From Shewanella violacea DSS12 (GTDB lineage: Bacteria > Pseudomonadota > Gammaproteobacteria > Enterobacterales > Shewanellaceae): 64,000 nucleotides of DNA. Positions within the stretch are counted from its first letter, which is position 1, and each line of letters begins with the position of its first letter. Below, in pieces: positions 1-64,000 of the stretch. The translations under genes were made by a program, and so were the position numbers. Below the pieces are notes generated by a model that had not been told where the DNA came from, made no database searches, and saw only the letters and a program-made list of their open reading frames with translations. The stretch lies in the NCBI RefSeq assembly GCF_000091325.1, contig NC_014012.1, forward strand, positions 992,001 to 1,056,000, read 5' to 3'.

Positions 1-1376
<1,376 letters not shown>

Positions 1377-1530
1377 TCTGCAGTACTTATCATCATGAGG
1401 GGGAGAGATCCCCCTACTTTTCCTATTCAATATACCTAAGCATCTTTAATAGTATTAAACAGAGCCATATTCAGCCTAGCGCTGGTTAGCTTGCTCTTGT
1501 GTCTATATTTAGGTGCTAAGAGAGTTTCTA

Positions 1531-3231
1531 ATGAAACATCATCAATTAGCCATCTCTATTGTGGCTTCCGTTATGGCATTTCCCCTGCTAGCCATGGAGC
1601 CGGTACATTTCACTCAAGCCGAGATTGATGCCACAGAGGCGCAATTAACCGACTTTCCTCTGATGCGAGCCGTAAAGTCATCCATTGCGACGCGAGATAA
1701 CTCAGTTGTTGAAGCTGTCTCAGTCGCTAATCCTAATAATCCGGATAATGTAAGACGTCTCGAATCTGTGTTGAGTGAAGCGCAGTTTGAGTTTCTGTTT
1801 CCCGTGCGGGCACCCGAATACACTTATCTTGGCTTGTTGCAATCCGCGGCTAAGTTTCCTGCCTTATGTGGTGAATACGCAGATGGCAGAGATAGTCTTG
1901 GCATCTGTCGTAAATCTTTGGCGACCATGTTTGCTCATTTCGCCCAGGAGACTGGGGCCCATGATAAGTGGATGACAGAGCCCCAATGGCGACAAGGTTT
2001 ATATTGGGTGCGGGAAGTAGGTTGGGATGAAACTAAGCGTGGTGGTTATAATATGGAATGTAACCCTGACACATGGCAAGGACAGGAGTGGCCCTGTGGC
2101 ACATTTTCCGATGGCAGCTATAAGAGTTATTTTGGCCGCGGTGCTAAGCAGCTTTCCTATAACTATAACTATGGGCCATTTTCGGATGCCATGTTTGGTG
2201 ATGTTCATACCTTGCTCAATAACCCAGAACAGGTTGCCGATACCTGGTTAAACTTGGCCAGTGCTGTGTTCTTTTTCACTTACCCTCAACCACCTAAAGC
2301 CTCTATGCTGCATGTTATCGATGGTACTTGGCAGCCAAATGCCAGAGATGGGGAAAATGGTTTGAAAGCCGGATTTGGTATCACCACTCATATCATTAAT
2401 GGTGGAATCGAGTGTGGCAGTGGCAGCGAAAAGCCACAGTCCGTCAATCGTATCGAATATTATCAGGCGCTGGCCCAATACATGGGGGTGCCCATCGAGG
2501 CTAATGAGGAGCTGGGCTGTAAAGATATGAAGCCTTTCGATACGCAAGGTGCCGGCGCCATGCAGATCTACTGGGAGCAAGATTGGTCCTATATTCCGGA
2601 CAATCCAAATGGTGGTAAGAGTTACGCCTGTAAGCTGGTGGGTTACCAGACTCGCTACAGTGCTTTCAAGGATGGGGATTATGTACGTTGTCTACAGTAT
2701 TTCTTCCCTGAGATTGTGATTGATGATTCTGGCACTCCGACGGATCCCACAGTTCCGGTCAATCAGCCGCCAAAGGCTCAGATCCAAGGTCCTTCAGAGG
2801 GGGATGCCGGCAGTGTTATTTCGCTCTCAGCAGCCCAGTCTAATGATCCCGAGGGGGGCGCTTTGAGCTACCTATGGAAATTGCCTGTGGGCGGGACGGC
2901 GACAGCCATTAATCAAGTTAATCTCGACTTGAGCTTACCTACACCGAGTAACAGTGAGAGTGTGTTTGTGATGCTCACTGTAACCGATGAGGCGGGGGCG
3001 ACTTCGGTCAAGACCCATAGCGTCTTAGTTAAACTGGCTGGCGAAACTCCGCCCGATGGAGCAAGTCCCTATCAGGTTGGGCATGCTTACGCTGCAGGAG
3101 ACATTGTCAGTAATGCTAGTGGTCTATATGAGTGTAAGCCTTTCCCTTATACAGCTTGGTGCGCGGGTGCAGCATGGGCATATGAGCCGGGAGTCGGTGC
3201 GGCTTGGCAAGATGCCTGGATAGCGAGATAG
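1531..3231 (+). CDS. GH19 chitinase with PKD and chitin-binding module
   Basis: This 566-residue protein starts with a signal peptide (MKHHQLAISIVASVMAF, predicted cleavage after PLLA). The ATG at 1531 is preferred over the in-frame GTG at 1513 because it begins the signal peptide and has AAGAGAG a few bases upstream. Residues about 100-340 are a GH19 catalytic domain: the FAHFAQETGAH segment holds the probable general acid E140, and the YFGRGAKQLSYNYNYG segment is the family hallmark. A PKD-like domain spans about 410-505 and a C-terminal CBM5/12-like module about 511-566. GH19 enzymes invert the anomeric carbon and so complement the retaining GH18 enzyme next door. The 155-base gap to that gene leaves co-transcription open. 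Confidence 0.92.
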   Translation: MKHHQLAISIVASVMAFPLLAMEPVHFTQAEIDATEAQLTDFPLMRAVKSSIATRDNSVVEAVSVANPNNPDNVRRLESVLSEAQFEFLFPVRAPEYTYLGLLQSAAKFPALCGEYADGRDSLGICRKSLATMFAHFAQETGAHDKWMTEPQWRQGLYWVREVGWDETKRGGYNMECNPDTWQGQEWPCGTFSDGSYKSYFGRGAKQLSYNYNYGPFSDAMFGDVHTLLNNPEQVADTWLNLASAVFFFTYPQPPKASMLHVIDGTWQPNARDGENGLKAGFGITTHIINGGIECGSGSEKPQSVNRIEYYQALAQYMGVPIEANEELGCKDMKPFDTQGAGAMQIYWEQDWSYIPDNPNGGKSYACKLVGYQTRYSAFKDGDYVRCLQYFFPEIVIDDSGTPTDPTVPVNQPPKAQIQGPSEGDAGSVISLSAAQSNDPEGGALSYLWKLPVGGTATAINQVNLDLSLPTPSNSESVFVMLTVTDEAGATSVKTHSVLVKLAGETPPDGASPYQVGHAYAAGDIVSNASGLYECKPFPYTAWCAGAAWAYEPGVGAAWQDAWIAR

Positions 3232-3270
3232 CTTAATCTAATCCAGAGTCTGATGTAGATTTTTTAAAAG

Positions 3271-3299
3271 AAAAACGCGCCGATAATAGCGCGTTTTTA
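3271..3299 (+). terminator. Rho-independent terminator after GH19 gene
   Basis: The arms AAAACGCGC and GCGCGTTTT pair around a short loop and are followed by a T run. The hairpin lies about 40 bases past the GH19 stop codon. Confidence 0.8.
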
Positions 3300-3300
3300 T

Positions 3301-3360
3301 TATTTCAGTACTTTCTACTTAAGTGATATCTATTTCAGTACTTTCTATTTAAGTCATGTC
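3301..3360. repeat. Tandem 30-bp repeat, two copies
   Basis: Positions 3301-3330 and 3331-3360 are near-identical 30-base units, and a third partial copy begins at 3361 (tatttctgta). They lie between a terminator and the 3' end of the convergent FKBP gene. No coding role is visible. Confidence 0.85.
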
Positions 3361-3393
3361 TATTTCTGTAGATGTACCGAGTTAGCAAGCAAC

Positions 3394-3864
3394 TTAATCT
3401 ATGCTAATAAGTTCCACATCGAAAATGAGTACCGAGCCTGCGGCTATTTTTCCTGTGCTTCTATTGCCATAGGCCAAGGTGCTTGGAACAAAGAAGCGGA
3501 CCTTCTCTCCGGTTACCATCAGTTGCACGCCTTCGGTCCAACCTTTGATCACGCGGTTAAGGGGAAAGGCGATAGGTTCACCGCGTTCCACTGAGCTATC
3601 GAATACTGTGCCATCGAGCAAGGTGCCGTGATAATGGACGGTAACTGTATCGCTGGCTTTAGGATGAATCTCACCGTCTCCCTTATTCAAGACTTTATAT
3701 TGAAGGCCTGATAGTGTTTCGATAACCCCTTCTTTGTCCTTGTTTTCCATAAGGAAAGTATTGCCGATTTCAATGTTTTCCTTGGCAACTTTTTGATTGT
3801 TCATCGAGGTAAAGAAGTAAAAAATCACGCCGGCAATGACGACAATGGCTAATAGCATTTTCAT
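3394..3864 (-). CDS. Membrane-anchored FKBP-type peptidyl-prolyl isomerase
   Basis: The 156-residue product has one N-terminal hydrophobic segment (about residues 2-19) without a clear cleavage site, so it is probably a periplasm-facing anchored protein. Residues about 50-156 form an FKBP domain. The family pattern is visible in VTVHYHGTLLDGTVFDSS, then GWTEGVQLM, then the YGNRSTGKIAAGSVLIFDVEL end. It should speed cis-trans isomerisation of prolyl bonds in exported proteins. It is a single-gene unit converging on the GH19 chitinase gene. Which FKBP subgroup (FkpA- or FklB-like) cannot be decided, and the N-terminal dimerisation domain of FkpA is missing. Confidence 0.9.
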   Translation of the reverse strand: MKMLLAIVVIAGVIFYFFTSMNNQKVAKENIEIGNTFLMENKDKEGVIETLSGLQYKVLNKGDGEIHPKASDTVTVHYHGTLLDGTVFDSSVERGEPIAFPLNRVIKGWTEGVQLMVTGEKVRFFVPSTLAYGNRSTGKIAAGSVLIFDVELISID

Positions 3865-4293
3865 TAAAATGGTCTCTAGATTGAATTAAGCCAATGGTAC
3901 TGATTGGCGGCTATTGGGTAAAGAAACTTTTAATCAAGATATATTTTGATTTTGGCTATACTGTGCATGGGGATTCCGGCTATGGTACACTCCGTTCTAA
4001 GCTGTTAATAATTAAGATAATAAGATGTTAAATCTCACGTCTTATTATGGGGCTGTTTCACTGGGATGATCATATCAATTAAGCCTGTAGTAGCTTGATG
4101 TAAATTAGTTGCAACATCTTGGCTGTTACAATAGCTTTAATAACATCACTAACAGTGATCTTGATTTTAAAGGGTGAGGGTTTGTGAATTGTGACCCTCG
4201 CTTAACATAACAAGCATGTGAGTTATTTATGACTCCGCTTGTTTTTCTGGATGTACGTTAAGTACTCGTAAGCTCAGATTGGAATTGATAACC
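3865..4293. other. Intergenic region, 429 bp, with a leader-like hairpin
   Basis: This stretch separates the divergent FKBP gene and the large Ig-repeat gene. It has no credible ORF. It holds two inverted repeats: AATAAGA/TCTTATT near 4019-4047 and GAGGG/CCCTC near 4175-4200. A terminator-like hairpin sits at 4209-4246, just before the downstream gene. Confidence 0.6.
4209..4246 (+). terminator. Terminator-like hairpin 48 bp before the Ig-repeat gene
   Basis: The arms AACAAGC and GCTTGTT enclose an inner GAGT/ACTC pairing and are followed by TTTTTCT. No gene on this strand ends just upstream. It could end a small RNA made from 4050-4200, or act as an attenuator in the leader of the next gene. 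Confidence 0.55.
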
Positions 4294-7200
4294 ATGACTA
4301 GTGCCAAATCTCTGCACCACTTTCTACTATTTTCCATACTTCTTCTACTATCGGCCTGCGGCGGCGGAGACAACGACGGTTTCCCTACTGGCGGGTGTGG
4401 TGGTGAAGGTGACCCTTGTCCAGCTTATGCGGTTGAATTAACCGTTTCTCCGCAACTGACGACCTTAGCTGTGGCAACCCATGAGCAATACTCAGCGGTC
4501 GCCCTGTACAGTGATGGTACGCGAGCGGATGTCACCGCAGATGTTATCTGGTCGAGCAGTGCTGTGGATATAGCAACAATCGCTGCCGGAGGACTTGCAG
4601 ATGCAAACGTTCCAGGTACGACAAGCATCCTAGCGACAATCCCGGCGAGTCAGCAGGGGCCTGAAGTTAGTGACACAGGTACGCTTCATGTGACAGATGC
4701 TGCTTTGATGTCACTGACCATAGAGCCTGGGCAAGCGGAGACCTTAGTTGGATTAACTCAAGCCTTTAAGACCGTCGCCCTGTTTGCAGATTCCCATAAA
4801 CAAGATGTGACCAGCTATACCGATTGGAGTATATCTGAGCCTGGGATAGCTTCTATTAGCAATGACTCTGCTAGTTTAGGTGTGGCGACAGGTATGGCTC
4901 CTGGAGTGACTCAAGTTGTTGGCACTTATGCTGGAATGAATGCTGAAGCATCACTAGTCGTGCTCGATTCTGCTGTTGATAGACTCATTATCAGTCCTAA
5001 AGATCTCTCTTTTCCGGTTGGAACAAGTGAGCAATATCGAGCAGATCTTATTTTTGAAAATGGGCTGAGTTTAGATGTTACCTCTCAGTCTACATGGCAA
5101 AGCAGTAATGCTAGCGTGGCGAGTATTAATGCTGATGCGCGTTTAACAGGATTGAACATGGGTGTCACTCAGGTGTCTGCCAGTTTAAATTTTGCTGACG
5201 TGCACTTGTCGGATTCTACATCTGCAACACTAAATGGCAGTGTTATCACTCAGCTTGTCGTTAGTCCTGATAGCCTAGTTAAACCCGTTGGTACACAAGG
5301 TGATTACACTGCAACGGCTTACTACTCAGATGGTAGCACCACAGATGTAACTCATGATGCAATTTGGTCGGTAGATGATAAAACCATTGCCGTGATTGTT
5401 GAGTCTGGTGAAATGGGCGGGCATGCTACTGCACTTTCTCCGGGCAATGTAATGATAAAAGCCGAGTTTAATGGCATGTCAGGAACTGGGAGTGGTGTAG
5501 TCACAGATGCGGTTATTGAAACAATAGAGATATCGCCACTAGACTTTGTGACACCTGCAGGATCACAAGTAAATTATACAGCAAGGGCGAGATTTTCAGA
5601 TGCTAGTGTCCACGACATAACCTTGCTTGGTTATTGGCAGAGTAGTGAAGAGTCGATAGCTAACATAGGCATTAATGGAGCCGCTGATACTGTCTCACCA
5701 GGTGTTACAGAAATAAGCATTAACTATATGGGGCTGACTCAGGCCACCAGTTTAACCGTGACAGATGCTGCTCTGTCTGGTTTACAAGTGACACCTAAAA
5801 ACTTGAAAAAGCCGAAGGGAACTCAGGGGCAATATCAAGCTATAGCAAATTATACCGATGGCCATACTCAAGATGTTACTTCAATTGCAACCTGGATCTC
5901 TGTCGAGCCAAGCATAGTCAGTGTGATCACTTCCGGAGCGGACGCAGGTTATGCGATTGCTAATTCAGTAGGTGCAACGCAAATTCAAGTAAGCTATGCC
6001 GGTTTTAAGGCTCTAGTTGGAAATGTGCTTGCCTCAAATCAAAATGTGGCAGCCAGTGGTAGCTTAGATTCTGCATCGGACTCGACTTCTGCGACCGTCA
6101 CTGATGCAGTTCTTGAAAAACTGATCATTTCTCCCTTAACGGCTTCGATATCGGCTGGACATAACCAAGAATATAATTTAACCGGAATCTTCTCTGACGG
6201 CAGTAGCAAAGTGGTTACAGACTTCGCTGATTGGCAAGTCGAAAACCCAAGTATTGCCAATATTGACGCTAATGGTAATGCCCTAGGACTTGTTGCTGGC
6301 TCGACTAAGGTGCTGGCGTTATACCTTGGCCTTCAAGTCAAAGCTGACTTGATAGTGACTGACGCCGTGATTGAAAGCTTACAAGTGACTCCGGTGCAGA
6401 ATAAACTGCCTAATGGTCAGAAGCAGCAACTCAAAGCGACTGCCTATTACTCTGATGGTCACTCAAGTGATGTGACTCCATTAGCGACTTGGTCATCTGA
6501 TGACTCGAGTATCGTTGAAGTTGTGTCTCTAGGCACAGATGCAGGCTCTGCTCATGCTTTGAGCGTAGGCGATGCCAAGATCACTGCGAATTTTGATGCT
6601 ATGGAATCAAGCGCTACGTTCGTGGTCACAGATGCTATTTTGGACTCAGTGTCGCTTTCTCCTGTTACATCATCTGTAGCGGCTGGTAATACCCAAGAAT
6701 ATCAATTTATTGGCATATTTTCCGATGGCAGTAACCAGAATCTGACTAAGGTTTCTAGCTGGCAATCGAGCGAAGGCTCTGTGGCCAGTGTAGGCAGATT
6801 CGGACAAGCACAAACTTATATTAAGGGCTCGACTCAGATTAAGGCCAGTTACATAGGCTTTAGCGCAACGGCGACGCTAGATGTGACTGATGCAAGCCTT
6901 ACCAGTCTCCAAGTGACCCCAGCCAATGAATCCGTGCCATTAGGAACGACTGGCCAGTATGTGGCCACGGCATTCTACTCAGATGGTCATAGCAGTGATG
7001 TCACTCAATTGGCGACCTGGTTAGCCGCCGATGACTCGATAGTGAATATTATCGCAACGGGGAAAACAGGCGGTTTTGCCGAGGCGATTGGGGTGGGTAC
7101 AAGCCAAATTCAAGCCAGCTTTGAGACGCAAACTAATACCGTCGATGTGTCAGTCACCGAGGCTATATTAGAGAAGTTTGTAGTGAGCCCTGTGACAGCG

Positions 7201-9288
7201 ACAGTAGCGGCTGGCTTAACTAAAGACTTCGAAGCTAGCGGTATCTTCTCCGATGGTACGAGCAAAGATTTAACCGCAACGTCTGATTGGCAGAGTTCAG
7301 AGGCTAGCATTGCGACGTTAGACAGTATGGGCGTTGCCACTAGCTATATTCCAGGCGAAGTGACTGTGACGGCCAAATATACTGGCTTTAGTGCTAGTGC
7401 AACACTAACCGTCACCGGTGCCGCGTTAAGCTCAATTGAAGTGACACCAGCTAATGTCAAAGTGCCAGTCGGGACAGAGGGGCAGTTTGAAGCTTGGGCA
7501 CTTTATACCGACAGCCACTCAGAAGACATTACTAAGGTCGCCAGCTGGACAAGTTTAAATGATGATATTGTCCATATAGAAACCGGTATTACCAATGGCG
7601 GTTTTGCTAGTGCACTCTTGCTTGGAACCACACAAGTTGAGGCGCAATTTAACGGCATGAAAGCGACGGCCAATGTTGAAGTTACCGATGCTGAAGCACT
7701 CGAACTGACAATTTCACCTGAAAATAAGACGGTGGCCATAGGCTTGAGCCAAGCTTATCAAGCATTCGCTCGTTTCTCCGATGGCACCAGTAAAGAGGTG
7801 ACCTTAGATTCTAGTTGGCAGAGCTCGAATCTGAATGCAGCCACTATAGACATGGATGGACTGGCACAAACTACCATTAGTGGTAAAACGATTATTAAGG
7901 CTACATATAAAGGCTTAACTGCAGAAACTAACCTCATTGTTGGTGAATCTGAATTGCTGGAAATTCAGGTGACACCGGCTACGTCTGAAGTGAACATCAA
8001 TGAGATCCAAGATTATATTGTCACAGCAATTTATAGTGATGGCTATGTGTCAGTTCTCACCAACAGTGCTGTCTGGACAATAGGCGATGACACTATAGCC
8101 CATGTGGTCACTGATGGGCTAACTGGGGGGCAGGTAACTGGGATTGCGCACGGGGTGACTAGTGTCACGGCGACAGTAAAAGGTAAAACAGATACTGCGG
8201 AGGTGGTAGTCACTGATGTCGAGTATTTAGGTGTGGATGTTGAGCCTGCCGATGGCCGTGTGGCTGTTAATAATAAAGTTCAAATGCAAGCGCTTGCAGC
8301 TTATAGAGATAGCATAGGCACAATCACCCACAAGGATGTCACGGATCAGAGTATTTGGCGTCAGGAAAAGAGAGACATAGTGTCTATTAATCCCGAAACT
8401 GGCTTGCTAACTGGCTTAAAAGTGGGAGTTTCTGCTGTTTATGCCACTTATCAGGGCGTCCTAGGCGAAGGTAGCATGCATGTTATTGCCGATGAGGTTG
8501 TCAGCTTAACAGTGTTTCCTGATAACTTGGATATCCCAGTAGGTACTAAGGGACGTTATAAAGCTATGGCTGAAATGGCTGACTTTACGGAACTCGATGT
8601 GACCGATGATGCGACTTGGTCATCGAGCGAACCCGATGTTATCCATTTAGTGACGACTGGTTCAGACGGCGGCACGGGAACGGCTAATGGGGTTGGTACT
8701 AGCAGTATCAAGGCTGAATATGAAGGCACTAGCGATTCTGTTACTACTATGGTGACACCGGCAGTCCTCGATAGGATCGAAATAACCCCGGAAATAGAGG
8801 TCATTTATCAGCAGACTTCGGCTTATTTTAAGGCTACAGCCTACTTTTCCGATAACACTGAGCATGATGTCACCTTAGATGCTAACTGGAAGAGTGACTC
8901 CCCAAGTAGCATCAGTATACAAACGGGAAATAAACGTGCTGGTGAGGTTGTGGGGTATGGAGATGGAGCATCAGCGACCATTAGTGTGATGTATGAAGGT
9001 AAGAGTGATGATCGTTTATTAACGGTAAAAGCAAACACACTCCTTGCTCTAGAGGTTAAGCCTGCGGATATAAGTCTAGCAGTAGGTAAGGGGCAGGAAG
9101 TTGAAGTCTTGGCCCATTTTGCCGATGGAACATCAGCGGATTATGCCAACTTCGTGAGTTGGGCGAGTAGTAACCCGAGTGTGGCTACTGGTTTTCATAA
9201 TGAAATAGATGGACATGCTGTAGGTAGTGCAGTGGTTACTGCAACTTACGAAGGTAAGTCTAGCTCGGCCAATGTCATGGTGAACTAG
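4294..9288 (+). CDS. Giant surface lipoprotein with 18 Ig-like (Big_2) repeats
   Basis: The ATG at 4294 opens a lipoprotein signal (MTSAKSLHHFLLFSILL, lipobox LSAC, acylated C22), giving 1664 residues; upstream in-frame TTG codons add nothing useful. After a short Gly/Cys-rich linker the whole protein is 18 consecutive domains of about 85-110 residues. Each has the pattern of bacterial Ig-like group 2: L.V(S/T)P near the start, YSDG(H/T)S.DVT in the middle, W.S.....I, and G...I.A.Y.G near the end. From domain 4 to 16 two subtypes alternate. No catalytic or binding domain is seen, so a stalk or adhesin role at the outer membrane is an inference. A terminator follows at 9321. Confidence 0.9.
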   Translation: MTSAKSLHHFLLFSILLLLSACGGGDNDGFPTGGCGGEGDPCPAYAVELTVSPQLTTLAVATHEQYSAVALYSDGTRADVTADVIWSSSAVDIATIAAGGLADANVPGTTSILATIPASQQGPEVSDTGTLHVTDAALMSLTIEPGQAETLVGLTQAFKTVALFADSHKQDVTSYTDWSISEPGIASISNDSASLGVATGMAPGVTQVVGTYAGMNAEASLVVLDSAVDRLIISPKDLSFPVGTSEQYRADLIFENGLSLDVTSQSTWQSSNASVASINADARLTGLNMGVTQVSASLNFADVHLSDSTSATLNGSVITQLVVSPDSLVKPVGTQGDYTATAYYSDGSTTDVTHDAIWSVDDKTIAVIVESGEMGGHATALSPGNVMIKAEFNGMSGTGSGVVTDAVIETIEISPLDFVTPAGSQVNYTARARFSDASVHDITLLGYWQSSEESIANIGINGAADTVSPGVTEISINYMGLTQATSLTVTDAALSGLQVTPKNLKKPKGTQGQYQAIANYTDGHTQDVTSIATWISVEPSIVSVITSGADAGYAIANSVGATQIQVSYAGFKALVGNVLASNQNVAASGSLDSASDSTSATVTDAVLEKLIISPLTASISAGHNQEYNLTGIFSDGSSKVVTDFADWQVENPSIANIDANGNALGLVAGSTKVLALYLGLQVKADLIVTDAVIESLQVTPVQNKLPNGQKQQLKATAYYSDGHSSDVTPLATWSSDDSSIVEVVSLGTDAGSAHALSVGDAKITANFDAMESSATFVVTDAILDSVSLSPVTSSVAAGNTQEYQFIGIFSDGSNQNLTKVSSWQSSEGSVASVGRFGQAQTYIKGSTQIKASYIGFSATATLDVTDASLTSLQVTPANESVPLGTTGQYVATAFYSDGHSSDVTQLATWLAADDSIVNIIATGKTGGFAEAIGVGTSQIQASFETQTNTVDVSVTEAILEKFVVSPVTATVAAGLTKDFEASGIFSDGTSKDLTATSDWQSSEASIATLDSMGVATSYIPGEVTVTAKYTGFSASATLTVTGAALSSIEVTPANVKVPVGTEGQFEAWALYTDSHSEDITKVASWTSLNDDIVHIETGITNGGFASALLLGTTQVEAQFNGMKATANVEVTDAEALELTISPENKTVAIGLSQAYQAFARFSDGTSKEVTLDSSWQSSNLNAATIDMDGLAQTTISGKTIIKATYKGLTAETNLIVGESELLEIQVTPATSEVNINEIQDYIVTAIYSDGYVSVLTNSAVWTIGDDTIAHVVTDGLTGGQVTGIAHGVTSVTATVKGKTDTAEVVVTDVEYLGVDVEPADGRVAVNNKVQMQALAAYRDSIGTITHKDVTDQSIWRQEKRDIVSINPETGLLTGLKVGVSAVYATYQGVLGEGSMHVIADEVVSLTVFPDNLDIPVGTKGRYKAMAEMADFTELDVTDDATWSSSEPDVIHLVTTGSDGGTGTANGVGTSSIKAEYEGTSDSVTTMVTPAVLDRIEITPEIEVIYQQTSAYFKATAYFSDNTEHDVTLDANWKSDSPSSISIQTGNKRAGEVVGYGDGASATISVMYEGKSDDRLLTVKANTLLALEVKPADISLAVGKGQEVEVLAHFADGTSADYANFVSWASSNPSVATGFHNEIDGHAVGSAVVTATYEGKSSSANVMVN

Positions 9289-9320
9289 TCTCAAGTCACT
9301 TATCTTAAATGATATAAAAT

Positions 9321-9341
9321 AGGCGCCTAGAGCGCCTTTTT
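9321..9341 (+). terminator. Terminator after Ig-repeat gene
   Basis: The 6-bp stem AGGCGC/GCGCCT has a 5-base loop and is followed by TTTTT. It lies 33 bases after the stop codon and just before the end of the convergent DUF1294 gene. Confidence 0.7.
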
Positions 9342-9346
9342 CATGT

Positions 9347-9727
9347 CTAAAATATAGGTAGGAATGCTTGTCCTTGAGGGGAAATCATCCAGAATAATCC
9401 GGCACTATTTAGCGTGATCATACCCCAGAGACAGACTCTAAAGCTTAACTTCTGAGATTTGTGCCTTAAGTATTGCTGTGCCATCAATGCCCCAGGCCAA
9501 CCGCAACTAAGGGCCAGTAGTTGTAATGTACTCTCCTTGGTTCGCCATCGTCCTTCTCGGGCGGCAGACTTATCTCTGGCATAGGCGATAAAAGTAATGA
9601 CACTGACGACGAGATAGATAAACAATACGGCCAGCGGAAGCCTTTCAAAAAAGACACTAACTGCAACAAGCGCCAGGAAAGATAAGGCGATAATCTTAGC
9701 TGCGCCTGTTTGTGTTTTTCGGGTCAT
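9347..9727 (-). CDS. DUF1294 family membrane protein
   Basis: The C-terminal part (YARDKSAAREGRWRTKESTL, then CGWPGALMAQQYLRHKS) is the signature of DUF1294, a small membrane family of unknown function often found fused to a cold-shock domain. No cold-shock domain is present here. Three to four hydrophobic segments are visible. The frame is open further upstream into the next gene, but the ATG at 9727 has an AAGAGA-type ribosome site while the ATG at 9742 has none. That gives about 126 residues without overlap. The 46-base gap from the upstream gene allows co-transcription. Confidence 0.75.
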   Translation of the reverse strand: MTRKTQTGAAKIIALSFLALVAVSVFFERLPLAVLFIYLVVSVITFIAYARDKSAAREGRWRTKESTLQLLALSCGWPGALMAQQYLRHKSQKLSFRVCLWGMITLNSAGLFWMISPQGQAFLPIF

Positions 9728-9773
9728 GGATCTCTTGCTCATGGGGAAGGGTCTAAAAAAGAGAGTGAGTGTA

Positions 9774-11240
9774 TCAGAAATACTCAATTTCCAGTTCATA
9801 GATCTCTGAGTTTTCCTCATCTGACTCGTATTTTGCCAGTAGAAAAAAATCATCTCGATAAAGGTCAACCATATCGAAATTATCACTGGCGTCCTTGTAC
9901 TGCTTGAGTAGTGATTGTTTATCCGTAGGCAAACCTAGCTGTTTTATAGATTGAAAAAATTGAGCTTGTGTATTCTCTTGCTTTTGTACTGCAGCAAACA
10001 CTGAAGGTGACACTCTTATTTTGCTTAGTTGGTTATTCTTATATTGAACCTGAAGATGATCACCTATCAACCACCAAACTCCTGAACCTGAAATATTCAA
10101 TCGACTCATTTGAGGATATATATTCTGTAACTGGCTTAACGTGGGGTTGTTGGCTTGGGGGAAACTAAGGAGTGAGAATAGTGCGCTGAGCTGTGAGGCT
10201 GTTGGAATATGAGTAACATCATTTTTCTTGCTAACCCCATTGTTTGATCTTGGGTACAGCTGATATTCAGTTAATAGATATACAGGCTCTGCTTTTCTTT
10301 TGGGATGAAATTTCTCGAAAGATAATTGCAGCTGAGTGGTTTGGTTCGAGATATTTAATAAGCTGCCACCGGCTAATTCTTTAGCTTGAGGGAGCTGAAT
10401 TATGGCATCACTTAGATTTGTTTTTTGTGGTACCTCGCCATTAACACGCCAGCTAATATCATCGAAGCCTTCTCTAGGTTCGATAAGGTTTTTACCATAA
10501 GCAGTTAAGAGAGGTGTACTGCTATTAATTTTAATTAAGCTGTTGTTTGTAAAAACAAACCAAAGGCTTCTGCCATATCCCCATGCAGTATTATTACTCT
10601 CTAAATTAATTTCAATACTAGGAGGGCCAAGTCTATTTCTGACTTGGGTGGTCATCATGCCTAACTCTATACCGTAAGCACCGCTTTCTAGTGAGATATA
10701 GGGGGCGGGAACAAGTATTTTTTTGGCTAAGCCAGCCGGTGAGCGATCTTCCGGTAAAGAAATTGTGTAGGAATAACCGAAACTGTGCATCTTGTAGCCT
10801 TGGGAGTTAAATGCAGTTCTTTGTTTGGTAAGGCTCTTATCATGGAGGCAGAGTTTATAAAGGTCGGCTTTTAGATTTGTAGTCAGTCTGGTGTTAGCTT
10901 TTTTATATTTGGTTCTAAAGTTCGTATTATTAACTGAGAGCTGCTTAGTGCTGTGCATTATATGATTGACGTCAGTTAAGCTGATGGCATCGGCTCCTTG
11001 CTGAGTGGCTTGAATTCTCAGTGTTTGTAGTGCTTGTTTAAAAGCCTCGCGCTCCTCAAAAGCACCTGTACCCACATAATCCTGTTCTGAAATTTGGATT
11101 GATAAGGGCTCTAAGGTTTCGATTATACATTTTGGTTGATAATCTAGAATATTGGCCAGTTTCTCTGTTTGGGCAAATGTGGGGTTGGAAATGCAAGTAA
11201 ATGTAGCTAAAGATAAGAGATAAGACTTGTATATGTTCAC
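9774..11240 (-). CDS. Secreted protein of unknown function
   Basis: The GTG at 11240 has AAGGATG at a good distance and begins a signal peptide (MNIYKSYLLSLATFTCISN, predicted cleavage after PTFA). The 488-residue protein should be periplasmic or exported. I do not recognise the family. Two stretches resemble the SmpA/OmlA-BLIP-like fold motif of G(M/T)...V...LGPP followed by an aromatic WGYG and F.NN.L.KI: about residues 190-240 (clear) and 355-415 (weaker). This suggests two related beta-rich halves, which is inference. The N-terminal part has a Cys pair (C38, C131) that could form a disulphide. No neighbour clarifies its role. Confidence 0.7.
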   Translation of the reverse strand: MNIYKSYLLSLATFTCISNPTFAQTEKLANILDYQPKCIIETLEPLSIQISEQDYVGTGAFEEREAFKQALQTLRIQATQQGADAISLTDVNHIMHSTKQLSVNNTNFRTKYKKANTRLTTNLKADLYKLCLHDKSLTKQRTAFNSQGYKMHSFGYSYTISLPEDRSPAGLAKKILVPAPYISLESGAYGIELGMMTTQVRNRLGPPSIEINLESNNTAWGYGRSLWFVFTNNSLIKINSSTPLLTAYGKNLIEPREGFDDISWRVNGEVPQKTNLSDAIIQLPQAKELAGGSLLNISNQTTQLQLSFEKFHPKRKAEPVYLLTEYQLYPRSNNGVSKKNDVTHIPTASQLSALFSLLSFPQANNPTLSQLQNIYPQMSRLNISGSGVWWLIGDHLQVQYKNNQLSKIRVSPSVFAAVQKQENTQAQFFQSIKQLGLPTDKQSLLKQYKDASDNFDMVDLYRDDFFLLAKYESDEENSEIYELEIEYF

Positions 11241-11388
11241 TGGTTTAGCATCCTTGAGGCCATTGAATTAAACCAGTCTTGACTAGATATGTGACTGAGT
11301 CAATAGCCTATAAAATATGCTGTCAGTATCTTAAGGTATTTAAGATTCAACTTTTAATGATTTCGTGGAGCAAGTTAACAACTTGCTA

Positions 11389-11871
11389 TTAAAAAGCATA
11401 GCCATGAGATCCTGCCACTGCTCCAGCTACGGCGATTAAGCTTAATGATAAGAGAAAAATATGCATCTTATGTATTAGATTAAAGGTCTTTTCACTATCT
11501 ATTACTGCCTGCTCATGGAACCATTTGTGCAGGAATAGGGGCTCGAATACAAAAAGTACTAAGGTGAACATAAGCCAGACCAGCGTCATCAGATGCATCC
11601 ACCAAAACTGCGGGTGTAGATAGCGATCCCAGCCATTGATGATATCCAGCATCACATAGCCTGAGATGCCGGTGGCTAAAGTGACAAACTTAGCCTGAAA
11701 TGAAAACTTGCTCTCTAACTGCTCAAATAGTTCGAGCCGCTCCTGAGGTGATGCGATTTGTTTCACCGCTGGGATCAGTATTGTGGTGACAAATGCCACC
11801 CCACCTATCCATAAAACAACCCCTAAAACATGGACTGCACGGGCGATAACGAAATAATCATATTCTTCCAT
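11389..11871 (-). CDS. Four-helix integral membrane protein, CopD-like
   Basis: The 160-residue protein has four hydrophobic helices (about residues 9-32, 58-75, 92-113 and 138-157). The first carries a conserved-looking RAVHVLGVVLWIGG segment with a buried His, and further His residues appear at WWMHLM and LIHKMH. This arrangement resembles the CopD / uncharacterised four-helix membrane superfamily, whose members may bind haem or metal. The start ATG at 11871 has only a weak GGGAAAG site. The gene stands alone with about 150 and 265 base gaps. The function is not known, and the CopD link rests on helix layout and His positions only. Confidence 0.65.
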   Translation of the reverse strand: MEEYDYFVIARAVHVLGVVLWIGGVAFVTTILIPAVKQIASPQERLELFEQLESKFSFQAKFVTLATGISGYVMLDIINGWDRYLHPQFWWMHLMTLVWLMFTLVLFVFEPLFLHKWFHEQAVIDSEKTFNLIHKMHIFLLSLSLIAVAGAVAGSHGYAF

Positions 11872-12046
11872 AAAGAGACTTTCCCACTAGATAAAGCCAT
11901 TAATATGCATATAGAATACTTGTTAACAAGTTATGGTTCTGTGGTGTGAATCAAGATTTACGGCTTTTTTTGATTAACTCAGTGTGATTATTTATCAAGG
12001 GATAAGGTATCTTTACGACAATATCAGCCCCCATGATGAGTCGTGT

Positions 12047-12092
12047 ATGATTGCCGCCAGAGCCAGTATTAACCAGCTCTGGTGGCAATCAT
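12047..12092. other. Long 17-bp-stem hairpin
   Basis: Two 17-base arms (starting ATGATTGCC and ending GGCAATCAT) pair fully apart from one G-U, around a 12-base loop. It lies 44 bases past the end of the DUF4442 gene. No T run follows on either strand, so it is not a classic terminator. Confidence 0.75.
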
Positions 12093-12136
12093 AAGGTCAT
12101 GGAGGTTCGTTTGATCAAACCTGAGGCCTTATCTGC

Positions 12137-12613
12137 TTATCTCGGTGGCTTAGCCGAAATCCACAGTTTAATGTGTCCCTGGACGACTATGATGTCGTTT
12201 TCATCATAGGCTGTAACTGGAACCAGTAGGTCTCCCTCTACCCATTGCTCAGATTTCACTTCGGCGACACAGCGGATGTCACTACCAGCCTTAGCCGTGT
12301 AGTCTAAGCTCATTCCTTTAGGTATCCATCTTAAGTGATGTGGGATAGAGGCTTCAGCCATCACCCCCATGGCCATCTCTAGACCATTACAGATGGCGAT
12401 GACATGAACCGTCTTAATATGATTATGTACCGCATTACGTTTCTTGATGAGGCATTCACAGTAATGAGGTCTGAGGTTAGTGATCAGAGGCTTGATGGTA
12501 CCGAAGTAGGGGGCCATACGGGATACCATGACCGAGAATATCTTGTTGCCGAAGGGAAAGCGGGTGACCTTGTTGTAGAGGGCCATCACCTTAGTGGGTC
12601 TTTGTTGTGTCAT
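12137..12613 (-). CDS. DUF4442 hot-dog fold protein, probable acyl-CoA thioesterase-like
   Basis: The 158-residue product matches the DUF4442 (hot-dog) pattern. A YCECLIKKRNAVHNHIKTVH motif is followed by AICNGLEMAMGVMAEASIP, which forms the central helix, and then by beta strands ending in GHIKLWIS. Hot-dog proteins of this kind usually act on acyl-CoA or acyl-carrier thioesters, but no substrate is known for this family. It has no signal peptide, so it is cytoplasmic. The start at 12613 has only a weak ribosome site. It is followed by the long hairpin at 12047-12092 and is divergent from popT. Confidence 0.8.
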   Translation of the reverse strand: MTQQRPTKVMALYNKVTRFPFGNKIFSVMVSRMAPYFGTIKPLITNLRPHYCECLIKKRNAVHNHIKTVHVIAICNGLEMAMGVMAEASIPHHLRWIPKGMSLDYTAKAGSDIRCVAEVKSEQWVEGDLLVPVTAYDENDIIVVQGHIKLWISAKPPR

Positions 12614-12764
12614 CTTTATCTGGCCTTTTAGTTATTTAAAGTTGGAGTATTGACCCCTGGTCGGATGAGTTTAGATTATATGGGTAACAAAAAATTAACA
12701 AGCTGATTTTAGTCAGTGTTGGCTTGAACTAAGGAAAACAGCCTCTTCAGGGGAATAAAATTTC

Positions 12765-12845
12765 TTCTGCCGATTAATTTAGCCTAAATAAAACAAAGTT
12801 CATTTCCCTTTAGCAGATCATGAAACGTATAATCCCTCGGCAGAA
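12765..12845. promoter_or_regulatory. Long-range 9-bp inverted repeat in the popT leader
   Basis: TTCTGCCGA at 12765-12773 and TCGGCAGAA at 12837-12845 are perfect complements 63 bases apart, ending 63 bases before the popT start. They could close a structured leader RNA. Such pairs can also arise by chance. Confidence 0.3.
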
Positions 12846-12908
12846 AAACTTATACCTATAGATATTACATATAGAACAAGACTATTTAACTAAATTTAAG
12901 GCTGAAAA

Positions 12909-13865
12909 TTGAAATACCTGCTTATCTACTTAAAAGGCATGGCTATGGGCGCTGCCGATGTGGTTCCTGGCGTTTCCGGTGGAACCATAGCTTTTATCAC
13001 AGGTATTCTCGATACCTTGCTAGACAGTATTCGCCGTATCAATCCAAGTTTAATTAAGGTGGTGCGGGAGCAAGGCGTTAAAGGTGCATTTAATCATGTC
13101 AACGGACCTTTCCTTGTGTGTGTGTTCGGTGGAATATTAACCAGCATCTTCAGCCTGTCTAAGTTGATCTCCTATCTTCTGGTGGCTCATCCTATACCTG
13201 TGTGGTCCTTCTTCTTCGGCCTTATCTTGATCTCGGTAGTGCACATGCTCAAGCAGGTAAAAGGCTGCTCTGTGATACGAGTAGCGCTATTCGCCTTAGG
13301 CATTCTATTTGCCTGGGGGATCACCATGCTTAACCCTATCTCGCTGGAGATGAGCTACCTTAATATATTCATAGGTGGCAGCATTGCCATCTGTGCCATG
13401 TTACTTCCTGGGATCTCGGGCAGCTTCATCTTGTTGTTATTAGGCCTGTATCCATCGGTATTGGCCGCGGCTAAAAACTTAGATATTGCCGTGCTTGCTG
13501 TCTTTGCCACTGGATGTATTTTCGGGCTACTCACATTTAGTCATCTTCTGTCTGCACTGCTTCGCAAGTTTCACGATGCCACCCTTATCTTCTTAACGGG
13601 CTTGATGTTGGGGACTCTGGGCAAGATCTGGCCCTGGAAAGAGGTGCTTACCTGGCGTGAAAATTCTGCCGGAGAACAGGTTCCTCTGTTGGAGCAGAAC
13701 CTCTCACCTATGCATTTTGAGCAAGTAACCGGACAAGGGGCGCATATTTCTTGGGCTGTAGCAGCCTTGATTGCAGGTATATTACTCGTATGGGGAATGG
13801 AGAAAGTTGCTAAGCGAAATGTCGGTTCTGACACAGATAAGCCCAAGCTTAATAAAGAGATCTAA
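12909..13865 (+). CDS. popT: DUF368 (PopT-type) undecaprenyl-phosphate transporter
   Basis: The 318-residue membrane protein has the DUF368 hallmark MGAADVVPGVSGGTIAFITG at residues about 13-32, and its internal counterpart MLLPGISGSFILLLLGLY at about 161-178. This fits an inverted-repeat transporter of about eight helices. Members of DUF368 (PopT) have been shown to return undecaprenyl phosphate across the inner membrane for reuse in envelope polymer synthesis. The start is TTG at 12909, because the MKYLLIYLKGMAMGAADVVPG N-terminus is full length for the family and AAGG lies about 8 bases upstream. The uppP gene at 41517 belongs to the same lipid-recycling pathway. A small lipoprotein gene follows after 4 bases. 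Confidence 0.88.
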   Translation: MKYLLIYLKGMAMGAADVVPGVSGGTIAFITGILDTLLDSIRRINPSLIKVVREQGVKGAFNHVNGPFLVCVFGGILTSIFSLSKLISYLLVAHPIPVWSFFFGLILISVVHMLKQVKGCSVIRVALFALGILFAWGITMLNPISLEMSYLNIFIGGSIAICAMLLPGISGSFILLLLGLYPSVLAAAKNLDIAVLAVFATGCIFGLLTFSHLLSALLRKFHDATLIFLTGLMLGTLGKIWPWKEVLTWRENSAGEQVPLLEQNLSPMHFEQVTGQGAHISWAVAALIAGILLVWGMEKVAKRNVGSDTDKPKLNKEI

Positions 13866-13869
13866 TCTA

Positions 13870-14052
13870 ATGAAGCGAGTAGTTATTATCACGGCTCTGT
13901 TGGGCATTTCAGCTTGCGCAACTAATATCGATTTCGACAGCGATGACAGTGCAATGCAAGATACTGTGGAAGCTATGCAAGATCCTATGATCAAAAATAA
14001 TCAACATATGATTGAGGATGCCAGAAGAGACGGCAGGATGGAGCGCGATTAG
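13870..14052 (+). CDS. Small lipoprotein, unknown function
   Basis: The 60-residue product has a short signal MKRVVIITALLGISAC with lipobox at C16. A polar, acidic tail of about 44 residues follows, ending RRDGRMERD. The ATG at 13870 lies 4 bases after the popT stop codon, which implies translational coupling and a shared transcript. The family is not recognised. It would be an outer-membrane or periplasm-facing anchored peptide. Confidence 0.75.
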   Translation: MKRVVIITALLGISACATNIDFDSDDSAMQDTVEAMQDPMIKNNQHMIEDARRDGRMERD

Positions 14053-14106
14053 CCGAGAAACTTGAAGCTGGTAGACAGATCCTAATAGGATCTGTCCTAG
14101 GACTTA

Positions 14107-14454
14107 TTAACCAGCTTGGCGGCTATTGTCGACCGGTTTCTTATCATAGTATTCGAAAGGGAACAGGTTTCTAATTTTTTGTGTGTTAGCTTGGTTCACA
14201 TTGGCCGAAATATGTAGTCTAACTGCACCAGATAGCTTTTCACATCTGACAGCACAGGTGAGCTTTTGGGATTTAGCTAAGGCTCGACAGTCTTTCTGAA
14301 ACTTCTCAGGGATTTTTCCCTTATGAGATTTAAGTCTTCCATCTTTAAAGTGCATCTCGAAGATAGTCAGCCCTTTCTTGCCGCTAAAGATGAGCTTATA
14401 AGCGAGAAAAATCGCTATTGCTATAAATAGCACTTTCAATATTGTAGGTGTCAT
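14107..14454 (-). CDS. DUF3634 family protein
   Basis: The 115-residue product has one N-terminal helix (residues about 4-22). A domain follows with the pattern FEMHFKDGRLKSHKGKIP, then CRALAKSQKLTCAVRCEKLSGAVRLHIS, then QKIRNLFPF, as in DUF3634 proteins of Shewanella and Vibrio. The start at 14454 has a good AGGATGACGAG site. The soluble part should lie on one face of the inner membrane. The function is unknown. It converges on the popT/lipoprotein unit. Confidence 0.8.
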   Translation of the reverse strand: MTPTILKVLFIAIAIFLAYKLIFSGKKGLTIFEMHFKDGRLKSHKGKIPEKFQKDCRALAKSQKLTCAVRCEKLSGAVRLHISANVNQANTQKIRNLFPFEYYDKKPVDNSRQAG

Positions 14455-14659
14455 CTCGTCATCCTGTCCTAATTAGTCGCATAACTTTAAATAACAATAC
14501 TCTTGTGACTGATGTTTTAAAAGTGCTCTAGTGCAGTCTTCTTATAAGCTTGTTGTTTTTATGTAGCGCAAATTGGAGTATTTGGTAAATTCTCTTGTCA
14601 TGTGACCTTGATGGGCTATTATTAACGCTTAAGGACAGCAGTCAATCAAGGATGGTCAT

Positions 14660-14845
14660 ATGTTTTTATCTAATGCACAGCGCTGGGCTCAGATCTGTGA
14701 GCGTCAAGCCGAGATCATAGAGAATCTCTCCAGTACATTTCCCGAACGTAAAGAATTTCACAGTGATATAGGCATCAACTGGCGTCGTTTAGGCGAACAG
14801 GTGAGTAGGGGGGAATCCTTGGGTACTTTGGATAATCTCAAATAA
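14660..14845 (+). CDS. Small protein, unknown function
   Basis: The 61-residue ORF has a good AAGGA ribosome site 8 bases before the ATG and is followed by a strong terminator at 14897, so it looks like a real monocistronic gene. The sequence is hydrophilic and mostly helical in character (RWAQICERQAEIIENL, then WRRLGEQVSRGESL). I do not recognise a family. Confidence 0.65.
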   Translation: MFLSNAQRWAQICERQAEIIENLSSTFPERKEFHSDIGINWRRLGEQVSRGESLGTLDNLK

Positions 14846-14896
14846 GTGAATTCTCTAGACTCCACATCTATATTAGATAAGTTATTTTGATAGACT

Positions 14897-14923
14897 AAAA
14901 ACCGCCTGATTGGCGGTTTTTTG
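14897..14923 (+). terminator. Strong terminator after the 61-residue gene
   Basis: A 10-bp stem (AAAAACCGCC/GGCGGTTTTT) with a 5-base loop runs into a T tract. It could also work on the other strand. Confidence 0.85.
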
Positions 14924-14958
14924 TTGTCTTGCCTAAAGACCATGACAATGACCGTGAC

Positions 14959-14975
14959 TAATACCAAGCGGTATA
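14959..14975. repeat. Short palindromic repeat, copy 1
   Basis: taataccaagcggtata is a near match to the unit at 63714-63730. Short elements of this form (ATACC...GGTAT) recur in Shewanella intergenic DNA. Confidence 0.5.
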
Positions 14976-15059
14976 GATCTGGACCCCAAACAGGTCTGAT
15001 TTTAGACTGCTAATCTCCTTCCTCAGCCCCACTTAAGTTAATCATCAATCAGATGAAAA

Positions 15060-15074
15060 TGATATTTATTATCA
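15060..15074 (+). promoter_or_regulatory. Fur-box-like palindrome
   Basis: TGATATTTATTATCA matches the 7-1-7 Fur consensus TGATAATNATTATCA at 13 of the 14 defined positions. It lies about 275 bases before the DUF5666 lipoprotein start and in no gene. Iron control of that gene is an inference. Confidence 0.5.
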
Positions 15075-15349
15075 GAATCGTTTGCGTTTGTTGTTTTTTA
15101 TATCCTGTTCTAGTTAAGTAATTTAGTTTAAGTATCTATCAAGTACAGACTTATTAGTTGTGTGTATATTTTATACTTATTGTTCATTTTGTTTTCTGTT
15201 AATGGATTGTGACTTGCTTAGACTCACTCTTGCCCATCTGGTCGCTTAAATGTTGATGGGCAGTAAATGTTAGATGTGAAGGGGCCATGATTTTTGTGGC
15301 CACCATAATTTATATCACCTGCCGAAAGAGCAGACATTTGGAGTATATT

Positions 15350-18019
15350 TTGAATAATAAAAATAAGTTTATCCCTACCATCGCCCTGGCGAGCATCTTT
15401 TTAACCGCTTGTGGATCAGACTCGAGTAACGAGTCCACGGCAAACAGCCAACTCAATTTAACCATAAGCGGACTCCCCGTTAATGCCCTGGCTCAAGTGG
15501 AGGTCACAGGGCCTAATAATTACCGAACCAGCCTAACCGCTACAAGTACCCTTAAGGATCTCGTACCCGGAACCTATGAGGTGAGCGCAGCAGAGGTGAT
15601 AGTCGCAGGCTCACCCTTCAGGACCGCCTCAGTATCTAGCTCATTCTCTCTGGTCGCCGGAGAGAGCGCCGCGAAAACCTTAATTTATGGGGCTCCTCAG
15701 CTCAGTATTGGTGCCATAAGCGGCTTTGGCAGCGTTTATGTCAATGGTGTTAGATATGCAACAGATGACACTGAATTTAGCCATAACGGCGCAGCAGATA
15801 GCTCTGAGTCCCTATTGAGTGTCGGTAAGATAGTCAAGGTTCAAGCCCTAGTTCCAGTAGGGGGGGATGCTATTGCCATAGGGGTGAGCTACTCGGCCGA
15901 TGTGATTGGTGAGATTCAATCAATAGATTTGGCCAAGGGGGTTATTCGGGTCTTAGGCCAAAGCTATTTTATCAATGAGCTTACTCAATTTGAAAATCTT
16001 ACCTTCGACCAGCTAACAGTCGGCCAAGGCATCGAGATCAGTGCCATCAGAGATGAGTCAGGTCAATATATGGCAAGCCATGTGGAGCTAACTGACTCCT
16101 TAGTAAGTTGGCAGATCTTGGGTGTGGTCACTAATCTGAATCTTGATACTAAAGTATTTAACTTAGGTTCCCTTATTGTCGACTACTCCGGGGTTGAGCT
16201 CGATGGTGAGTTTAAGAACGGCTCCCATGTAGAGGTAAGCTCAGCCACAGGTATGGAAGCCGATAGCTTAGTTGCGGACGCTATCGAGATTCAGGAGATG
16301 GAACTCCCTGGCGCGAGATTGGCACTAGAAGGCATTGTCAGTGAGCTCAATGGCAATGAGTTTACTGTCGATGGTCGCCTGTTTAGCCTTAACAGCGATA
16401 CAGAATTTACCCAAGGGAAAAGAGAAGATCTACACAGCGGAGTCGCAGTTAGCCTGTTAGCCGATATTATTGAGGGTGCGAGTCCTGTATTGGAGATCAG
16501 AATCGAGTTGCTTAACGAGATGGAGATCCAAGGGCAAGTCGAGTCACTGAATGCAGAAGGTTTTACGCTTGCTGGCATCGAGTTTCTTGTGGATGAGTTT
16601 ACTCGTTATGAGGATGATTCAGACTTGGACATCAGAAAATTCTCCCTGGCGGATATCACCGTGGGGGATCGACTTGAGATCCAGGCATTCGAGAATGAAG
16701 CAGGCTTGGTCTGTCGTGAAATCGAACGTGAAAATGCCAACGAGGCCGACATAGTAGAGCTAGATGGTGCTGTAGACGCTATCGAGTCGCCGACATTTTC
16801 AATGAAAGGCCTGACAGTACGGACCAGTGCCTTAACACAGTTTGAAGATGCGTCGGGCAATGTCATAGGTCAGGACGAATTTTTTGCGGCTTTAATGGTT
16901 ATGGACCAAGTCGAAGTGGAGGGCACAGTCATTAACGGCGAGCTGGTGGCGCTGGACGTTGAGATGGAGTCAGAAGATGATAATGCGGTTGAACTCTCGG
17001 GCAAGATAGATAGCCTGGATTCGGCTCAGTCATTCACTGTCAATGGTCATAAGGTGATAACCAATGGTAATACTCGTTTTGAAGATGGTATAGAGGCCAA
17101 CCTAAGCTTGGATGTTGTCGTCGAGATTGAAGGGAGTCAGGCTGATGATGGCACCATTTTAGCTGATAAAATTGAGTTCAGTGAACTCGATGACCATGAG
17201 ATTGATCTCCAGGGCGTGATTGCAAGCTTAGGCGAGATGAATTTCGATCTTGGCGGCCTGAGTATCAGTTTCGATCTTGATACTGAATTCGAGTACGGAC
17301 AAGCATCGGATCTGGCTCTGGGACGATACTTGATAGTCGAAGCCCAGTTACAAGAGGATGGCTCACTGCTGGCTCGGGATATCGAATTCGATGATGAGGG
17401 TCAGTTGGAGATTGAAGGCTCGGTTGATGGCTTCAATTCGGTGACAGATTTTGTCGTCAATGGGCTTAAAGTGACCACCACTGCCGCTACTCAATTTGAA
17501 AATGGTACTCAAGATTCCTTGGCTAATGGCAAGCGTATCGAGGTCGAAGGCCTGCTGGAAGGCACTAGTCTGCTTGTGGCTCAGGTAATCGAGTTTCAGG
17601 GGCCACAGGAGCGGGAGCTTGAGGGCAGTATTGAGCAGTTTGTCAGTGCCTCTGAGTTTACCTTAGCCGGCGAAGCCATCATCACAGATAGCTTCACTCA
17701 ATATGATAAGGGGAGAGCGAGTGATCTGGCGGCCGGGGTAAAGGTTAAGATCCAGGGATATCTCAACGAGTCCGGCGTTATTTTGGCCGAGGAGTTGGAG
17801 TTTATCCATAGTCAGCAGCTACAGGTGTCCGGCGCCATAGACAGTTTTGTCTCTACACTGGAGTTTAGTGTCGATGGTCAGGCGGTACTCACGGACGAGA
17901 CGACCGAGTTTACCGGCGATATAAAAATCGCGTTATCAGCGGGTTTGAAGGTGAACGTGGAAGGTTATTTACAGGAAGGCAATATCCTGCTTGCCACTAT
18001 AGTCAGTGCTGTAGAGTAA
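15350..18019 (+). CDS. Lipoprotein of 11 DUF5666 repeats
   Basis: The TTG at 15350 is chosen because TTGGAG lies about 6 bases upstream and it begins a lipoprotein signal (MNNKNKFIPTIALASIFL, lipobox LTAC, C21); product 889 residues. After a short Ig-like segment, 11 repeats of about 62-78 residues run to the end. Each follows the DUF5666 pattern: G.I.S......F.V.G..V.....T.FE.G....L..G..VEVEG.....G.LLA..IE. The protein is strongly acidic. DUF5666 is a small beta-barrel-like domain of unknown function, often in envelope proteins. It should sit on the outer membrane. A terminator follows at 18046 and a Fur-like site lies upstream. Confidence 0.88.
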   Translation: MNNKNKFIPTIALASIFLTACGSDSSNESTANSQLNLTISGLPVNALAQVEVTGPNNYRTSLTATSTLKDLVPGTYEVSAAEVIVAGSPFRTASVSSSFSLVAGESAAKTLIYGAPQLSIGAISGFGSVYVNGVRYATDDTEFSHNGAADSSESLLSVGKIVKVQALVPVGGDAIAIGVSYSADVIGEIQSIDLAKGVIRVLGQSYFINELTQFENLTFDQLTVGQGIEISAIRDESGQYMASHVELTDSLVSWQILGVVTNLNLDTKVFNLGSLIVDYSGVELDGEFKNGSHVEVSSATGMEADSLVADAIEIQEMELPGARLALEGIVSELNGNEFTVDGRLFSLNSDTEFTQGKREDLHSGVAVSLLADIIEGASPVLEIRIELLNEMEIQGQVESLNAEGFTLAGIEFLVDEFTRYEDDSDLDIRKFSLADITVGDRLEIQAFENEAGLVCREIERENANEADIVELDGAVDAIESPTFSMKGLTVRTSALTQFEDASGNVIGQDEFFAALMVMDQVEVEGTVINGELVALDVEMESEDDNAVELSGKIDSLDSAQSFTVNGHKVITNGNTRFEDGIEANLSLDVVVEIEGSQADDGTILADKIEFSELDDHEIDLQGVIASLGEMNFDLGGLSISFDLDTEFEYGQASDLALGRYLIVEAQLQEDGSLLARDIEFDDEGQLEIEGSVDGFNSVTDFVVNGLKVTTTAATQFENGTQDSLANGKRIEVEGLLEGTSLLVAQVIEFQGPQERELEGSIEQFVSASEFTLAGEAIITDSFTQYDKGRASDLAAGVKVKIQGYLNESGVILAEELEFIHSQQLQVSGAIDSFVSTLEFSVDGQAVLTDETTEFTGDIKIALSAGLKVNVEGYLQEGNILLATIVSAVE

Positions 18020-18045
18020 ATTTATCGCATCTTAGATGAGCTAAC

Positions 18046-18070
18046 AAAAGGCTGCTAACGTGGCCTTTTT
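18046..18070 (+). terminator. Terminator after DUF5666 gene
   Basis: The arms AAAAGGC and GCCTTTT enclose a 10-base loop and are followed by more T. It lies 26 bases after the stop codon. Confidence 0.7.
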
Positions 18071-18281
18071 TATTAGAGAGTCTATGATTTTTAATCAGAA
18101 CGCCAAAGGTACACACTTACTCAGCGAGGACATATCATCATATACAATCATGTGGTTAACTCAGTATTTCCGGGTGTGATATAAAATATGGCGAAGAAGA
18201 CTCCGCCATATTTAGTGCTAATCATCATACTCGACACAAACCTGATATTGCGATGAAGACCTGATTTGAGTCTGTTTCAGA

Positions 18282-20762
18282 TTAATCGAAACGTAATTCA
18301 AGCGTTGTGGCGCCATCGATTCGCATCAGTGTCACTTTCTCGACTCCGACGAGTCCCAGGCTTTTAAAATGCCCGGAGACAGGAGTCGTAGTGCCGTCAT
18401 AAGTTAGCTCGACATTAAATGGTCCGTCGGTATTCTCCACATAAAGATTGCGGGGGATTGGCTGAGAAAACAGGACATGAATAGGTGCTTCACAGCCTAA
18501 ATCAACCAAGTTACGTGTACCCATTTCAGAGATAACCAAGGGATTACTAGCATCTAGCCCTGGACAGTCATCACGCGGTGGTGGCGGTGGTGGCGGTGGA
18601 CCAGCAGGATCCTTCACATCCGGATAAGCGTTAGCCAGTAAGACCGCAAATTGCTCAGGGAACCAACGTCCAGCATGGGGCGCGTTAGCCATAGAGCCTG
18701 TCTTATAAGCCGCATTGTAATGGCTATTGGCTTCAGGATCACACATACCGTCATGCCTTTTAGCCGGGTCGTTAGGATCTGGAGTGAAGTTGGGATCTGA
18801 GATGCCATCAGATTCTCCAGGAGGCTTGACCCAGACGAAGGCGTCAATACCTACATAGGGATCAGCCCAAGGCTTGAAGCCAACGCCACCGGCCTGATTA
18901 CACCAGTTACCACGGTGGAAACGTCTATCGACACGTGATGCATCAACATACACGTCAATATCATCGGCTTGGCTTACCTCTGTAGGACGAGCGGCTCCAC
19001 CCCAACCGTTACGGCTAGTGTCGATCAACATGCCCAAGGATTCAGGAGCGCCCAAGGCTATCATGGCCTCACGCCAATCTTGTACATAAGATTTCTCTTC
19101 GAAGTAATCGTTCCATTCGAAGAAATCTGCAGAACGGATTGGCATACCACCGACCGAAAGTTGTGGATCGGGAAGGTATGGCTCAACCACAGGAGTATAG
19201 TTGGCTGAATTTGAGATAAAGCCATCTAGGTTATCCCAACCGCCATCTGTACTGGTGATCACATCGGCAACGAGATCAATCGCAGTACCGAAGTTGCTCG
19301 ACCAACCTAACCAGCCTGAATGGGCGATATCTAGGTAAGTATAGACATTAGGGATCCCGCCTAACTCGTTTAGGGTATGGCGAATACCATCGCGGTAACC
19401 ATCTGGACCGTCGGCTTCTGCACAATCGGCAATACCAAGGTTAGTCACTAGGTTAGGCAATGAATCAACTTCGATAATGGTTACAATGCGCAGTGATGCG
19501 TATTTAGGATCCGAAATTATATCGACGATAGGACCTATGTACTCTTCCTTGTATCTTTGCATACCATTTTCAGAAATGCGCAATTCACCGTTAGAAGCCA
19601 GTGCTGCACAATCTCGGTTTGGCAGGTCATAGACGACAAACATAAACATACCAGCATTTTGTGCCAATGCCTCGTCTAGGTGGCCTCTTAAGCCAATACC
19701 ATCTGTGATTGCACCAATTCTATCCATCCACACAGCTGTGCTGACGTTAGCGATGGCTTCTCCGCCTGGCTCTGCCGCCGCTTTGGCTGCCCAAACTGAA
19801 TCGACATAGTGAGATACGCCGCTAAATGGGTTTTCGACGTGAAGAATTTCATCACCCACGTGTATGCTCAGCACTGTCGTATCTGACAGTTCACCGTCTG
19901 ATACCGTAAGGTTGACCTGATAATCGCCATTGGCGACGAAGGTGTGCTCAGGTGATGCCAAGCTTGATGTTGTGCCGTCACCAAAGTCCCATTCATAGGT
20001 GAGATCATCATTATCGACATCACTGGATGCGGTAGCATCGAAAGTAGTGGCCAAAGGTGCCTTACCTGAAGGAGTACTGACGGTAGCTGTAGCAACCGGA
20101 GCATGATTTCCCAGTACTTCGATGGCTATGGTTTTTGATGAACTAGAATTGCCATCACTGACAGTGACTGTGGCACTATGGCTGCCAACGCTAGTAAAGC
20201 TGTGAGATACCATATCTCCCGTGGCACTAGTGCCGTCACTGAAGCTCCAAGAGAATGTTAACTCATTATAGTCGTTATCAGCATCTGTAGATTGAGTGGC
20301 ATCTAAGGTCACGATAAGAGGCGCTTCACCTTGAGTTAAATCTGCTGTGGCGACTGCAAGGGGGGCTGAATTTGCAGGGGTACAGATATCACCTTGAAGT
20401 AATGGGATCTCTGCATCTTCACCATTTTTGGTTCCTTGGAAGCCAAATTCAACATTGCCTCCGGCTGGGACATTGTTATTCCAACCACTGCCTGCTGCAC
20501 TGTAAGGATTATTACCCGTTAAGCTGACGTTCCAGCTGCTGCTGATGCGGTTCGCTCCTGCATAATCCCAAGTGAGTTGCCAAGCTTGAATGTCATCAGG
20601 ACCATCGTTAGTTATACTGACTTTTGCAACAAAACCGGTGTTCCATTCGTTATCGATTGAGTATTCGCATACCGCTGCGTAACCCGAGGCCATGTTCAAC
20701 CCCATTAAACCTATTCCGACGGACAAACCGCGCATTGCCTGCGACAGTTTAGTTCTTTTCAT
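18282..20762 (-). CDS. Secreted GH6 cellulase with CBM2 and two PKD domains (second copy in locus)
   Basis: The 826-residue protein begins with a long signal peptide ending ASGYAA. Residues about 30-128 are a CBM2 cellulose-binding module with its three surface Trp (NEWNTGF, SSSWNVS, GSGWNNN). Two PKD domains (about 133-303) precede a GH6 domain (about 310-735). Catalytic landmarks are D384 in YDLPNRDCAA, the EVDSLPNLVTN strand, and D652 in VKPPGESDG. GH6 enzymes are inverting cellobiohydrolases or endoglucanases. After an eight-proline run, an extra C-terminal domain of about 85 residues is of unknown type. A good AAAGGA ribosome site precedes the ATG. It is last in the minus-strand cellulose locus. 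Confidence 0.94.
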   Translation of the reverse strand: MKRTKLSQAMRGLSVGIGLMGLNMASGYAAVCEYSIDNEWNTGFVAKVSITNDGPDDIQAWQLTWDYAGANRISSSWNVSLTGNNPYSAAGSGWNNNVPAGGNVEFGFQGTKNGEDAEIPLLQGDICTPANSAPLAVATADLTQGEAPLIVTLDATQSTDADNDYNELTFSWSFSDGTSATGDMVSHSFTSVGSHSATVTVSDGNSSSSKTIAIEVLGNHAPVATATVSTPSGKAPLATTFDATASSDVDNDDLTYEWDFGDGTTSSLASPEHTFVANGDYQVNLTVSDGELSDTTVLSIHVGDEILHVENPFSGVSHYVDSVWAAKAAAEPGGEAIANVSTAVWMDRIGAITDGIGLRGHLDEALAQNAGMFMFVVYDLPNRDCAALASNGELRISENGMQRYKEEYIGPIVDIISDPKYASLRIVTIIEVDSLPNLVTNLGIADCAEADGPDGYRDGIRHTLNELGGIPNVYTYLDIAHSGWLGWSSNFGTAIDLVADVITSTDGGWDNLDGFISNSANYTPVVEPYLPDPQLSVGGMPIRSADFFEWNDYFEEKSYVQDWREAMIALGAPESLGMLIDTSRNGWGGAARPTEVSQADDIDVYVDASRVDRRFHRGNWCNQAGGVGFKPWADPYVGIDAFVWVKPPGESDGISDPNFTPDPNDPAKRHDGMCDPEANSHYNAAYKTGSMANAPHAGRWFPEQFAVLLANAYPDVKDPAGPPPPPPPPRDDCPGLDASNPLVISEMGTRNLVDLGCEAPIHVLFSQPIPRNLYVENTDGPFNVELTYDGTTTPVSGHFKSLGLVGVEKVTLMRIDGATTLELRFD

Positions 20763-20911
20763 AATGCTATCCTTTATTTTAGTCTTATTAGAATGAATAT
20801 TATTTCATTGGTAATTATTGATTGTTAATATTCAAAATTAGTTTACTAATTTAGTTTTAATCTTGTCGTCTTAAAAAAGGAAAAGTTTAAGTTAATATTG
20901 GTATTTATTTT

Positions 20912-21424
20912 TTAATTGTTATTATCACCCCTGACTTTATTATGCTTGTGATATTTCCTGTATGAACTTGGGCTGCTATTAACCATCTTTTTGAAATATT
21001 TATAGAAAGTGGCTTTGCTATTGAATCCTGATTGATACATGATCTCTATAACAGACAGATCATTATTTAAACTCGACTCGAGTAAACTCTTAGCCGCCAT
21101 AATCCTATAGCAGTTAGTAAATTCGTTATAATTTTTTCCTAGATGGTTATTGATCAAACTGGATAAGGTTCTCGGTGAAATATCAAACATAGAGGCAAGT
21201 TTCTCTATGGTTAACTCTGAATCTAAGTACAATTTATCAACTTCCATTAGCTGCTTGAGTTTCTTGATGCGTAATAGGTCAATCTTAGATAATGAGTCTT
21301 GATTATCTTGCTGAACTGGCCTGATTTTATGCGCTAATATATGACTAATAAACAAATTTTTTTCAACTTGTAATGAAGTCATTTCATTCGGTGAGATATA
21401 ATTTAACTTATTAATAAATATCAT
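20912..21424 (-). CDS. Short AraC-type transcription regulator
   Basis: The 170-residue protein is almost entirely an AraC/XylS DNA-binding domain. Residues about 70-160 hold both helix-turn-helix units (LTIEKLASMFDISPRTLSSLIN and LSVIEIMYQSGFNSKATFYKYFKK), with the usual SSPSSYRKY end. There is no sugar-binding cupin or membrane sensor in front, only about 55 residues of linker. The start is well supported by AGGGGGC just upstream, so the short form is not a truncation in this sequence. It lies 63 bases after the TolB-like gene on the same strand, in the middle of the cellulase locus. It is the obvious local regulator candidate, possibly responding to a partner sensor. Confidence 0.85.
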   Translation of the reverse strand: MIFINKLNYISPNEMTSLQVEKNLFISHILAHKIRPVQQDNQDSLSKIDLLRIKKLKQLMEVDKLYLDSELTIEKLASMFDISPRTLSSLINNHLGKNYNEFTNCYRIMAAKSLLESSLNNDLSVIEIMYQSGFNSKATFYKYFKKMVNSSPSSYRKYHKHNKVRGDNNN

Positions 21425-21487
21425 ATTGCCCCCTAAATAATTGAACAGTTATCACTGAACTTGCCAGCTTGTGCTGGCCTATTTTTC

Positions 21488-22672
21488 CTAGCGCCACAGT
21501 AAACTGGACTGGCGAGCGACACGGTCGAATATTTGCTTGCTGTGGGAGCCATCGAGTGCCATGGTTCTGAGGGACAGATGCCGAGCACCGCCGAGCTCAT
21601 CGGCATAGAGGTAGGCAATATTACGACCATCCGGTGAGAAGACTGGGTTGCGATGTAAATGATCACCTTGAGTGAGCTGCACCGTTGAACCGGTTAATTT
21701 AGACATAAAAATCTGCATACTGCCTAGGTAGGTTTTACGCTGAGTTTGTTCATCATAGTAGTAGCGATAATCTTGCAATCCTGAATAGAGTAAGCTGTGG
21801 TTGTCTTTTGACCATTGAACTGGTGATTGCACACTGATGTTAGCGGGAGAGACTAGTTTGACAACGCCAGTGTCTATGGGGTACAGGGCTAGTTGCCGCA
21901 TTTCACCTCGCTTGGTGGGGTGAAAAATAAAGGCGATTTGACTATCGTCAGTCGACCATACGGGCGTCATGATTTCACTCTGATCTCGGTAGCTATTTAA
22001 GTTGCTTAGGTTATTAACCGTCGAAGAAATATCGTCTTTGTCGGCACTACGCCGAGTCTGTAGTAGCGGCTTTTTCGTCAAACCGTCGAGTTTTAGGCTA
22101 AGGAGTTGGCTGTGATCTCCCTGCTTAATTGCAATCGCCAGTACCTCTTGGGTGTTTGCCCAGCTGTAACCAAAAATATCCTCGGCTCTGAGGACTTCTA
22201 GTTCAGTATTTGACTCAAGGTCCATGATATAAAGCACTTTTTTCTTGTCTATAAAACGGATAAAAGCCAGCTTATGTCCGTCGGGGGAAAATTGCGGGTT
22301 TACATCCTGACTCATGTTATTGGTGAGGGGTGTTATGCGGTTTGATTTGGGATCCAGGTGGTAGATATTAAATACCTCACTGGTTTGATTTAGGTCAACT
22401 TTTACCTCGGCTTGTCTATTAGACATAAACACCAGCTCACCCAGCTTAGAGACGCTAGGTTGCAGATCTCTCCAGACACGGTTTTGAGTGAGTTTAGTGA
22501 GTTTTCCTTGTTGTTCAATAGCATAGATATTAGTCACCGGCCCGCCGACTTTTGCATTAAAGTAGATCGCACTAGACACGGGGAAACTTAGAAGTGAATA
22601 GGCACATGCTAGTGCCGTGAATATCCATTTAGCTTGGGTTTTAGATATTAGTTTTGTTTTTATATGATGCAT
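21488..22672 (-). CDS. TolB-like (PD40) beta-propeller, secreted
   Basis: The 394-residue product starts with a signal peptide (hydrophobic stretch to about residue 34, ending PVSSA). It then shows PD40/TolB-type blades such as QFSPDGHKLAFIRF and VFSPDGRNIAYLY. Six blades are likely. The ATG at 22672 has AGGAG 10 bases upstream. It is not TolB itself: the pal/tol neighbours are absent and the N-terminal TolB domain is missing. Such propellers often bind sugars or proteins. Its position between the cytochrome-CBM2 gene and the AraC regulator suggests a periplasmic sensing or binding role for cellulose breakdown products. That is inference. Confidence 0.82.
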   Translation of the reverse strand: MHHIKTKLISKTQAKWIFTALACAYSLLSFPVSSAIYFNAKVGGPVTNIYAIEQQGKLTKLTQNRVWRDLQPSVSKLGELVFMSNRQAEVKVDLNQTSEVFNIYHLDPKSNRITPLTNNMSQDVNPQFSPDGHKLAFIRFIDKKKVLYIMDLESNTELEVLRAEDIFGYSWANTQEVLAIAIKQGDHSQLLSLKLDGLTKKPLLQTRRSADKDDISSTVNNLSNLNSYRDQSEIMTPVWSTDDSQIAFIFHPTKRGEMRQLALYPIDTGVVKLVSPANISVQSPVQWSKDNHSLLYSGLQDYRYYYDEQTQRKTYLGSMQIFMSKLTGSTVQLTQGDHLHRNPVFSPDGRNIAYLYADELGGARHLSLRTMALDGSHSKQIFDRVARQSSLLWR

Positions 22673-22877
22673 CTAATATACACTCCTATGCAATTTTATA
22701 ATTTTACGGCTAGTTATAATTTCAATCTGGTTTTTAATTTGTATTGTTAGATTGTTTGTTTTTCATTTTTAACTTTTCGTGTTTGAATTTACTTTTGTTT
22801 TTCGATGTTTTCTTTGTTGGTACTTAATCTCTCCTGAGTATAAATATTTACAGGAGAGATTAAGTTAGGTTTTTATA

Positions 22878-25800
22878 TTACTGACTGGTACATTTTTTCC
22901 CGTTTAATTTAAAATGATCTGGGAGAGTGAGTGGTGAGTTAGATTTATTACCTTGAAAACCTATGCCAATATTACCGCCGACGGGAATATTCCCATTCCA
23001 TAAACTGGCATCATTAGTGACCTCTATTATATTTTCTGAACTTGTAAATGTACCATTCCAACCATTGGTGAGCGCTTCGCCATCTCCTAAGGTGAAGGTC
23101 AGTAGGTAGCCATTGATCTCAGCTTCGCCGGTATTGGCTATGAGCAGATCAACCTGAAAGCCAGTGCTCCACTCCTGTGTCGGTGTATAAGTTATGTGGC
23201 AGCCGCCATTGGCCCCGAATTCTATGTTGATTTCAGGGGTTAATGAAGCGGTCAGCCCTTGGTTATAAAAGGCTTTAGCCTGCAGCCTATGGCGACCAAG
23301 CTCCACAGGGGTCCAGCTAGAGTTAAATGGAGTATCTTGGCTGATGGCAACAAGCAAGCCATCGGCGTAATATTCGACCCGAGTGACACCTGTTAAGTTA
23401 GTTTCCAGTTCCAAGGGGATTTCACTGGCTTCGATGACGCTACCTTCGCTAAGTCCGGCTAGTGATAGTGATAACTCACTTACAGGGGCTGGGCCATTGG
23501 TACCATCAACTTGCTTGAGATAAGCCACTAGTTGCTCGAGTTTTTCTGGCGTTAATCCTGCTGTATTTCCATGGGCGTTATCCTTGCCAAATAGGCTGGC
23601 TAAACTCAGGGCCGAGCCATCATGCAGATAGGGAGCTGTGGAGAAGATATCTCTAAGGGTTGGGGTATCTATTCCTGCTAGTTTTCCCGATAAACGTTGA
23701 CCACTGAGAGCGGTTAGGGTGCCCACATCATGGCTAAAGCCTAATGGACTATCGGTAAAGGCCTCTCCCGAGTGACATGAAGCACAATTAGCTTGGTTAA
23801 ATACAATTTCACCGAGTACTGCCTGTGGGGTTAATTCGCCATCGGCGTTGCGGTATGGGCTAGGATTAAAGCGATTAAGTGAGCTAACATAAGCGGAAAG
23901 CGCATCTAAATCCGTCGATATCCCGGCTTTTTTGTCCCCTAATGCCTGATTAACTAAGCCTTGATTAAACAAGCTATCTGGGATAAATCCGCTTCCTGAA
24001 AATGGACCGCGCATATCGTGTTCAAAGTCATGAATTTCATCAAAATTGGCTGACCAATGGACTCTGCCATGGGCCGTACCTGCTCGGCCTTTTAAGGATA
24101 TGGTGTTTCTCAGTCCTTCTCCTCTGTCGGTAAAGTCCCATACCTGGCCGTCTTGTTCACCGTCCATATGACAGTTGGCACATGCCATATAGCCATCACT
24201 ACCCATGCGCTTATCGGCGGCATTGTAAAAAATCTGCTTACCCTTGAGCACTTGTGCAGTCAATGTTTCGCTACTCACGGTATCTATGGTGTCCAGTAAG
24301 CTGATCTTGGTATTGACCTGATCTAAGAGTTGGCTCACGTCGACAATAGAGACAGAGCGATCCATAAAGTTTTTCACATAGAGTCGCTTGCTCTGATGAT
24401 CAAGCAGTAAGGATTGAGGCGCTAATCCAACATCTAAACGGGTGATCTCTTGGCCGCTGTTGGCATTTAAGACTATGATGCGATTGTTGCCTTGCATGGC
24501 AAGGAACAGATAGCTTCCGTATTGGTCATATACTCCTGCAACGGGTAATGCGTGATCGTCAATATCGACTCTCTTGTGCTGGGCTTCTGTGGAGCTGAGC
24601 AGATCCAGTTTGGCCACTAGGCTTCTGGAGCTAGTTTCGAAGGTTAGTGGCATGCCGTCACGACTCAAACCGCGCACGATATTATCTTTTTTACCTACCA
24701 CAGTAGCGCTACGATCGCTTGGGTGGATGGCAATGCTGGCCAGATAATTGGGCACGCCACGGCCACTGGAACTGGTGTCCATGGAGCTGGTATCCAGTGG
24801 AAGCTCTATGACGTTACTGATTGACAGATCTCCTGAATTTAGCTGCCAGACCTCACCTTTTTCGGCATCTGAGATAAACTGAGTCACCAGTAAGCTGGCA
24901 CCATCTCCACTGAGGGCCAGTGCTCTTGGACTCGTGCCGACGGGGTTAGAGGCGAGTATTTGGCGATCTCTGCTGGCGATTTTTATGACATTTCCCGATC
25001 CCATTAATGCGGCATAAACATGCTCTTGCTCGAGATCGCTCACGAGTGCGATTGGCAGGGCACCATATTCAAGCTTTATGGTATCTGTGACGCTATGGGT
25101 TAGTGCGCTAAGGATTGTGATCTGGTTAGCATCACGACAAGCCAGCCAAAACTCATCATTAACTTGAGTAACAGACACGGGATCTTGGCACACTGGAATT
25201 TCAGCCAGCTTAGTTCCCGTGTTGGTGTCAATAATGCTCAGGCTATTATTGTCGGGGTTAACCACGGCCAATAGTTGTCTATCGGAATTGAGCGCCATCT
25301 GGGCTGATTGCCGTGGTAGGTCGCCATAGGCTGACTCTATAACCACAAGCTGTTGCACTCGGGTGACAATATTCTCGCCGGAATCACGAACTTGTAGACT
25401 CACCGAATGGAGCCCTGCTTGAGTAAAAGTGTGAGTGATGCTGTTCGAGCCGCTCCATTGATTGTTACCCTCACCAAAATCCCAGCGATACTGCAGTGGA
25501 TCATTATCTTCATCGATTGCAGTGGCGGTAAAGGTCACGGCTTGCTCTATGATGATCGGATCCTTGCTACCGTAATCAATCTGTTGGATCACCGGAGCCG
25601 GGTCGTCATCAATCAAGCTACCGGTTGAAAATAGGAAGCTATATTCATCGACACCATTACCGGCAATATCTTTTATCCCATTAGCAACCAGTGTGACCTT
25701 GTAGGTCGAATTTTCCTCCAAACGCTGCTTGGGGACAAAGTTGACTGTTTGATAGCTGGTACTAACTACGTCTCCCTTAATGACATGACCACTGCCTACT

Positions 25801-27014
25801 TTACGCAGTACTATGGTGTCAGAGTTTAAGGACCGCTCCTCTAAGATCTCATTAATCACGAATCCAATCACCGAAGTGACGGGCATATTGGTACTGTTAG
25901 CAAAAGGGTGATGAAATCCAATCTCAGGTCCCTTGATATCCGGGCCATCTTGATGGGCATAGAAGAAGGTTTTACCTTTACCGCCATTAGAGCCGCTGAT
26001 AGACAAGATAGGGCCCAGTGGCATCCATTGAAAATCTAAGAAGGTATCGGGCCACTGACCTGGAGCGTCGAACACCTGCTCAACTTCCAGGGTCTCCATA
26101 TTGAGTTTCACCCCATAATCATCACTGCCGGCAAAGCCATATTTATCTTGGAAATACATGTAGCGGCCCGGTGATTTTGCGAAAGGGACGCCACCTGCAT
26201 ATTTGAGATCGCTTGGATCTGAGAAGTCGATCATCACCATGTTGTTTGATTCTTCATTGGCGTTATTGCCATTGAGATACACCACATAGTTACGCCATAC
26301 GTGATAAGTGGTTGTGTATTGATTGAAACTGCCGACTATGGAGTCGAGTAATTTGATGTTCAGTGGATCGCCTATATCGAAGACAGATAGACCGTTGCCT
26401 GTAACGAACATCAGGTTGCCAATCCTGAAACGTAAACTGCTGTTCACTCCTGCATTATCGAGGGAGAAGGTCGAGGTTATTGCACCGGCATCTAGATTGG
26501 GATCGTCAAAACGTAAATCATGAACGTTGCCGCCGTTGGTGCCTGTGGGGAAGGTTTCTAAGGTTTGCCATTTCTCTAACTGGCCTGATTTTAAGATAGG
26601 CACTGGCACATTTTCATCACTCCATGGCACCAGATTAAGCATGTCTGACATATCGAGGAAATGGTAAGGCGAGCCTTGTAGCTCCGGAACCGTATATTCA
26701 CGCCAAAAAAGGTCGGTGTTGAGCTTATACCAGCGATGTCCATTGTCGCCATAGCTATGCTCATCCACCATAACCGGAGTTTCCGGAGCTGAGATATCCC
26801 AGAGGCTAGTGCTGCCTTGGCCCATAATATAGTAATAACCTCGGTGAAAGGTCACCATGCGTCCACCATAAGGTATATGGCTCAAGTATTGTCCTTGAGT
26901 CCAGCCAATGTCTGGTACGCCGGGTCCGTTACTGCCATCGTAATCGGCTTGGGCTTGTGACATGCTGCCAGATAAAAGAATTATGGCTGCGATGCGAGTG
27001 ATTCTAGTCTTCAT
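22878..27014 (-). CDS. CBM2-tethered beta-propeller / di-haem cytochrome c protein
   Basis: The 1378-residue secreted protein has a signal peptide ending QAQA and a strong AGGAG site. In order it shows: an LVIVD-like propeller (about 25-370; LWDISAPETPVMV); an Ig-like Big_5-type domain (about 370-465); a PKD domain (about 475-560); a YVTN-type propeller (about 565-910); a di-haem peroxidase/MauG-like domain with CXXCH at 945-949 and 1077-1081 and the APYLHDGS motif; an Ig-like segment (about 1175-1270); and a C-terminal CBM2 with three surface Trp (QEWSTGF, TNGWNGT, SLWNGN). The haem pair implies electron transfer or peroxidase-like chemistry at the cellulose surface. No direct function is known to me. 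It lies between GH5 and TolB-like genes on the same strand. Confidence 0.88.
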   Translation of the reverse strand: MKTRITRIAAIILLSGSMSQAQADYDGSNGPGVPDIGWTQGQYLSHIPYGGRMVTFHRGYYYIMGQGSTSLWDISAPETPVMVDEHSYGDNGHRWYKLNTDLFWREYTVPELQGSPYHFLDMSDMLNLVPWSDENVPVPILKSGQLEKWQTLETFPTGTNGGNVHDLRFDDPNLDAGAITSTFSLDNAGVNSSLRFRIGNLMFVTGNGLSVFDIGDPLNIKLLDSIVGSFNQYTTTYHVWRNYVVYLNGNNANEESNNMVMIDFSDPSDLKYAGGVPFAKSPGRYMYFQDKYGFAGSDDYGVKLNMETLEVEQVFDAPGQWPDTFLDFQWMPLGPILSISGSNGGKGKTFFYAHQDGPDIKGPEIGFHHPFANSTNMPVTSVIGFVINEILEERSLNSDTIVLRKVGSGHVIKGDVVSTSYQTVNFVPKQRLEENSTYKVTLVANGIKDIAGNGVDEYSFLFSTGSLIDDDPAPVIQQIDYGSKDPIIIEQAVTFTATAIDEDNDPLQYRWDFGEGNNQWSGSNSITHTFTQAGLHSVSLQVRDSGENIVTRVQQLVVIESAYGDLPRQSAQMALNSDRQLLAVVNPDNNSLSIIDTNTGTKLAEIPVCQDPVSVTQVNDEFWLACRDANQITILSALTHSVTDTIKLEYGALPIALVSDLEQEHVYAALMGSGNVIKIASRDRQILASNPVGTSPRALALSGDGASLLVTQFISDAEKGEVWQLNSGDLSISNVIELPLDTSSMDTSSSGRGVPNYLASIAIHPSDRSATVVGKKDNIVRGLSRDGMPLTFETSSRSLVAKLDLLSSTEAQHKRVDIDDHALPVAGVYDQYGSYLFLAMQGNNRIIVLNANSGQEITRLDVGLAPQSLLLDHQSKRLYVKNFMDRSVSIVDVSQLLDQVNTKISLLDTIDTVSSETLTAQVLKGKQIFYNAADKRMGSDGYMACANCHMDGEQDGQVWDFTDRGEGLRNTISLKGRAGTAHGRVHWSANFDEIHDFEHDMRGPFSGSGFIPDSLFNQGLVNQALGDKKAGISTDLDALSAYVSSLNRFNPSPYRNADGELTPQAVLGEIVFNQANCASCHSGEAFTDSPLGFSHDVGTLTALSGQRLSGKLAGIDTPTLRDIFSTAPYLHDGSALSLASLFGKDNAHGNTAGLTPEKLEQLVAYLKQVDGTNGPAPVSELSLSLAGLSEGSVIEASEIPLELETNLTGVTRVEYYADGLLVAISQDTPFNSSWTPVELGRHRLQAKAFYNQGLTASLTPEINIEFGANGGCHITYTPTQEWSTGFQVDLLIANTGEAEINGYLLTFTLGDGEALTNGWNGTFTSSENIIEVTNDASLWNGNIPVGGNIGIGFQGNKSNSPLTLPDHFKLNGKKCTSQ

Positions 27015-27065
27015 GGTTAACTCCTGACATTCTGCCTCTAGTGAAAAAAAGGCATAAGCAGACGG

Positions 27066-27087
27066 CGCAATATTTACTTGTATTGCG
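27066..27087. promoter_or_regulatory. Inverted repeat upstream of the cytochrome-CBM2 gene
   Basis: CGCAATA and TATTGCG are perfect 7-base arms around an 8-base AT-rich spacer, 52 bases before the start codon. The position fits an operator. No regulator family could be assigned. Confidence 0.45.
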
Positions 27088-27148
27088 AATATGTCTATAA
27101 AAATAGGCTTAATACGGCTTACAAATTGGATGTAAATTAAGTGTAAGA

Positions 27149-27189
27149 GATGCTCAACCTAGTACCGTGATGGCAGCAGGTTGAGCATC
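27149..27189 (-). terminator. Hairpin after the GH5 gene
   Basis: Perfect 12-base arms (GATGCTCAACCT/AGGTTGAGCATC) enclose a 17-base loop, starting 10 bases past the GH5 stop. The following T content on this strand is weak, so it may be a terminator or an RNA-stabilising 3' hairpin. Confidence 0.6.
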
Positions 27190-27198
27190 CGTGTATTG

Positions 27199-29319
27199 CT
27201 ATTTGATCACGCATTCAGGCAGAGCGAAGCTAGCTGGATATGAGCCTTGGAAGCCAATTGAGTGAGTTTGTCCGGGCGCGATGGATTGTGTGTGATTAGC
27301 GCCTGAGATTTGTATTGTGTGATTGTCTATCTGGGTGTAGTTGGCACTCCAACCATTGCCAAGCACAACTTGGTTGGCAAAGATCAAGTCTGCCGACCAA
27401 TTTGAAACCGTTTCTGACCCCGAGTTAGCGATCAGAATTCCATCTAACACAAATCCACCAGGCCAGATATTTTGTCTGCCTAAGCTACAGCTGACCGTTG
27501 GAGATATGACCGAGATGTCTACCGAGCTGGCGAGAGTCAGTTCTTGTTGGTTACTATCTATGGCAGTGACAGTAACACTGTGTGTGCCAAGTTCAGTTCC
27601 GACTGCAAAAATGGCATCTGATCCATTTAAAATAATCTGTGTCTCGCCAGCAAAGTGCGCTTTAAATCCTGCAGCATTGGTGAAATTAGCCGATACCATC
27701 AGGTTTTTTCCTTGCTCGAAGGATTCACCATTGGAGGGGGAGGTAATTTCAATGCTTGCCGGTAGGACGTCGAGAGCATTGAGGCTAATAGTATCGCTTA
27801 CCTCGGTGAGCTCGCCATTATCTAGTCCGATTAGCTGCACCACAAAGCTACTGGGTGTTGTGGGAGCTTGGACTGTGATGCTACCCGTTTCACTTGTCGC
27901 CACTAGCTGTGCGTCGATATAGGCATTGACGCTATCAAGTTTATTCTTGTCGTAATTAATCACAACTTCGGACTTGGTCAGTACATTGGCATTAGTGGCT
28001 GGAGATGAGATCGACAGTGATGGAGAAAGCGATGCATAATACTCTGCGACGTTAGTACCATGCCCTTCACCACCTAAGGTAACTTGATGATCTAGACCGA
28101 TAAACTGGCCCTTATCATCCTTCCAGAGTGTAGGTTCAAATAGGGTGTATTTTTCTTCATCCCAGGTGACCCAGTCGTTCTTTAACAGTCCCCCCGTGTC
28201 ACCTGAATTTGGATTGATACACCAGAATGTATGATGTAGCTCATGCTCTATGATTAAATCTCTAATCGCCAGCATCCACTTCTCGTTATCGCCACCATCC
28301 ATGAATCCGCCCCACTCACCGATAAGCAGTGGCGCGATGTTTTCTTCATGGATAAACATCCAATTATCTTTCCATACATCTTGATATAGGGTGTCCTTGT
28401 TGAATCCTTCATAAAACCAATCTTGTAGGAAGACTAAGGGGCCATAATCGTGGGGGGAGTACATGAGTTGGTCTTGGTTAGCGCCAAGATTGATAGGATG
28501 ATCTCTCACTCCACGAAGATTGCCTCCCCACCAGTTATTGTGATAATCATTCTTGTCTTGTGAGGTCCAGTTCTCGCCATCAATCGGGTAAGACTGTATG
28601 CCTTCGCACATGACAATTAGATTCGGGTTGATGGCCAGAATACGGTTCGATGCCGTTTCGCAGGCATATTTCCAGTTGTTCTCATCGGTTGAATCGTCCC
28701 ACTTGGCAAAATTGGTGTCGCCATAAGGGGTGCCGTGAGGCTCATTTTCGATATCCATGGCGAGGATAGTGTCATCATCTTGATAGCGGGCAGTGATCCA
28801 CTCCCAGCTCGAATAAAATATCTCGGATGTTATCTCACCCTTGTACCACATAGTTTCCACATGGCCTGAGTTATCCGCCTTGGCACTGTGGGCATCTAAT
28901 AAGATTTTAATACCATATTTTTTAGCGGTAGCAAGCAGGATATCGAATATTTGCAGATCTGTTTTACCTACAAGGTCTGGGTTTGAAGCGGTATTAACGT
29001 TAGGTAGCGTTGTTTTTCCTTGGCTCCACTCATACATGAGTTCTGTAGAGATAGGCAGACGCAGGATATTGATACCGCGTTCAGAGATAGTCTTTAAGGT
29101 ATCGCCTAAATTAACTGACCAGAGCCCATGTAGCACTCTTTCGCTGGCATTTAGACCAAACCAGTTTGCCCCGGTTAACCAAACTTGTTGGCCTTGCATG
29201 TCGACAACTTTATTGCCTTCAACATGTAGCCAGTCATCATTATTTTGCGGGCTAGCAAGCAAGTGACTGCTCATTATTAAGCTTGTAGCTGCAACGACCA
29301 TTTTAATTTTAAAATTCAT
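27199..29319 (-). CDS. GH5 endoglucanase with Ig-like domains and CBM2
   Basis: The 706-residue secreted protein has a signal peptide ending HLLA. Residues about 28-400 form a GH5 catalytic barrel with the acid/base E193 in DIENEPHG and the nucleophile E335 in GEWGG, plus the SPHDYGP substrate-binding segment. The subfamily looks closest to GH5_1, which is tentative. Two Ig-like segments (about 430-520 and 525-610) and a C-terminal CBM2 (about 612-706) follow. The third surface Trp of that CBM2 is not seen. A TTAGGA site precedes the ATG. GH5 makes internal cuts that feed the two GH6 enzymes encoded on either side. Confidence 0.93.
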   Translation of the reverse strand: MNFKIKMVVAATSLIMSSHLLASPQNNDDWLHVEGNKVVDMQGQQVWLTGANWFGLNASERVLHGLWSVNLGDTLKTISERGINILRLPISTELMYEWSQGKTTLPNVNTASNPDLVGKTDLQIFDILLATAKKYGIKILLDAHSAKADNSGHVETMWYKGEITSEIFYSSWEWITARYQDDDTILAMDIENEPHGTPYGDTNFAKWDDSTDENNWKYACETASNRILAINPNLIVMCEGIQSYPIDGENWTSQDKNDYHNNWWGGNLRGVRDHPINLGANQDQLMYSPHDYGPLVFLQDWFYEGFNKDTLYQDVWKDNWMFIHEENIAPLLIGEWGGFMDGGDNEKWMLAIRDLIIEHELHHTFWCINPNSGDTGGLLKNDWVTWDEEKYTLFEPTLWKDDKGQFIGLDHQVTLGGEGHGTNVAEYYASLSPSLSISSPATNANVLTKSEVVINYDKNKLDSVNAYIDAQLVATSETGSITVQAPTTPSSFVVQLIGLDNGELTEVSDTISLNALDVLPASIEITSPSNGESFEQGKNLMVSANFTNAAGFKAHFAGETQIILNGSDAIFAVGTELGTHSVTVTAIDSNQQELTLASSVDISVISPTVSCSLGRQNIWPGGFVLDGILIANSGSETVSNWSADLIFANQVVLGNGWSANYTQIDNHTIQISGANHTQSIAPGQTHSIGFQGSYPASFALPECVIK

Positions 29320-29477
29320 AAATTATTCCTAACTTAAGTTATTATTATTTATTTTTATTTTTATTTGAACTTAGAACCATTCTTTCGTTTGAGAAAAAAC
29401 GGGTCTTTATTCTGTGGTACACAGGTTTACTGTTACTCTTTATTCCCTTGCAGGATTGAAGCTGTGGCCGCTATGGC

Positions 29478-31688
29478 CTAAAGCTCTGGATGAGCATTTT
29501 CTACCAGCATTTTAAATTGCTCATGGAACCAGGCACCAGCAGATGGTGCTCCATTCATGGCACCGGTTAACACGCCGCCGGAGGTGGTAAATTCTGGGCT
29601 GCACATGGGATCGAAGCTTTTTCCTTCCTCGTCGGGAGTGGTTTGAGATGCATCGCTGGTACCATCAGACTCCCCTGGAGGCTTTATCCACACATAAGCC
29701 TGAATCACACTAGTGCTACCAAATGGGAGAGTTTCAGGTCTAGCCCCTATTCCTGCTCCGCTTGAGTTGCACCAATTACCTCGATGGGCACGGCGGTCTA
29801 GCTTACTATCCATGACATATTGATCTTCATTGCTGGCATCTTCGTTAGGGGAGGTTGGTCTATCGGATGCGCCCCAACCATTACGTGAGGTGTCGATCAG
29901 CATGGCTAAGCTTGTTGGAAACCCTTTGGCGACAAATTCTGCGTGTAGGGATTGAGCGAAATCTTTTTCATCAAATACCGGATTCCACTCGTAGTAACTG
30001 CTGGATTTAATTCCCATGAAGTCACCATCAAAATCAAACTCTGGGTCGGGTAAAAATATCTCTTCTGCCGGGGTGTAGTTCGCTACATTTGAGATAAATC
30101 CATCGAGTACGGACATGTCGCCATCTGCAACACCTGCAACTACACTGGTATACAGGTCGATTGCTCCGCGCATATTGGTATCCCAACCTAACCAACCCGA
30201 GTGAGCTATATCTAAATAGCTATAGACATTATCGAGCCGAGAAAAGCGCGATAACGCATATTGCACGCCCTCAACATAAGTACCATTACTGTTGACGATT
30301 CCACATTTCAACACTCGGGTATTAGTCACTAGGTTGGGCAGTGAATCAGGCTCAATCACTGCGATGATACGTAGGTCTTCGAAGCGGGGAGCGGCGGCGA
30401 TATTAGCGATAGTGTCAATATAGTCGTGTTTATAAATTTCAAGCCCGCCTTCGGCCGCGTTTAAGGTGCCATTTGAGGCTAGGGCGGCGCAATCTCTGTC
30501 AGGTAAGTTATAAACAACAATTGAGACTGTAATAGGTACGCCGACACGTTTCTGAGCCAAAGCATTGTCGAAATGCTGCTCTAAACTTAGACGCCCACTG
30601 TTGATCTCTCCGCCATAGATAGCATCAATTCTGTCTAACCAAACTGCAGTCGCTTGTTGTTTAACTTGAGCCATCTTGGCTTGTAAATGAGGAGCGGACT
30701 CTAATGCCATAGATGCATCGACAAACTTGGCATAATCAGGGTTTATGTAGCTGGTGGTTCCGAGGAAGGGGTTGGCAACGTGTTGACCTGTGGCGCCATC
30801 ATAGGTCACTAGAAGTTCAGTTCTGATTTGGGTATTGCTGCTACCATCGGAAACATTCAAGGTTACGGTATAAAGACCATGAGCTGCATATTGGTGGTAA
30901 GTATTAATACCCGATTGAGATGTGCCATCACCAAAGGACCATAAATAACTGAGTGCATCACCTTCTGGATCACTTGAGTTACTGGCATTAAAGGAGAGGG
31001 CTAATCCGTCATGAATGGTGTTGAAACTAGCAAGAGGAGCTTGGTTAGGCACTAGGCTTTTAATATTTAATTCAATGCTATGTTCGTCAATGACGAGTCC
31101 ATCACTGACAGTTAAGGTGACGATGTAACTACCAAGGCTTGAGAATGAATGCTCTGTGTTAACACCTTCACCTAAGGTTTCATCCCCAAAATCCCAGCTG
31201 TAGGTCAATTCGTCACCATCGGCATCACGGGTCGCAGAGGCATCGAAGCTGATATCCAAACCCGATTCTATAATAGTGAAACTAGTCATTGGCGCGCTGT
31301 TATTAGCTTCTCTAGTGCAAATTTCTCCAGATATTTTGGGCGTTGAAGCAGCTTTGTTGGGGATGCCTTTCTCACCTTGAATGCCAAATGTAATCGTCTC
31401 TCCGGGTTGGATTAGATTATTCCACACTAGGTTACTGGCCAAATAGGGGCTATTACCGGAAAAGGTTGAGTTCCATGCTGATGAAACTGTGGAGCCATCT
31501 AGGTATTGCCAGCTTACTTGCCAGCCATCAATGAGAGTTTCGCCGGTGTTTTTAAGCTGTATTGCACCAACAAAACCTGTTTCCCACTCATTTTCAATAG
31601 AATAATCACACTTAACAGCTGCATTAGCTTGGAGCGTAGCCAGTAACATGCTTGTGAGCGTCACTCCCTTTATTAAGCCAGATCTCAT
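29478..31688 (-). CDS. Secreted GH6 cellulase with CBM2 and two PKD domains (first copy in locus)
   Basis: The 736-residue protein starts at the ATG at 31688, preceded by AAGGAT; the in-frame TTG at 31703 overlaps that ribosome site and is rejected. A signal peptide ends QANA. Residues about 27-125 are a CBM2 with all three Trp (NEWETGF, SSAWNST, LVWNNL). Two PKD domains (about 130-300) are followed by a GH6 domain (about 305-735) with D399 in YNLPDRDCAA, the IEPDSLPNLVTN strand and D675 in IKPPGESDG. It shares its layout with the GH6 gene at 18282 but lacks that protein's proline run and C-terminal domain. It is first in the locus, and a LacI-type palindrome lies about 90 bases upstream. Confidence 0.94.
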   Translation of the reverse strand: MRSGLIKGVTLTSMLLATLQANAAVKCDYSIENEWETGFVGAIQLKNTGETLIDGWQVSWQYLDGSTVSSAWNSTFSGNSPYLASNLVWNNLIQPGETITFGIQGEKGIPNKAASTPKISGEICTREANNSAPMTSFTIIESGLDISFDASATRDADGDELTYSWDFGDETLGEGVNTEHSFSSLGSYIVTLTVSDGLVIDEHSIELNIKSLVPNQAPLASFNTIHDGLALSFNASNSSDPEGDALSYLWSFGDGTSQSGINTYHQYAAHGLYTVTLNVSDGSSNTQIRTELLVTYDGATGQHVANPFLGTTSYINPDYAKFVDASMALESAPHLQAKMAQVKQQATAVWLDRIDAIYGGEINSGRLSLEQHFDNALAQKRVGVPITVSIVVYNLPDRDCAALASNGTLNAAEGGLEIYKHDYIDTIANIAAAPRFEDLRIIAVIEPDSLPNLVTNTRVLKCGIVNSNGTYVEGVQYALSRFSRLDNVYSYLDIAHSGWLGWDTNMRGAIDLYTSVVAGVADGDMSVLDGFISNVANYTPAEEIFLPDPEFDFDGDFMGIKSSSYYEWNPVFDEKDFAQSLHAEFVAKGFPTSLAMLIDTSRNGWGASDRPTSPNEDASNEDQYVMDSKLDRRAHRGNWCNSSGAGIGARPETLPFGSTSVIQAYVWIKPPGESDGTSDASQTTPDEEGKSFDPMCSPEFTTSGGVLTGAMNGAPSAGAWFHEQFKMLVENAHPEL

Positions 31689-31775
31689 ATCAATATCCTT
31701 CAATAAGTTATTATCATCATGTGAAAAATAATTACAGCCTTTAACGTCACGGATAGTTAATTACCACACGTTATT

Positions 31776-31789
31776 TGTAAGCGCTTACA
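31776..31789. promoter_or_regulatory. LacI-family-type operator upstream of GH6
   Basis: TGTAAGCGCTTACA is a perfect 14-base palindrome with the central CG typical of LacI/GalR-type operators. A second half-site (CGTAAGCGT) follows at about 31792-31800. It lies about 90 bases before the GH6 start. No LacI-family gene is in the window, so the regulator would be encoded elsewhere. Confidence 0.6.
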
Positions 31790-32821
31790 TTCGTAAGCGT
31801 AAAAACTCCAAAAAAATCTTGATTCCAGTCTTTGTTTAGATTGCTTATATTTTTGTACCTCTCAATTCACATTTATGCAACAACTTATTTTCAGATGGTA
31901 ATAATTAAAATAATATTATCATTGTGATTTCTACTCGGGTTAACCCTCTCTATTAGCTATTTAAATATGTACAGCCGACATTTTTTGGTCGCGAATATTT
32001 GGTTATGGCATTTATTTGGCGATAGAGAGTGATTAGTGAACTTATCTAATGAATATGTATAGGTTTAAATTTATTTTGTTCAAATAAGATTATTACTATC
32101 AACTGTTTGCTGTATCTTTATGTGTTTTATTAGGAGGCGAGGTGAATACATATTGGCTAAGGTGTCGAAGGGGGGATTTCTTATTTTAAGAAGTAATTTT
32201 TTATTTAAATTACTTGGCGTCAATATTGCTACGCTTGTTTTTTTTCTGTCATCCGTACAAGTTTTAAAGTAGAGGTTGGCATGTATAGTGTCGGCGTAAA
32301 CAATATATATTGTGTATATAATAAATTAATATAATTAAATGATTATTTATTATAAAACATCAATAGCTCTATTATGTCGGGGGGATTGCTAGTACTTGCT
32401 GCTATTGAGGAGATTGTATAAATAGGACATCTAGTGGTTTAGTAATATTAGCCAAGGGTGGATACCTAAGCCTGTATCTTGCGTATATTCTTAGCGAATA
32501 AACGCCATCGACCCATGATCCCTGTGATTTGACGCCGTTCCAACCCCAGTGTCATTTGATAGCACCACAGCTACAATTGATATTACGCTTGTTATAGTGC
32601 AGCTGATCACTAAAACATTAATGACTATGGCTCTATCAGAAGCACTAGAGGCTGTATTCGCCTCCGAGGTACTTTGTTGTTAATTATTCATAGATGTCCT
32701 TGGAGCGGCTTCAGGAGGGGCATATCACTATCTTGTTACCACTTATCCAGGTCTGATTTTTCACAGCCATAGATTTGCGGCTTTAACTTGGCAATCGTTA
32801 TGCTCAACAATCAATCGAGAA

Positions 32822-32876
32822 GAGTGGCGGCACATCCTGGACTCGAACTGTTATGGCATATGATGACGATTATGGC
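32822..32876 (-). pseudogene. Decayed tRNA 3' half
   Basis: Read on the minus strand this piece ends like a tRNA: a T-loop segment CAGTTCGAGTCC, then a GCCGCCA-like 3' end. Upstream of that is CATAATCGTCA, identical to the anticodon region of the intact tRNA at 33179-33255. The spacing between these parts is about 7 bases too long and the acceptor stem no longer pairs. It looks like a partial duplicate of the nearby tRNA gene. Confidence 0.5.
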
Positions 32877-32902
32877 TAGCTTCTAAATTACCGACACAAT
32901 TA

Positions 32903-33001
32903 CCACACCTAGCCATCCCTGGGGTGTGGCATAAGTGTTCCAGACACAAAGTCCACAGTTTGCCATCCTTGGCCTGTGGGCATAAGTGTTCCAGACACAA
33001 A
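32903..33001. repeat. Two tandem copies of a 48-49-bp hairpin-forming unit
   Basis: Copies at 32903-32950 and 32953-33001 share GCCATCC and CATAAGTGTTCCAGACACAA. In each copy the outer arms pair (CCACACC/GGTGTGG in the first, CCACAG/CTGTGG in the second), so the differences keep the pairing. A smaller GTGT/ACAC hairpin follows in each. Confidence 0.75.
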
Positions 33002-33138
33002 AAAGCCCACACTATGTGCAGGCTTCTTTGTTTAAATATCGTGTCTTCTATCAGCCCCCGACCAGAGTTGAACTTTATGTTCAAATAATGCCGCTGGTTT
33101 TAGGAGGGGGAGGGAACTTGCATTAAACACTAGACATG

Positions 33139-33170
33139 AAAAAGCCGCTTGAATTTCTTCAAGCGGCTTA
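33139..33170 (-). terminator. Terminator of the tRNA gene
   Basis: Perfect 12-base arms (AAGCCGCTTGAA/TTCAAGCGGCTT) enclose a short loop and, on the minus strand, run into TTTTT. It lies 9 bases past the tRNA 3' end. Confidence 0.9.
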
Positions 33171-33178
33171 TCATAAAT

Positions 33179-33255
33179 TGGTGGCCCCTCACAGACTCGA
33201 ACTGTGGACCTGACGATTATGAGTCGTATGCTCTAACCAACTGAGCTAAGGGGCC
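33179..33255 (-). tRNA. ileX: tRNA, anticodon CAU; probably tRNA-Ile2 (lysidine type)
   Basis: The 77-base gene folds fully. It has a seven-pair acceptor stem (GGCCCCT/AGGGGCC), a D-arm around AGCTCAGTTGGTTAGAGC, an anticodon arm ACGACTCATAATCGT, a T-arm CACAG-TTCGAGT-CTGTG, and encoded CCA. The anticodon is CAU. The acceptor stem and anticodon stem resemble E. coli ileX rather than elongator tRNA-Met, and in E. coli ileX also lies next to rpoD. I therefore read it as the minor isoleucine tRNA whose C34 is changed to lysidine by TilS to decode AUA. Automated tools often label such genes tRNA-Met. The gene's 3' end faces the accessory region. Confidence 0.92.
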
Positions 33256-33291
33256 GACTAAAGGAAGTCGTCACTACCTAAAGCGACGAGA

Positions 33292-33320
33292 AGTATACGA
33301 AGTTTGAAGGCGCTTGTCAC
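33292..33320 (-). promoter_or_regulatory. tRNA promoter
   Basis: On the minus strand, GTGACA, a 17-base spacer and TATACT lie 37 bases before the tRNA 5' end. A GC-rich TCGTCGC discriminator follows, as usual for stringently controlled stable RNA promoters. Confidence 0.65.
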
Positions 33321-33698
33321 CTGTGTTTTGAAGAGAAATGCTAAATTAAATCCAACTGCTTATCTGTTAATCGATTCGCGCGAAATTTACCTGTTTTTCG
33401 GTATTATTATGAGCAGTTATTTTGTCGGGAACGGGTTGTGATTGTGCCTTGATCACTTTTTCATCATTTATTTTTTGGGGAACGGTCGATTTAATTCTAA
33501 ATTTACTCTTTAATTTTACCTTCAACTTCAAACTTTTGGACTTAACCTCTGAGTTAGCTCTTAGTATGAGGGGGGCTTATTTGAATATGACTTAATTTGA
33601 ATGTCCTTAATCTTGGACGATTTAATTTAATGGGAGTTAATTTAGTAAGGGGAGGCTGCGTTTTTTGAGAGAGGGGATTGAGGAAGTAATGAGGGAAA
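33321..33698. other. Intergenic region between tRNA-Ile2 promoter and rpoD terminator
   Basis: AT-rich sequence with repeated TTTAATTT-like tracts. I see no gene, repeat family or clear regulatory site in it. Confidence 0.5.
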
Positions 33699-33729
33699 CA
33701 AAAAGCCCCACCATAAATGGCAGGGCTTT
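33699..33729 (-). terminator. Terminator after rpoD
   Basis: On the minus strand AAAGCCCTGCCAT pairs with ATGGTGGGGCTTT (one wobble) and a TTTTTG run follows. It starts 36 bases past the rpoD stop. Confidence 0.85.
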
Positions 33730-33764
33730 CGAGTTTTCAGTTAGCTAATGCTTAACCTCGGCTC

Positions 33765-35609
33765 TTACTCATCAAGGAAAGACTTGAGGATTTCTGAGCG
33801 AGAAGGGTGACGTAGTTTACGCAGCGCCTTAGCTTCAATTTGACGAATACGCTCACGGGTTACGTCAAACTGCTTACCAACCTCTTCGAGAGTATGGTCG
33901 GTGTTCATGTCGATACCGAAACGCATACGCAATACCTTAGCTTCACGGGCCGTTAGACCTGCTAATACTTCGTGAGTTGCGTTTCGTAGGCTCTCGCCTG
34001 TTGCTGAGTCCAAAGGCAGTTCGAGAGTGGTATCCTCGATGAAATCACCTAAGTGCGAATCTTCGTCATCACCGATAGGTGTTTCCATTGAGATAGGCTC
34101 TTTGGCAATCTTAAGTACCTTACGGATCTTATCTTCAGGCATCAGCATACGCTCAGCCAGCTCTTCAGGAGTCGGCTCGCGGCCCATTTCCTGTAGCATC
34201 TGACGAGAAATACGGTTCAACTTGTTAATTGTCTCAATCATATGCACTGGGATACGAATCGTTCTTGCCTGATCGGCAATTGAGCGAGTGATCGCCTGAC
34301 GGATCCACCAAGTAGCGTAGGTTGAGAACTTATAACCACGACGATATTCGAACTTATCAACCGCTTTCATCAAGCCGATGTTACCTTCCTGAATAAGATC
34401 CAGGAACTGCAAACCACGGTTGGTGTACTTTTTAGCGATAGAGATAACCAGACGTAAGTTAGCTTCTACCATCTCTTTCTTAGCGCGACGAGCCTTAGCT
34501 TCACCGATCGACATACGACGGTTGATGTCTTTGATAGACGCAATCGCGAGTCCGGTTTCTTTCTCGATAATATCGAGCTTGAAGCGACAACGACGAACGT
34601 CAGGCTCGATCATCTTTAAACCTTCAGCATAAGGTTTCTTAGAGGCGAGTTCGGTGTCAAACCAGGCTATGCTGCTTTCGTCGGCGGTATAGCCCTTAAC
34701 GAAGTTTTTCTTAGGCATCTTAGCTTGTTCGACACAGAGCTTCATGATCAAACGTTCTTGAACACGGACCTTATCCATGGTGGCACGCATGTTCTTGACT
34801 AAGCGGTCGAACTGCTTAGGCATGAGACGGAATTCTTTAAATAATTCACCAATCTCAAACAGGGCAACGGTTGCTTCAGGATGGCCACGACCTTTGTCTG
34901 CGATGATCTTCAGCGTGTTCTCATGTACTTCTCTTAGCTGAGTGAAGCGCTCTTTAGATTCTTCAGGATCCGGTCCTTTTGGACCTTCCTCTTCTTCATC
35001 TTCATCATCATCCTTCGAGTCATCCTTTGAGTCATCTTTGTCGCGCTCACTTTGTGACAAATCTGAACCAATGTGAGTAGCCGTTGGGGCAATATCAGCG
35101 GCATTAGGGTCGATAAAACCTGAGATGATATCGGATAGACGAACTTCTTCGGCTTCATAGCGATCGAACTGATCGAGGATCGAGGCAATCGCTGGAGGGT
35201 ACTCAGCGACCGATGCTTGAACGGTATAAATTCCTTCTTCGATACGTTTAGCGATAACGATCTCGCCTTCACGGGTAAGAAGTTCAACAGTACCCATTTC
35301 ACGCATATACATGCGGACTGGATCTGTTGTACGACCAAGCTCGGCCTCTACCGTTGCAAGTGCAGCGGCAGCTTCTTCTGCAGCATCATCATCTGTGCTG
35401 TCTTCTGTCATCATGATTTCATCAGCATCCGGCGCCTGTTCATAGACGCGAATACCCATGTCATTAATCATCTGGACAATATCTTCGATCTGGTCTGCAT
35501 CGACCATATCAGCAGGCAAGTGATCATTCACTTCTGCATAGGTTAAGTAGCCTTGCTCTTTACCTTTAGCTAGCAACAATTTAAGTTGCGACTGAGGAGT
35601 GTGCTCCAT
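33765..35609 (-). CDS. rpoD: RNA polymerase sigma-70 (housekeeping sigma factor)
   Basis: The 614-residue protein is collinear with E. coli sigma-70 (613). The ATG at 35609 gives the standard [13 protein letters not shown] start; the in-frame ATG three codons earlier lacks a ribosome site. Region 1.1 is at the start and region 1.2 at about 100-130. A non-conserved region carries a run of about 25 mostly acidic residues near 195-220. Region 2 holds [19 protein letters not shown] and the -10-reading [16 protein letters not shown]. Region 4.2 ends the protein ([20 protein letters not shown]). It directs core polymerase to most promoters. It is the last gene of rpsU-yqeY-dnaG-rpoD. Confidence 0.99.
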
Positions 35610-35737
35610 AGATATCATCCAAGTTGGGTAACGGTTAAAACGACGGGCAATAATTTATCGCCACGCAAATCGTCGATTATAGCCTTGTGTGCTTCCGTGT
35701 GCTAGTACAAGTACTTAGTTTTAAGACATAAAAGGTC

Positions 35738-37465
35738 TTAATTCAGCCCTTGTATTACTGTGATCAGCTTGCTTAGCTGAATCCTTTCTTCTTTAGTATG
35801 GTTCTGTTTTAGACTCAATTCCTGATATCGTTGCTCAATATATTGGTTATTGAGCCAGATCAGGGTTTTTCTAAACTCTTGCTGCAAGTTTTCATCCGCC
35901 ACTTGATGTTCCCAGCGGGTCAGTTTTTTTAGGGTGCTTAATTGCGGAGCATCCCTGTACTGTTCAAGTAGTTGTGCGCTGTTTTTAACTTGTACACGAG
36001 TAATGTCTAGCAAGTGGATCAGCAAATCTACGCCGGCCATCTTGATGTGTTTCAGCGCTGGCTGCACGGGCAGTCCTTCACCTAACATAGGATGTTGTAC
36101 TAGCAATGCGATGGCTAATCGTAATGGGGTTCCTCGTCCTTTTAACGCTTTATTTTGAAGAGTGTGACCCTGCTTTTTAGAGGAGAATCCCAACTTTCTT
36201 CTTAATTCATCCGCACCGTTCATTCCAAGTTTATAGGCTAGGTTTTCCAGCAGTAAACTTTGTAGAACTGTGTCTTGTACTTTCTCAATCAAACTAATGG
36301 CTTGCTTGGCTAATGTCCCTTTATCGGCGCCATGGCGCTTGGCTAAAGTCTCAAAAAGAAACTCGGGGAGTGCTTTGGCATCATCAATCTGACTTTCGAA
36401 TGCTTCTTTTCCTACCTGACGAACCATGGTATCTGGATCTTCACCTTGAGGCAGGAACATAAATTTAACTTGGTTGCCGGGTTTTAGCAGTGGCAATGCG
36501 GTTTCTAATGCGCGCCATGCGGCTTCTACTCCGGCTCTGTCACCGTCGTAACAACAGATGACCTCTTTAGCGCTACGCAATAAGAGTTGAAATTGCTCTG
36601 CTGTGGTTGCAGTACCGAGAGAGGCTACTGCGTAGTCAACATCAAACTGTGCTAGTGCGACCACGTCCATATAGCCTTCGACTATAAGTACTCGCTGGGG
36701 ATCTCTGTGGCGCTGTTTAAGCTCATAGAGTCCATATAACTCATAGCCCTTATGAAATATGGGCGTTTCCGGAGAATTCAAGTATTTGGGAGTACCATCA
36801 CCTAAAACTCTTCCACCGAAACCAATAACTCGGCCTCGTCTGTCACGAATAGGGAACATTAACCGGTCGCGAAATCGATCGTAACGTCTGCCGCTATCGT
36901 TCTCTATCACCATTCCCGCAGTGAGTAGCTTATCTTGGGAATCCTGACTCTGTCGGTAGCGACTGAGTAAACCATCCCAACCCTCTGGTGCGAATCCGAT
37001 GTTGAAGTCTGCTATCACTTTTTCGGATAAGCCACGATGCTCCAGATAATCAAGCACCTTTTGTTTGTCTTTATCTTGTCTAAGTTGGCTCTGAAAATGT
37101 CGGCTTGCTTCTTCCATCAATTGATACAAGTCGCGGCTCAATCCCTCGTCGCGTTTCTTACCTGTACCTTGTTCCCGTGGCACTTCGAGACCCAGCTGTC
37201 CTGCTAGTTCTTCTATAGCATCGATAAAATCGAGACGGTCGTATTCCATAACGAAGTCGATGACATTGCCATGGGCACCACAGCCGAAACAATGGTAGAA
37301 CTGCTTATCTCTACTGACGGTAAAAGAAGGTGATTTTTCACTATGAAACGGACAACAGGCAGAGTGGTTTTTACCCGCCTTTTTTAGGGGCACCTTAGCG
37401 TCGATCTGGTCGACAATATCGATGCGAGCTACTAGCTCATTGATAAAATCACGAGGTATCGCCAT
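35738..37465 (-). CDS. dnaG: DNA primase
   Basis: The 575-residue protein matches DnaG (E. coli 581). An N-terminal CHC2 zinc-binding domain has ligands C38, H41, C59 and C62. A TOPRIM catalytic domain follows with VLIVEGYMDVVAL and CCYDGDRAG. The C-terminal DnaB-interaction region ends at residue 575. It makes the short RNA primers for chromosome replication. The start has no strong ribosome site, in keeping with low primase output. A hairpin between yqeY and dnaG (37527-37548) probably lowers read-through into it. A gap of 128 bases separates it from rpoD and may hold an internal promoter. Confidence 0.98.
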   Translation of the reverse strand: MAIPRDFINELVARIDIVDQIDAKVPLKKAGKNHSACCPFHSEKSPSFTVSRDKQFYHCFGCGAHGNVIDFVMEYDRLDFIDAIEELAGQLGLEVPREQGTGKKRDEGLSRDLYQLMEEASRHFQSQLRQDKDKQKVLDYLEHRGLSEKVIADFNIGFAPEGWDGLLSRYRQSQDSQDKLLTAGMVIENDSGRRYDRFRDRLMFPIRDRRGRVIGFGGRVLGDGTPKYLNSPETPIFHKGYELYGLYELKQRHRDPQRVLIVEGYMDVVALAQFDVDYAVASLGTATTAEQFQLLLRSAKEVICCYDGDRAGVEAAWRALETALPLLKPGNQVKFMFLPQGEDPDTMVRQVGKEAFESQIDDAKALPEFLFETLAKRHGADKGTLAKQAISLIEKVQDTVLQSLLLENLAYKLGMNGADELRRKLGFSSKKQGHTLQNKALKGRGTPLRLAIALLVQHPMLGEGLPVQPALKHIKMAGVDLLIHLLDITRVQVKNSAQLLEQYRDAPQLSTLKKLTRWEHQVADENLQQEFRKTLIWLNNQYIEQRYQELSLKQNHTKEERIQLSKLITVIQGLN

Positions 37466-37526
37466 TAGCTTGGTAAATGCCGCCTTTATCTACGTGAAAT
37501 CAAAATAGAGAGAATCTAAAACAAAC

Positions 37527-37548
37527 AAGCCGTGCAAGAGCACGGCTT
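37527..37548 (-). terminator. Internal terminator/attenuator between yqeY and dnaG
   Basis: AAGCCGTGC and GCACGGCTT form a 9-bp stem, followed on the minus strand by GTTTGTTTT. It lies inside the operon, as the terminator before dnaG does in E. coli, and would cut transcription of dnaG relative to rpsU. Confidence 0.75.
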
Positions 37549-37568
37549 ATTTACGCATTATCCTTAAA

Positions 37569-38012
37569 TTACTTAAGTTTAGCTCTGATCATAGCGCCTA
37601 TTGCCGCCATATCAGCTCTGCCTAAGACTTTAGGTTTTAATGCGCCCATTACTTTGCCCATATCCGCCATGGAGGATGCGCCCATCTCTTGGATGCTTGC
37701 ATCAACTAAAACGGCAATTTCCTCTTCAGTAAGAGGCTGAGGCAGGAAGACTTCAAGAACCTTGATCTCTTCTGCTTCAATTGCTGCTAGTTCGTCACGT
37801 CCGGCTGCAGCATATTGTGCAATCGAATCACGACGCTGTTTAACCATTTTGGTTAAGACAGCTATAGCTTGGTCGTCAGTTAGAGTTTCGCGGGTGTCCA
37901 CTTCAATCTGTTTGACGGCGGCTAGCGCCATACGGATAGTCATCAAGCGTACCTTAGCTTTGGCACGCATGGCGTCTATCATTTGGCTTTTTAGCTGATC
38001 AACTAGGCTCAT
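37569..38012 (-). CDS. yqeY: GatB/YqeY domain protein
   Basis: The 147-residue protein is a stand-alone YqeY domain. It resembles the tRNA-binding C-terminal tail of GatB, with AVLTKMVKQRRDSIAQYAAAGR followed by EIKVLEVFLPQPLTEEE, and ends MGKVMGALKPKVLGRADMAAIG. In GatB this domain recognises tRNA for amidation; the role of the free form is not established. It starts 6 bases after the rpsU stop, so it is translated from the same message. It sits between rpsU and dnaG as in many gammaproteobacteria outside the enterics. Confidence 0.93.
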   Translation of the reverse strand: MSLVDQLKSQMIDAMRAKAKVRLMTIRMALAAVKQIEVDTRETLTDDQAIAVLTKMVKQRRDSIAQYAAAGRDELAAIEAEEIKVLEVFLPQPLTEEEIAVLVDASIQEMGASSMADMGKVMGALKPKVLGRADMAAIGAMIRAKLK

Positions 38013-38018
38013 AATAGA

Positions 38019-38234
38019 TTAGTATAAACGTACGCGACGAGCGTTTTCACGAGAAAGCTTCTTTGCAAGACGCTTAACTGCAGCGGCTTTAGCACGCTTA
38101 CGTGCAGTTGTTGGCTTCTCGTAATACTCACGAGCGCGCACATCAGCTAAGATTCCAGCTTTTTCACAAGAGCGCTTAAAACGACGTAGAGCTACGTCAA
38201 ATGGTTCGTTTTCGCGTACTTTAATTATTGGCAT
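38019..38234 (-). CDS. rpsU: 30S ribosomal protein bS21
   Basis: The 71-residue basic protein is a full-length bS21. It starts [20 protein letters not shown] and ends with the Arg/Lys-rich [15 protein letters not shown]. It binds the 30S platform near the anti-Shine-Dalgarno end and helps initiation. It is the first gene of the macromolecular-synthesis operon and has a good promoter at 38310-38337. Confidence 0.99.
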
Positions 38235-38309
38235 ACGCCATCACCCCTTAGGTGTAGTTTGTAATGGGTCAATAATTAGACCCAAGTTTATTTAAAAATG
38301 GTGCGGAAT

Positions 38310-38337
38310 TCTATACCGACTTGAGTCTGTTTGTAAA
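38310..38337 (-). promoter_or_regulatory. Promoter of the rpsU operon
   Basis: On the minus strand TTTACA, a 16-base spacer and TATAGA precede rpsU by about 75 bases. Confidence 0.6.
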
Positions 38338-38490
38338 GCAAATTCCGCGATCATATCCTAGATCTTTTCACTATTTCGATCCTATCTTTGATCTCTGTTA
38401 GATCATGTTGGGGATATTCCACGCGTACCCGCTAATGCTGGCCGTAATTGATGAAATTCTCAGGACGACCAAAATCAGCGACAAGTCTAT

Positions 38491-38499
38491 TGGTATAAT
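38491..38499 (+). promoter_or_regulatory. Extended -10 promoter of tsaD
   Basis: TGGTATAAT is a perfect extended -10 element 54 bases before the tsaD start. No good -35 hexamer is present, as is usual for such promoters. Confidence 0.5.
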
Positions 38500-38552
38500 T
38501 AAAGCACAGCAGGTAGAATTAGCAGCCTTTTATGACACTTTGACGGGATACG

Positions 38553-39566
38553 ATGCGGGTTTTAGGTATTGAAACATCTTGCGATGAAACAGGAATAGCC
38601 GTTTATGATGACGAGCTGGGCCTGTTATCTCACACACTATATAGCCAGGTAAAGTTACATGCCGATTACGGCGGGGTTGTGCCTGAGCTGGCATCTCGAG
38701 ATCATGTAAGAAAAGTTGTGCCCTTGATCAAGCAGGCACTTGCCGATGCTAACAGCACAATGGATGACATCGACGGGGTCGCTTATACCACAGGTCCTGG
38801 CTTGGTTGGTGCCTTATTAGTCGGTGCCTGTGTGGGTCGATCATTAGCCTATTCATGGGACAAGCCTGCCGTAGGTGTACATCATATGGAAGGCCACCTC
38901 TTAGCGCCTATGCTAGAGGACAATGTGCCTGAGTATCCTTTTCTAGCGCTGTTAGTATCCGGCGGACATACCATGATGGTGGCCGTTGAAGGTATTGGAC
39001 AATATGAAGTGCTTGGCGAGTCTGTTGACGATGCAGCAGGTGAAGCATTCGATAAAACTGCGAAACTTATGGGGCTAGATTACCCAGGTGGGCCAAGGTT
39101 AGCTAAGCTGGCTGAGAAAGGTGAGACTGGCCACTACCGTTTCCCTCGTCCTATGACGGATAAGCCAGGCTTAAATTTCAGTTTTTCTGGTTTGAAGACC
39201 TTTGCCGCTAATACTATCGCCAAAGAGCCGGATGATGAACAGACCCGAGCTAATATCGCCTTAGCCTTCGAAGAAGCGGTTGTTGATACACTCTCTATCA
39301 AGTGTCGCCGTGCGCTAAAACAAACTGACTATACTCGTTTAGTGATTGCCGGAGGAGTGAGCGCAAATTCACGCCTGCGCACCTCGCTAGCCGAGATGAT
39401 GAAAAATCTAGGTGGGGAAGTCTTCTATCCTAGAGGCGAGTTCTGTACCGATAATGGTGCCATGATCGCCTATGCAGGCTTGCAGAGATTGAAGGCCGGT
39501 CACACAGAGGACTTAGGTGTCAAAGGTATGCCTCGTTGGCCCCTAGACTCGCTGCCTCCGCTCTAG
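38553..39566 (+). CDS. tsaD: tRNA threonylcarbamoyltransferase subunit TsaD
   Basis: The 337-residue protein equals E. coli TsaD in length. It has the N-terminal [10 protein letters not shown] motif, the metal-binding [12 protein letters not shown] motif (two His of the HxxxH pair) and the LVSGGHTM nucleotide loop. It works with TsaB, TsaC and TsaE to put the threonylcarbamoyl group on A37 of tRNAs reading ANN codons. The start ATG has a GGGA site. It is divergent from rpsU, a conserved arrangement in this group, and it is followed by a good terminator. Confidence 0.98.
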
Positions 39567-39602
39567 GCTCTTAAGCTAGGAGCTGTAAGTGTGATAAGCA
39601 CT

Positions 39603-39640
39603 AAAACACCTGACTTGCTGATGCAAACAGGTGTTTTTTT
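39603..39640 (+). terminator. Terminator after tsaD
   Basis: AAAACACCTG and CAGGTGTTTT pair around a 15-base loop and a T run follows. It lies between the convergent tsaD and plsY genes. Confidence 0.85.
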
Positions 39641-39670
39641 ATGTTTGGAGGTATAGCTAGAACTTAGAAC

Positions 39671-40279
39671 TTAGGTTTTATCTTTCTTCTTGCGGGACAC
39701 CTTAGATTCTTCGCCTTTTAATAGTCGGTGAATATTATCTTTGTGCCTGATGACTATTAATGCTGAGAGCATGGAAACCGGGATGATAAATCTGTCATCT
39801 AGGTACCAGGTGTAGGCGGGGGCCAGCATGGCAGTGATAATCGCAGCGAGTGAGGAGTATCGGCTGATTAATACCATGACTATCCAGGTGGTTATCAAAG
39901 CAAGGGCGAAGTCATTACCGATAGGGGCCATGGCGCCGAATGCGGTTGCGACTCCTTTTCCACCCTTGAATTTAAAGAAGACAGGAAATATATGGCCAAC
40001 GCAGGCGGAGACGGCAATAAGGCCCAGTGAGACTGGGTCGACACCTATACGGAAGGCGAGATAGGCGGGGATGGCGCCTTTGAGCATGTCAAACAAGAGC
40101 ACCATAGCAGCGGAGCTGGCTCCGCCAATGCGCAGGACATTGGTCGCCCCAGGATTACCAGAGCCTTGTGTGCGAGGGTCGGGCAGTCCACGCATTTGAC
40201 AAACGAGCACGGCACTGGAAATTGAGCCAGCCAGATAGGCGGTCAACATCATTACCAGAGTGAGTACTGTTATGGTCAA
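39671..40279 (-). CDS. plsY: Glycerol-3-phosphate acyltransferase PlsY
   Basis: The 202-residue inner-membrane protein has five to six helices and the PlsY motifs [22 protein letters not shown] and [12 protein letters not shown]. It transfers an acyl group from acyl-phosphate to glycerol-3-phosphate, the first step of phospholipid synthesis. The start is TTG at 40279, supported by AAGGAAAC 6 bases upstream and by a family-length N-terminus. It is divergent from folB, as in many gammaproteobacteria. Confidence 0.97.
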
Positions 40280-40563
40280 ATTGGTTTCCTTATCCGTCTT
40301 AAGGTATCATCGCGCCACAATATTTATCAGTGCCAAAGCTTAATTGCAACTTTCTATCTTATCTGCTTTGCCTGAGAGGTAAAATCCTTCTACAGGGCGT
40401 TATCCTACTTGGGATTTGTACCGTTAGAAAGAGGCATCTAGCAAAATAATAGATAAGATTGGCATTATATCTTTTTTATCCGTTAACGCTTATCAGACCT
40501 TATGGCCTGATTGGCGAAAATGTGCCCTCATCGATGAGGAACGAGTCTGGTTTTGGAGAAATC

Positions 40564-40917
40564 ATGGACAGAGTATTAATACGACAGTTAAAAATAGAAA
40601 CTGTTATCGGGATCTATGAGTGGGAAAAGAAGATCCATCAGAACTTGTTGATTGATTTGGATATGGCTTGGGATAATAAGCCAGCGGCGGATACCGATGA
40701 TTATCAGTATGCCTTGTGTTATGAGACGGTATCGAATCGACTAATCGCCTTGATAACCGAAAAGCCAATTGAACTCATCGAAACCGTAGCCGAGATGATC
40801 GCTAGCTGCTTAATGGATGAATTTAATGTGCCTTGGGTAAAGGTGACTGTGATGAAGCCGGGCGCTGTGCCTACTGCGGCTGCTGTTGGTGTTGAGATTG
40901 AGCGAGGTTATTGTTAG
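40564..40917 (+). CDS. folB: Dihydroneopterin aldolase
   Basis: The 117-residue protein begins MDRVLIRQLKIETVIGIYEW at the ATG at 40564, with TTGGAG upstream. The frame is open further left, but no family sequence lies there. It contains the catalytic E22-type region (ETVIGIYEWE) and ends with the VTVMKPGAVPTAAAVGVEIER strand. It converts dihydroneopterin to hydroxymethyl-dihydropterin and glycolaldehyde in folate synthesis. Its stop codon abuts the folK start, so the two are translated in tandem for consecutive pathway steps. Confidence 0.95.
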   Translation: MDRVLIRQLKIETVIGIYEWEKKIHQNLLIDLDMAWDNKPAADTDDYQYALCYETVSNRLIALITEKPIELIETVAEMIASCLMDEFNVPWVKVTVMKPGAVPTAAAVGVEIERGYC

Positions 40918-41448
40918 ATGTTATCGCGTGTCTATATCAGCTTAGGCAGTAATATCGAGCCTGAGCGCTACCTTAAGTCTGGATTAAATGATCTTAGTTC
41001 TCATTTTGGCCAGCTGCTGCTCTCCTCTGTGTATGAAAGTGAAGCCGTTGGATTTGAAGGCAGTAACTTTTTAAATATGGTGGTTGGCGTCGATACCGAT
41101 TTGAGCATAAGTGAGCTAGTGTCCTTGTTTAAGCAGATAGAACAAGACAATGGCCGTCTGGTAGGGGCTAAAAAGTTTGCTTCTAGGACATTGGATCTGG
41201 ATCTCTTACTCTATGATGACATGGCAACACTCGATCCTGTCGAGCTGCCGAGAGCTGAAATCTTAACCAATGCCTTCGTGCTATGGCCTATGGCTGAGCT
41301 GGCACCTGATTTAGTTCATCCTTTGGTAGATATTAGCTATCAAACCCTGTGGGATGAATATGATAAAAATCAGCAAAGACTTTGGCCGATCCCATTTAGC
41401 TGGACTCAGGTCCAGGCAGATGAAGCCTCAATGATTAACTCACTCTAA
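40918..41448 (+). CDS. folK: Hydroxymethyl-dihydropterin pyrophosphokinase
   Basis: The 176-residue protein starts directly after the folB stop. It has the HPPK motifs SLGSNIEPERYL at the start and SRTLDLDLLLYDD near 93-105, where the Asp pair binds magnesium-ATP. It then has the LPRAEILTNAFVLWPMAELAPDLVHP segment. It moves a pyrophosphate from ATP to the product of FolB. It is slightly longer than the E. coli enzyme (159) through a C-terminal extension. Confidence 0.95.
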   Translation: MLSRVYISLGSNIEPERYLKSGLNDLSSHFGQLLLSSVYESEAVGFEGSNFLNMVVGVDTDLSISELVSLFKQIEQDNGRLVGAKKFASRTLDLDLLLYDDMATLDPVELPRAEILTNAFVLWPMAELAPDLVHPLVDISYQTLWDEYDKNQQRLWPIPFSWTQVQADEASMINSL

Positions 41449-41516
41449 GTACAATTTTGGCTCTCACCTAAGCTGATATTTCAGTGCAAGGGGGATTCAT
41501 AAAACAGGAAATATGC

Positions 41517-42317
41517 ATGGACACATTTCAGGTCATAGTATTAGCCTTAATTCAGGGCTTGACCGAATTTTTACCCATCTCAAGCTCGGCGCATCTTATC
41601 TTGCCTGCGCAACTTCTTGGCTGGGAAGATCAAGGTTTGTCTTTCGATGTCGCGGTCAATACCGGTTCTTTGTGCGCCGTTATCATCTATTTCAGGCGTG
41701 AGTTGTGGTCTATGTTTAAGGCTTGGGGCGGCAGCATTTTCAAGGGTGAGCACAATGATGAGAGCAAGCTGGCCTGGTGGATCATACTGGCGACTATTCC
41801 AGCTGTGATCGTCGGCTTTGCTGCTAAAGATTTTATAGCCACTCATCTGCGAAATATTGAGGTGGTGGCGACGACAACTATCGTGTTCGGTCTCTTACTG
41901 TGGTGGGCCGATAGAATGACCAGCAAGGGACTGACAGAGTTTCAAGTGGGTTGGAAGAAGGCGTTGATCATAGGCGTAGCTCAAGCCATGGCGTTGATCC
42001 CTGGAACATCCCGTTCAGGTGCGACCATTACGGCGGCTTTGATGCTGGGACTTGGCCGTGAGGCCGCGGCGCGCTTCTCATTTTTGATGTCGGTACCCAT
42101 CAGTTTAGGTGCAGCCATTCTGGTGACTAAAGATCTGCTATCCAGTGGTGAGGTGATAGATTATCAGGCCCTGACTCTGGGCATTGTGGTTTCTTTCCTC
42201 GCCGCTTATGCCTGTATTCATGTATTTTTAAAATTGGTCAGCCGAATTGGAATGACCCCCTTTGTCGTTTATCGTCTGGCACTGGGCGCACTCTTGTGTG
42301 TGTTTATATTCGCTTAA
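41517..42317 (+). CDS. uppP: Undecaprenyl-diphosphatase
   Basis: The 266-residue inner-membrane protein starts at the ATG at 41517 (ACAGGAA site), giving the standard [20 protein letters not shown]. Hallmarks are the [13 protein letters not shown] and [14 protein letters not shown] motifs, with conserved Glu, Ser and Arg at the active site. It removes a phosphate from undecaprenyl pyrophosphate so that the lipid carrier can be reused for peptidoglycan and other envelope polymers. Overproduction gives bacitracin resistance in E. coli. The popT-type gene at 12909 acts later in the same recycling route. Confidence 0.97.
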
Positions 42318-42380
42318 TTATTTTCAGGTGTGACTTGCTCAACCAGTAGAAAGTCACAGCTTCATTGTTAAAGAGACATT

Positions 42381-43337
42381 ATGAAAAGTATTTATCTATG
42401 CCCCGTGTGTAATCAGCCTCTGTTGATCCATGAGGAATCTCAAGGGTTACACTGTAGTAATAAGCATCATTTCGATAAGAGTGATAAGGGTTACTGGGTA
42501 TTTAGTTTGCCAAAGAAACCTAAATTAGATTCAAGGCAGGTGATGCGCGGTAAGCGTTTCTTACTCGAGTCCGGTGTATTCTCTCCCCTGGTGGACACAT
42601 TAGCCGAGATGCTCAAACCTGAGCTAGCGCATATAGCATCAGATGAGGCAATTGCGCATCTGGAATATGATTGTGGCGAAGGTTACTATCTTAGGGCGAT
42701 AAAGTCGGCCCTCAGTGAACCGCTACAGCAAGCTGGGATTAAGCTAGAGCAGCATGGGATCAATGAAGCGGAGAATGCACTCTTCTCGGCGGCTAAGATC
42801 GACTCAGAAGCTGACTCTGATAATGCTACAGGTTCAGATTCTGGAACTGCCAGCGACGCTAGTAGTGACTCTAGTAATGAATCTGCGAGTGACTCAAGTG
42901 CTAACACAGAAGCTGAAGAAAAAAGTACCTTGATTGTCAGTAGCCTAAGGGCGCTTCCTTTCGCTGATGCCAGCTTCGACCTGATCACTCTTATTGATAA
43001 GCAGCTCAAGGGCAAAGAGCCGCTACGTGTGCTCAAGCAAGCTGGTTACCTTTTGCAGGTATCTCCCGCTCCTAGGCATCTCTGGCAGTTAAAAGGCTAT
43101 ATCTATCCTGATATGAAAGAGAAAGAGCTGCAATCGAGCGAAGTGAATGGCCTTGAGTTATTAGACACTCAGAGAGTAACGTTTAAGCTAGATGCTGACG
43201 GCGAGCAAGCCTTGACGCTGCTGGAAATGACGCCTTATGCGTGGCGGGCTAATGATAAAATTCGTAAGAAGATTGCCTCTGGCAACTTCGAAGGCTTAGA
43301 GATTGACTTTATTGTCACCCTGTCGAAGAAAATATAA
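42381..43337 (+). CDS. RlmA-like 23S rRNA methyltransferase with Ser/Asp-rich insert
   Basis: The 318-residue protein follows RlmA (E. coli, 23S G745 methylation) at both ends: a zinc finger CPVCNQPL...CSNKHHFD, the linker MRGKRFLLESGVFSPL, and the C-terminal PRHLWQLKGYIYPDM and LLEMTPYAWRA. The middle is odd. The usual LDIGCGEGYYT reads LEYDCGEGYYL, the motif after it is degenerate, and residues about 141-180 are a low-complexity run of Ser, Asp, Ala and Glu absent from E. coli RlmA. The IRIYAPC motif is also lost. It may still bind S-adenosylmethionine, but altered or lost activity is possible. Confidence 0.8.
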   Translation: MKSIYLCPVCNQPLLIHEESQGLHCSNKHHFDKSDKGYWVFSLPKKPKLDSRQVMRGKRFLLESGVFSPLVDTLAEMLKPELAHIASDEAIAHLEYDCGEGYYLRAIKSALSEPLQQAGIKLEQHGINEAENALFSAAKIDSEADSDNATGSDSGTASDASSDSSNESASDSSANTEAEEKSTLIVSSLRALPFADASFDLITLIDKQLKGKEPLRVLKQAGYLLQVSPAPRHLWQLKGYIYPDMKEKELQSSEVNGLELLDTQRVTFKLDADGEQALTLLEMTPYAWRANDKIRKKIASGNFEGLEIDFIVTLSKKI

Positions 43338-43555
43338 GCTTAACGTTTGAGATTAACCTTGGCTGAATAGTTTTTGCTTTAAATTCGCTTTGTGCTCGAT
43401 AGGGCTAGGATTTAGTGGCTACTGAGGTTAATCTTTGAGCTTGATGTCGGTATTTGAGTTATCTACTGGTCATATATTGATTGGATATATGGATTGGTAT
43501 TAGTCGTCGATGCATTCGATTTGATAGTAGAGAAGAAAAGGAAATAGAGATACCT

Positions 43556-44479
43556 ATGATGAGAATATTGCTGTTGTTCATCTTAAGTGTAATTCCAGGC
43601 ATTAGTTTGGCCAATGTCTACGATCTGCCGGAAAAAGGCAGTAGTCTCATCGGCGAACTTCAGGAGCACCTGGTACTGAAGGGGGATTATTTTCAGACGA
43701 TTTCCAAACAGTACAATGTTGGTATTCTGGAGCTAATGGAATCAAATCCTGGTGTTGACCCATTTTTACCTACTCCTGGCACTAAACTCATTATACCGAC
43801 TCAGATGTTGCTTCCCGACGTACCAAGAAAAGGGATAGTGCTCAATCTACCGGAATTGAGACTCTACTACTTTTCTAAAAATGGTAAGCAAGTCCATGTA
43901 TTTCCTGTGGGTATCGGCCGTGTAGGCCGTGAAACTCCCGAGATGGTCACTAAGATTAAGGCCAGAATTCCTAATCCAAGTTGGACGCCTCCGGCGAGTA
44001 TTCGCAAGGAGCATCTGGAACGCGGTGAAATCCTGCCTCCTGTGGTAGCGGCTGGACCGGATAACCCATTGGGTAACTATGCCATGCAGCTTTCTTATGG
44101 TGATGGTAGTTACTTGATCCACGGTACGAACAAAGACTTTGGTATCGGCATGCGTGTTAGCTCAGGTTGTGTTCGTCTCAATCCGGATGATATCGAGTGG
44201 CTGTTTAATCAGACTAAGTATGGCGATCCTGTGCGGGTGATCAATCAGACGGTTAAGATCTCTACCGAGCCAGATGGACGTCACATCATAGAGGTGCATT
44301 CGGCTTTATCTAAGTCTGACTCAGATATACAGCAAGAAAAACCGGTGACTATGACTGCGGCTATCGTTAACTTTATTAGCCAGGAAGGCATAGATAGTTT
44401 TAAGGCTAATGATGCACTGCTGGCACAAAATGGTTTACCTGTGAATATAGAGCTGCCAGAGCCCAGCCTAAGCGAGTAA
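43556..44479 (+). CDS. L,D-transpeptidase (YkuD) with LysM-like domain
   Basis: The 307-residue periplasmic protein has a signal peptide ending ISLA. The ATG at 43556 is chosen because it begins the signal; the frame extends left without family sequence. A LysM-like segment (about 36-85; GDYFQTISKQYNVGILELM) precedes a YkuD domain (about 95-235). The catalytic C205 sits in MRVSSGCVRL, with the HGTNKDFGIG His motif before it. It belongs to the ErfK/YbiS/YcfS group, which attaches Braun lipoprotein to peptidoglycan or makes 3-3 crosslinks. The lpp gene lies 277 bases away in convergent orientation, which favours the lipoprotein-anchoring role. Confidence 0.92.
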   Translation: MMRILLLFILSVIPGISLANVYDLPEKGSSLIGELQEHLVLKGDYFQTISKQYNVGILELMESNPGVDPFLPTPGTKLIIPTQMLLPDVPRKGIVLNLPELRLYYFSKNGKQVHVFPVGIGRVGRETPEMVTKIKARIPNPSWTPPASIRKEHLERGEILPPVVAAGPDNPLGNYAMQLSYGDGSYLIHGTNKDFGIGMRVSSGCVRLNPDDIEWLFNQTKYGDPVRVINQTVKISTEPDGRHIIEVHSALSKSDSDIQQEKPVTMTAAIVNFISQEGIDSFKANDALLAQNGLPVNIELPEPSLSE

Positions 44480-44524
44480 CTGACTAATCGCACTGTGTCT
44501 GCCGTAATAGACCAGTATGAAGAT

Positions 44525-44546
44525 AGCGTCCCTAGAGGGCGCTTTT
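44525..44546 (+). terminator. Terminator after the L,D-transpeptidase gene
   Basis: AGCGTCCCT pairs with AGGGCGCT (one bulge) and a run of six T follows, about 45 bases past the stop codon. Confidence 0.65.
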
Positions 44547-44720
44547 TTGTGGGCGGAATTTATAGAAGTTTGAGGTATGAAAGTGTTAAGCGATAAGTGA
44601 TAAATTAACAGGGACTGGAATGTACTTCGTCTTACTGATTTTCAGTTTTACTGGTGCTTAGAGCTGCTTGGATTTGTTTTTTTGGGGGGGAGTTAGCTTG
44701 AGACTTGGGAGGGAAGAACA

Positions 44721-44748
44721 TATCGGCAACACATATGTGTTGCCGATA
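44721..44748 (-). terminator. 28-base perfect palindrome after lpp
   Basis: Two 14-base arms (TATCGGCAACACAT and its complement) form a hairpin starting 9 bases past the lpp stop codon. The T run is poor, so it may mainly protect the very abundant lpp message from 3' decay. Confidence 0.65.
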
Positions 44749-44756
44749 CAGACAAA

Positions 44757-45023
44757 TTACTTCTTGTAAGAAGAAGCAACGTTGTCTATGCGACTGTTAG
44801 CACGCATTGCTTCAGCTTGTGCGTCCATAGCAGCCGCTTTTGCATCTTTAACGTCTGCAGAAAGAGCACCTTGCTCAGACTTCAGAGAGCTAACTTCAGA
44901 AGACAGTTGATCAACCTTGTTACCTAGGTTAGAAATGCTTTCTTCTAGAGCTGTAGTGTTTGCACAGCCACCTAGTAGGGCAGTCATTGCTACACCAGCA
45001 ATCATCAGTACTTTTTTGTTCAT
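44757..45023 (-). CDS. lpp: Major outer membrane (Braun) lipoprotein Lpp
   Basis: The 88-residue protein has a lipoprotein signal with lipobox LLGGC (C20). A continuous alpha-helical heptad region follows, ending SRIDNVASSYKK. The end matches the Lpp pattern RLDNxxxxYRK, in which the last Lys is joined to peptidoglycan. It is somewhat longer than E. coli Lpp (78). An AAAGGG ribosome site is present and a 9-bp inverted repeat lies in the leader. The L,D-transpeptidase gene at 43556 is its likely partner. Strong expression is expected from what is known of the family. Confidence 0.93.
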   Translation of the reverse strand: MNKKVLMIAGVAMTALLGGCANTTALEESISNLGNKVDQLSSEVSSLKSEQGALSADVKDAKAAAMDAQAEAMRANSRIDNVASSYKK

Positions 45024-45059
45024 TGGGGAATCCCTTTAAATAGGTTGAATAGATATGAA

Positions 45060-45080
45060 GCAGTTGTACCATACAACTGC
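45060..45080. promoter_or_regulatory. Inverted repeat in the lpp leader
   Basis: GCAGTTGTA and TACAACTGC are perfect 9-base arms around 3 bases, 37 bases before the lpp start. It could be an operator or a 5' mRNA hairpin. Confidence 0.4.
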
Positions 45081-45244
45081 AACCAAGATATTATGTCATA
45101 GCTAATTTATATTGCTATGATTTTTAACTCTAAGGCCTGAATACCTTAACTAATTTACTATTAAACACAAGTTGGGCGCTTAAATTGTGAGCGGTCAATG
45201 TGGTGTTATAATAATCTAGTGATAAAAATCTACTTGCCTGAGCG

Positions 45245-46486
45245 CTATTCTGAAGAATTCCTATTTAAGTTATTTTTCACTTCAGAGACAATTTCGATAC
45301 GCTTTATTTGTAATTGTTGCTTTATCTCAGCCCCTTTAAAACCGGCGTCTATGATAGGTTTTACCGCAACAGAGTTAGCGGCTTCGAAGACATGCTTAAA
45401 GTAGCTAGCTTGGGGGTAAGCTTCACTTTCTAACCCTAGCCTTCCCCTAGCATCGGCTTCACAGGCTAGCGCTATCTGTTCGAGACGTTGAGGTTTACGC
45501 CACAAGTCGGCCTTATTGAACATCTTGATCAGTGTGTCTGGACGCAGCTGGTCGATATTATGAATATTTTGGTGTAGGTCACTGACTAGCAGTGCCAAAT
45601 CTCGATATTCATTGGGCACTTTTATTCGTGCACATAGGGCCTTGATTGGCGCTAAGCCTTTCTGTCCATGACCATGATGCTTAGGTAGGTCTTCTTTCGG
45701 GCTCAGGGCTTTACCTAGGTCGTGGACTAGGGCAGCGAATCGTACCGAGTTATCTTTGGTGAGCTTAGCGGCTTGCTCGAGTACCATAAGGGTATGTATG
45801 CCAGTATCTATCTCTGGGTGCCACTGTGCTGGTTGAGGCACACCGAAGAGGGCATGTATCTCGGGGAAAAGAACCTTTAGAGCGCCACATTGCTTGAGTA
45901 CATGGATAAATATCTGCGGGTTGTCAGTACTCAGGGCCTTGTTCAGTTCCAGAAAGACTCTTTCGGCTGTTAAAGCTTCTAATTCACCGCTTCGACTTAT
46001 GTTAGCCATCATGGTGAGGGTTTCATCGGCAATGGTGAAACCTTGGGCATGGAATCTTGCGGCGAATCTAGCGACTCTGAGGACTCTTAACGGGTCTTCA
46101 ATAAAGGCATCGGACACATGTCTTAGCAGCTTGTTATTTAGGTCGTTAACGCCGCCATAAGGATCATATAGATTTCCGTCATCATCTTGGGCTATGGCAT
46201 TGATGGTGAGATCCCGGCGCAGTAAGTCTTGCTCTAGGGTAACATCAGCGCTGGCGTGACAGGTGAAGCCTCCGTAGCCTGACCCTGTCTTTCTTTCTGT
46301 TCTGGCTAAGGCATATTCTTGTTGGGTATCTGGGTGTAAAAAAACTGGGAAGTCTTTGCCAACCTGATGAAAGCCTTTGGCTAGCATCTGCTCTTGTGTG
46401 GCACCGACCACCATATAATCCCTGTCTTTGATAGGGAGCTTGAGTAAGCTATCGCGGACCGCGCCGCCAACGAGGTAAATTTTCAC
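45245..46486 (-). CDS. cca: CCA-adding tRNA nucleotidyltransferase
   Basis: The 413-residue protein equals E. coli Cca in length and layout. It has the [15 protein letters not shown] nucleotide-binding start, the DRDYMVVG metal-binding motif, the [12 protein letters not shown] segment and an HD domain ([13 protein letters not shown]). It repairs or adds the 3' CCA end of tRNAs; the HD domain has phosphatase and phosphodiesterase activity in E. coli. The start codon is GTG with no strong ribosome site. It is a single gene divergent from exeA. Confidence 0.97.
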
Positions 46487-46715
46487 AATTTAAATCACAG
46501 TTTTTATGTATGGATCAGATGGAGTAAATCTTAACACGCATTTGCTTGGAGTTACTTATAAGATGCTATCTGCCTCAATGTCTCTTAGGGCCTTTAATTA
46601 CGGTCTTTTTATCGATTTTGTTAAGCATTTTTTGACAAGGTGAGCGGTTAGCTTTAGTTTGAACTGTTTTTTGTATTTTATAACCGATAAGTACAGGTTG
46701 AGGATTGATTTCAGT

Positions 46716-48311
46716 ATGTATAAGGCGTTTTTTGGTTTAAGCGATAACCCTTTTTCTATCGCACCTAACCCACATTATCTATTCCTTAGTGATAGGCATC
46801 GCGAGGCATTGGCTCATTTGACCTACGGGCTGGGTGAAACTGGTGGCTTTGTATTATTAACCGGCGAAGTGGGGACAGGTAAAACCACGGTTTCTCGTTG
46901 CCTGCTTAATCAACTTCCTGAAAATACCGATACCGCGTTTATTTTAAATCCATCACTGACACAGCAAGAGTTGCTGGCCACCCTTTGTGATGAACTGAGT
47001 ATTGAGTATGACAAAGACCCTAGCCTGAAGCAGCTCACGGATCTTCTGAGCCAGTTCCTGCTGGCTAATCATGAGAAAGGCAGAAATACAGTCCTCATTA
47101 TTGATGAAGCCCAGCATCTCAGGGCCGAAGTGTTAGAGCAGTTACGTCTGTTGACTAATCTTGAAACAGATACGAAGAAACTACTGCAAGTTATCTTAAT
47201 TGGACAACCTGAATTACAACAGCTGTTGAGAAGGCAAGAGCTTCGCCAGCTAGCCCAAAGAATTACCGCTCGTTATCATCTACTTCCCCTTACGCTCGAA
47301 GAGGTGGGTCTTTATGTGCAGCACAGGCTACGAGTGGCGGGACGCCATGAACCTCTGTTTAATCCTAGCTCGATAAAGACCTTACATAAGTACAGTGGTG
47401 GCATCCCCAGATTGATTAACCTGTTATGCGAGCGAGCCCTGATGGCGGCTTATGGTCAGTCTAAAGTGCCGATAGATAAGAAAATGGTGAGGGCTGCGGC
47501 CGGTGAAGTGCTTGGTGAGGATATCAAGCAAACTAATTATCTGCTGCCCATAGCCGGTGTTGCTGTCGTTGCACTTAGTGCTTTAGTGGCCTTGTTGTTA
47601 TTTAATAATGCGAATCATCGAGCGGCTGGAGCTGTGCTAGCAAGTCAGGATATACAGGTTCAGTCGCAGATAAAACCTTATCATATGGATGCCAGTCAGA
47701 AGGTACTTAATACCGCCATAGAGCAAAGCAGGGATATAGATACCGCCTACGCCAGCATCTTAGGCTTATGGAATAAGGTTCCTTACATAGGGCTATCGGC
47801 CTGTCAGTCTGCTGAGCAGCAGGGCTTGTCTTGTTTTCAGCAACAAGGTAACTGGAATTCTCTGGTTCGATTAAACTTTCCTGCGGTCGTGTACCTTGTG
47901 GATGGTCAACAAGAGGCATTCTACGGCACCGTAGTTTCCCGTCAGGGCGAACAATTACTCTTGCAACTTAATGAGCAACAGCTCTGGGTAGACAGAGATT
48001 GGTTTACCCGCCACTTTAGCGGTACGTTCGAGATTTTATGGCAGGCACCGACAGACCAACTAGGCGAGATAGATAAAGGCTCTGCTCAGTCGCAGATCCA
48101 ATGGCTAGAGAATAGTCTAGCCCAGGTAGACAGCAGGACTCCTCGATTGCTTAACGACTTTGATAGTCAATTGGAAACTAAGCTTAAACACTTTCAACGG
48201 CAACACGGCTTGAGAGCAGATGCTATCGCAGGTAGCCAGACTCTGGTGCAGCTTAATCTTTATCTGAGTGCACAAGGCCCCAGATTGGTCGAAGGTCAAA
48301 GGAATTATTGA
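46716..48311 (+). CDS. exeA: Type II secretion accessory ATPase ExeA/GspA
   Basis: The 531-residue protein starts MYKAFFGLSDNPFSIAPNP at the ATG at 46716; the longer frame begins with TTG and adds nothing known. It has an AAA ATPase domain (Walker A GEVGTGKTT, Walker B VLIIDEAQ), a membrane helix at about 280-297 (LLPIAGVAVVALSALVALLL), and a C-terminal peptidoglycan-binding domain (about 470-520). ExeA and ExeB help the secretin of the type II system pass and assemble through the peptidoglycan. This would support export of the chitinases and cellulases encoded in this window. It overlaps exeB by one base. Confidence 0.93.
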   Translation: MYKAFFGLSDNPFSIAPNPHYLFLSDRHREALAHLTYGLGETGGFVLLTGEVGTGKTTVSRCLLNQLPENTDTAFILNPSLTQQELLATLCDELSIEYDKDPSLKQLTDLLSQFLLANHEKGRNTVLIIDEAQHLRAEVLEQLRLLTNLETDTKKLLQVILIGQPELQQLLRRQELRQLAQRITARYHLLPLTLEEVGLYVQHRLRVAGRHEPLFNPSSIKTLHKYSGGIPRLINLLCERALMAAYGQSKVPIDKKMVRAAAGEVLGEDIKQTNYLLPIAGVAVVALSALVALLLFNNANHRAAGAVLASQDIQVQSQIKPYHMDASQKVLNTAIEQSRDIDTAYASILGLWNKVPYIGLSACQSAEQQGLSCFQQQGNWNSLVRLNFPAVVYLVDGQQEAFYGTVVSRQGEQLLLQLNEQQLWVDRDWFTRHFSGTFEILWQAPTDQLGEIDKGSAQSQIQWLENSLAQVDSRTPRLLNDFDSQLETKLKHFQRQHGLRADAIAGSQTLVQLNLYLSAQGPRLVEGQRNY

Positions 48312-49291
48312 TGTCTATATTACTCGACGCCGTCACTCGTGCTAATCAGCAGGACTTAGACAATAGATTAGATCCTGTGTTGACGCCAAGGGCACAATAC
48401 AAGGAGTTATCAGCTAAGGGCCCTAGGGATCTGCTGATACTTTTAAGTGTTCTTATCTTAGGCTTGTTAGCTGTTATAGCATGGTTGGCTAGCGATTATC
48501 TGATGGCGAGTGAGAATAAGCTGGAGTCGTCAGAGTCAGAAATTACCCCGACTCTTAAGCAGGGCAATAATGCTAATGCTTCATTGGATCGGCAGGATTT
48601 TACTGGTATGGATGAAACCTTTGCCAGCGATAAGGCTAGTAAAGGTATTAGGCTGGCAGGAAAAGTGGCATTGCCATTAGCTAAAACCCTTCCTAAACCT
48701 GAGCCTCTTGTTATCCAAGTAGCCCCCGCAGCTTCGACTCTAGTCGCGACGGCAAAGCCAAAGGCGGCTAGTCCCAGAGATAGCGGTTATCAGCTTGAAT
48801 CTGTCTCTGAGCCGATTATCCTTGGCGCTAATGCCAATCAAAAGGGTCAGGATATGCTTGCGGCGCTTAAGTTTCAGGTGAATGAAGCTGCCGAAGATTT
48901 GGGTATGGAAAACACTGCCAATACATCGAAACATTATCAGAGTGACAATAAAATGTATGCGGCGTTTAAAGATGCACTCAAAGCGGTTGAAGTTAAAAAC
49001 TCACTCGCTGCGCCAATGACTGAGCCAGGTCTAGATCCGATACCGACAGCTAAGTCAGATACTATTCCCAAATATGGTCAACTACCTGCGGGTCTTCAGT
49101 TACAGGTGCCTGAATTTAATATTAAGGCACATGTGTATTCTACCGACCCTGATAATCGTTGGCTCAATGTGGATGGGGTAGAGTTACAGGAAGGTGACAG
49201 CATAGGCGGTAAGTTAGATATCGTTGAAATAAGGCCCAGAGATGTAGTGTTATCGATACAAGGCACTAAGTTTAAGGTACCGGCGATATAG
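48311..49291 (+). CDS. exeB: Type II secretion protein ExeB/GspB
   Basis: The 326-residue protein has the short cytoplasmic start MSILLDAVTRANQQ, one membrane helix (about 41-60) and a long variable periplasmic region. It ends in the GspB domain (VPEFNIKAHVYSTDPDNRWL, then RDVVLSIQGTKFKVP). It forms the inner-membrane complex with ExeA. The ATG at 48311 shares its A with the exeA TGA, and an AAGGA site lies inside exeA, so translation is coupled. A strong terminator follows. Confidence 0.93.
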   Translation: MSILLDAVTRANQQDLDNRLDPVLTPRAQYKELSAKGPRDLLILLSVLILGLLAVIAWLASDYLMASENKLESSESEITPTLKQGNNANASLDRQDFTGMDETFASDKASKGIRLAGKVALPLAKTLPKPEPLVIQVAPAASTLVATAKPKAASPRDSGYQLESVSEPIILGANANQKGQDMLAALKFQVNEAAEDLGMENTANTSKHYQSDNKMYAAFKDALKAVEVKNSLAAPMTEPGLDPIPTAKSDTIPKYGQLPAGLQLQVPEFNIKAHVYSTDPDNRWLNVDGVELQEGDSIGGKLDIVEIRPRDVVLSIQGTKFKVPAI

Positions 49292-49368
49292 GTCGTACAT
49301 TAGAGCTAACAGCCTAGATGCTAGAAAACTAGAAAACTAGGAGTTAGACTGATTCAGATAATACAAAC

Positions 49369-49402
49369 AAAAAAGAGGGCGCCAATTGGCGCCCTCTTTT
49401 TT
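49369..49402. terminator. Bidirectional terminator between exeB and nhaD
   Basis: A perfect 15-bp stem including AGAGGGCGCC/GGCGCCCTCT has A and T runs on both flanks. It can serve both convergent genes. Confidence 0.93.
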
Positions 49403-49422
49403 GTCTGAACAGCTAAGTCAGC

Positions 49423-50670
49423 TTAGCCAAAAAACTTATATGATAGGTATAAGGTTAGTGCGTAGCCCACGCTATAACATAATAGCAGTGCCGGTACGTA
49501 CTTAAGATAGCTGACGAAAGTGAGTTCTTTAACCTTGCTCATGGCTATGATGCCAGATGCAGAGCCAATAACCAGCAATGAACCACCCACACCGACCGAA
49601 TAGGTCAGGCCAAGCCACTCTGGTGTATTAAGCAGAGGATCGGCTTTTAACAATGCGGCAGTAAGCGGCACGTTATCCAGTAATGCTGAACCCATACCTG
49701 TGACGAAGTTAGAGATATTTGGATCAAATTGCGCGTAGACCTGAGTGAGTAGGTCTAAGGTGCCAATCTGCTTAAGCATGCCAACTAGCAGTAAAATACC
49801 GAGGAAAAATAATAAGGTGTCATATTCAACCTGGCGAATATATTCGAGGATTTGTAGCTCCTCTTTATTACTGCGAGTGGTGTGACCAACCAAAAACATG
49901 ATCGATAAACCAGTTAAGAAGGTCAGTACCGGTGGAATGCCAAACAGAACATTCAATGCCATGGTCGCCACTATGGTAGAGAAGAAGATGATGGCAATAA
50001 CCACATCGACTCTTTGGAAGTCCCGCTTTATTGGTGTGGTGCTCACATGGCCTTCAGCCTTAAGAGAGAAGAGCAGGGCTAAGAGCATCACACTGACGGA
50101 TGCAGGTATAAAGAGCATCATGAGTTCGGACATCTGTACATGTCCATCGAGAAAGATCATCAAGGTAGTGACATCACCTGTGATCAAGGAAACCCCGCCA
50201 GAGTTCACGGCAAAGATGATTAACACAGCCATACGGCGGCGCATCTGGCTTTCGAGTTTAAAGGTCGTTAACAAGCCCAGAGAGACCAGAGTCGCGGTAA
50301 CGTTGTCACAGATAGCGGACAGTACCAGAGAGAAGAAAGCGACTTGTATCATGAGCAAGCGAACTGATACTCGTTGGGGAAATAACTTCTGTACCAGTAT
50401 TTGAATCATGCCTTTCGCGTTGAGATAAGCCACGAATGTCATGGTGGACATGAGGAATAACCACAGACTCGCAATCTCGAGTAGGTTTTGGTTTAGTTCG
50501 GCTTCGATTATTTTCTCATGGCCAATATCGCCGGCAGAGATAAATAGTACAATCCATGAGATACACCCGAAAAATAGGGTGGTCTTGGTTTTGTTGATGT
50601 GGGTGACTTCTTCGAAAATAATACTTAATAGGGCTAAAACAGCGAGGGATATCAGGAATATGTTGAGCAT
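49423..50670 (-). CDS. nhaD: NhaD-type Na+/H+ antiporter
   Basis: The 415-residue protein has about 11-12 hydrophobic helices and the features of the NhaD / ion transporter superfamily. These are VLSAICDNVTATLVSLGL and NSGGVSLITGDVTTLMIF in the first half, and the matching GMGSALLDNVPLTAALL and GVGGSLLVIGSASGIIAMS in the second. The DN and GD pairs are the usual ion-site residues. It exchanges sodium or lithium for protons across the inner membrane, useful in seawater. The gene stands alone and converges on exeB. A 556-base non-coding region lies upstream. Confidence 0.92.
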   Translation of the reverse strand: MLNIFLISLAVLALLSIIFEEVTHINKTKTTLFFGCISWIVLFISAGDIGHEKIIEAELNQNLLEIASLWLFLMSTMTFVAYLNAKGMIQILVQKLFPQRVSVRLLMIQVAFFSLVLSAICDNVTATLVSLGLLTTFKLESQMRRRMAVLIIFAVNSGGVSLITGDVTTLMIFLDGHVQMSELMMLFIPASVSVMLLALLFSLKAEGHVSTTPIKRDFQRVDVVIAIIFFSTIVATMALNVLFGIPPVLTFLTGLSIMFLVGHTTRSNKEELQILEYIRQVEYDTLLFFLGILLLVGMLKQIGTLDLLTQVYAQFDPNISNFVTGMGSALLDNVPLTAALLKADPLLNTPEWLGLTYSVGVGGSLLVIGSASGIIAMSKVKELTFVSYLKYVPALLLCYSVGYALTLYLSYKFFG

Positions 50671-51226
50671 ACATCAGTTCCTACAGCAGATTTATTGTTG
50701 CCTTGTATGGGCAAACAATGTCCAGAATCAAGGTTTAATTAAGATTAGTGTGATAATCGGGCGGATTAAGCCACACAGATGTTAATAACACAAGTGTTAC
50801 CCGGATCCGTTTTTAGCTGTTTTTGAGCTTGAGATCATCCTATATTGGGCTTTTAACCCTTGGATTGGGCTAGATAAGCCAAATTTTCAGCCTGATTAGT
50901 TTTATTAAACATTGTTAATCTAATTCGGCTGGTTGAGGGAAGTAAGCAAAGTTAGAAAAAGTGTGACATATATTCTTATTTTAAGATTCAGTTAGTAACC
51001 AAAAAATGGTCAATGCAATGACTCGTGTTTATGGATTTTATTTTCAACTGAATGAATAGACCTTATCACTAAGGTCACCTTTCTGACTGGGTCAAAAAAT
51101 TGACAGCTCAATAAATAACCAGTATCTTGTGTTCATTATTAATACAAGATCGAGTGTTTCAGCTTCTAATCCCTGAATCCAAATAAGATCTTGAGCTGAA
51201 ATTAAGTGTTATTTTTTGGGGTGCAT
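50671..51226. other. Intergenic region, 556 bp, between nhaD and a small membrane protein
   Basis: AT-rich DNA with divergent control regions. The only clear element is a hairpin at 51059-51076 (GACCTTA/TAAGGTC around TCAC). No ORF is convincing, and no known sodium-sensing riboswitch could be recognised by eye. Confidence 0.5.
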
Positions 51227-51427
51227 ATGAAGTTTTTATTTCGAGCCGTGTTATTGCTAGGCTCTTTAGTCTGGCTGATTATCTGTACTAAAGAGTTACT
51301 CAATCTAGGAGTGGTACAAAACCCTTCGATAGCGATGGATAATATTCAGCTGCTTATTCAAGGTGCTATAGCCCTGTTAATTTTGCGCTCTACATGGGGC
51401 TCAAAGAGAAACAGAGACAGCTTCTAG
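51227..51427 (+). CDS. Small two-helix membrane protein
   Basis: The 66-residue product has two hydrophobic segments (MKFLFRAVLLLGSLVWLIIC and IQLLIQGAIALLILRS) and a basic tail WGSKRNRDSF. The ATG at 51227 has GGGGTG upstream; an in-frame start 7 codons earlier is less likely. The family is not recognised. It lies just before the hemL-relic repeats and is convergent to hemL. Confidence 0.6.
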   Translation: MKFLFRAVLLLGSLVWLIICTKELLNLGVVQNPSIAMDNIQLLIQGAIALLILRSTWGSKRNRDSF

Positions 51428-51478
51428 TCTTTGCCCTTAGGGAGTTTGATTGAGCTACTCGCTAATTTACTTACTTAG

Positions 51479-51575
51479 TTACTTCGCCATCTTAGCAAAG
51501 ACGCGATGGGCGGCTGCTAGTGCCGCTTCTATCTCTTTCTCGCCGTGTGTTATAGATAGTGGAAGCAGGCTTCTG
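51479..51575 (-). pseudogene. hemL 3'-end relic, distal copy
   Basis: The minus strand encodes a C-terminus ending HRVFAKMAK and a stop, matching the end of the intact hemL with many synonymous changes (for example EIEAALAAA for ELEATLAAA). Upstream of the HGEKE motif the sequence leaves hemL. No start or body of a gene is present. It is 179 bases from the next relic. Confidence 0.8.
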
Positions 51576-51594
51576 CCAACAAAGATCAGGTAAT

Positions 51595-51619
51595 AAAAAA
51601 GGACGCTAAAAGCGTCCTT
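51595..51619 (-). terminator. Terminator belonging to the proximal hemL relic
   Basis: AAGGACGCT/AGCGTCCTT with a short loop runs into TTTTTT on the minus strand. It has the same design as the hemL terminator at 51774. Confidence 0.8.
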
Positions 51620-51657
51620 ATCTGTACTAGCTTAGTTAGCTAATTCACTTATTTTAG

Positions 51658-51754
51658 TTACTTCGCCATCTTAGCAAAGACGCGATCGGCTGCAGCTAAA
51701 GTTGCTTCGAGTTCTTTCTCACCATGTGTTATAGATAGTGGAAGCAGGCTTCTG
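51658..51754 (-). pseudogene. hemL 3'-end relic, proximal copy (mosaic)
   Basis: The last 62 coding bases (from the HGEKELEA region through FAKMA) are identical to the intact hemL at 51848-51912. The part further upstream is identical instead to the distal relic (tgttatagatagtggaagca). It is therefore a hybrid of the two. No promoter or start is present. Confidence 0.85.
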
Positions 51755-51773
51755 GCTACTTAGAGCTGGCAAT

Positions 51774-51797
51774 AAAAAAGGACACCGAGGTGTCCTT
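51774..51797 (-). terminator. Terminator of hemL
   Basis: AAGGACACC/GGTGTCCTT with a 2-3 base loop is followed by TTTTTT on the minus strand, about 45 bases past the hemL stop. Confidence 0.85.
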
Positions 51798-51843
51798 CTA
51801 TGTCTCAATTTATGTCTATTTACAGGAAATTATGACTAGTCTC

Positions 51844-53130
51844 TTACTTAGCCATCTTAGCAAAGACGCGATCGGCTGCAGCTAAAGTTGCTTCGAGTTC
51901 TTTCTCACCATGAGCCATCGACAGGAAGCCTGCTTCATAAGCACTTGGCGCTAAGTAAACCCCTTCATCTAACATGCCGTGATAGAAGATAGGGAACTTG
52001 TCTGCATCACACTGAGTGACTTGAGCGAATGTTGTGACCTTTTCTTCTTCGGTGAAGAACAAACCGAACATGCCACCCACATAGTTGATGGACATAGGGA
52101 TGCCGTGCTTGTTCGCAGCAGCCTTGAAGCCCTCTGCGATGCGCTTAGTCTTAGCGGCTAGCTCTTCGTAGACGCCGTCTTCACAGAGTGCGTCTAATTG
52201 AGCAAGACCTGCCGACATGGCAATTGGGTTACCCGATAGAGTGCCTGCTTGATATACCGGGCCCGTAGGTGCGATAAATTGCATCACGTCTTTACGGCCA
52301 CCGAATGCGCCAACTGGCATACCGCCACCGATAACTTTACCAAGAGTCGTTAGATCCGGTGTGATGCCGTAGTGGCCTTGAGCGCCGCTCTTAGATACAC
52401 GGAAACCAGTCATCACTTCATCGATAACAAGCAAGGCGCCGTACTGATCACAGATAGCACGCAGACCTTCTAAGAAGCCCTTTATTGGCGGGATACAGTT
52501 CATGTTACCGGCAACAGGCTCGAGTATGATACAAGAGATCTCTTCTGGATATTGCTCGAACAACACCTTGACTGAATCAAGCTCATTATAGCTAGCTGTC
52601 AGTGTGTGCTTGGCGAAATCTTCCGGGACTCCCGGAGAGCTTGGCTGACCCAGAGTCAGAGCTCCAGATCCTGCTTTTACCAGTAAACAGTCGGCGTGGC
52701 CGTGGTAACAGCCTTCAAATTTCAAGATTTTGTCACGGTTAGTAAAACCACGTGCAAGACGAATAGCACTCATGGTCGCTTCAGTACCTGAGCTCACCAT
52801 GCGAACCTGTTCTATGGAAGGCACCATCTCGATGACTTTCTCAGCCATTTTTACTTCTAGCTCAGTTGGTGCACCGAATGAGAGGCCATTCTCAACAGCG
52901 TCTAATACAGCTTGACGAATTTTCGGGTGATTATGACCTAAGATCATCGGGCCCCAAGAACCGACATAATCGATATATGCCTTACCGTCGGCATCATAGA
53001 TGTATGCACCATCGGCTTTGTCGATGAAGAGTGGCGAGCCACCTACGCCATTGAAGGCGCGCACTGGCGAGTTTACACCGCCGGGAATAGTTTTTTTAGC
53101 CTGTTCAAATAGCGTTTCGGAACGGGTCAT
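51844..53130 (-). CDS. hemL: Glutamate-1-semialdehyde 2,1-aminomutase
   Basis: The 428-residue protein is a full-length class III PLP enzyme. The PLP-binding Lys is K265 in [18 protein letters not shown], the same number as in E. coli, and [12 protein letters not shown] and the [10 protein letters not shown] loop are present. It moves the amino group of glutamate-1-semialdehyde to give 5-aminolevulinate, the first committed haem precursor. The ATG at 53130 has AAGGATTGATA in front. Haem supply matters here because the cellulose locus encodes a di-haem protein, but there is no physical link. Two 3'-end relics of this gene lie downstream. Confidence 0.98.
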
Positions 53131-53157
53131 TATCAATCCTTAAAGTCAGTCGCCTGA

Positions 53158-54177
53158 TTATAATTCGGCTTTTCGTGAGTACCAATTTACTGGACACTCA
53201 TATTTTTCAAGTTGCGAGTCAACGCCGAGTGTCAGTGCAAACAGTGCCATGCGGATGAGTAGTCCATTATCGGCTTGTCTAAAGATGGCCAGATTAGGAT
53301 GACTGTTAAGGTCATTGTCTAATTCATTGGCCTGCTCACGTGAGTCTCTAGGCAGCGGATGCATGATCACAGTGTTTGACTTACAATGTTGTGTGTAAAT
53401 ATTGTGATTAAGGCGGAACTTACCACGATACTTATTAGCTTCATCCTGTGAAGGAAAACGCTCTTCTTGAATTCGAGTCAGATAGAGTATATCAGCCTGA
53501 TCTAAATTACCTTCAAGTTGATCCGTTATGGTGATTTTATGCCCTGCATTTACAATGTCATTGATCACATAGTCGGGCATAGCCAACTCTTTTGGCGAGA
53601 CCAGAGTGAAACTGACATTCTTATACATGCATAACAGGCGAGATAGTGAGTGAACCGTGCGGCCAAATTTAAGATCGCCAACCATAGCGATATGCATGCC
53701 GCTAATCTTACGACCACCTTCGGCTAACTCTTTCTGTATGGTGTACAGATCCAGTAACGCCTGAGTAGGGTGTTCATTGGAGCCATCGCCACCGTTGATG
53801 ACTGGCACTCGGCTACCTTGGGCAAACTCTTTGACCGAGAAGGCTTCAGGGTGACGCATAGCGATCACATCTGAATAACTCGACAGCACTCGGGCGGTAT
53901 CATATAGAGATTCACCCTTAGACAATGACGAAGAGGCCATGCCCACCGTCTCATTGACCTTGCCGCCGAGCAGATTAAATGCACAACCAAAGCTGATACG
54001 GGTACGGGTACTGGGTTCAAAAAAAAGGTTACCTAAGATAGCGCCTTCAAGTACAGAGGTACGTTTCTGTCTTAATGCGTAAGGGGCCATACGGGAAGCA
54101 ACATTGAATATCTGTTGAACGGCGTCCAGATCTAGCTGGTTTACCGAGAGGATATGAGATCCTTGAAACTGAGTCAT
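53158..54177 (-). CDS. pyrB: Aspartate carbamoyltransferase
   Basis: The 339-residue protein has the carbamoyl-phosphate motif EPSTRTRISF, the HPTQALLDLY motif and the HPLPRDSREQ segment. It joins carbamoyl phosphate to aspartate in pyrimidine synthesis. It is longer than E. coli PyrB (311), with extra residues at the C-terminal end, and no pyrI regulatory gene is adjacent. It may therefore be of the unregulated long class. It ends 27 bases before hemL on the same strand, so the two may share a transcript. Confidence 0.96.
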   Translation of the reverse strand: MTQFQGSHILSVNQLDLDAVQQIFNVASRMAPYALRQKRTSVLEGAILGNLFFEPSTRTRISFGCAFNLLGGKVNETVGMASSSLSKGESLYDTARVLSSYSDVIAMRHPEAFSVKEFAQGSRVPVINGGDGSNEHPTQALLDLYTIQKELAEGGRKISGMHIAMVGDLKFGRTVHSLSRLLCMYKNVSFTLVSPKELAMPDYVINDIVNAGHKITITDQLEGNLDQADILYLTRIQEERFPSQDEANKYRGKFRLNHNIYTQHCKSNTVIMHPLPRDSREQANELDNDLNSHPNLAIFRQADNGLLIRMALFALTLGVDSQLEKYECPVNWYSRKAEL

Positions 54178-54523
54178 CAGCCTTTATTTCCAATTTCTGG
54201 GGGGCTGTTCGACAAATATACACAGAGTCGAGAGCCCTAAAGTTATGTAGGGTGGCTGAGGCAGAACTATACCAGAAACAGCTTACTTGTGGAATATCGC
54301 AGAGGTAATTCTGGCATGATTAAATAATGGGGAGAGTGCATATCCCCTTGGTCGTGAGCCTTGCCCTATGAAGCTGGCAAGCAATAAGCTACACGGCTTA
54401 TGCCTGTTTGTGTTTTCATGGTGTTGTTTATTATCCTCGAGTGGCTCAAGCTAGAAGCTAAGAGCCAAATCAAAACACCAGGCAATGTCTCAGAAAAATA
54501 TTTATAGGCAAGATGATACCCCC
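54178..54523. other. Intergenic region, 346 bp, upstream of pyrB
   Basis: The stretch holds the pyrB control region and the end of the upstream ClC gene unit. Only a weak ATAAGC/GCTTAT hairpin near 54388 is seen. I find no leader peptide, attenuator or ORF of note. Confidence 0.5.
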
Positions 54524-56233
54524 TTAAATCTGCCCCGAATTTATCTCTTTTTGAAGTAGTGCCCAGCTAATGACACCGACGACATTATCTTTGTCATCTT
54601 GGTAGATATAGACTTCACCACGACGTTCCCGAGATAGAATTTGGTAGACTTCATTGAGCGTTGCCCTGTCGGTTACCCCCTGAATAGGGTGCTTGGTCAA
54701 GGTGCTGGCATCATCGGTGATCTGCAGCTCAAGCTGGAGCATCTGAATGTCACCTTGAGTATTTCTGACCAGTACTGAGCGACCCTCAGCTCGCTTTAAT
54801 ACCTCTAGCAATAACTCCTCATTATCTCTGACAATGACCAAGCGTCTATCCATCAAGGCGCGAACACCAGTTTTCATCAGTCCCTGTTTGACTGGAGAGA
54901 CCTTGTAACCTAGGCCCATGATCTCTAACTGTTTATACAGCAGGGATTTGGAGTTAAACCCCTGATGCGCGACCAGGAATGCCGGGATGCTAACAAACAT
55001 GGCAGGTAAAATCATCGAAGCATTGTTGGTTAACTCCAGCAGTGCGATCAGTGCCGCCAGTGGTGCACCGAGGCAAACGCCCATCATGGCCGTCATGCCT
55101 ATTATGGTGTAGAGGCCGATATAGGGAGCGATAGAGGGAAAGGCTGCGGCACTGACGCTAGCCAGTATGGCGCCGAGTAGGGCGCCTATGCCAAATAGAG
55201 GACCTATGATCCCACCAGGAATACCCAGACCGAGGGCGGCAATGGTAGCAATGATTTTTCCGACGAGCAGAGCAAAGAGGAAGAGTAAACTAGGATGTTC
55301 ACTTATCGCCCGCTCGATGGCAAGGTCGCCACTGCCTAAGGCTTCTGGTAGGAAGAGTCCCACCACAGTGGTGACTACACCAGCTAAGAGCAAGCGATAG
55401 ATTAAGGGTTTGTTTTGTCCTTTGGCGGTGACCTTTAACAGTGAGTAGTTAAACAGAGCGGCAACACAACCAATAATGAGCCCTATGATGGCCAGAATAG
55501 GGTATTGGGACAGTGGAATATTAATGACTCCAATTTGGTCATACTCATGAATATTACCGAAGACCAGTTGGCTGGATACTGCGCCACAGATAGCCGATAT
55601 CATTATTGGGAAAAAGTAATGCAGTTTATATTCCCGTAATATGACCTCGAATACGAAAAATACACCGGCAAGAGGCGCGTTAAAGGTGGCGGCTATACCC
55701 GCGGCTATACCACCGGAACACATGATACGGACACTATTGTCGGGCAGGTTAAACTTCTCAGCCAAGACACTGGCACTGACGGCTCCCAGATGTATGGCTG
55801 GACCTTCACGGCCGACGGAAAAGTTAGTGGCAAGTGCAAATAGCGCCTGAAAGAATTGGCCTGGGGCCGATTGTAGCGGAACCTTGCCATAATGCAGTTT
55901 TACTCTGTGGAGCACATAGGCGATACCCATGCGTTTATAGCGTTTAGAGCCCATTCGAGCCACTAACCAGATTAAAATTGCACCAAAGAGGGGTAAAAGC
56001 ACTCGCCAGTCGTCTATGATCTCAGTAAACTTGAGTTCGCTAGTTTGGGTATAGTTGTTTAGCCAGAGGAGCAATAACCTAAAGAGAATGATGACTCCGG
56101 AGGCTATGATGGCAAATAACAGGGCTAACATACACAATTGCAGACTGAGCTTAGCTTGAGATAGCGTGTCTTGCAGATTTGTTCTCAGGTATACCTGGCA
56201 TCGTGCATAGGTGTTTTTTATTCTGTTTTGCAC
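54524..56233 (-). CDS. ClC-family chloride channel/antiporter with CBS pair
   Basis: The 569-residue protein has about 10-12 membrane helices and the ClC motifs: GREGPAIHLGAV, with the gating Glu, and GIPGGIIGPLFGIGALLG. The GSGIP anion motif is not obvious. After the membrane part, residues about 440-565 look like a CBS pair, which in ClC proteins binds nucleotides and modulates gating. The start codon is GTG with AGGAAGG 5 bases upstream. It is divergent from the DUF6776 gene. Whether it is a channel or a Cl-/H+ exchanger cannot be told by eye. Confidence 0.92.
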   Translation of the reverse strand: MQNRIKNTYARCQVYLRTNLQDTLSQAKLSLQLCMLALLFAIIASGVIILFRLLLLWLNNYTQTSELKFTEIIDDWRVLLPLFGAILIWLVARMGSKRYKRMGIAYVLHRVKLHYGKVPLQSAPGQFFQALFALATNFSVGREGPAIHLGAVSASVLAEKFNLPDNSVRIMCSGGIAAGIAATFNAPLAGVFFVFEVILREYKLHYFFPIMISAICGAVSSQLVFGNIHEYDQIGVINIPLSQYPILAIIGLIIGCVAALFNYSLLKVTAKGQNKPLIYRLLLAGVVTTVVGLFLPEALGSGDLAIERAISEHPSLLFLFALLVGKIIATIAALGLGIPGGIIGPLFGIGALLGAILASVSAAAFPSIAPYIGLYTIIGMTAMMGVCLGAPLAALIALLELTNNASMILPAMFVSIPAFLVAHQGFNSKSLLYKQLEIMGLGYKVSPVKQGLMKTGVRALMDRRLVIVRDNEELLLEVLKRAEGRSVLVRNTQGDIQMLQLELQITDDASTLTKHPIQGVTDRATLNEVYQILSRERRGEVYIYQDDKDNVVGVISWALLQKEINSGQI

Positions 56234-56320
56234 CGGGGCCTTCCTGGTTTTCCATTGCCTACCATGATTCTGGAAGGTGAGATTATTTTACACAGTAATG
56301 ATTTAAGAGGTTGTTAGTTA

Positions 56321-56983
56321 ATGGCAAATTATCATCGTTGGCTGGATCGTATTCAAGTACTCGAACGAAAAATTCGGCCATCGAGTGTTTACTTACTGCT
56401 GCTGGTATTGATTGCTTTTGTCTTGGGAGGGATCAGTTATAATTTATGGTCTGACTATAATCGACCCAGGCAAGAGAATAACACAGAACAGCTTGGTAAA
56501 TTGACTGAGCAGCTGAATATTCAGGCTCAAACCTTAGCAGCCAGAAACCTGGAGCTGGCATTGTCTAGAGAAACTAATGCTAAGATGCAGGACTTGTTCG
56601 CAGAGCAGCATGGCAAAGAGAAAGACTTGCTTAGGGAACTGGCATTTTATCGCAGTATCATGGCACCGGAGAGTATTGCCGATGGCGTAGCCATTCATGG
56701 TTTAGAGTTTCCCCCAGGTTTGTTACCGAACCAATATCGACTCAAGCTTATCCTGACACAGCTACAAAAACGTAAGCTGTCACTCAAGGGTAGAGCCGAA
56801 TTTTCCTTTATTGGGCTTCAAGATGGAAAAGTCGTTGAACTGAGTTTAGGGGCACTCACAGATAATAAGAGTTTGAGTTTTAAGTTTCGATATTTTCAAG
56901 TGCTGGAGACAGCAGTTACTTTACCCCCAAGCTTTAAACTGTCAAGAATCATAGCTAAGGTCATAGTTCCATCGAGCCCGTAG
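56321..56983 (+). CDS. DUF6776 membrane-anchored coiled-coil protein
   Basis: The 220-residue protein has one membrane helix (about 21-42), then a coiled-coil stretch (about 50-105; EQLGKLTEQLNIQAQTLAA). A beta-rich domain follows (LRELAFYRSIMAPE, then LKLILTQLQKRKLSLKG, then SFKFRYFQVLE). This layout matches DUF6776, found beside erpA in related bacteria. The function is unknown; a periplasmic envelope role is inferred from topology. It has an AAGAGG site and lies 181 bases before erpA, which has its own promoter. Confidence 0.82.
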   Translation: MANYHRWLDRIQVLERKIRPSSVYLLLLVLIAFVLGGISYNLWSDYNRPRQENNTEQLGKLTEQLNIQAQTLAARNLELALSRETNAKMQDLFAEQHGKEKDLLRELAFYRSIMAPESIADGVAIHGLEFPPGLLPNQYRLKLILTQLQKRKLSLKGRAEFSFIGLQDGKVVELSLGALTDNKSLSFKFRYFQVLETAVTLPPSFKLSRIIAKVIVPSSP

Positions 56984-57101
56984 GGCTAAAGGGTCTCAAA
57001 CTGAAATGGAGTTTTCCGCCCTTGATCTGCTCCCCGAGGGAGATCATGCTGAGACCGAAAAAATAGTGAAACCAGTTCAATGAACGATAGAATTGATGGT
57101 A

Positions 57102-57126
57102 ATACTTGAACAAATTGGTCAGGTAT
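57102..57126 (+). promoter_or_regulatory. IscR type-1 binding site at the erpA promoter
   Basis: The 25-base element begins ATACTTGA and ends GGTCAGGTAT. It matches the type-1 IscR consensus of the iscR promoter in both half-sites, with only the central AT-rich part differing. It overlaps the -35 region and spacer of the erpA promoter, so [2Fe-2S]-IscR binding should repress. Confidence 0.8.
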
Positions 57127-57134
57127 TAGATAAT
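57106..57134 (+). promoter_or_regulatory. erpA promoter
   Basis: TTGAAC, a 17-base spacer and GATAAT lie about 30 bases before the erpA start and overlap the IscR site. Confidence 0.7.
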
Positions 57135-57164
57135 CCCGCACAGTAATTAGATTTAGAGGTGCTC

Positions 57165-57536
57165 ATGACCGAACAAACTGCCGAACAAGTGACAGAAGCT
57201 GACGATGCTTTACCTATCCGATTTACCGATGCGGCTGCCTTAAAGGTAAAAACGCTTATGGATGAGGAAGAAAATGATGCATTGAAGCTACGCGTCTATG
57301 TTACGGGTGGCGGATGTTCTGGTTTTCAGTACGGCTTCACCTTCGATGAGAAGATTAACGAGGGTGATTTCACCGTCGAGAAGCAGGGAGTACAGTTAGT
57401 CGTCGATCCTATGAGCCTACAATATCTGGTTGGTGGTGAAGTCGATTACACCTCTGGTCTGGAAGGTTCACGTTTCTTCGTGAAGAACCCTAATGCGACA
57501 ACAACCTGTGGTTGTGGAGCTAGCTTCTCAGTATAA
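57165..57536 (+). CDS. erpA: Iron-sulfur cluster insertion protein ErpA
   Basis: The 123-residue A-type carrier has the three conserved cluster ligands: C51 in [13 protein letters not shown], and C115 and C117 in the TTCGCGASF end. The ATG at 57165 follows a GAGG site; the GTG two codons earlier overlaps it. ErpA hands [4Fe-4S] clusters to target proteins such as those of isoprenoid synthesis and respiration. An IscR type-1 site overlaps its promoter, and a strong terminator follows. Confidence 0.98.
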
Positions 57537-57568
57537 GTACTTAGCTTTGCTGATAGAAAATGATTTTA

Positions 57569-57604
57569 AAAAAAGCCAGTTGCATTGCAACTGGCTTTTT
57601 TTTA
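57569..57604 (+). terminator. Terminator after erpA
   Basis: AAAGCCAGTTGCA and TGCAACTGGCTTT form a perfect stem with almost no loop, flanked by A and T runs. It may also serve the convergent membrane protein gene. Confidence 0.9.
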
Positions 57605-57618
57605 GTTCTTTTAGCACT

Positions 57619-58158
57619 TTAGCTCATGATATTCATGTTTATCTTGGTATTAAAATAGGCTCTTACCTTAGGGGTAAAAGCTATCCAGACTTGAACTATG
57701 GCTAACGCAATTATGATGCCGAAGATGACGTAATCGGGCACTTTAGCCTGTAACTCACCGAGCTTAAATGTCGATGGGTTTCCGACGAGTAAGTTACCGG
57801 GATCATACAAGTAGATTGGCAGCATACTGACGAGAGCAAGCTGGAGTACCGTATAAACTTGTAGGAAATACATAGCCGTTCGCTGTCGCCCAAGTATGGC
57901 AATCACCATGATTATGGTCAGTATGCAAAACAGTTCACCTTGCTTTGCTATGAGTCCGCTAATTGAGGCGATAGTAAAGAAAGCGCACAGGGCAGCCAGC
58001 CTTTTAGGCAGAGGTGCTTTCACAACTTGTGACTCAGCTACTGACTTTTCCACTTGGACACCGTCAGTGCTTGCTGTCGTTTCAGGACATTCGCTAGTCT
58101 CTGAATCCTCTGGCCTGTTATTGCTATCTTTACCTGGGACGAAAGTTTGAGTGTCCAA
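57619..58158 (-). CDS. Four-helix membrane protein, unknown function
   Basis: The start is TTG at 58158 with AGGAG 8 bases upstream. The 179-residue protein has a polar, acidic tail of about 48 residues and then four hydrophobic helices (about 55-70, 78-94, 97-120 and 146-165). The tail is rich in Ser, Thr and Glu and probably disordered. I do not recognise the family. The next gene upstream (DUF2750) is 26 bases away on the same strand, so the pair may be an operon. Confidence 0.7.
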   Translation of the reverse strand: MDTQTFVPGKDSNNRPEDSETSECPETTASTDGVQVEKSVAESQVVKAPLPKRLAALCAFFTIASISGLIAKQGELFCILTIIMVIAILGRQRTAMYFLQVYTVLQLALVSMLPIYLYDPGNLLVGNPSTFKLGELQAKVPDYVIFGIIIALAIVQVWIAFTPKVRAYFNTKINMNIMS

Positions 58159-58184
58159 GCTTTATCTCCTATCAGAGTGAGCGT

Positions 58185-58556
58185 TTAGTGATGCTGCTTC
58201 GGCGTGATACGCTGCTCAAGTTCATAGGGAGGGATAACGACACCTAGGTCTTCCTGTACCGGATATACGGCAACAAATAGATCATCATCTTGCATGCCTG
58301 GAACCCAACGTTCCAACCATTCAGATACTGGGATAGCGAGAGGAATACAGCTTTCCCAATCATCGACAGCCCAAGACTTAGCGGCTTCTTCGCTAGGCCA
58401 CATAGGAATACAATCTTCCTCTTCCGTGGTTAGCATTACGCAGCCATCATCATCTTGAAGGGTCCATAGTATCTCTTCAGTCTTGACTTGCTCAACAAAG
58501 TAGTCATAGCGAGCTTCTGGAGTCATTTGGCTTGCATCTTTGGCACTTTTACTCAT
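58185..58556 (-). CDS. DUF2750 family protein
   Basis: The 123-residue soluble protein follows the DUF2750 pattern: RYDYFVEQVKTEEILWTLQD, a GCVMLTTEEEDCIPMWPSEE strand-turn, and EWLERWVPGMQDDDLFVAVYP. It has no signal or helix for membrane insertion and is strongly acidic. The ATG at 58556 (GAGAG site) is preferred over the ATG four codons earlier. The function of the family is unknown. Confidence 0.85.
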   Translation of the reverse strand: MSKSAKDASQMTPEARYDYFVEQVKTEEILWTLQDDDGCVMLTTEEEDCIPMWPSEEAAKSWAVDDWESCIPLAIPVSEWLERWVPGMQDDDLFVAVYPVQEDLGVVIPPYELEQRITPKQHH

Positions 58557-58681
58557 GGTATCTCTCATTTCTTGGGTTTACGCAACGTGGTAGCACGCAT
58601 TTATGCGGTGATCATATCATTTCGAAGGGAGGATATAGAGTAGATTTTTATCTGGAGGAGAAAAGAATGGCAAATGAAAAA

Positions 58682-58715
58682 GTGCACCTACTCGAATGAG
58701 TCGAGTAGGGTGCAC
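58682..58715 (-). terminator. Hairpin after aqpZ
   Basis: GTGCACCTACTCGA pairs with TCGAGTAGGGTGCAC with a single bulged G. It begins 14 bases past the aqpZ stop. The T run is weak. Confidence 0.65.
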
Positions 58716-58728
58716 CCATTAATCTTAG

Positions 58729-59427
58729 TTAGCTTTCTTTTGTGTTGAAAAACTTATAGATAAAGCCAGCTATGATTGCGCCTGCGATAGGGGCAACCCA
58801 GAACAACCAAAGTTGTGATATTGCCCAGTCACCAACAAATAGCGCAGTACCGGTACTACGTGCCGGGTTTACTGAGGTGTTTGTAACTGGAATACTGATC
58901 AGGTGGACTAAGGTTAAGGCCAATCCGATGGCGATAGGTGCAAAGCCTTGAGGAGCTCTAACATCTGTAGCACCAAGAATGATCAGTAGGAAGAAGAGGG
59001 TCATAACCACTTCAGTTACTAAGGCTGATGTCATGTTGTAGCCACCAGGTGAATGTTCGCCATAACCATTTGAAGCGAAACCATCGGCTAAACTGAAGTC
59101 GGCGTTTCCTGATGCGATAAGGTATAAAATTCCCGCACCAGCAATACCACCAGCAACTTGAGCGACAATATAGGGGGCTAGCTCTTTTGCAGGAAAGCGA
59201 CCGCCTGCCCAGAGACCGAAAGATACGGCAGGGTTAAGATGACAGCCTGATATATGGCCTATGGCAAATGCCATGGTTAACACAGTAAGACCGAAGGCGA
59301 AAGAAACACCTAATAGGCCTATGCCTACATCGGGGAAGGCTGCAGCTAAAACTGCACTACCACAACCACCGAGTACAAGCCAAAGTGTACCGATAAACTC
59401 GGCCGCCATTTTTTGAGACATGTTCAT
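58729..59427 (-). CDS. aqpZ: Aquaporin Z
   Basis: The 232-residue protein has six helices and both NPA pore motifs ([11 protein letters not shown] and [11 protein letters not shown]). The aromatic/Arg filter region and length match AqpZ (E. coli 231). The ATG at 59427 has AAGGAAC 8 bases upstream; the open frame to the left carries no family sequence. It passes water across the inner membrane. It is a single gene, with a palindromic terminator of anmK upstream. Confidence 0.96.
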
Positions 59428-59744
59428 TAACAGTTCCTTTTGTTTTATTGCTCGAAATTCGCCCAAGCCGAAATTGATAACCGAGTAGCTAAAAATGGTC
59501 AACTTGAACTGAGCAAAATGAGGTTTAGGGTACTTTACGCTTTGCTAAATGAATGAGACAGAGAATTTTTTAATGTTTACAATTTATGTGATGTCAAACG
59601 TTAAGCATCGAAGCGTCAATACAGATAGATCACGATTTGTTTAGTGCAGCACTCTGAATCTGCACATAGTATGTCCTTGTGCTCGCTATAGAGCCATAGG
59701 CTTCTACCCCTGATTTAATTAAATCAGGGGTAGAAGAATGCGTG
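59428..59744. other. Intergenic region, 317 bp, between anmK and aqpZ
   Basis: It holds the aqpZ control region and, at its anmK end, the 34-base palindrome at 59702-59735. Nothing else stands out. Confidence 0.5.
59702..59735 (-). terminator. 34-base perfect palindrome after anmK
   Basis: Two 17-base arms (TTCTACCCCTGATTTAA and its complement) lie 10 bases past the anmK stop. No long T run follows, so it may be a terminator or an mRNA-protecting hairpin. Confidence 0.65.
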
Positions 59745-60866
59745 TTAAGCCGCTGGGAATAGAGAGCCTAAAACGGCTTCTCTGCTAGCGCCTGTTACTG
59801 CGGGTAAGTTACCTGGCAATCTAAGGTGGTGGCGCATGGCTAGCCAGGCGAAGGCAATGCCTTCGACCCATTGTGGGTCAATTCCCAGCTCAGATGTAGT
59901 ATTCATCTTATAACTCGGCAAGAGTTTAGCCAGACGTCGCATCATCTCACTGTTAAACGCTCCACCGCCGCAGACAAACAGCTCTCCGCTCTCAGATAAT
60001 GATAAGGTATCATTGGCTATGCTATGACAAGTGACATCGAGCAGAGTCGACTGGATATCAGCCTCATTCAGGTAACCAAATGCCGCGGTTTGTTGTTCGA
60101 GCCAGGCTTGATTGAACAGCTCGCGTCCGGTGCTTTTGGGGAAGCCCTGAGAGAAGTATGAGTGAGATAGCAGATGATTGAGCAGCTTTACATCTGTGGT
60201 TCCACTGGCAGCCCAGGCACCGTCTTTATCGTAGGCTTGTTGTAATGCCTGTAGGCACCAGGCATCTATCAAGGTATTTCCTGGCCCAGTATCGAAGCCT
60301 ATGACTTGTCGATCATCTGCTGATGTATTTGAGGGCAGGAAGGTGATGTTAGAGATGCCGCCTATGTTGAGAATGATCCTTGGGGTGTCAGTTGTGGCGA
60401 AAATTTCCTGATGAAATGCCGGCACCAGAGGAGCACCTTGCCCGCCTAAGGCGATATCTTTACGTCTGAAATCGGCAATGACATCGATTTCAGTGACTAC
60501 GGCTATGGTGTTAGGGTCGCCTATTTGTAGGGTAAATCCCATATCTAGATTGGGCATGTGTCTGATGGTTTGACCATGGCTGCCAATAGCGATCACTTGC
60601 TCTTTTGCAACTCCAGCCTTGGCGAGTAGGGCATTGACGGCCACACCGAATAATTGCCCAACACTACGATCTAGTTGGCCCAGCAGATTTATTTCGTCAT
60701 TGCCCGGGAGGCAGAGGCGCTGTAGACCATTTAAGGTATGTGTCGGGATCGCTTCACTATGCTTGGCGATAAGCTTGGGGTGTTGTTCGCTGAAATCGAC
60801 AAGTACTGCATCGACGCCATCCATGCTAGTTCCCGACATTAGGCCAATATAGTAGTCTCTGCTCAT
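59745..60866 (-). CDS. anmK: Anhydro-N-acetylmuramic acid kinase
   Basis: The 373-residue protein begins [21 protein letters not shown], the AnmK nucleotide-binding hallmark. It also has [35 protein letters not shown] and [10 protein letters not shown]. It phosphorylates anhydroMurNAc, with ring opening, in peptidoglycan recycling. It lies 101 bases after the murein endopeptidase gene on the same strand, so wall cleavage and recycling genes are linked. tyrS is divergent from this pair, as in related genomes. Confidence 0.97.
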
Positions 60867-60967
60867 TGCAATTTTTCCATTATCTATCGAACAAGGAACC
60901 GGGAATATCAGTCATTCCCGGGCCAAGCTAGGGGGCTTAGTAGCGCGTTATGCTTATTGTGTCGAGG

Positions 60968-62383
60968 CTAGCTGATCTGCTTGTTCTGTTGAAGTTTAGC
61001 CATGATCTGCTTACTTAGAGCCAAAAACTTAGATTTTTGTGATTTGGCGATGGGCAATGATTTCGGCAGTTTGACAGTTCTTGGGTTTCTGTGGGTGCCA
61101 TTGACGATAAATTCATAGTGCAGATGTGCGCCTGTGACACGTCCGGTAGAGCCTAGGGTGCCGATGATCTGTCCCTGTTTGACAGTCTCTCCTTGCCTTA
61201 CCTTACGCTTATTCAGGTGCAAATATTTAGTGGTATAGGTATCGTTATGTTTAATAAAAACATAGTTACCATTGAATCGGTTATAGGCTGACTTTATCAC
61301 TCGTCCTTTACCCGCGGCCTTAATTGGTGTGCCCACGGCGGCAACATAATCAACCCCTCTATGGGCTCTGACTTGACCTGTGACCGGATGTAAGCGCTTT
61401 GGATTGAAGCTGGAGCTAACATATTTGAAATCGACGGGGGAGCGCAGGAAGGCTTTGCGCATACTACGCCCATCCTCCGAGTAATAGTTACCATCGGTAT
61501 AACGTACTGCAGTGTAGCGATCGCCCTGGTTACTAAATTCTGCGGCTAAGATATTACCATTCCTGAGGAACTTACCGTCGGCATATTCCTCTTCGAAGAT
61601 GATGGAGAAGTTATCTCCCTTCCTGATATCCAGGGCAAAATCGATATCCCAACCAAAAATGGTGGCTAGCTGCATGATCTGGTTTGGGGTTAAATCTGCG
61701 TTCACGCCGGCATTCCAGAAGTTATTGTTAATGGTCGCGTTGGCAAATTTATTACGACTCTCAACTTCCTTATTTGAAATATGCTCGGCATAGCCCTTGT
61801 CATTTTTATCTATGACGAGGGTTGAGATTGGGGTGATGTGATAACTCAGCTGCAAAAAATTGCCGCTATCATCTTTCACTATGATGATCTCTTCGCCAGG
61901 CATGATCTTGAGTAAGTTTTTCTTCGCTCTTGGTAGCTGGGTTATCTCGTAGACATCCCGTGAGCTTAATCCAGCGCGATTAAAAAGGGCGGCTAAGGTA
62001 TCACCGCTCTTTACTTTAAAATGTTTAACGTGTGTTTTTGGGGCTTGTTGGCTGTGTAATTCGTCGATGGAGCTCTCAGGCTCAGGTTTGCTTGGCGAAT
62101 TTGTATCGGCAATATTTTCTTGATGATTCGCAGCTGGCGTCGGTGTGCGTATAGAAAGAGGTGTTTTCAGATGTTCTAACTTAGCAGTACTCTTATTTGA
62201 CTTGGCACTGACGTCGTCATTACTCAGGTCTATGCTGCCGGAAAGTTGAGAGTTAGCATCCTTTGAGTCATGGCTGTTGCCGGAAGGTAGGATAACTATG
62301 ATTAAGGTCACTAACACTAAGACACACAAGAGTATTTGATGCGCTTTTGGCAGCAATTTTAACAGCGTTATAACCTTTCCCAT
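60968..62383 (-). CDS. mepM: MepM-like murein DD-endopeptidase (M23)
   Basis: The 471-residue protein starts at the ATG at 62383 (GGGAAAA site); a longer frame begins with TTG. It has one N-terminal membrane helix (about 17-38), an OapA/LysM-like domain (about 118-165; KHFKVKSGDTLAALFNRAGL) and an M23 domain (about 330-445). The zinc ligands are H341 and D345 in AHRGVDY, and H422 in AHLHYE with the partner H420. It should cut meso-DAP-D-Ala crosslinks to let new peptidoglycan be inserted. Naming it mepM rests on domain order and the tyrS-anmK context. Confidence 0.9.
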   Translation of the reverse strand: MGKVITLLKLLPKAHQILLCVLVLVTLIIVILPSGNSHDSKDANSQLSGSIDLSNDDVSAKSNKSTAKLEHLKTPLSIRTPTPAANHQENIADTNSPSKPEPESSIDELHSQQAPKTHVKHFKVKSGDTLAALFNRAGLSSRDVYEITQLPRAKKNLLKIMPGEEIIIVKDDSGNFLQLSYHITPISTLVIDKNDKGYAEHISNKEVESRNKFANATINNNFWNAGVNADLTPNQIMQLATIFGWDIDFALDIRKGDNFSIIFEEEYADGKFLRNGNILAAEFSNQGDRYTAVRYTDGNYYSEDGRSMRKAFLRSPVDFKYVSSSFNPKRLHPVTGQVRAHRGVDYVAAVGTPIKAAGKGRVIKSAYNRFNGNYVFIKHNDTYTTKYLHLNKRKVRQGETVKQGQIIGTLGSTGRVTGAHLHYEFIVNGTHRNPRTVKLPKSLPIAKSQKSKFLALSKQIMAKLQQNKQIS

Positions 62384-62519
62384 CGAACATTTTCCCGTTG
62401 AACTCAGTCGCAATTTTTTTGCTTATGGTGAACCCCTTAGTGTACACACTTTCAATTGTGCTGGCTAACAAGTAACATGACTCTTTATTTTGAATGAGCT
62501 CCTAGGAGTAGTTGGCGAG

Positions 62520-63716
62520 ATGGCTGATTTAGACCAAGCATTTGCAGAGATTAAACGCGGTACCGATGAGATATTACTCGAAGCGGATCTGCTGGAAAAA
62601 CTAAAAGAGGGACGTCCCTTACGTATTAAGCTTGGAGCCGATCCAACCGCGCCAGATATTCATCTTGGTCACACAGTGATCTTAAACAAGATGCGTACAT
62701 TTCAGGAATTAGGTCATGAAGTGATCTTCCTGATTGGTGATTTCACCGGTATGGTTGGCGATCCTAGTGGTAAAAATAGCACTCGTCCTCCATTGACTCG
62801 CGAGCAAGTACTCGCTAACGCAGAAACCTATAAAGAGCAGGTCTATAAAATCTTAGACCCAGCAAAGACGCGCATCGAGTTTAACTCTACCTGGCTGGAA
62901 CCTTTGGGTGCTGCGGGTATGATACGTCTAGCGTCTAAGCAAACGGTTGCTCGTATGATGGAGCGTGACGACTTTAAGAAGCGTTATACTTCGGGTCAGT
63001 CGATAGCTATTCATGAATTTATGTACCCCTTGCTACAGGGTTATGACTCGGTAGCCTTGGAAGCCGACGTCGAACTTGGCGGTACCGATCAGAAGTTTAA
63101 CTTGCTGATGGGACGCGAATTACAGAAATCTGAAGGTCAAAAACCTCAGACTGTTATCATGATGCCATTGCTTGAAGGCCTAGACGGCGTGAAGAAGATG
63201 TCTAAGTCTGCACACAACTATATCGGTGTCAGTGAGCCTGCCGGTGAGATGTTTGGCAAGATCATGTCTATCTCAGATGTATTGATGTGGCGTTACTTCG
63301 AGCTGCTATCATTCCGCCCTCTGGGAGAGATTGAGCAGTTCAAGGCTGACATCGAGGCCGGAGCAAATCCCCGCGATATCAAGATAGCCTTAGCGAAAGA
63401 GATCATCACACGTTTCCATGATGAAGCCGCTGCCGAAGCTGCTCATCAAGAGTTCATCAACCGTTTCCAAAAGGGTGCTATCCCGGATGATATCGAAGAG
63501 GTTGAACTGAACGTGGGTGACGGTATCGCTATCGCCAACTTGCTCAAGGAATTAGGCTTCGTTAAGTCGACTTCTGATGCCATGCGTATGATCAAGCAGG
63601 GCGCGGCCAAGATAGATGGCGTAAAGATTGAAGATACACGCCTACAGCTAACCGCTGGCACCACAGGTATCTTTCAGATGGGTAAACGTAAGTTTGCCAA
63701 GGTCACCTTAGTTTAA
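62520..63716 (+). CDS. tyrS: Tyrosyl-tRNA synthetase
   Basis: The 398-residue class I synthetase has HLGH at 48-51 (the HIGH motif) and KMSKS at 226-230, and ends in an S4 RNA-binding domain ([20 protein letters not shown]). The HLGH form with [12 protein letters not shown] and the length place it in the TyrRZ (TyrZ-like) group rather than the E. coli TyrS group. The ATG at 62520 has AGGAG about 11 bases upstream; the earlier in-frame start overlaps that site. It is divergent from the mepM-like gene. Confidence 0.98.
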
Positions 63717-63730
63717 TACCAATCGGTATA
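63714..63730. repeat. Short palindromic repeat, copy 2
   Basis: taataccaatcggtata overlaps the tyrS stop codon and differs by one base from the copy at 14959-14975. Confidence 0.5.
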
Positions 63731-63737
63731 AGCTTGC

Positions 63738-63767
63738 TAACCTCTAGGACCTAGGTTCTAGAGGTTA
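63738..63767 (+). terminator. Hairpin after tyrS
   Basis: TAACCTCTAG and CTAGAGGTTA pair around a 10-base loop 21 bases past the tyrS stop. The T run is missing on this strand. Confidence 0.55.
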
Positions 63768-63843
63768 AAACCCTGCCTGTGTTTTCCTCGTCATTGTTAA
63801 TGACTCGCTCCTAGTTCAACTTCCTCTATCCTCATCCCGGCTC

Positions 63844-64000
63844 TTAACGCACGCCGTGCATGTATTTCTTCAAGATAGGAGAGATGATGAGCATAAATGC
63901 CCCGAAGCCTATGCCGGTCCACATCAAGAATTCGAACAGCTGAGTATAAGTACTGGCTGCCTGAGCTATGTCTAGGTTTTGAGGATCAGATATGTCTATA
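63844..64000 (-). CDS. C-terminus of a membrane transporter, probably POT-type peptide transporter (5' end outside window)
   Basis: The last 51 codons of a minus-strand gene are present, ending at the stop at 63844. They encode a polar stretch (LDIAQAASTYTQLFEFLMW), one membrane helix (TGIGFGAFMLIISPILKKY) and the tail MHGVR. A final helix followed by a basic SPILKK(Y/L)MHG end is typical of proton-dependent oligopeptide transporters. The piece is too short to be sure of the family. Confidence 0.45.
   Translation of the reverse strand, partial: IDISDPQNLDIAQAASTYTQLFEFLMWTGIGFGAFMLIISPILKKYMHGVR

Follow-up and report, generated by a model that had tools for sequence, protein, structure and literature searches.

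The window analysed here is a 64,000-nt stretch of the Shewanella violacea DSS12 genome (contig NC_014012.1, positions 992,001 to 1,056,000). Within it, an open reading frame of 1378 residues with an ATG start coincides exactly with positions 22878-27014 on the minus strand. An earlier note on this DNA had described its product as a secreted protein with two propellers, Ig/PKD domains, a di-haem domain and a C-terminal CBM2. Pfam, NCBIfam and fold comparisons recovered this order, and the translation begins with an N-terminal signal peptide. The domains and the neighbouring genes are as follows:

26943..27014, minus strand: Sec-type signal peptide without a lipobox Cys (residues 1-24; translation read by eye, first Cys at residue 609)
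25941..26942, minus strand: N-terminal LVIVD-like beta-propeller (residues 25-358; homology to the relatives L003, L004 and L080, which match Pfam LVIVD; AlphaFold2 model)
25623..25937, minus strand: Big_5 Ig-like domain (residues 360-464; Pfam PF13205, E 4.3e-14)
25371..25574, minus strand: PKD domain (residues 481-548; Pfam PF18911, E 3.3e-12)
24315..25319, minus strand: YVTN beta-propeller (residues 566-900; NCBIfam TIGR02276 above cut-off, and fold)
23490..24314, minus strand: di-haem c domain (residues 901-1175; Pfam CCP_MauG and Cytochrom_C, PDB match 5c2v_C, 35-row alignment A1)
23277..23447, minus strand: Big_7 Ig-like domain (residues 1190-1246; Pfam PF17957, E 1.5e-5, 26.0 bits against a cut-off of 24.1)
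22881..23213, minus strand: CBM2 (residues 1268-1378; Pfam PF00553, CBM_2, residues 1272-1375, E 1e-21, 77.6 bits against a cut-off of 24)
18282..20762, minus strand: neighbour, CBM2 + 2 PKD + GH6, 826 aa (Pfam)
20912..21424, minus strand: neighbour, short AraC-type HTH protein, 170 aa (Pfam PF12833)
21488..22672, minus strand: neighbour, TolB/PD40-like propeller protein, 394 aa (Pfam PF07676 and PF00930; NCBIfam TIGR02800 below cut-off)
27199..29319, minus strand: neighbour, GH5 + Big_7 + CBM2, 706 aa (Pfam)
29478..31703, minus strand: neighbour, CBM2 + 2 PKD + GH6, 741 aa (Pfam)

The six genes are separated by gaps of 63-205 bp. Three of the neighbours are CBM2-bearing cellulases on the same strand, in agreement with the predicted placement of a di-haem redox domain and a cellulose-type CBM2 beside GH5 and GH6 enzymes; all four CBM2 domains found in the genome sit in this one cluster, around the propeller/di-haem gene. 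The three surface Trp ascribed to the CBM2 were located as W1282, W1319 and W1339, which align with Trp residues of 1exg that we take to be surface residues of the cellulose-binding type, and the domain should target the di-haem protein to cellulose. The description of the locus as an operon remained unconfirmed: neither promoter-like sites (38 against 32.2, s.d. 6.4, in shuffled sequences) nor terminator-like sites (15 against 13.1, s.d. 4.1) were clearly more frequent than expected by chance, and this reading was set aside because of the unclear pattern.

The LVIVD-like label of the N-terminal propeller is indirect. Pfam LVIVD is not listed for the S. violacea protein at an E-value of 0.01, and the label rests on homology to L003, which matches this family: the alignment spans 514 columns, with E 1e-29 in one direction and 2e-31 in the other. 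On these grounds, and with TIGR02276 and the fold for the second propeller, both the LVIVD-like and the YVTN-like assignments stand. The AlphaFold2 model of the N-terminal propeller (pLDDT 73.9) matches mostly generic propellers; glyoxal oxidase ranks fifth among its Foldseek matches, with a TM-score of only 0.34. Across 13 of 19 LVIVD modules, selected by us and aligned (A2), a single His is invariant and a conserved metal-ligand set is not evident. A copper radical site within the module was rejected on account of this missing ligand set and the generic folds. As to AA5 membership, the S. violacea protein has no Kelch or galactose-oxidase Pfam match, and the galactose-oxidase E-set PF09118 was not found in the S. 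violacea genome, while it was found in five of five control genomes.

In the di-haem domain, CXXCH motifs begin at residues 945 and 1077, as previously noted. Together with the CCP_MauG match (PF03150, 28.8 bits against a cut-off of 25.6) they place the domain in the MauG/CCP di-haem superfamily, and a Cytochrom_C match above cut-off covers residues 1067-1169. The domain also contains HWSANFDEIHDFE from residue 986 and PYLHDG from residue 1128. Alignment A1 comprises 35 of 38 rows (without L092_15836, L035 and the second L096 core) and holds 30 invariant columns, including both CXXCH sites. Near haem 1, H986, W987, N990, E993 and D996 are invariant; H995 of the S. violacea protein corresponds to Gln in most rows. 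The haem-1 loop aligns with the di-haem enzyme 6e1c, presumably MbnH, and W987 lines up with a Trp of this structure at a position that we assume to lie between the haems. We infer an open distal side for haem 1 (C945/C948/H949). The sixth-ligand place of haem 2 holds His and no Met in a count over the aligned rows, with His1148 as the candidate, and haem 2 (C1077/C1080/H1081 with H1148) is probably a bis-His electron-transfer haem. Elsewhere this ligand is Met in CCP and Tyr in MauG; with His instead of Met, the domain is not a bacterial cytochrome c peroxidase in the strict sense. The AlphaFold2 model is haem-free and of low confidence at residues 954-996 and 1084-1117 (model residues 389-431 and 519-552), the stretches that surround the proposed active site. 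Scores for the NCBIfam models of MauG (TIGR03791, 35.9 bits against 443.85) and MbnH (TIGR04039, 43.8 bits against 362.85) are far below their cut-offs and too low for membership of either family. The domain shares with the MauG/MbnH/bacterial di-haem CCP superfamily its two CXXCH c-haem domains, the PYxHDG motif and the Trp matching that of 6e1c, but differs in the likely His on haem 2 and in its predicted setting within an extracellular, polysaccharide-targeted protein.

The solved fold ranked first for the YVTN propeller is the hydrazine synthase beta subunit (5c2v chain B, tied with 1l0q_A), and the first-ranked solved match of the di-haem half is the gamma subunit of the same enzyme (5c2v chain C). 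The YVTN-plus-di-haem core resembles hydrazine synthase beta and gamma in one chain: the beta-propeller fold of the beta subunit is present, and the likeness extends to seven propeller blades and to a di-haem domain with an apparent open haem and a bis-His haem. Membership of the hydrazine synthase family was rejected, since the scores lie far below the NCBIfam cut-offs (73.5 against 1250 bits for the beta-gamma fusion and 73.0 against 625 for gamma). Haem gamma-I of hydrazine synthase is bound by three Cys (PMC12607021), whereas among 18 cores selected by us (A3) only the four CXXCH Cys were common to at least five rows, with no conserved third Cys.

Among the matches listed, none came from the 59 other genomes of the same genus. 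The core occurs at least in scattered genomes of the host's class, in one Verrucomicrobia MAG and on one Comamonadaceae plasmid (L040); a search of plasmid DNA with the full gene at distant sensitivity gave no match. What precedes the core varies. In a 39-row tree, the N-terminal slot holds LVIVD plus Big_5 in 17 rows and a galactose-oxidase-type copper radical oxidase in 22, and a single branch with 100/100 support parts the two kinds. All 17 LVIVD rows match LVIVD-type queries and none matches a galactose-oxidase query; L048 is truncated by the end of its contig, with only the Big_5 end visible. The split was identical in all three trees, with or without L092_15836, a spurious open reading frame with two chance CXXCH motifs that was left out of the 39-row tree. 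Absent from the trees are L004 (gene in several frames) and L036, L037, L038, L102 and L104 (partial or split cores); L040 is included, and four of L089, L095, L099, L102 and L103 entered the 39-row tree.

The five copper/radical residues are kept in all 25 galactose-oxidase-type domains of the relatives, and sugar-binding-type domains lie downstream of the core in 14 of 37. The AA5 fusions have the same propeller and di-haem core and often sugar-binding-type tails, while in S. violacea LVIVD plus Big_5 replaces their oxidase. In a comparison of neighbouring genes (excluding L040, L089, L095, L099, L102 and L103), SCO genes were confirmed at 5 of 21 oxidase-type loci and at none of 16 others, a small difference. 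Small proteins of undescribed function recur beside relatives in two groups (L084, L086 and L094; L032, L034 and L035). The suggestion that the exact domain order is undescribed held in that no such protein appeared among the papers listed in our literature search, but the core itself occurs elsewhere, in many cases joined to a copper radical oxidase. Nor did a galactose oxidase/di-haem fusion appear among the papers listed. The words heme and cytochrome are absent from the main text of PMC11267884 and PMC6519835; the former cites a Burkholderia AA5-CE3 fusion.

We tentatively favour, at close to an even chance, a secreted, cellulose-anchored and peroxide-reactive di-haem enzyme of the MauG/bacterial cytochrome c peroxidase superfamily. 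H2O2 (or O2) would react at the open haem 1 near H986, W987, N990, E993 and D996, while the bis-His haem 2 would carry electron transfer. Judging from the domain swapping, the core may be the peroxide-reactive partner of whichever module fills the N-terminal slot. That other bacteria join it to a galactose-oxidase-type enzyme speaks for peroxide chemistry on polysaccharides, and not for partnership with a lytic polysaccharide monooxygenase (LPMO). The likely job of the S. violacea protein would be to consume or use peroxide at the surface of cellulose, next to the cellulases, rather than to supply a monooxygenase. Copper radical oxidases make H2O2, and for some of them a separate haem peroxidase carries out activation or maturation. 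The partner argument reaches the S. violacea protein only through the shared core, the oxidase domain being absent from its sequence. Streptomyces GlxA/DtpA/Sco (PMC4736821) offers a parallel in that a copper radical oxidase, a haem peroxidase and Sco are the kinds of parts found in some fused relatives, but these are separate proteins, DtpA is a DyP-type mono-haem enzyme, and we claim no sequence relation. Against the partner reading stand the small SCO difference and the rescue of GlxA maturation by added copper when DtpA is missing. In addition, peroxidase treatment left the lag of one AA5 oxidase no shorter (PMC6519835), and a second oxidase showed activity in the absence of peroxidase (PMC10928124).

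Service to an LPMO on cellulose, as electron donor or peroxide manager, had been the earlier suggestion. A CBM2 joined to c-haem redox domains beside cellulases does resemble Cbp2D and Cbp2E of Cellvibrio japonicus; the Cbp2D X183 haem domain is described as able to start LPMO reduction (PMC8981238, PMC12542752), and a recent study connects CBM2-linked redox proteins with growth on insoluble cellulose (PMC12542752, whose main text lacks the words propeller and peroxidase). The X158, X183 and X132 domains of the Cellvibrio proteins differ in carrying single CXXCH motifs; the Pfam matches listed for the S. violacea protein include none of the YceI type (X158-like). The one AA10 gene found in the genome (LPMO_10 + GbpA_2) adjoins a GH18 + CBM5/12 chitinase about 1.06 Mb from the cluster, by context a chitin gene, and none of the four CBM2 belongs to it. 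This context, with all four CBM2 in the cellulase cluster, leaves service to a cellulose monooxygenase unsupported and displaced it as the leading idea; we now consider it highly unlikely. Just as unlikely is a structural or binding protein whose haem sites are past redox work: propellers, Ig domains and CBM2 are parts that could act in adhesion only, but both CXXCH sites are among the columns invariant in 35 rows. An extracellular relay, with electrons exchanged between chemistry bound to cellulose and respiratory cytochromes of the outer membrane, would suit the genus Shewanella and the putative bis-His haem 2, yet the nine window proteins scanned around the gene include no outer-membrane conduit, and related proteins are found in other families of bacteria and in one other phylum; we regard such a relay as very improbable.

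An unlikely alternative with a more direct enzymatic role has LVIVD plus Big_5 acting as a carbohydrate oxidase or dehydrogenase, with stand-alone oxidation of cellulose or cello-oligosaccharides and electrons leaving via the di-haem unit. The slot that this module fills, with a propeller and then an Ig-like domain, is that of the galactose oxidase in sister proteins, and glyoxal oxidase is among the module's fold matches; against this stand the lone invariant His and the generic character of most of these matches. A MauG/MbnH-like modifier, in which a high-valent di-haem state would oxidise a side chain of a partner or of its own N-terminal module, appears improbable. The weak model matches, the haem-1 loop and W987 are consistent with it, as are the recurrent small proteins beside relatives, but the scores are far below both cut-offs and no such small gene adjoins the S. 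violacea gene in the window.

It is doubtful, though conceivable, that these proteins form a new class of extracellular oxidases in which the core is the attached peroxidase partner, with a copper radical client in the larger set and an unrecognised LVIVD plus Big_5 oxidase here; if so, this bacterium would attack cellulose oxidatively without a cellulose monooxygenase. Such copper radical oxidases lose their radical, and adding a peroxidase can reactivate them in the laboratory (PMC10928124); the oxidase/di-haem fusions suggest a built-in answer to this loss. An architecture like that of hydrazine synthase beta-gamma is now seen in proteins bearing polysaccharide-binding domains, and the finding bears on what redox chemistry on cellulose could look like in bacteria that lack a cellulose-active monooxygenase.

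The domain order described in the earlier note (two propellers, Ig/PKD domains, a di-haem domain and a CBM2 with three tryptophans) was identified in full in a single open reading frame, with the following features:

Window 22878–27014, minus strand: open reading frame translating to 1378 residues
N-terminus, minus strand: signal peptide without a lipobox, read by eye
Residues 25–358, minus strand: LVIVD-like propeller
Residues 360–464, minus strand: Big_5
Residues 481–548, minus strand: PKD
Residues 566–900, minus strand: YVTN propeller
Residues 901–1175, minus strand: di-haem domain
Residues 1190–1246, minus strand: Big_7
Residues 1268–1378, minus strand: CBM2 of cellulose type, with all three tryptophans present (W1282, W1319, W1339)

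The YVTN propeller and di-haem domain form a core that recurs with two kinds of module in the N-terminal slot preceding it. In an unrooted 39-row tree of the core, LVIVD+Big_5 fills this slot in the studied protein and 16 further rows (including L048, which shows the Big_5 end only), a galactose-oxidase-type domain fills it in the other 22, and a single branch (100/100) parts the two sets. The studied protein groups with the side of Cellvibrionaceae and family f168 with modest support (90/92; 98/95 in a 35-row tree), and genome G960 has both slot kinds, in one protein each. The slot domain of locus L081 has galactose oxidase as its best PDB match (E 2.5e-128). The five copper and radical residues, C228, Y272, Y495, H496 and H581 (Fusarium numbering), are intact in all 25 galactose-oxidase-type domains examined, of which two are free-standing and 23 are fused to the core (L030, L031, L033, L040, L052, L081–L094, L096, L100, L101 and L104, the last with its core split in the record); W290 is kept in 14 of 24. 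Across 13 rows of the LVIVD+Big_5 module, only one histidine is invariant, and the modelled fold of the module matches mostly generic propellers. Two loci have unusual arrangements: L091:2118–11918 holds three consecutive galactose-oxidase-type genes, of which one is joined to the core and the other two are free-standing, and L096:5798–13462 is a single open reading frame of 2554 residues with two core copies (haem motifs at 1229, 1360, 2179 and 2310).

Downstream of the core, a sugar-binding-type domain is present in 14 of 37 proteins (36 di-haem proteins plus L040), the CBM2 of the studied protein included:

CBM35: L004
Ricin-type lectin: L050, L051, L097
PA14: L081, L085 (with jacalin), L086, L087, L093, L096
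F5/8 type C: L040, L084, L088

L089, the sole locus scanned among those recovered later, beyond the 37, has PA14. CBM2 was not found in the relatives by phmmer over their open reading frames and the recovered loci, or by Pfam in L040.

Relatives are scattered, with counts from sampled genomes representing a lower bound. With the whole protein as query (E 1e-30, at most six candidate places scored per genome), two of 99 genomes matched, its own and G075 from another family, and none of the 59 other same-genus genomes among them did. The core (residues 566–1172; E 1e-40) matched 5/369 genomes of the class and 3/398 of the phylum, its own genome included in each, and by family 5/21 (f168), 21/200 (f133) and 1/4 (f77). 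When species genomes were scanned with the whole protein, three loci emerged, in a Cellvibrionaceae MAG, a Verrucomicrobia MAG and Photobacterium sp. JCM 19050; as publicly deposited, the Photobacterium gene (L004:9794–14959) is split among several reading frames, through error or decay. Among 72,556 plasmid records, two passed the E 1e-20 threshold. One is the Comamonadaceae plasmid with locus L040; the other, a weak match, is an Anoxybacillus plasmid whose gene (NZ_CP015439.1 231167–232924; 28.5% identical to residues 569–1138) may be a distant relative.

In S. violacea (one contig, 4,962,103 bp), the di-haem gene shares its strand with two GH6 enzymes and one GH5 enzyme, each bearing a CBM2, and the four CBM2 domains identified genome-wide all lie in this cluster. 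Further features are:

Cellulase cluster, same strand as the di-haem gene: TolB-like propeller protein
Window 20912–21424, inside the cluster, same strand: short AraC-type protein of 170 residues, essentially the DNA-binding part alone
Window 33179–33255: tRNA-Met next to rpoD, between rpoD and the cluster

Gaps across the six same-strand genes are 63–205 bp. Because no promoter or terminator pattern in the cluster clearly exceeded shuffles, the genes would best be described as a same-strand cluster; of the "cellulase operon" proposed earlier, the adjacent CBM2 cellulases stand, and the operon is at most a candidate. The cluster is adjoined by a plus-strand gene (15287–18019) for a 910-residue protein with ten DUF5666 stretches.

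DNA similarity to seven same-genus relatives (one of which, L137, has a contig ending ~1 kb past the tRNA) spans rpoD and the tRNA and stops at or within ~60 bp of the latter, apart from short matches at 32840–33036 in two relatives and a stretch from 33017 in one. This break fits lateral gain of the cluster, which may instead have been lost elsewhere. About 100 bp at ~32901–33010 resemble a repeated stretch near G000:C1:4905857–4906708 of the same genome and places in other same-genus genomes.

The oxidase fusions suggest a function for the core. Copper radical oxidases produce H2O2 and lose their radical, and peroxidase systems can reactivate them (PMC10928124). The relatives differ from systems of oxidase plus separate peroxidase in that oxidase and di-haem unit form one chain in the 22 tree rows, and we infer that the core may act as a peroxide-reactive partner unit of the slot module. 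Against a peroxidase parallel, copper addition restores maturation of the Streptomyces oxidase GlxA without the haem peroxidase DtpA, and some AA5 oxidases reportedly gain nothing from peroxidase (PMC6519835) or are active without it (PMC10928124). In certain Burkholderia, sco genes adjoin galactose-oxidase genes, according to the cited literature. Here a SCO1/SenC gene was confirmed adjoining or within two genes at 5 of 21 oxidase-type loci (L040 among the 21) and no member of this group at 16 other loci (LVIVD-type or partial), a contrast with too few cases to carry weight; at a sixth candidate, L088, an overlapping open reading frame joins the group by BLAST only. A separate second CCP_MauG di-haem protein adjoins two oxidase fusions (L030:13755–14987, L052:13012–14463), and two groups of small proteins recur beside core genes (L084:11969–12406, L086:11248–11970, L094:5809–6411; and L032:12762–13334, L034:13565–14110, L035:13178–13723), with no Pfam family over the cut-off where tested.

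The earlier note suggested that the protein could serve a lytic polysaccharide monooxygenase, by comparison with Cbp2D/Cbp2E of Cellvibrio. As an analogy the comparison is still useful: these proteins are important when cells grow on insoluble cellulose, which they are proposed to act on directly (PMC12542752). The monooxygenase service itself is not supported by the genome search, in which the sole AA10 gene found is GbpA-like and adjoins a chitinase. A galactose-oxidase E-set was not found in the S. violacea genome by a search that found it in 5/5 other genomes carrying one and gave no match in 14 named control genomes. The core of the studied protein retains the invariant residues of the family and is predicted to be anchored to cellulose. 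Given the GbpA-like AA10 and the E-set result, the protein would therefore work alone, with an oxidase of some other kind, or as a peroxide sink.
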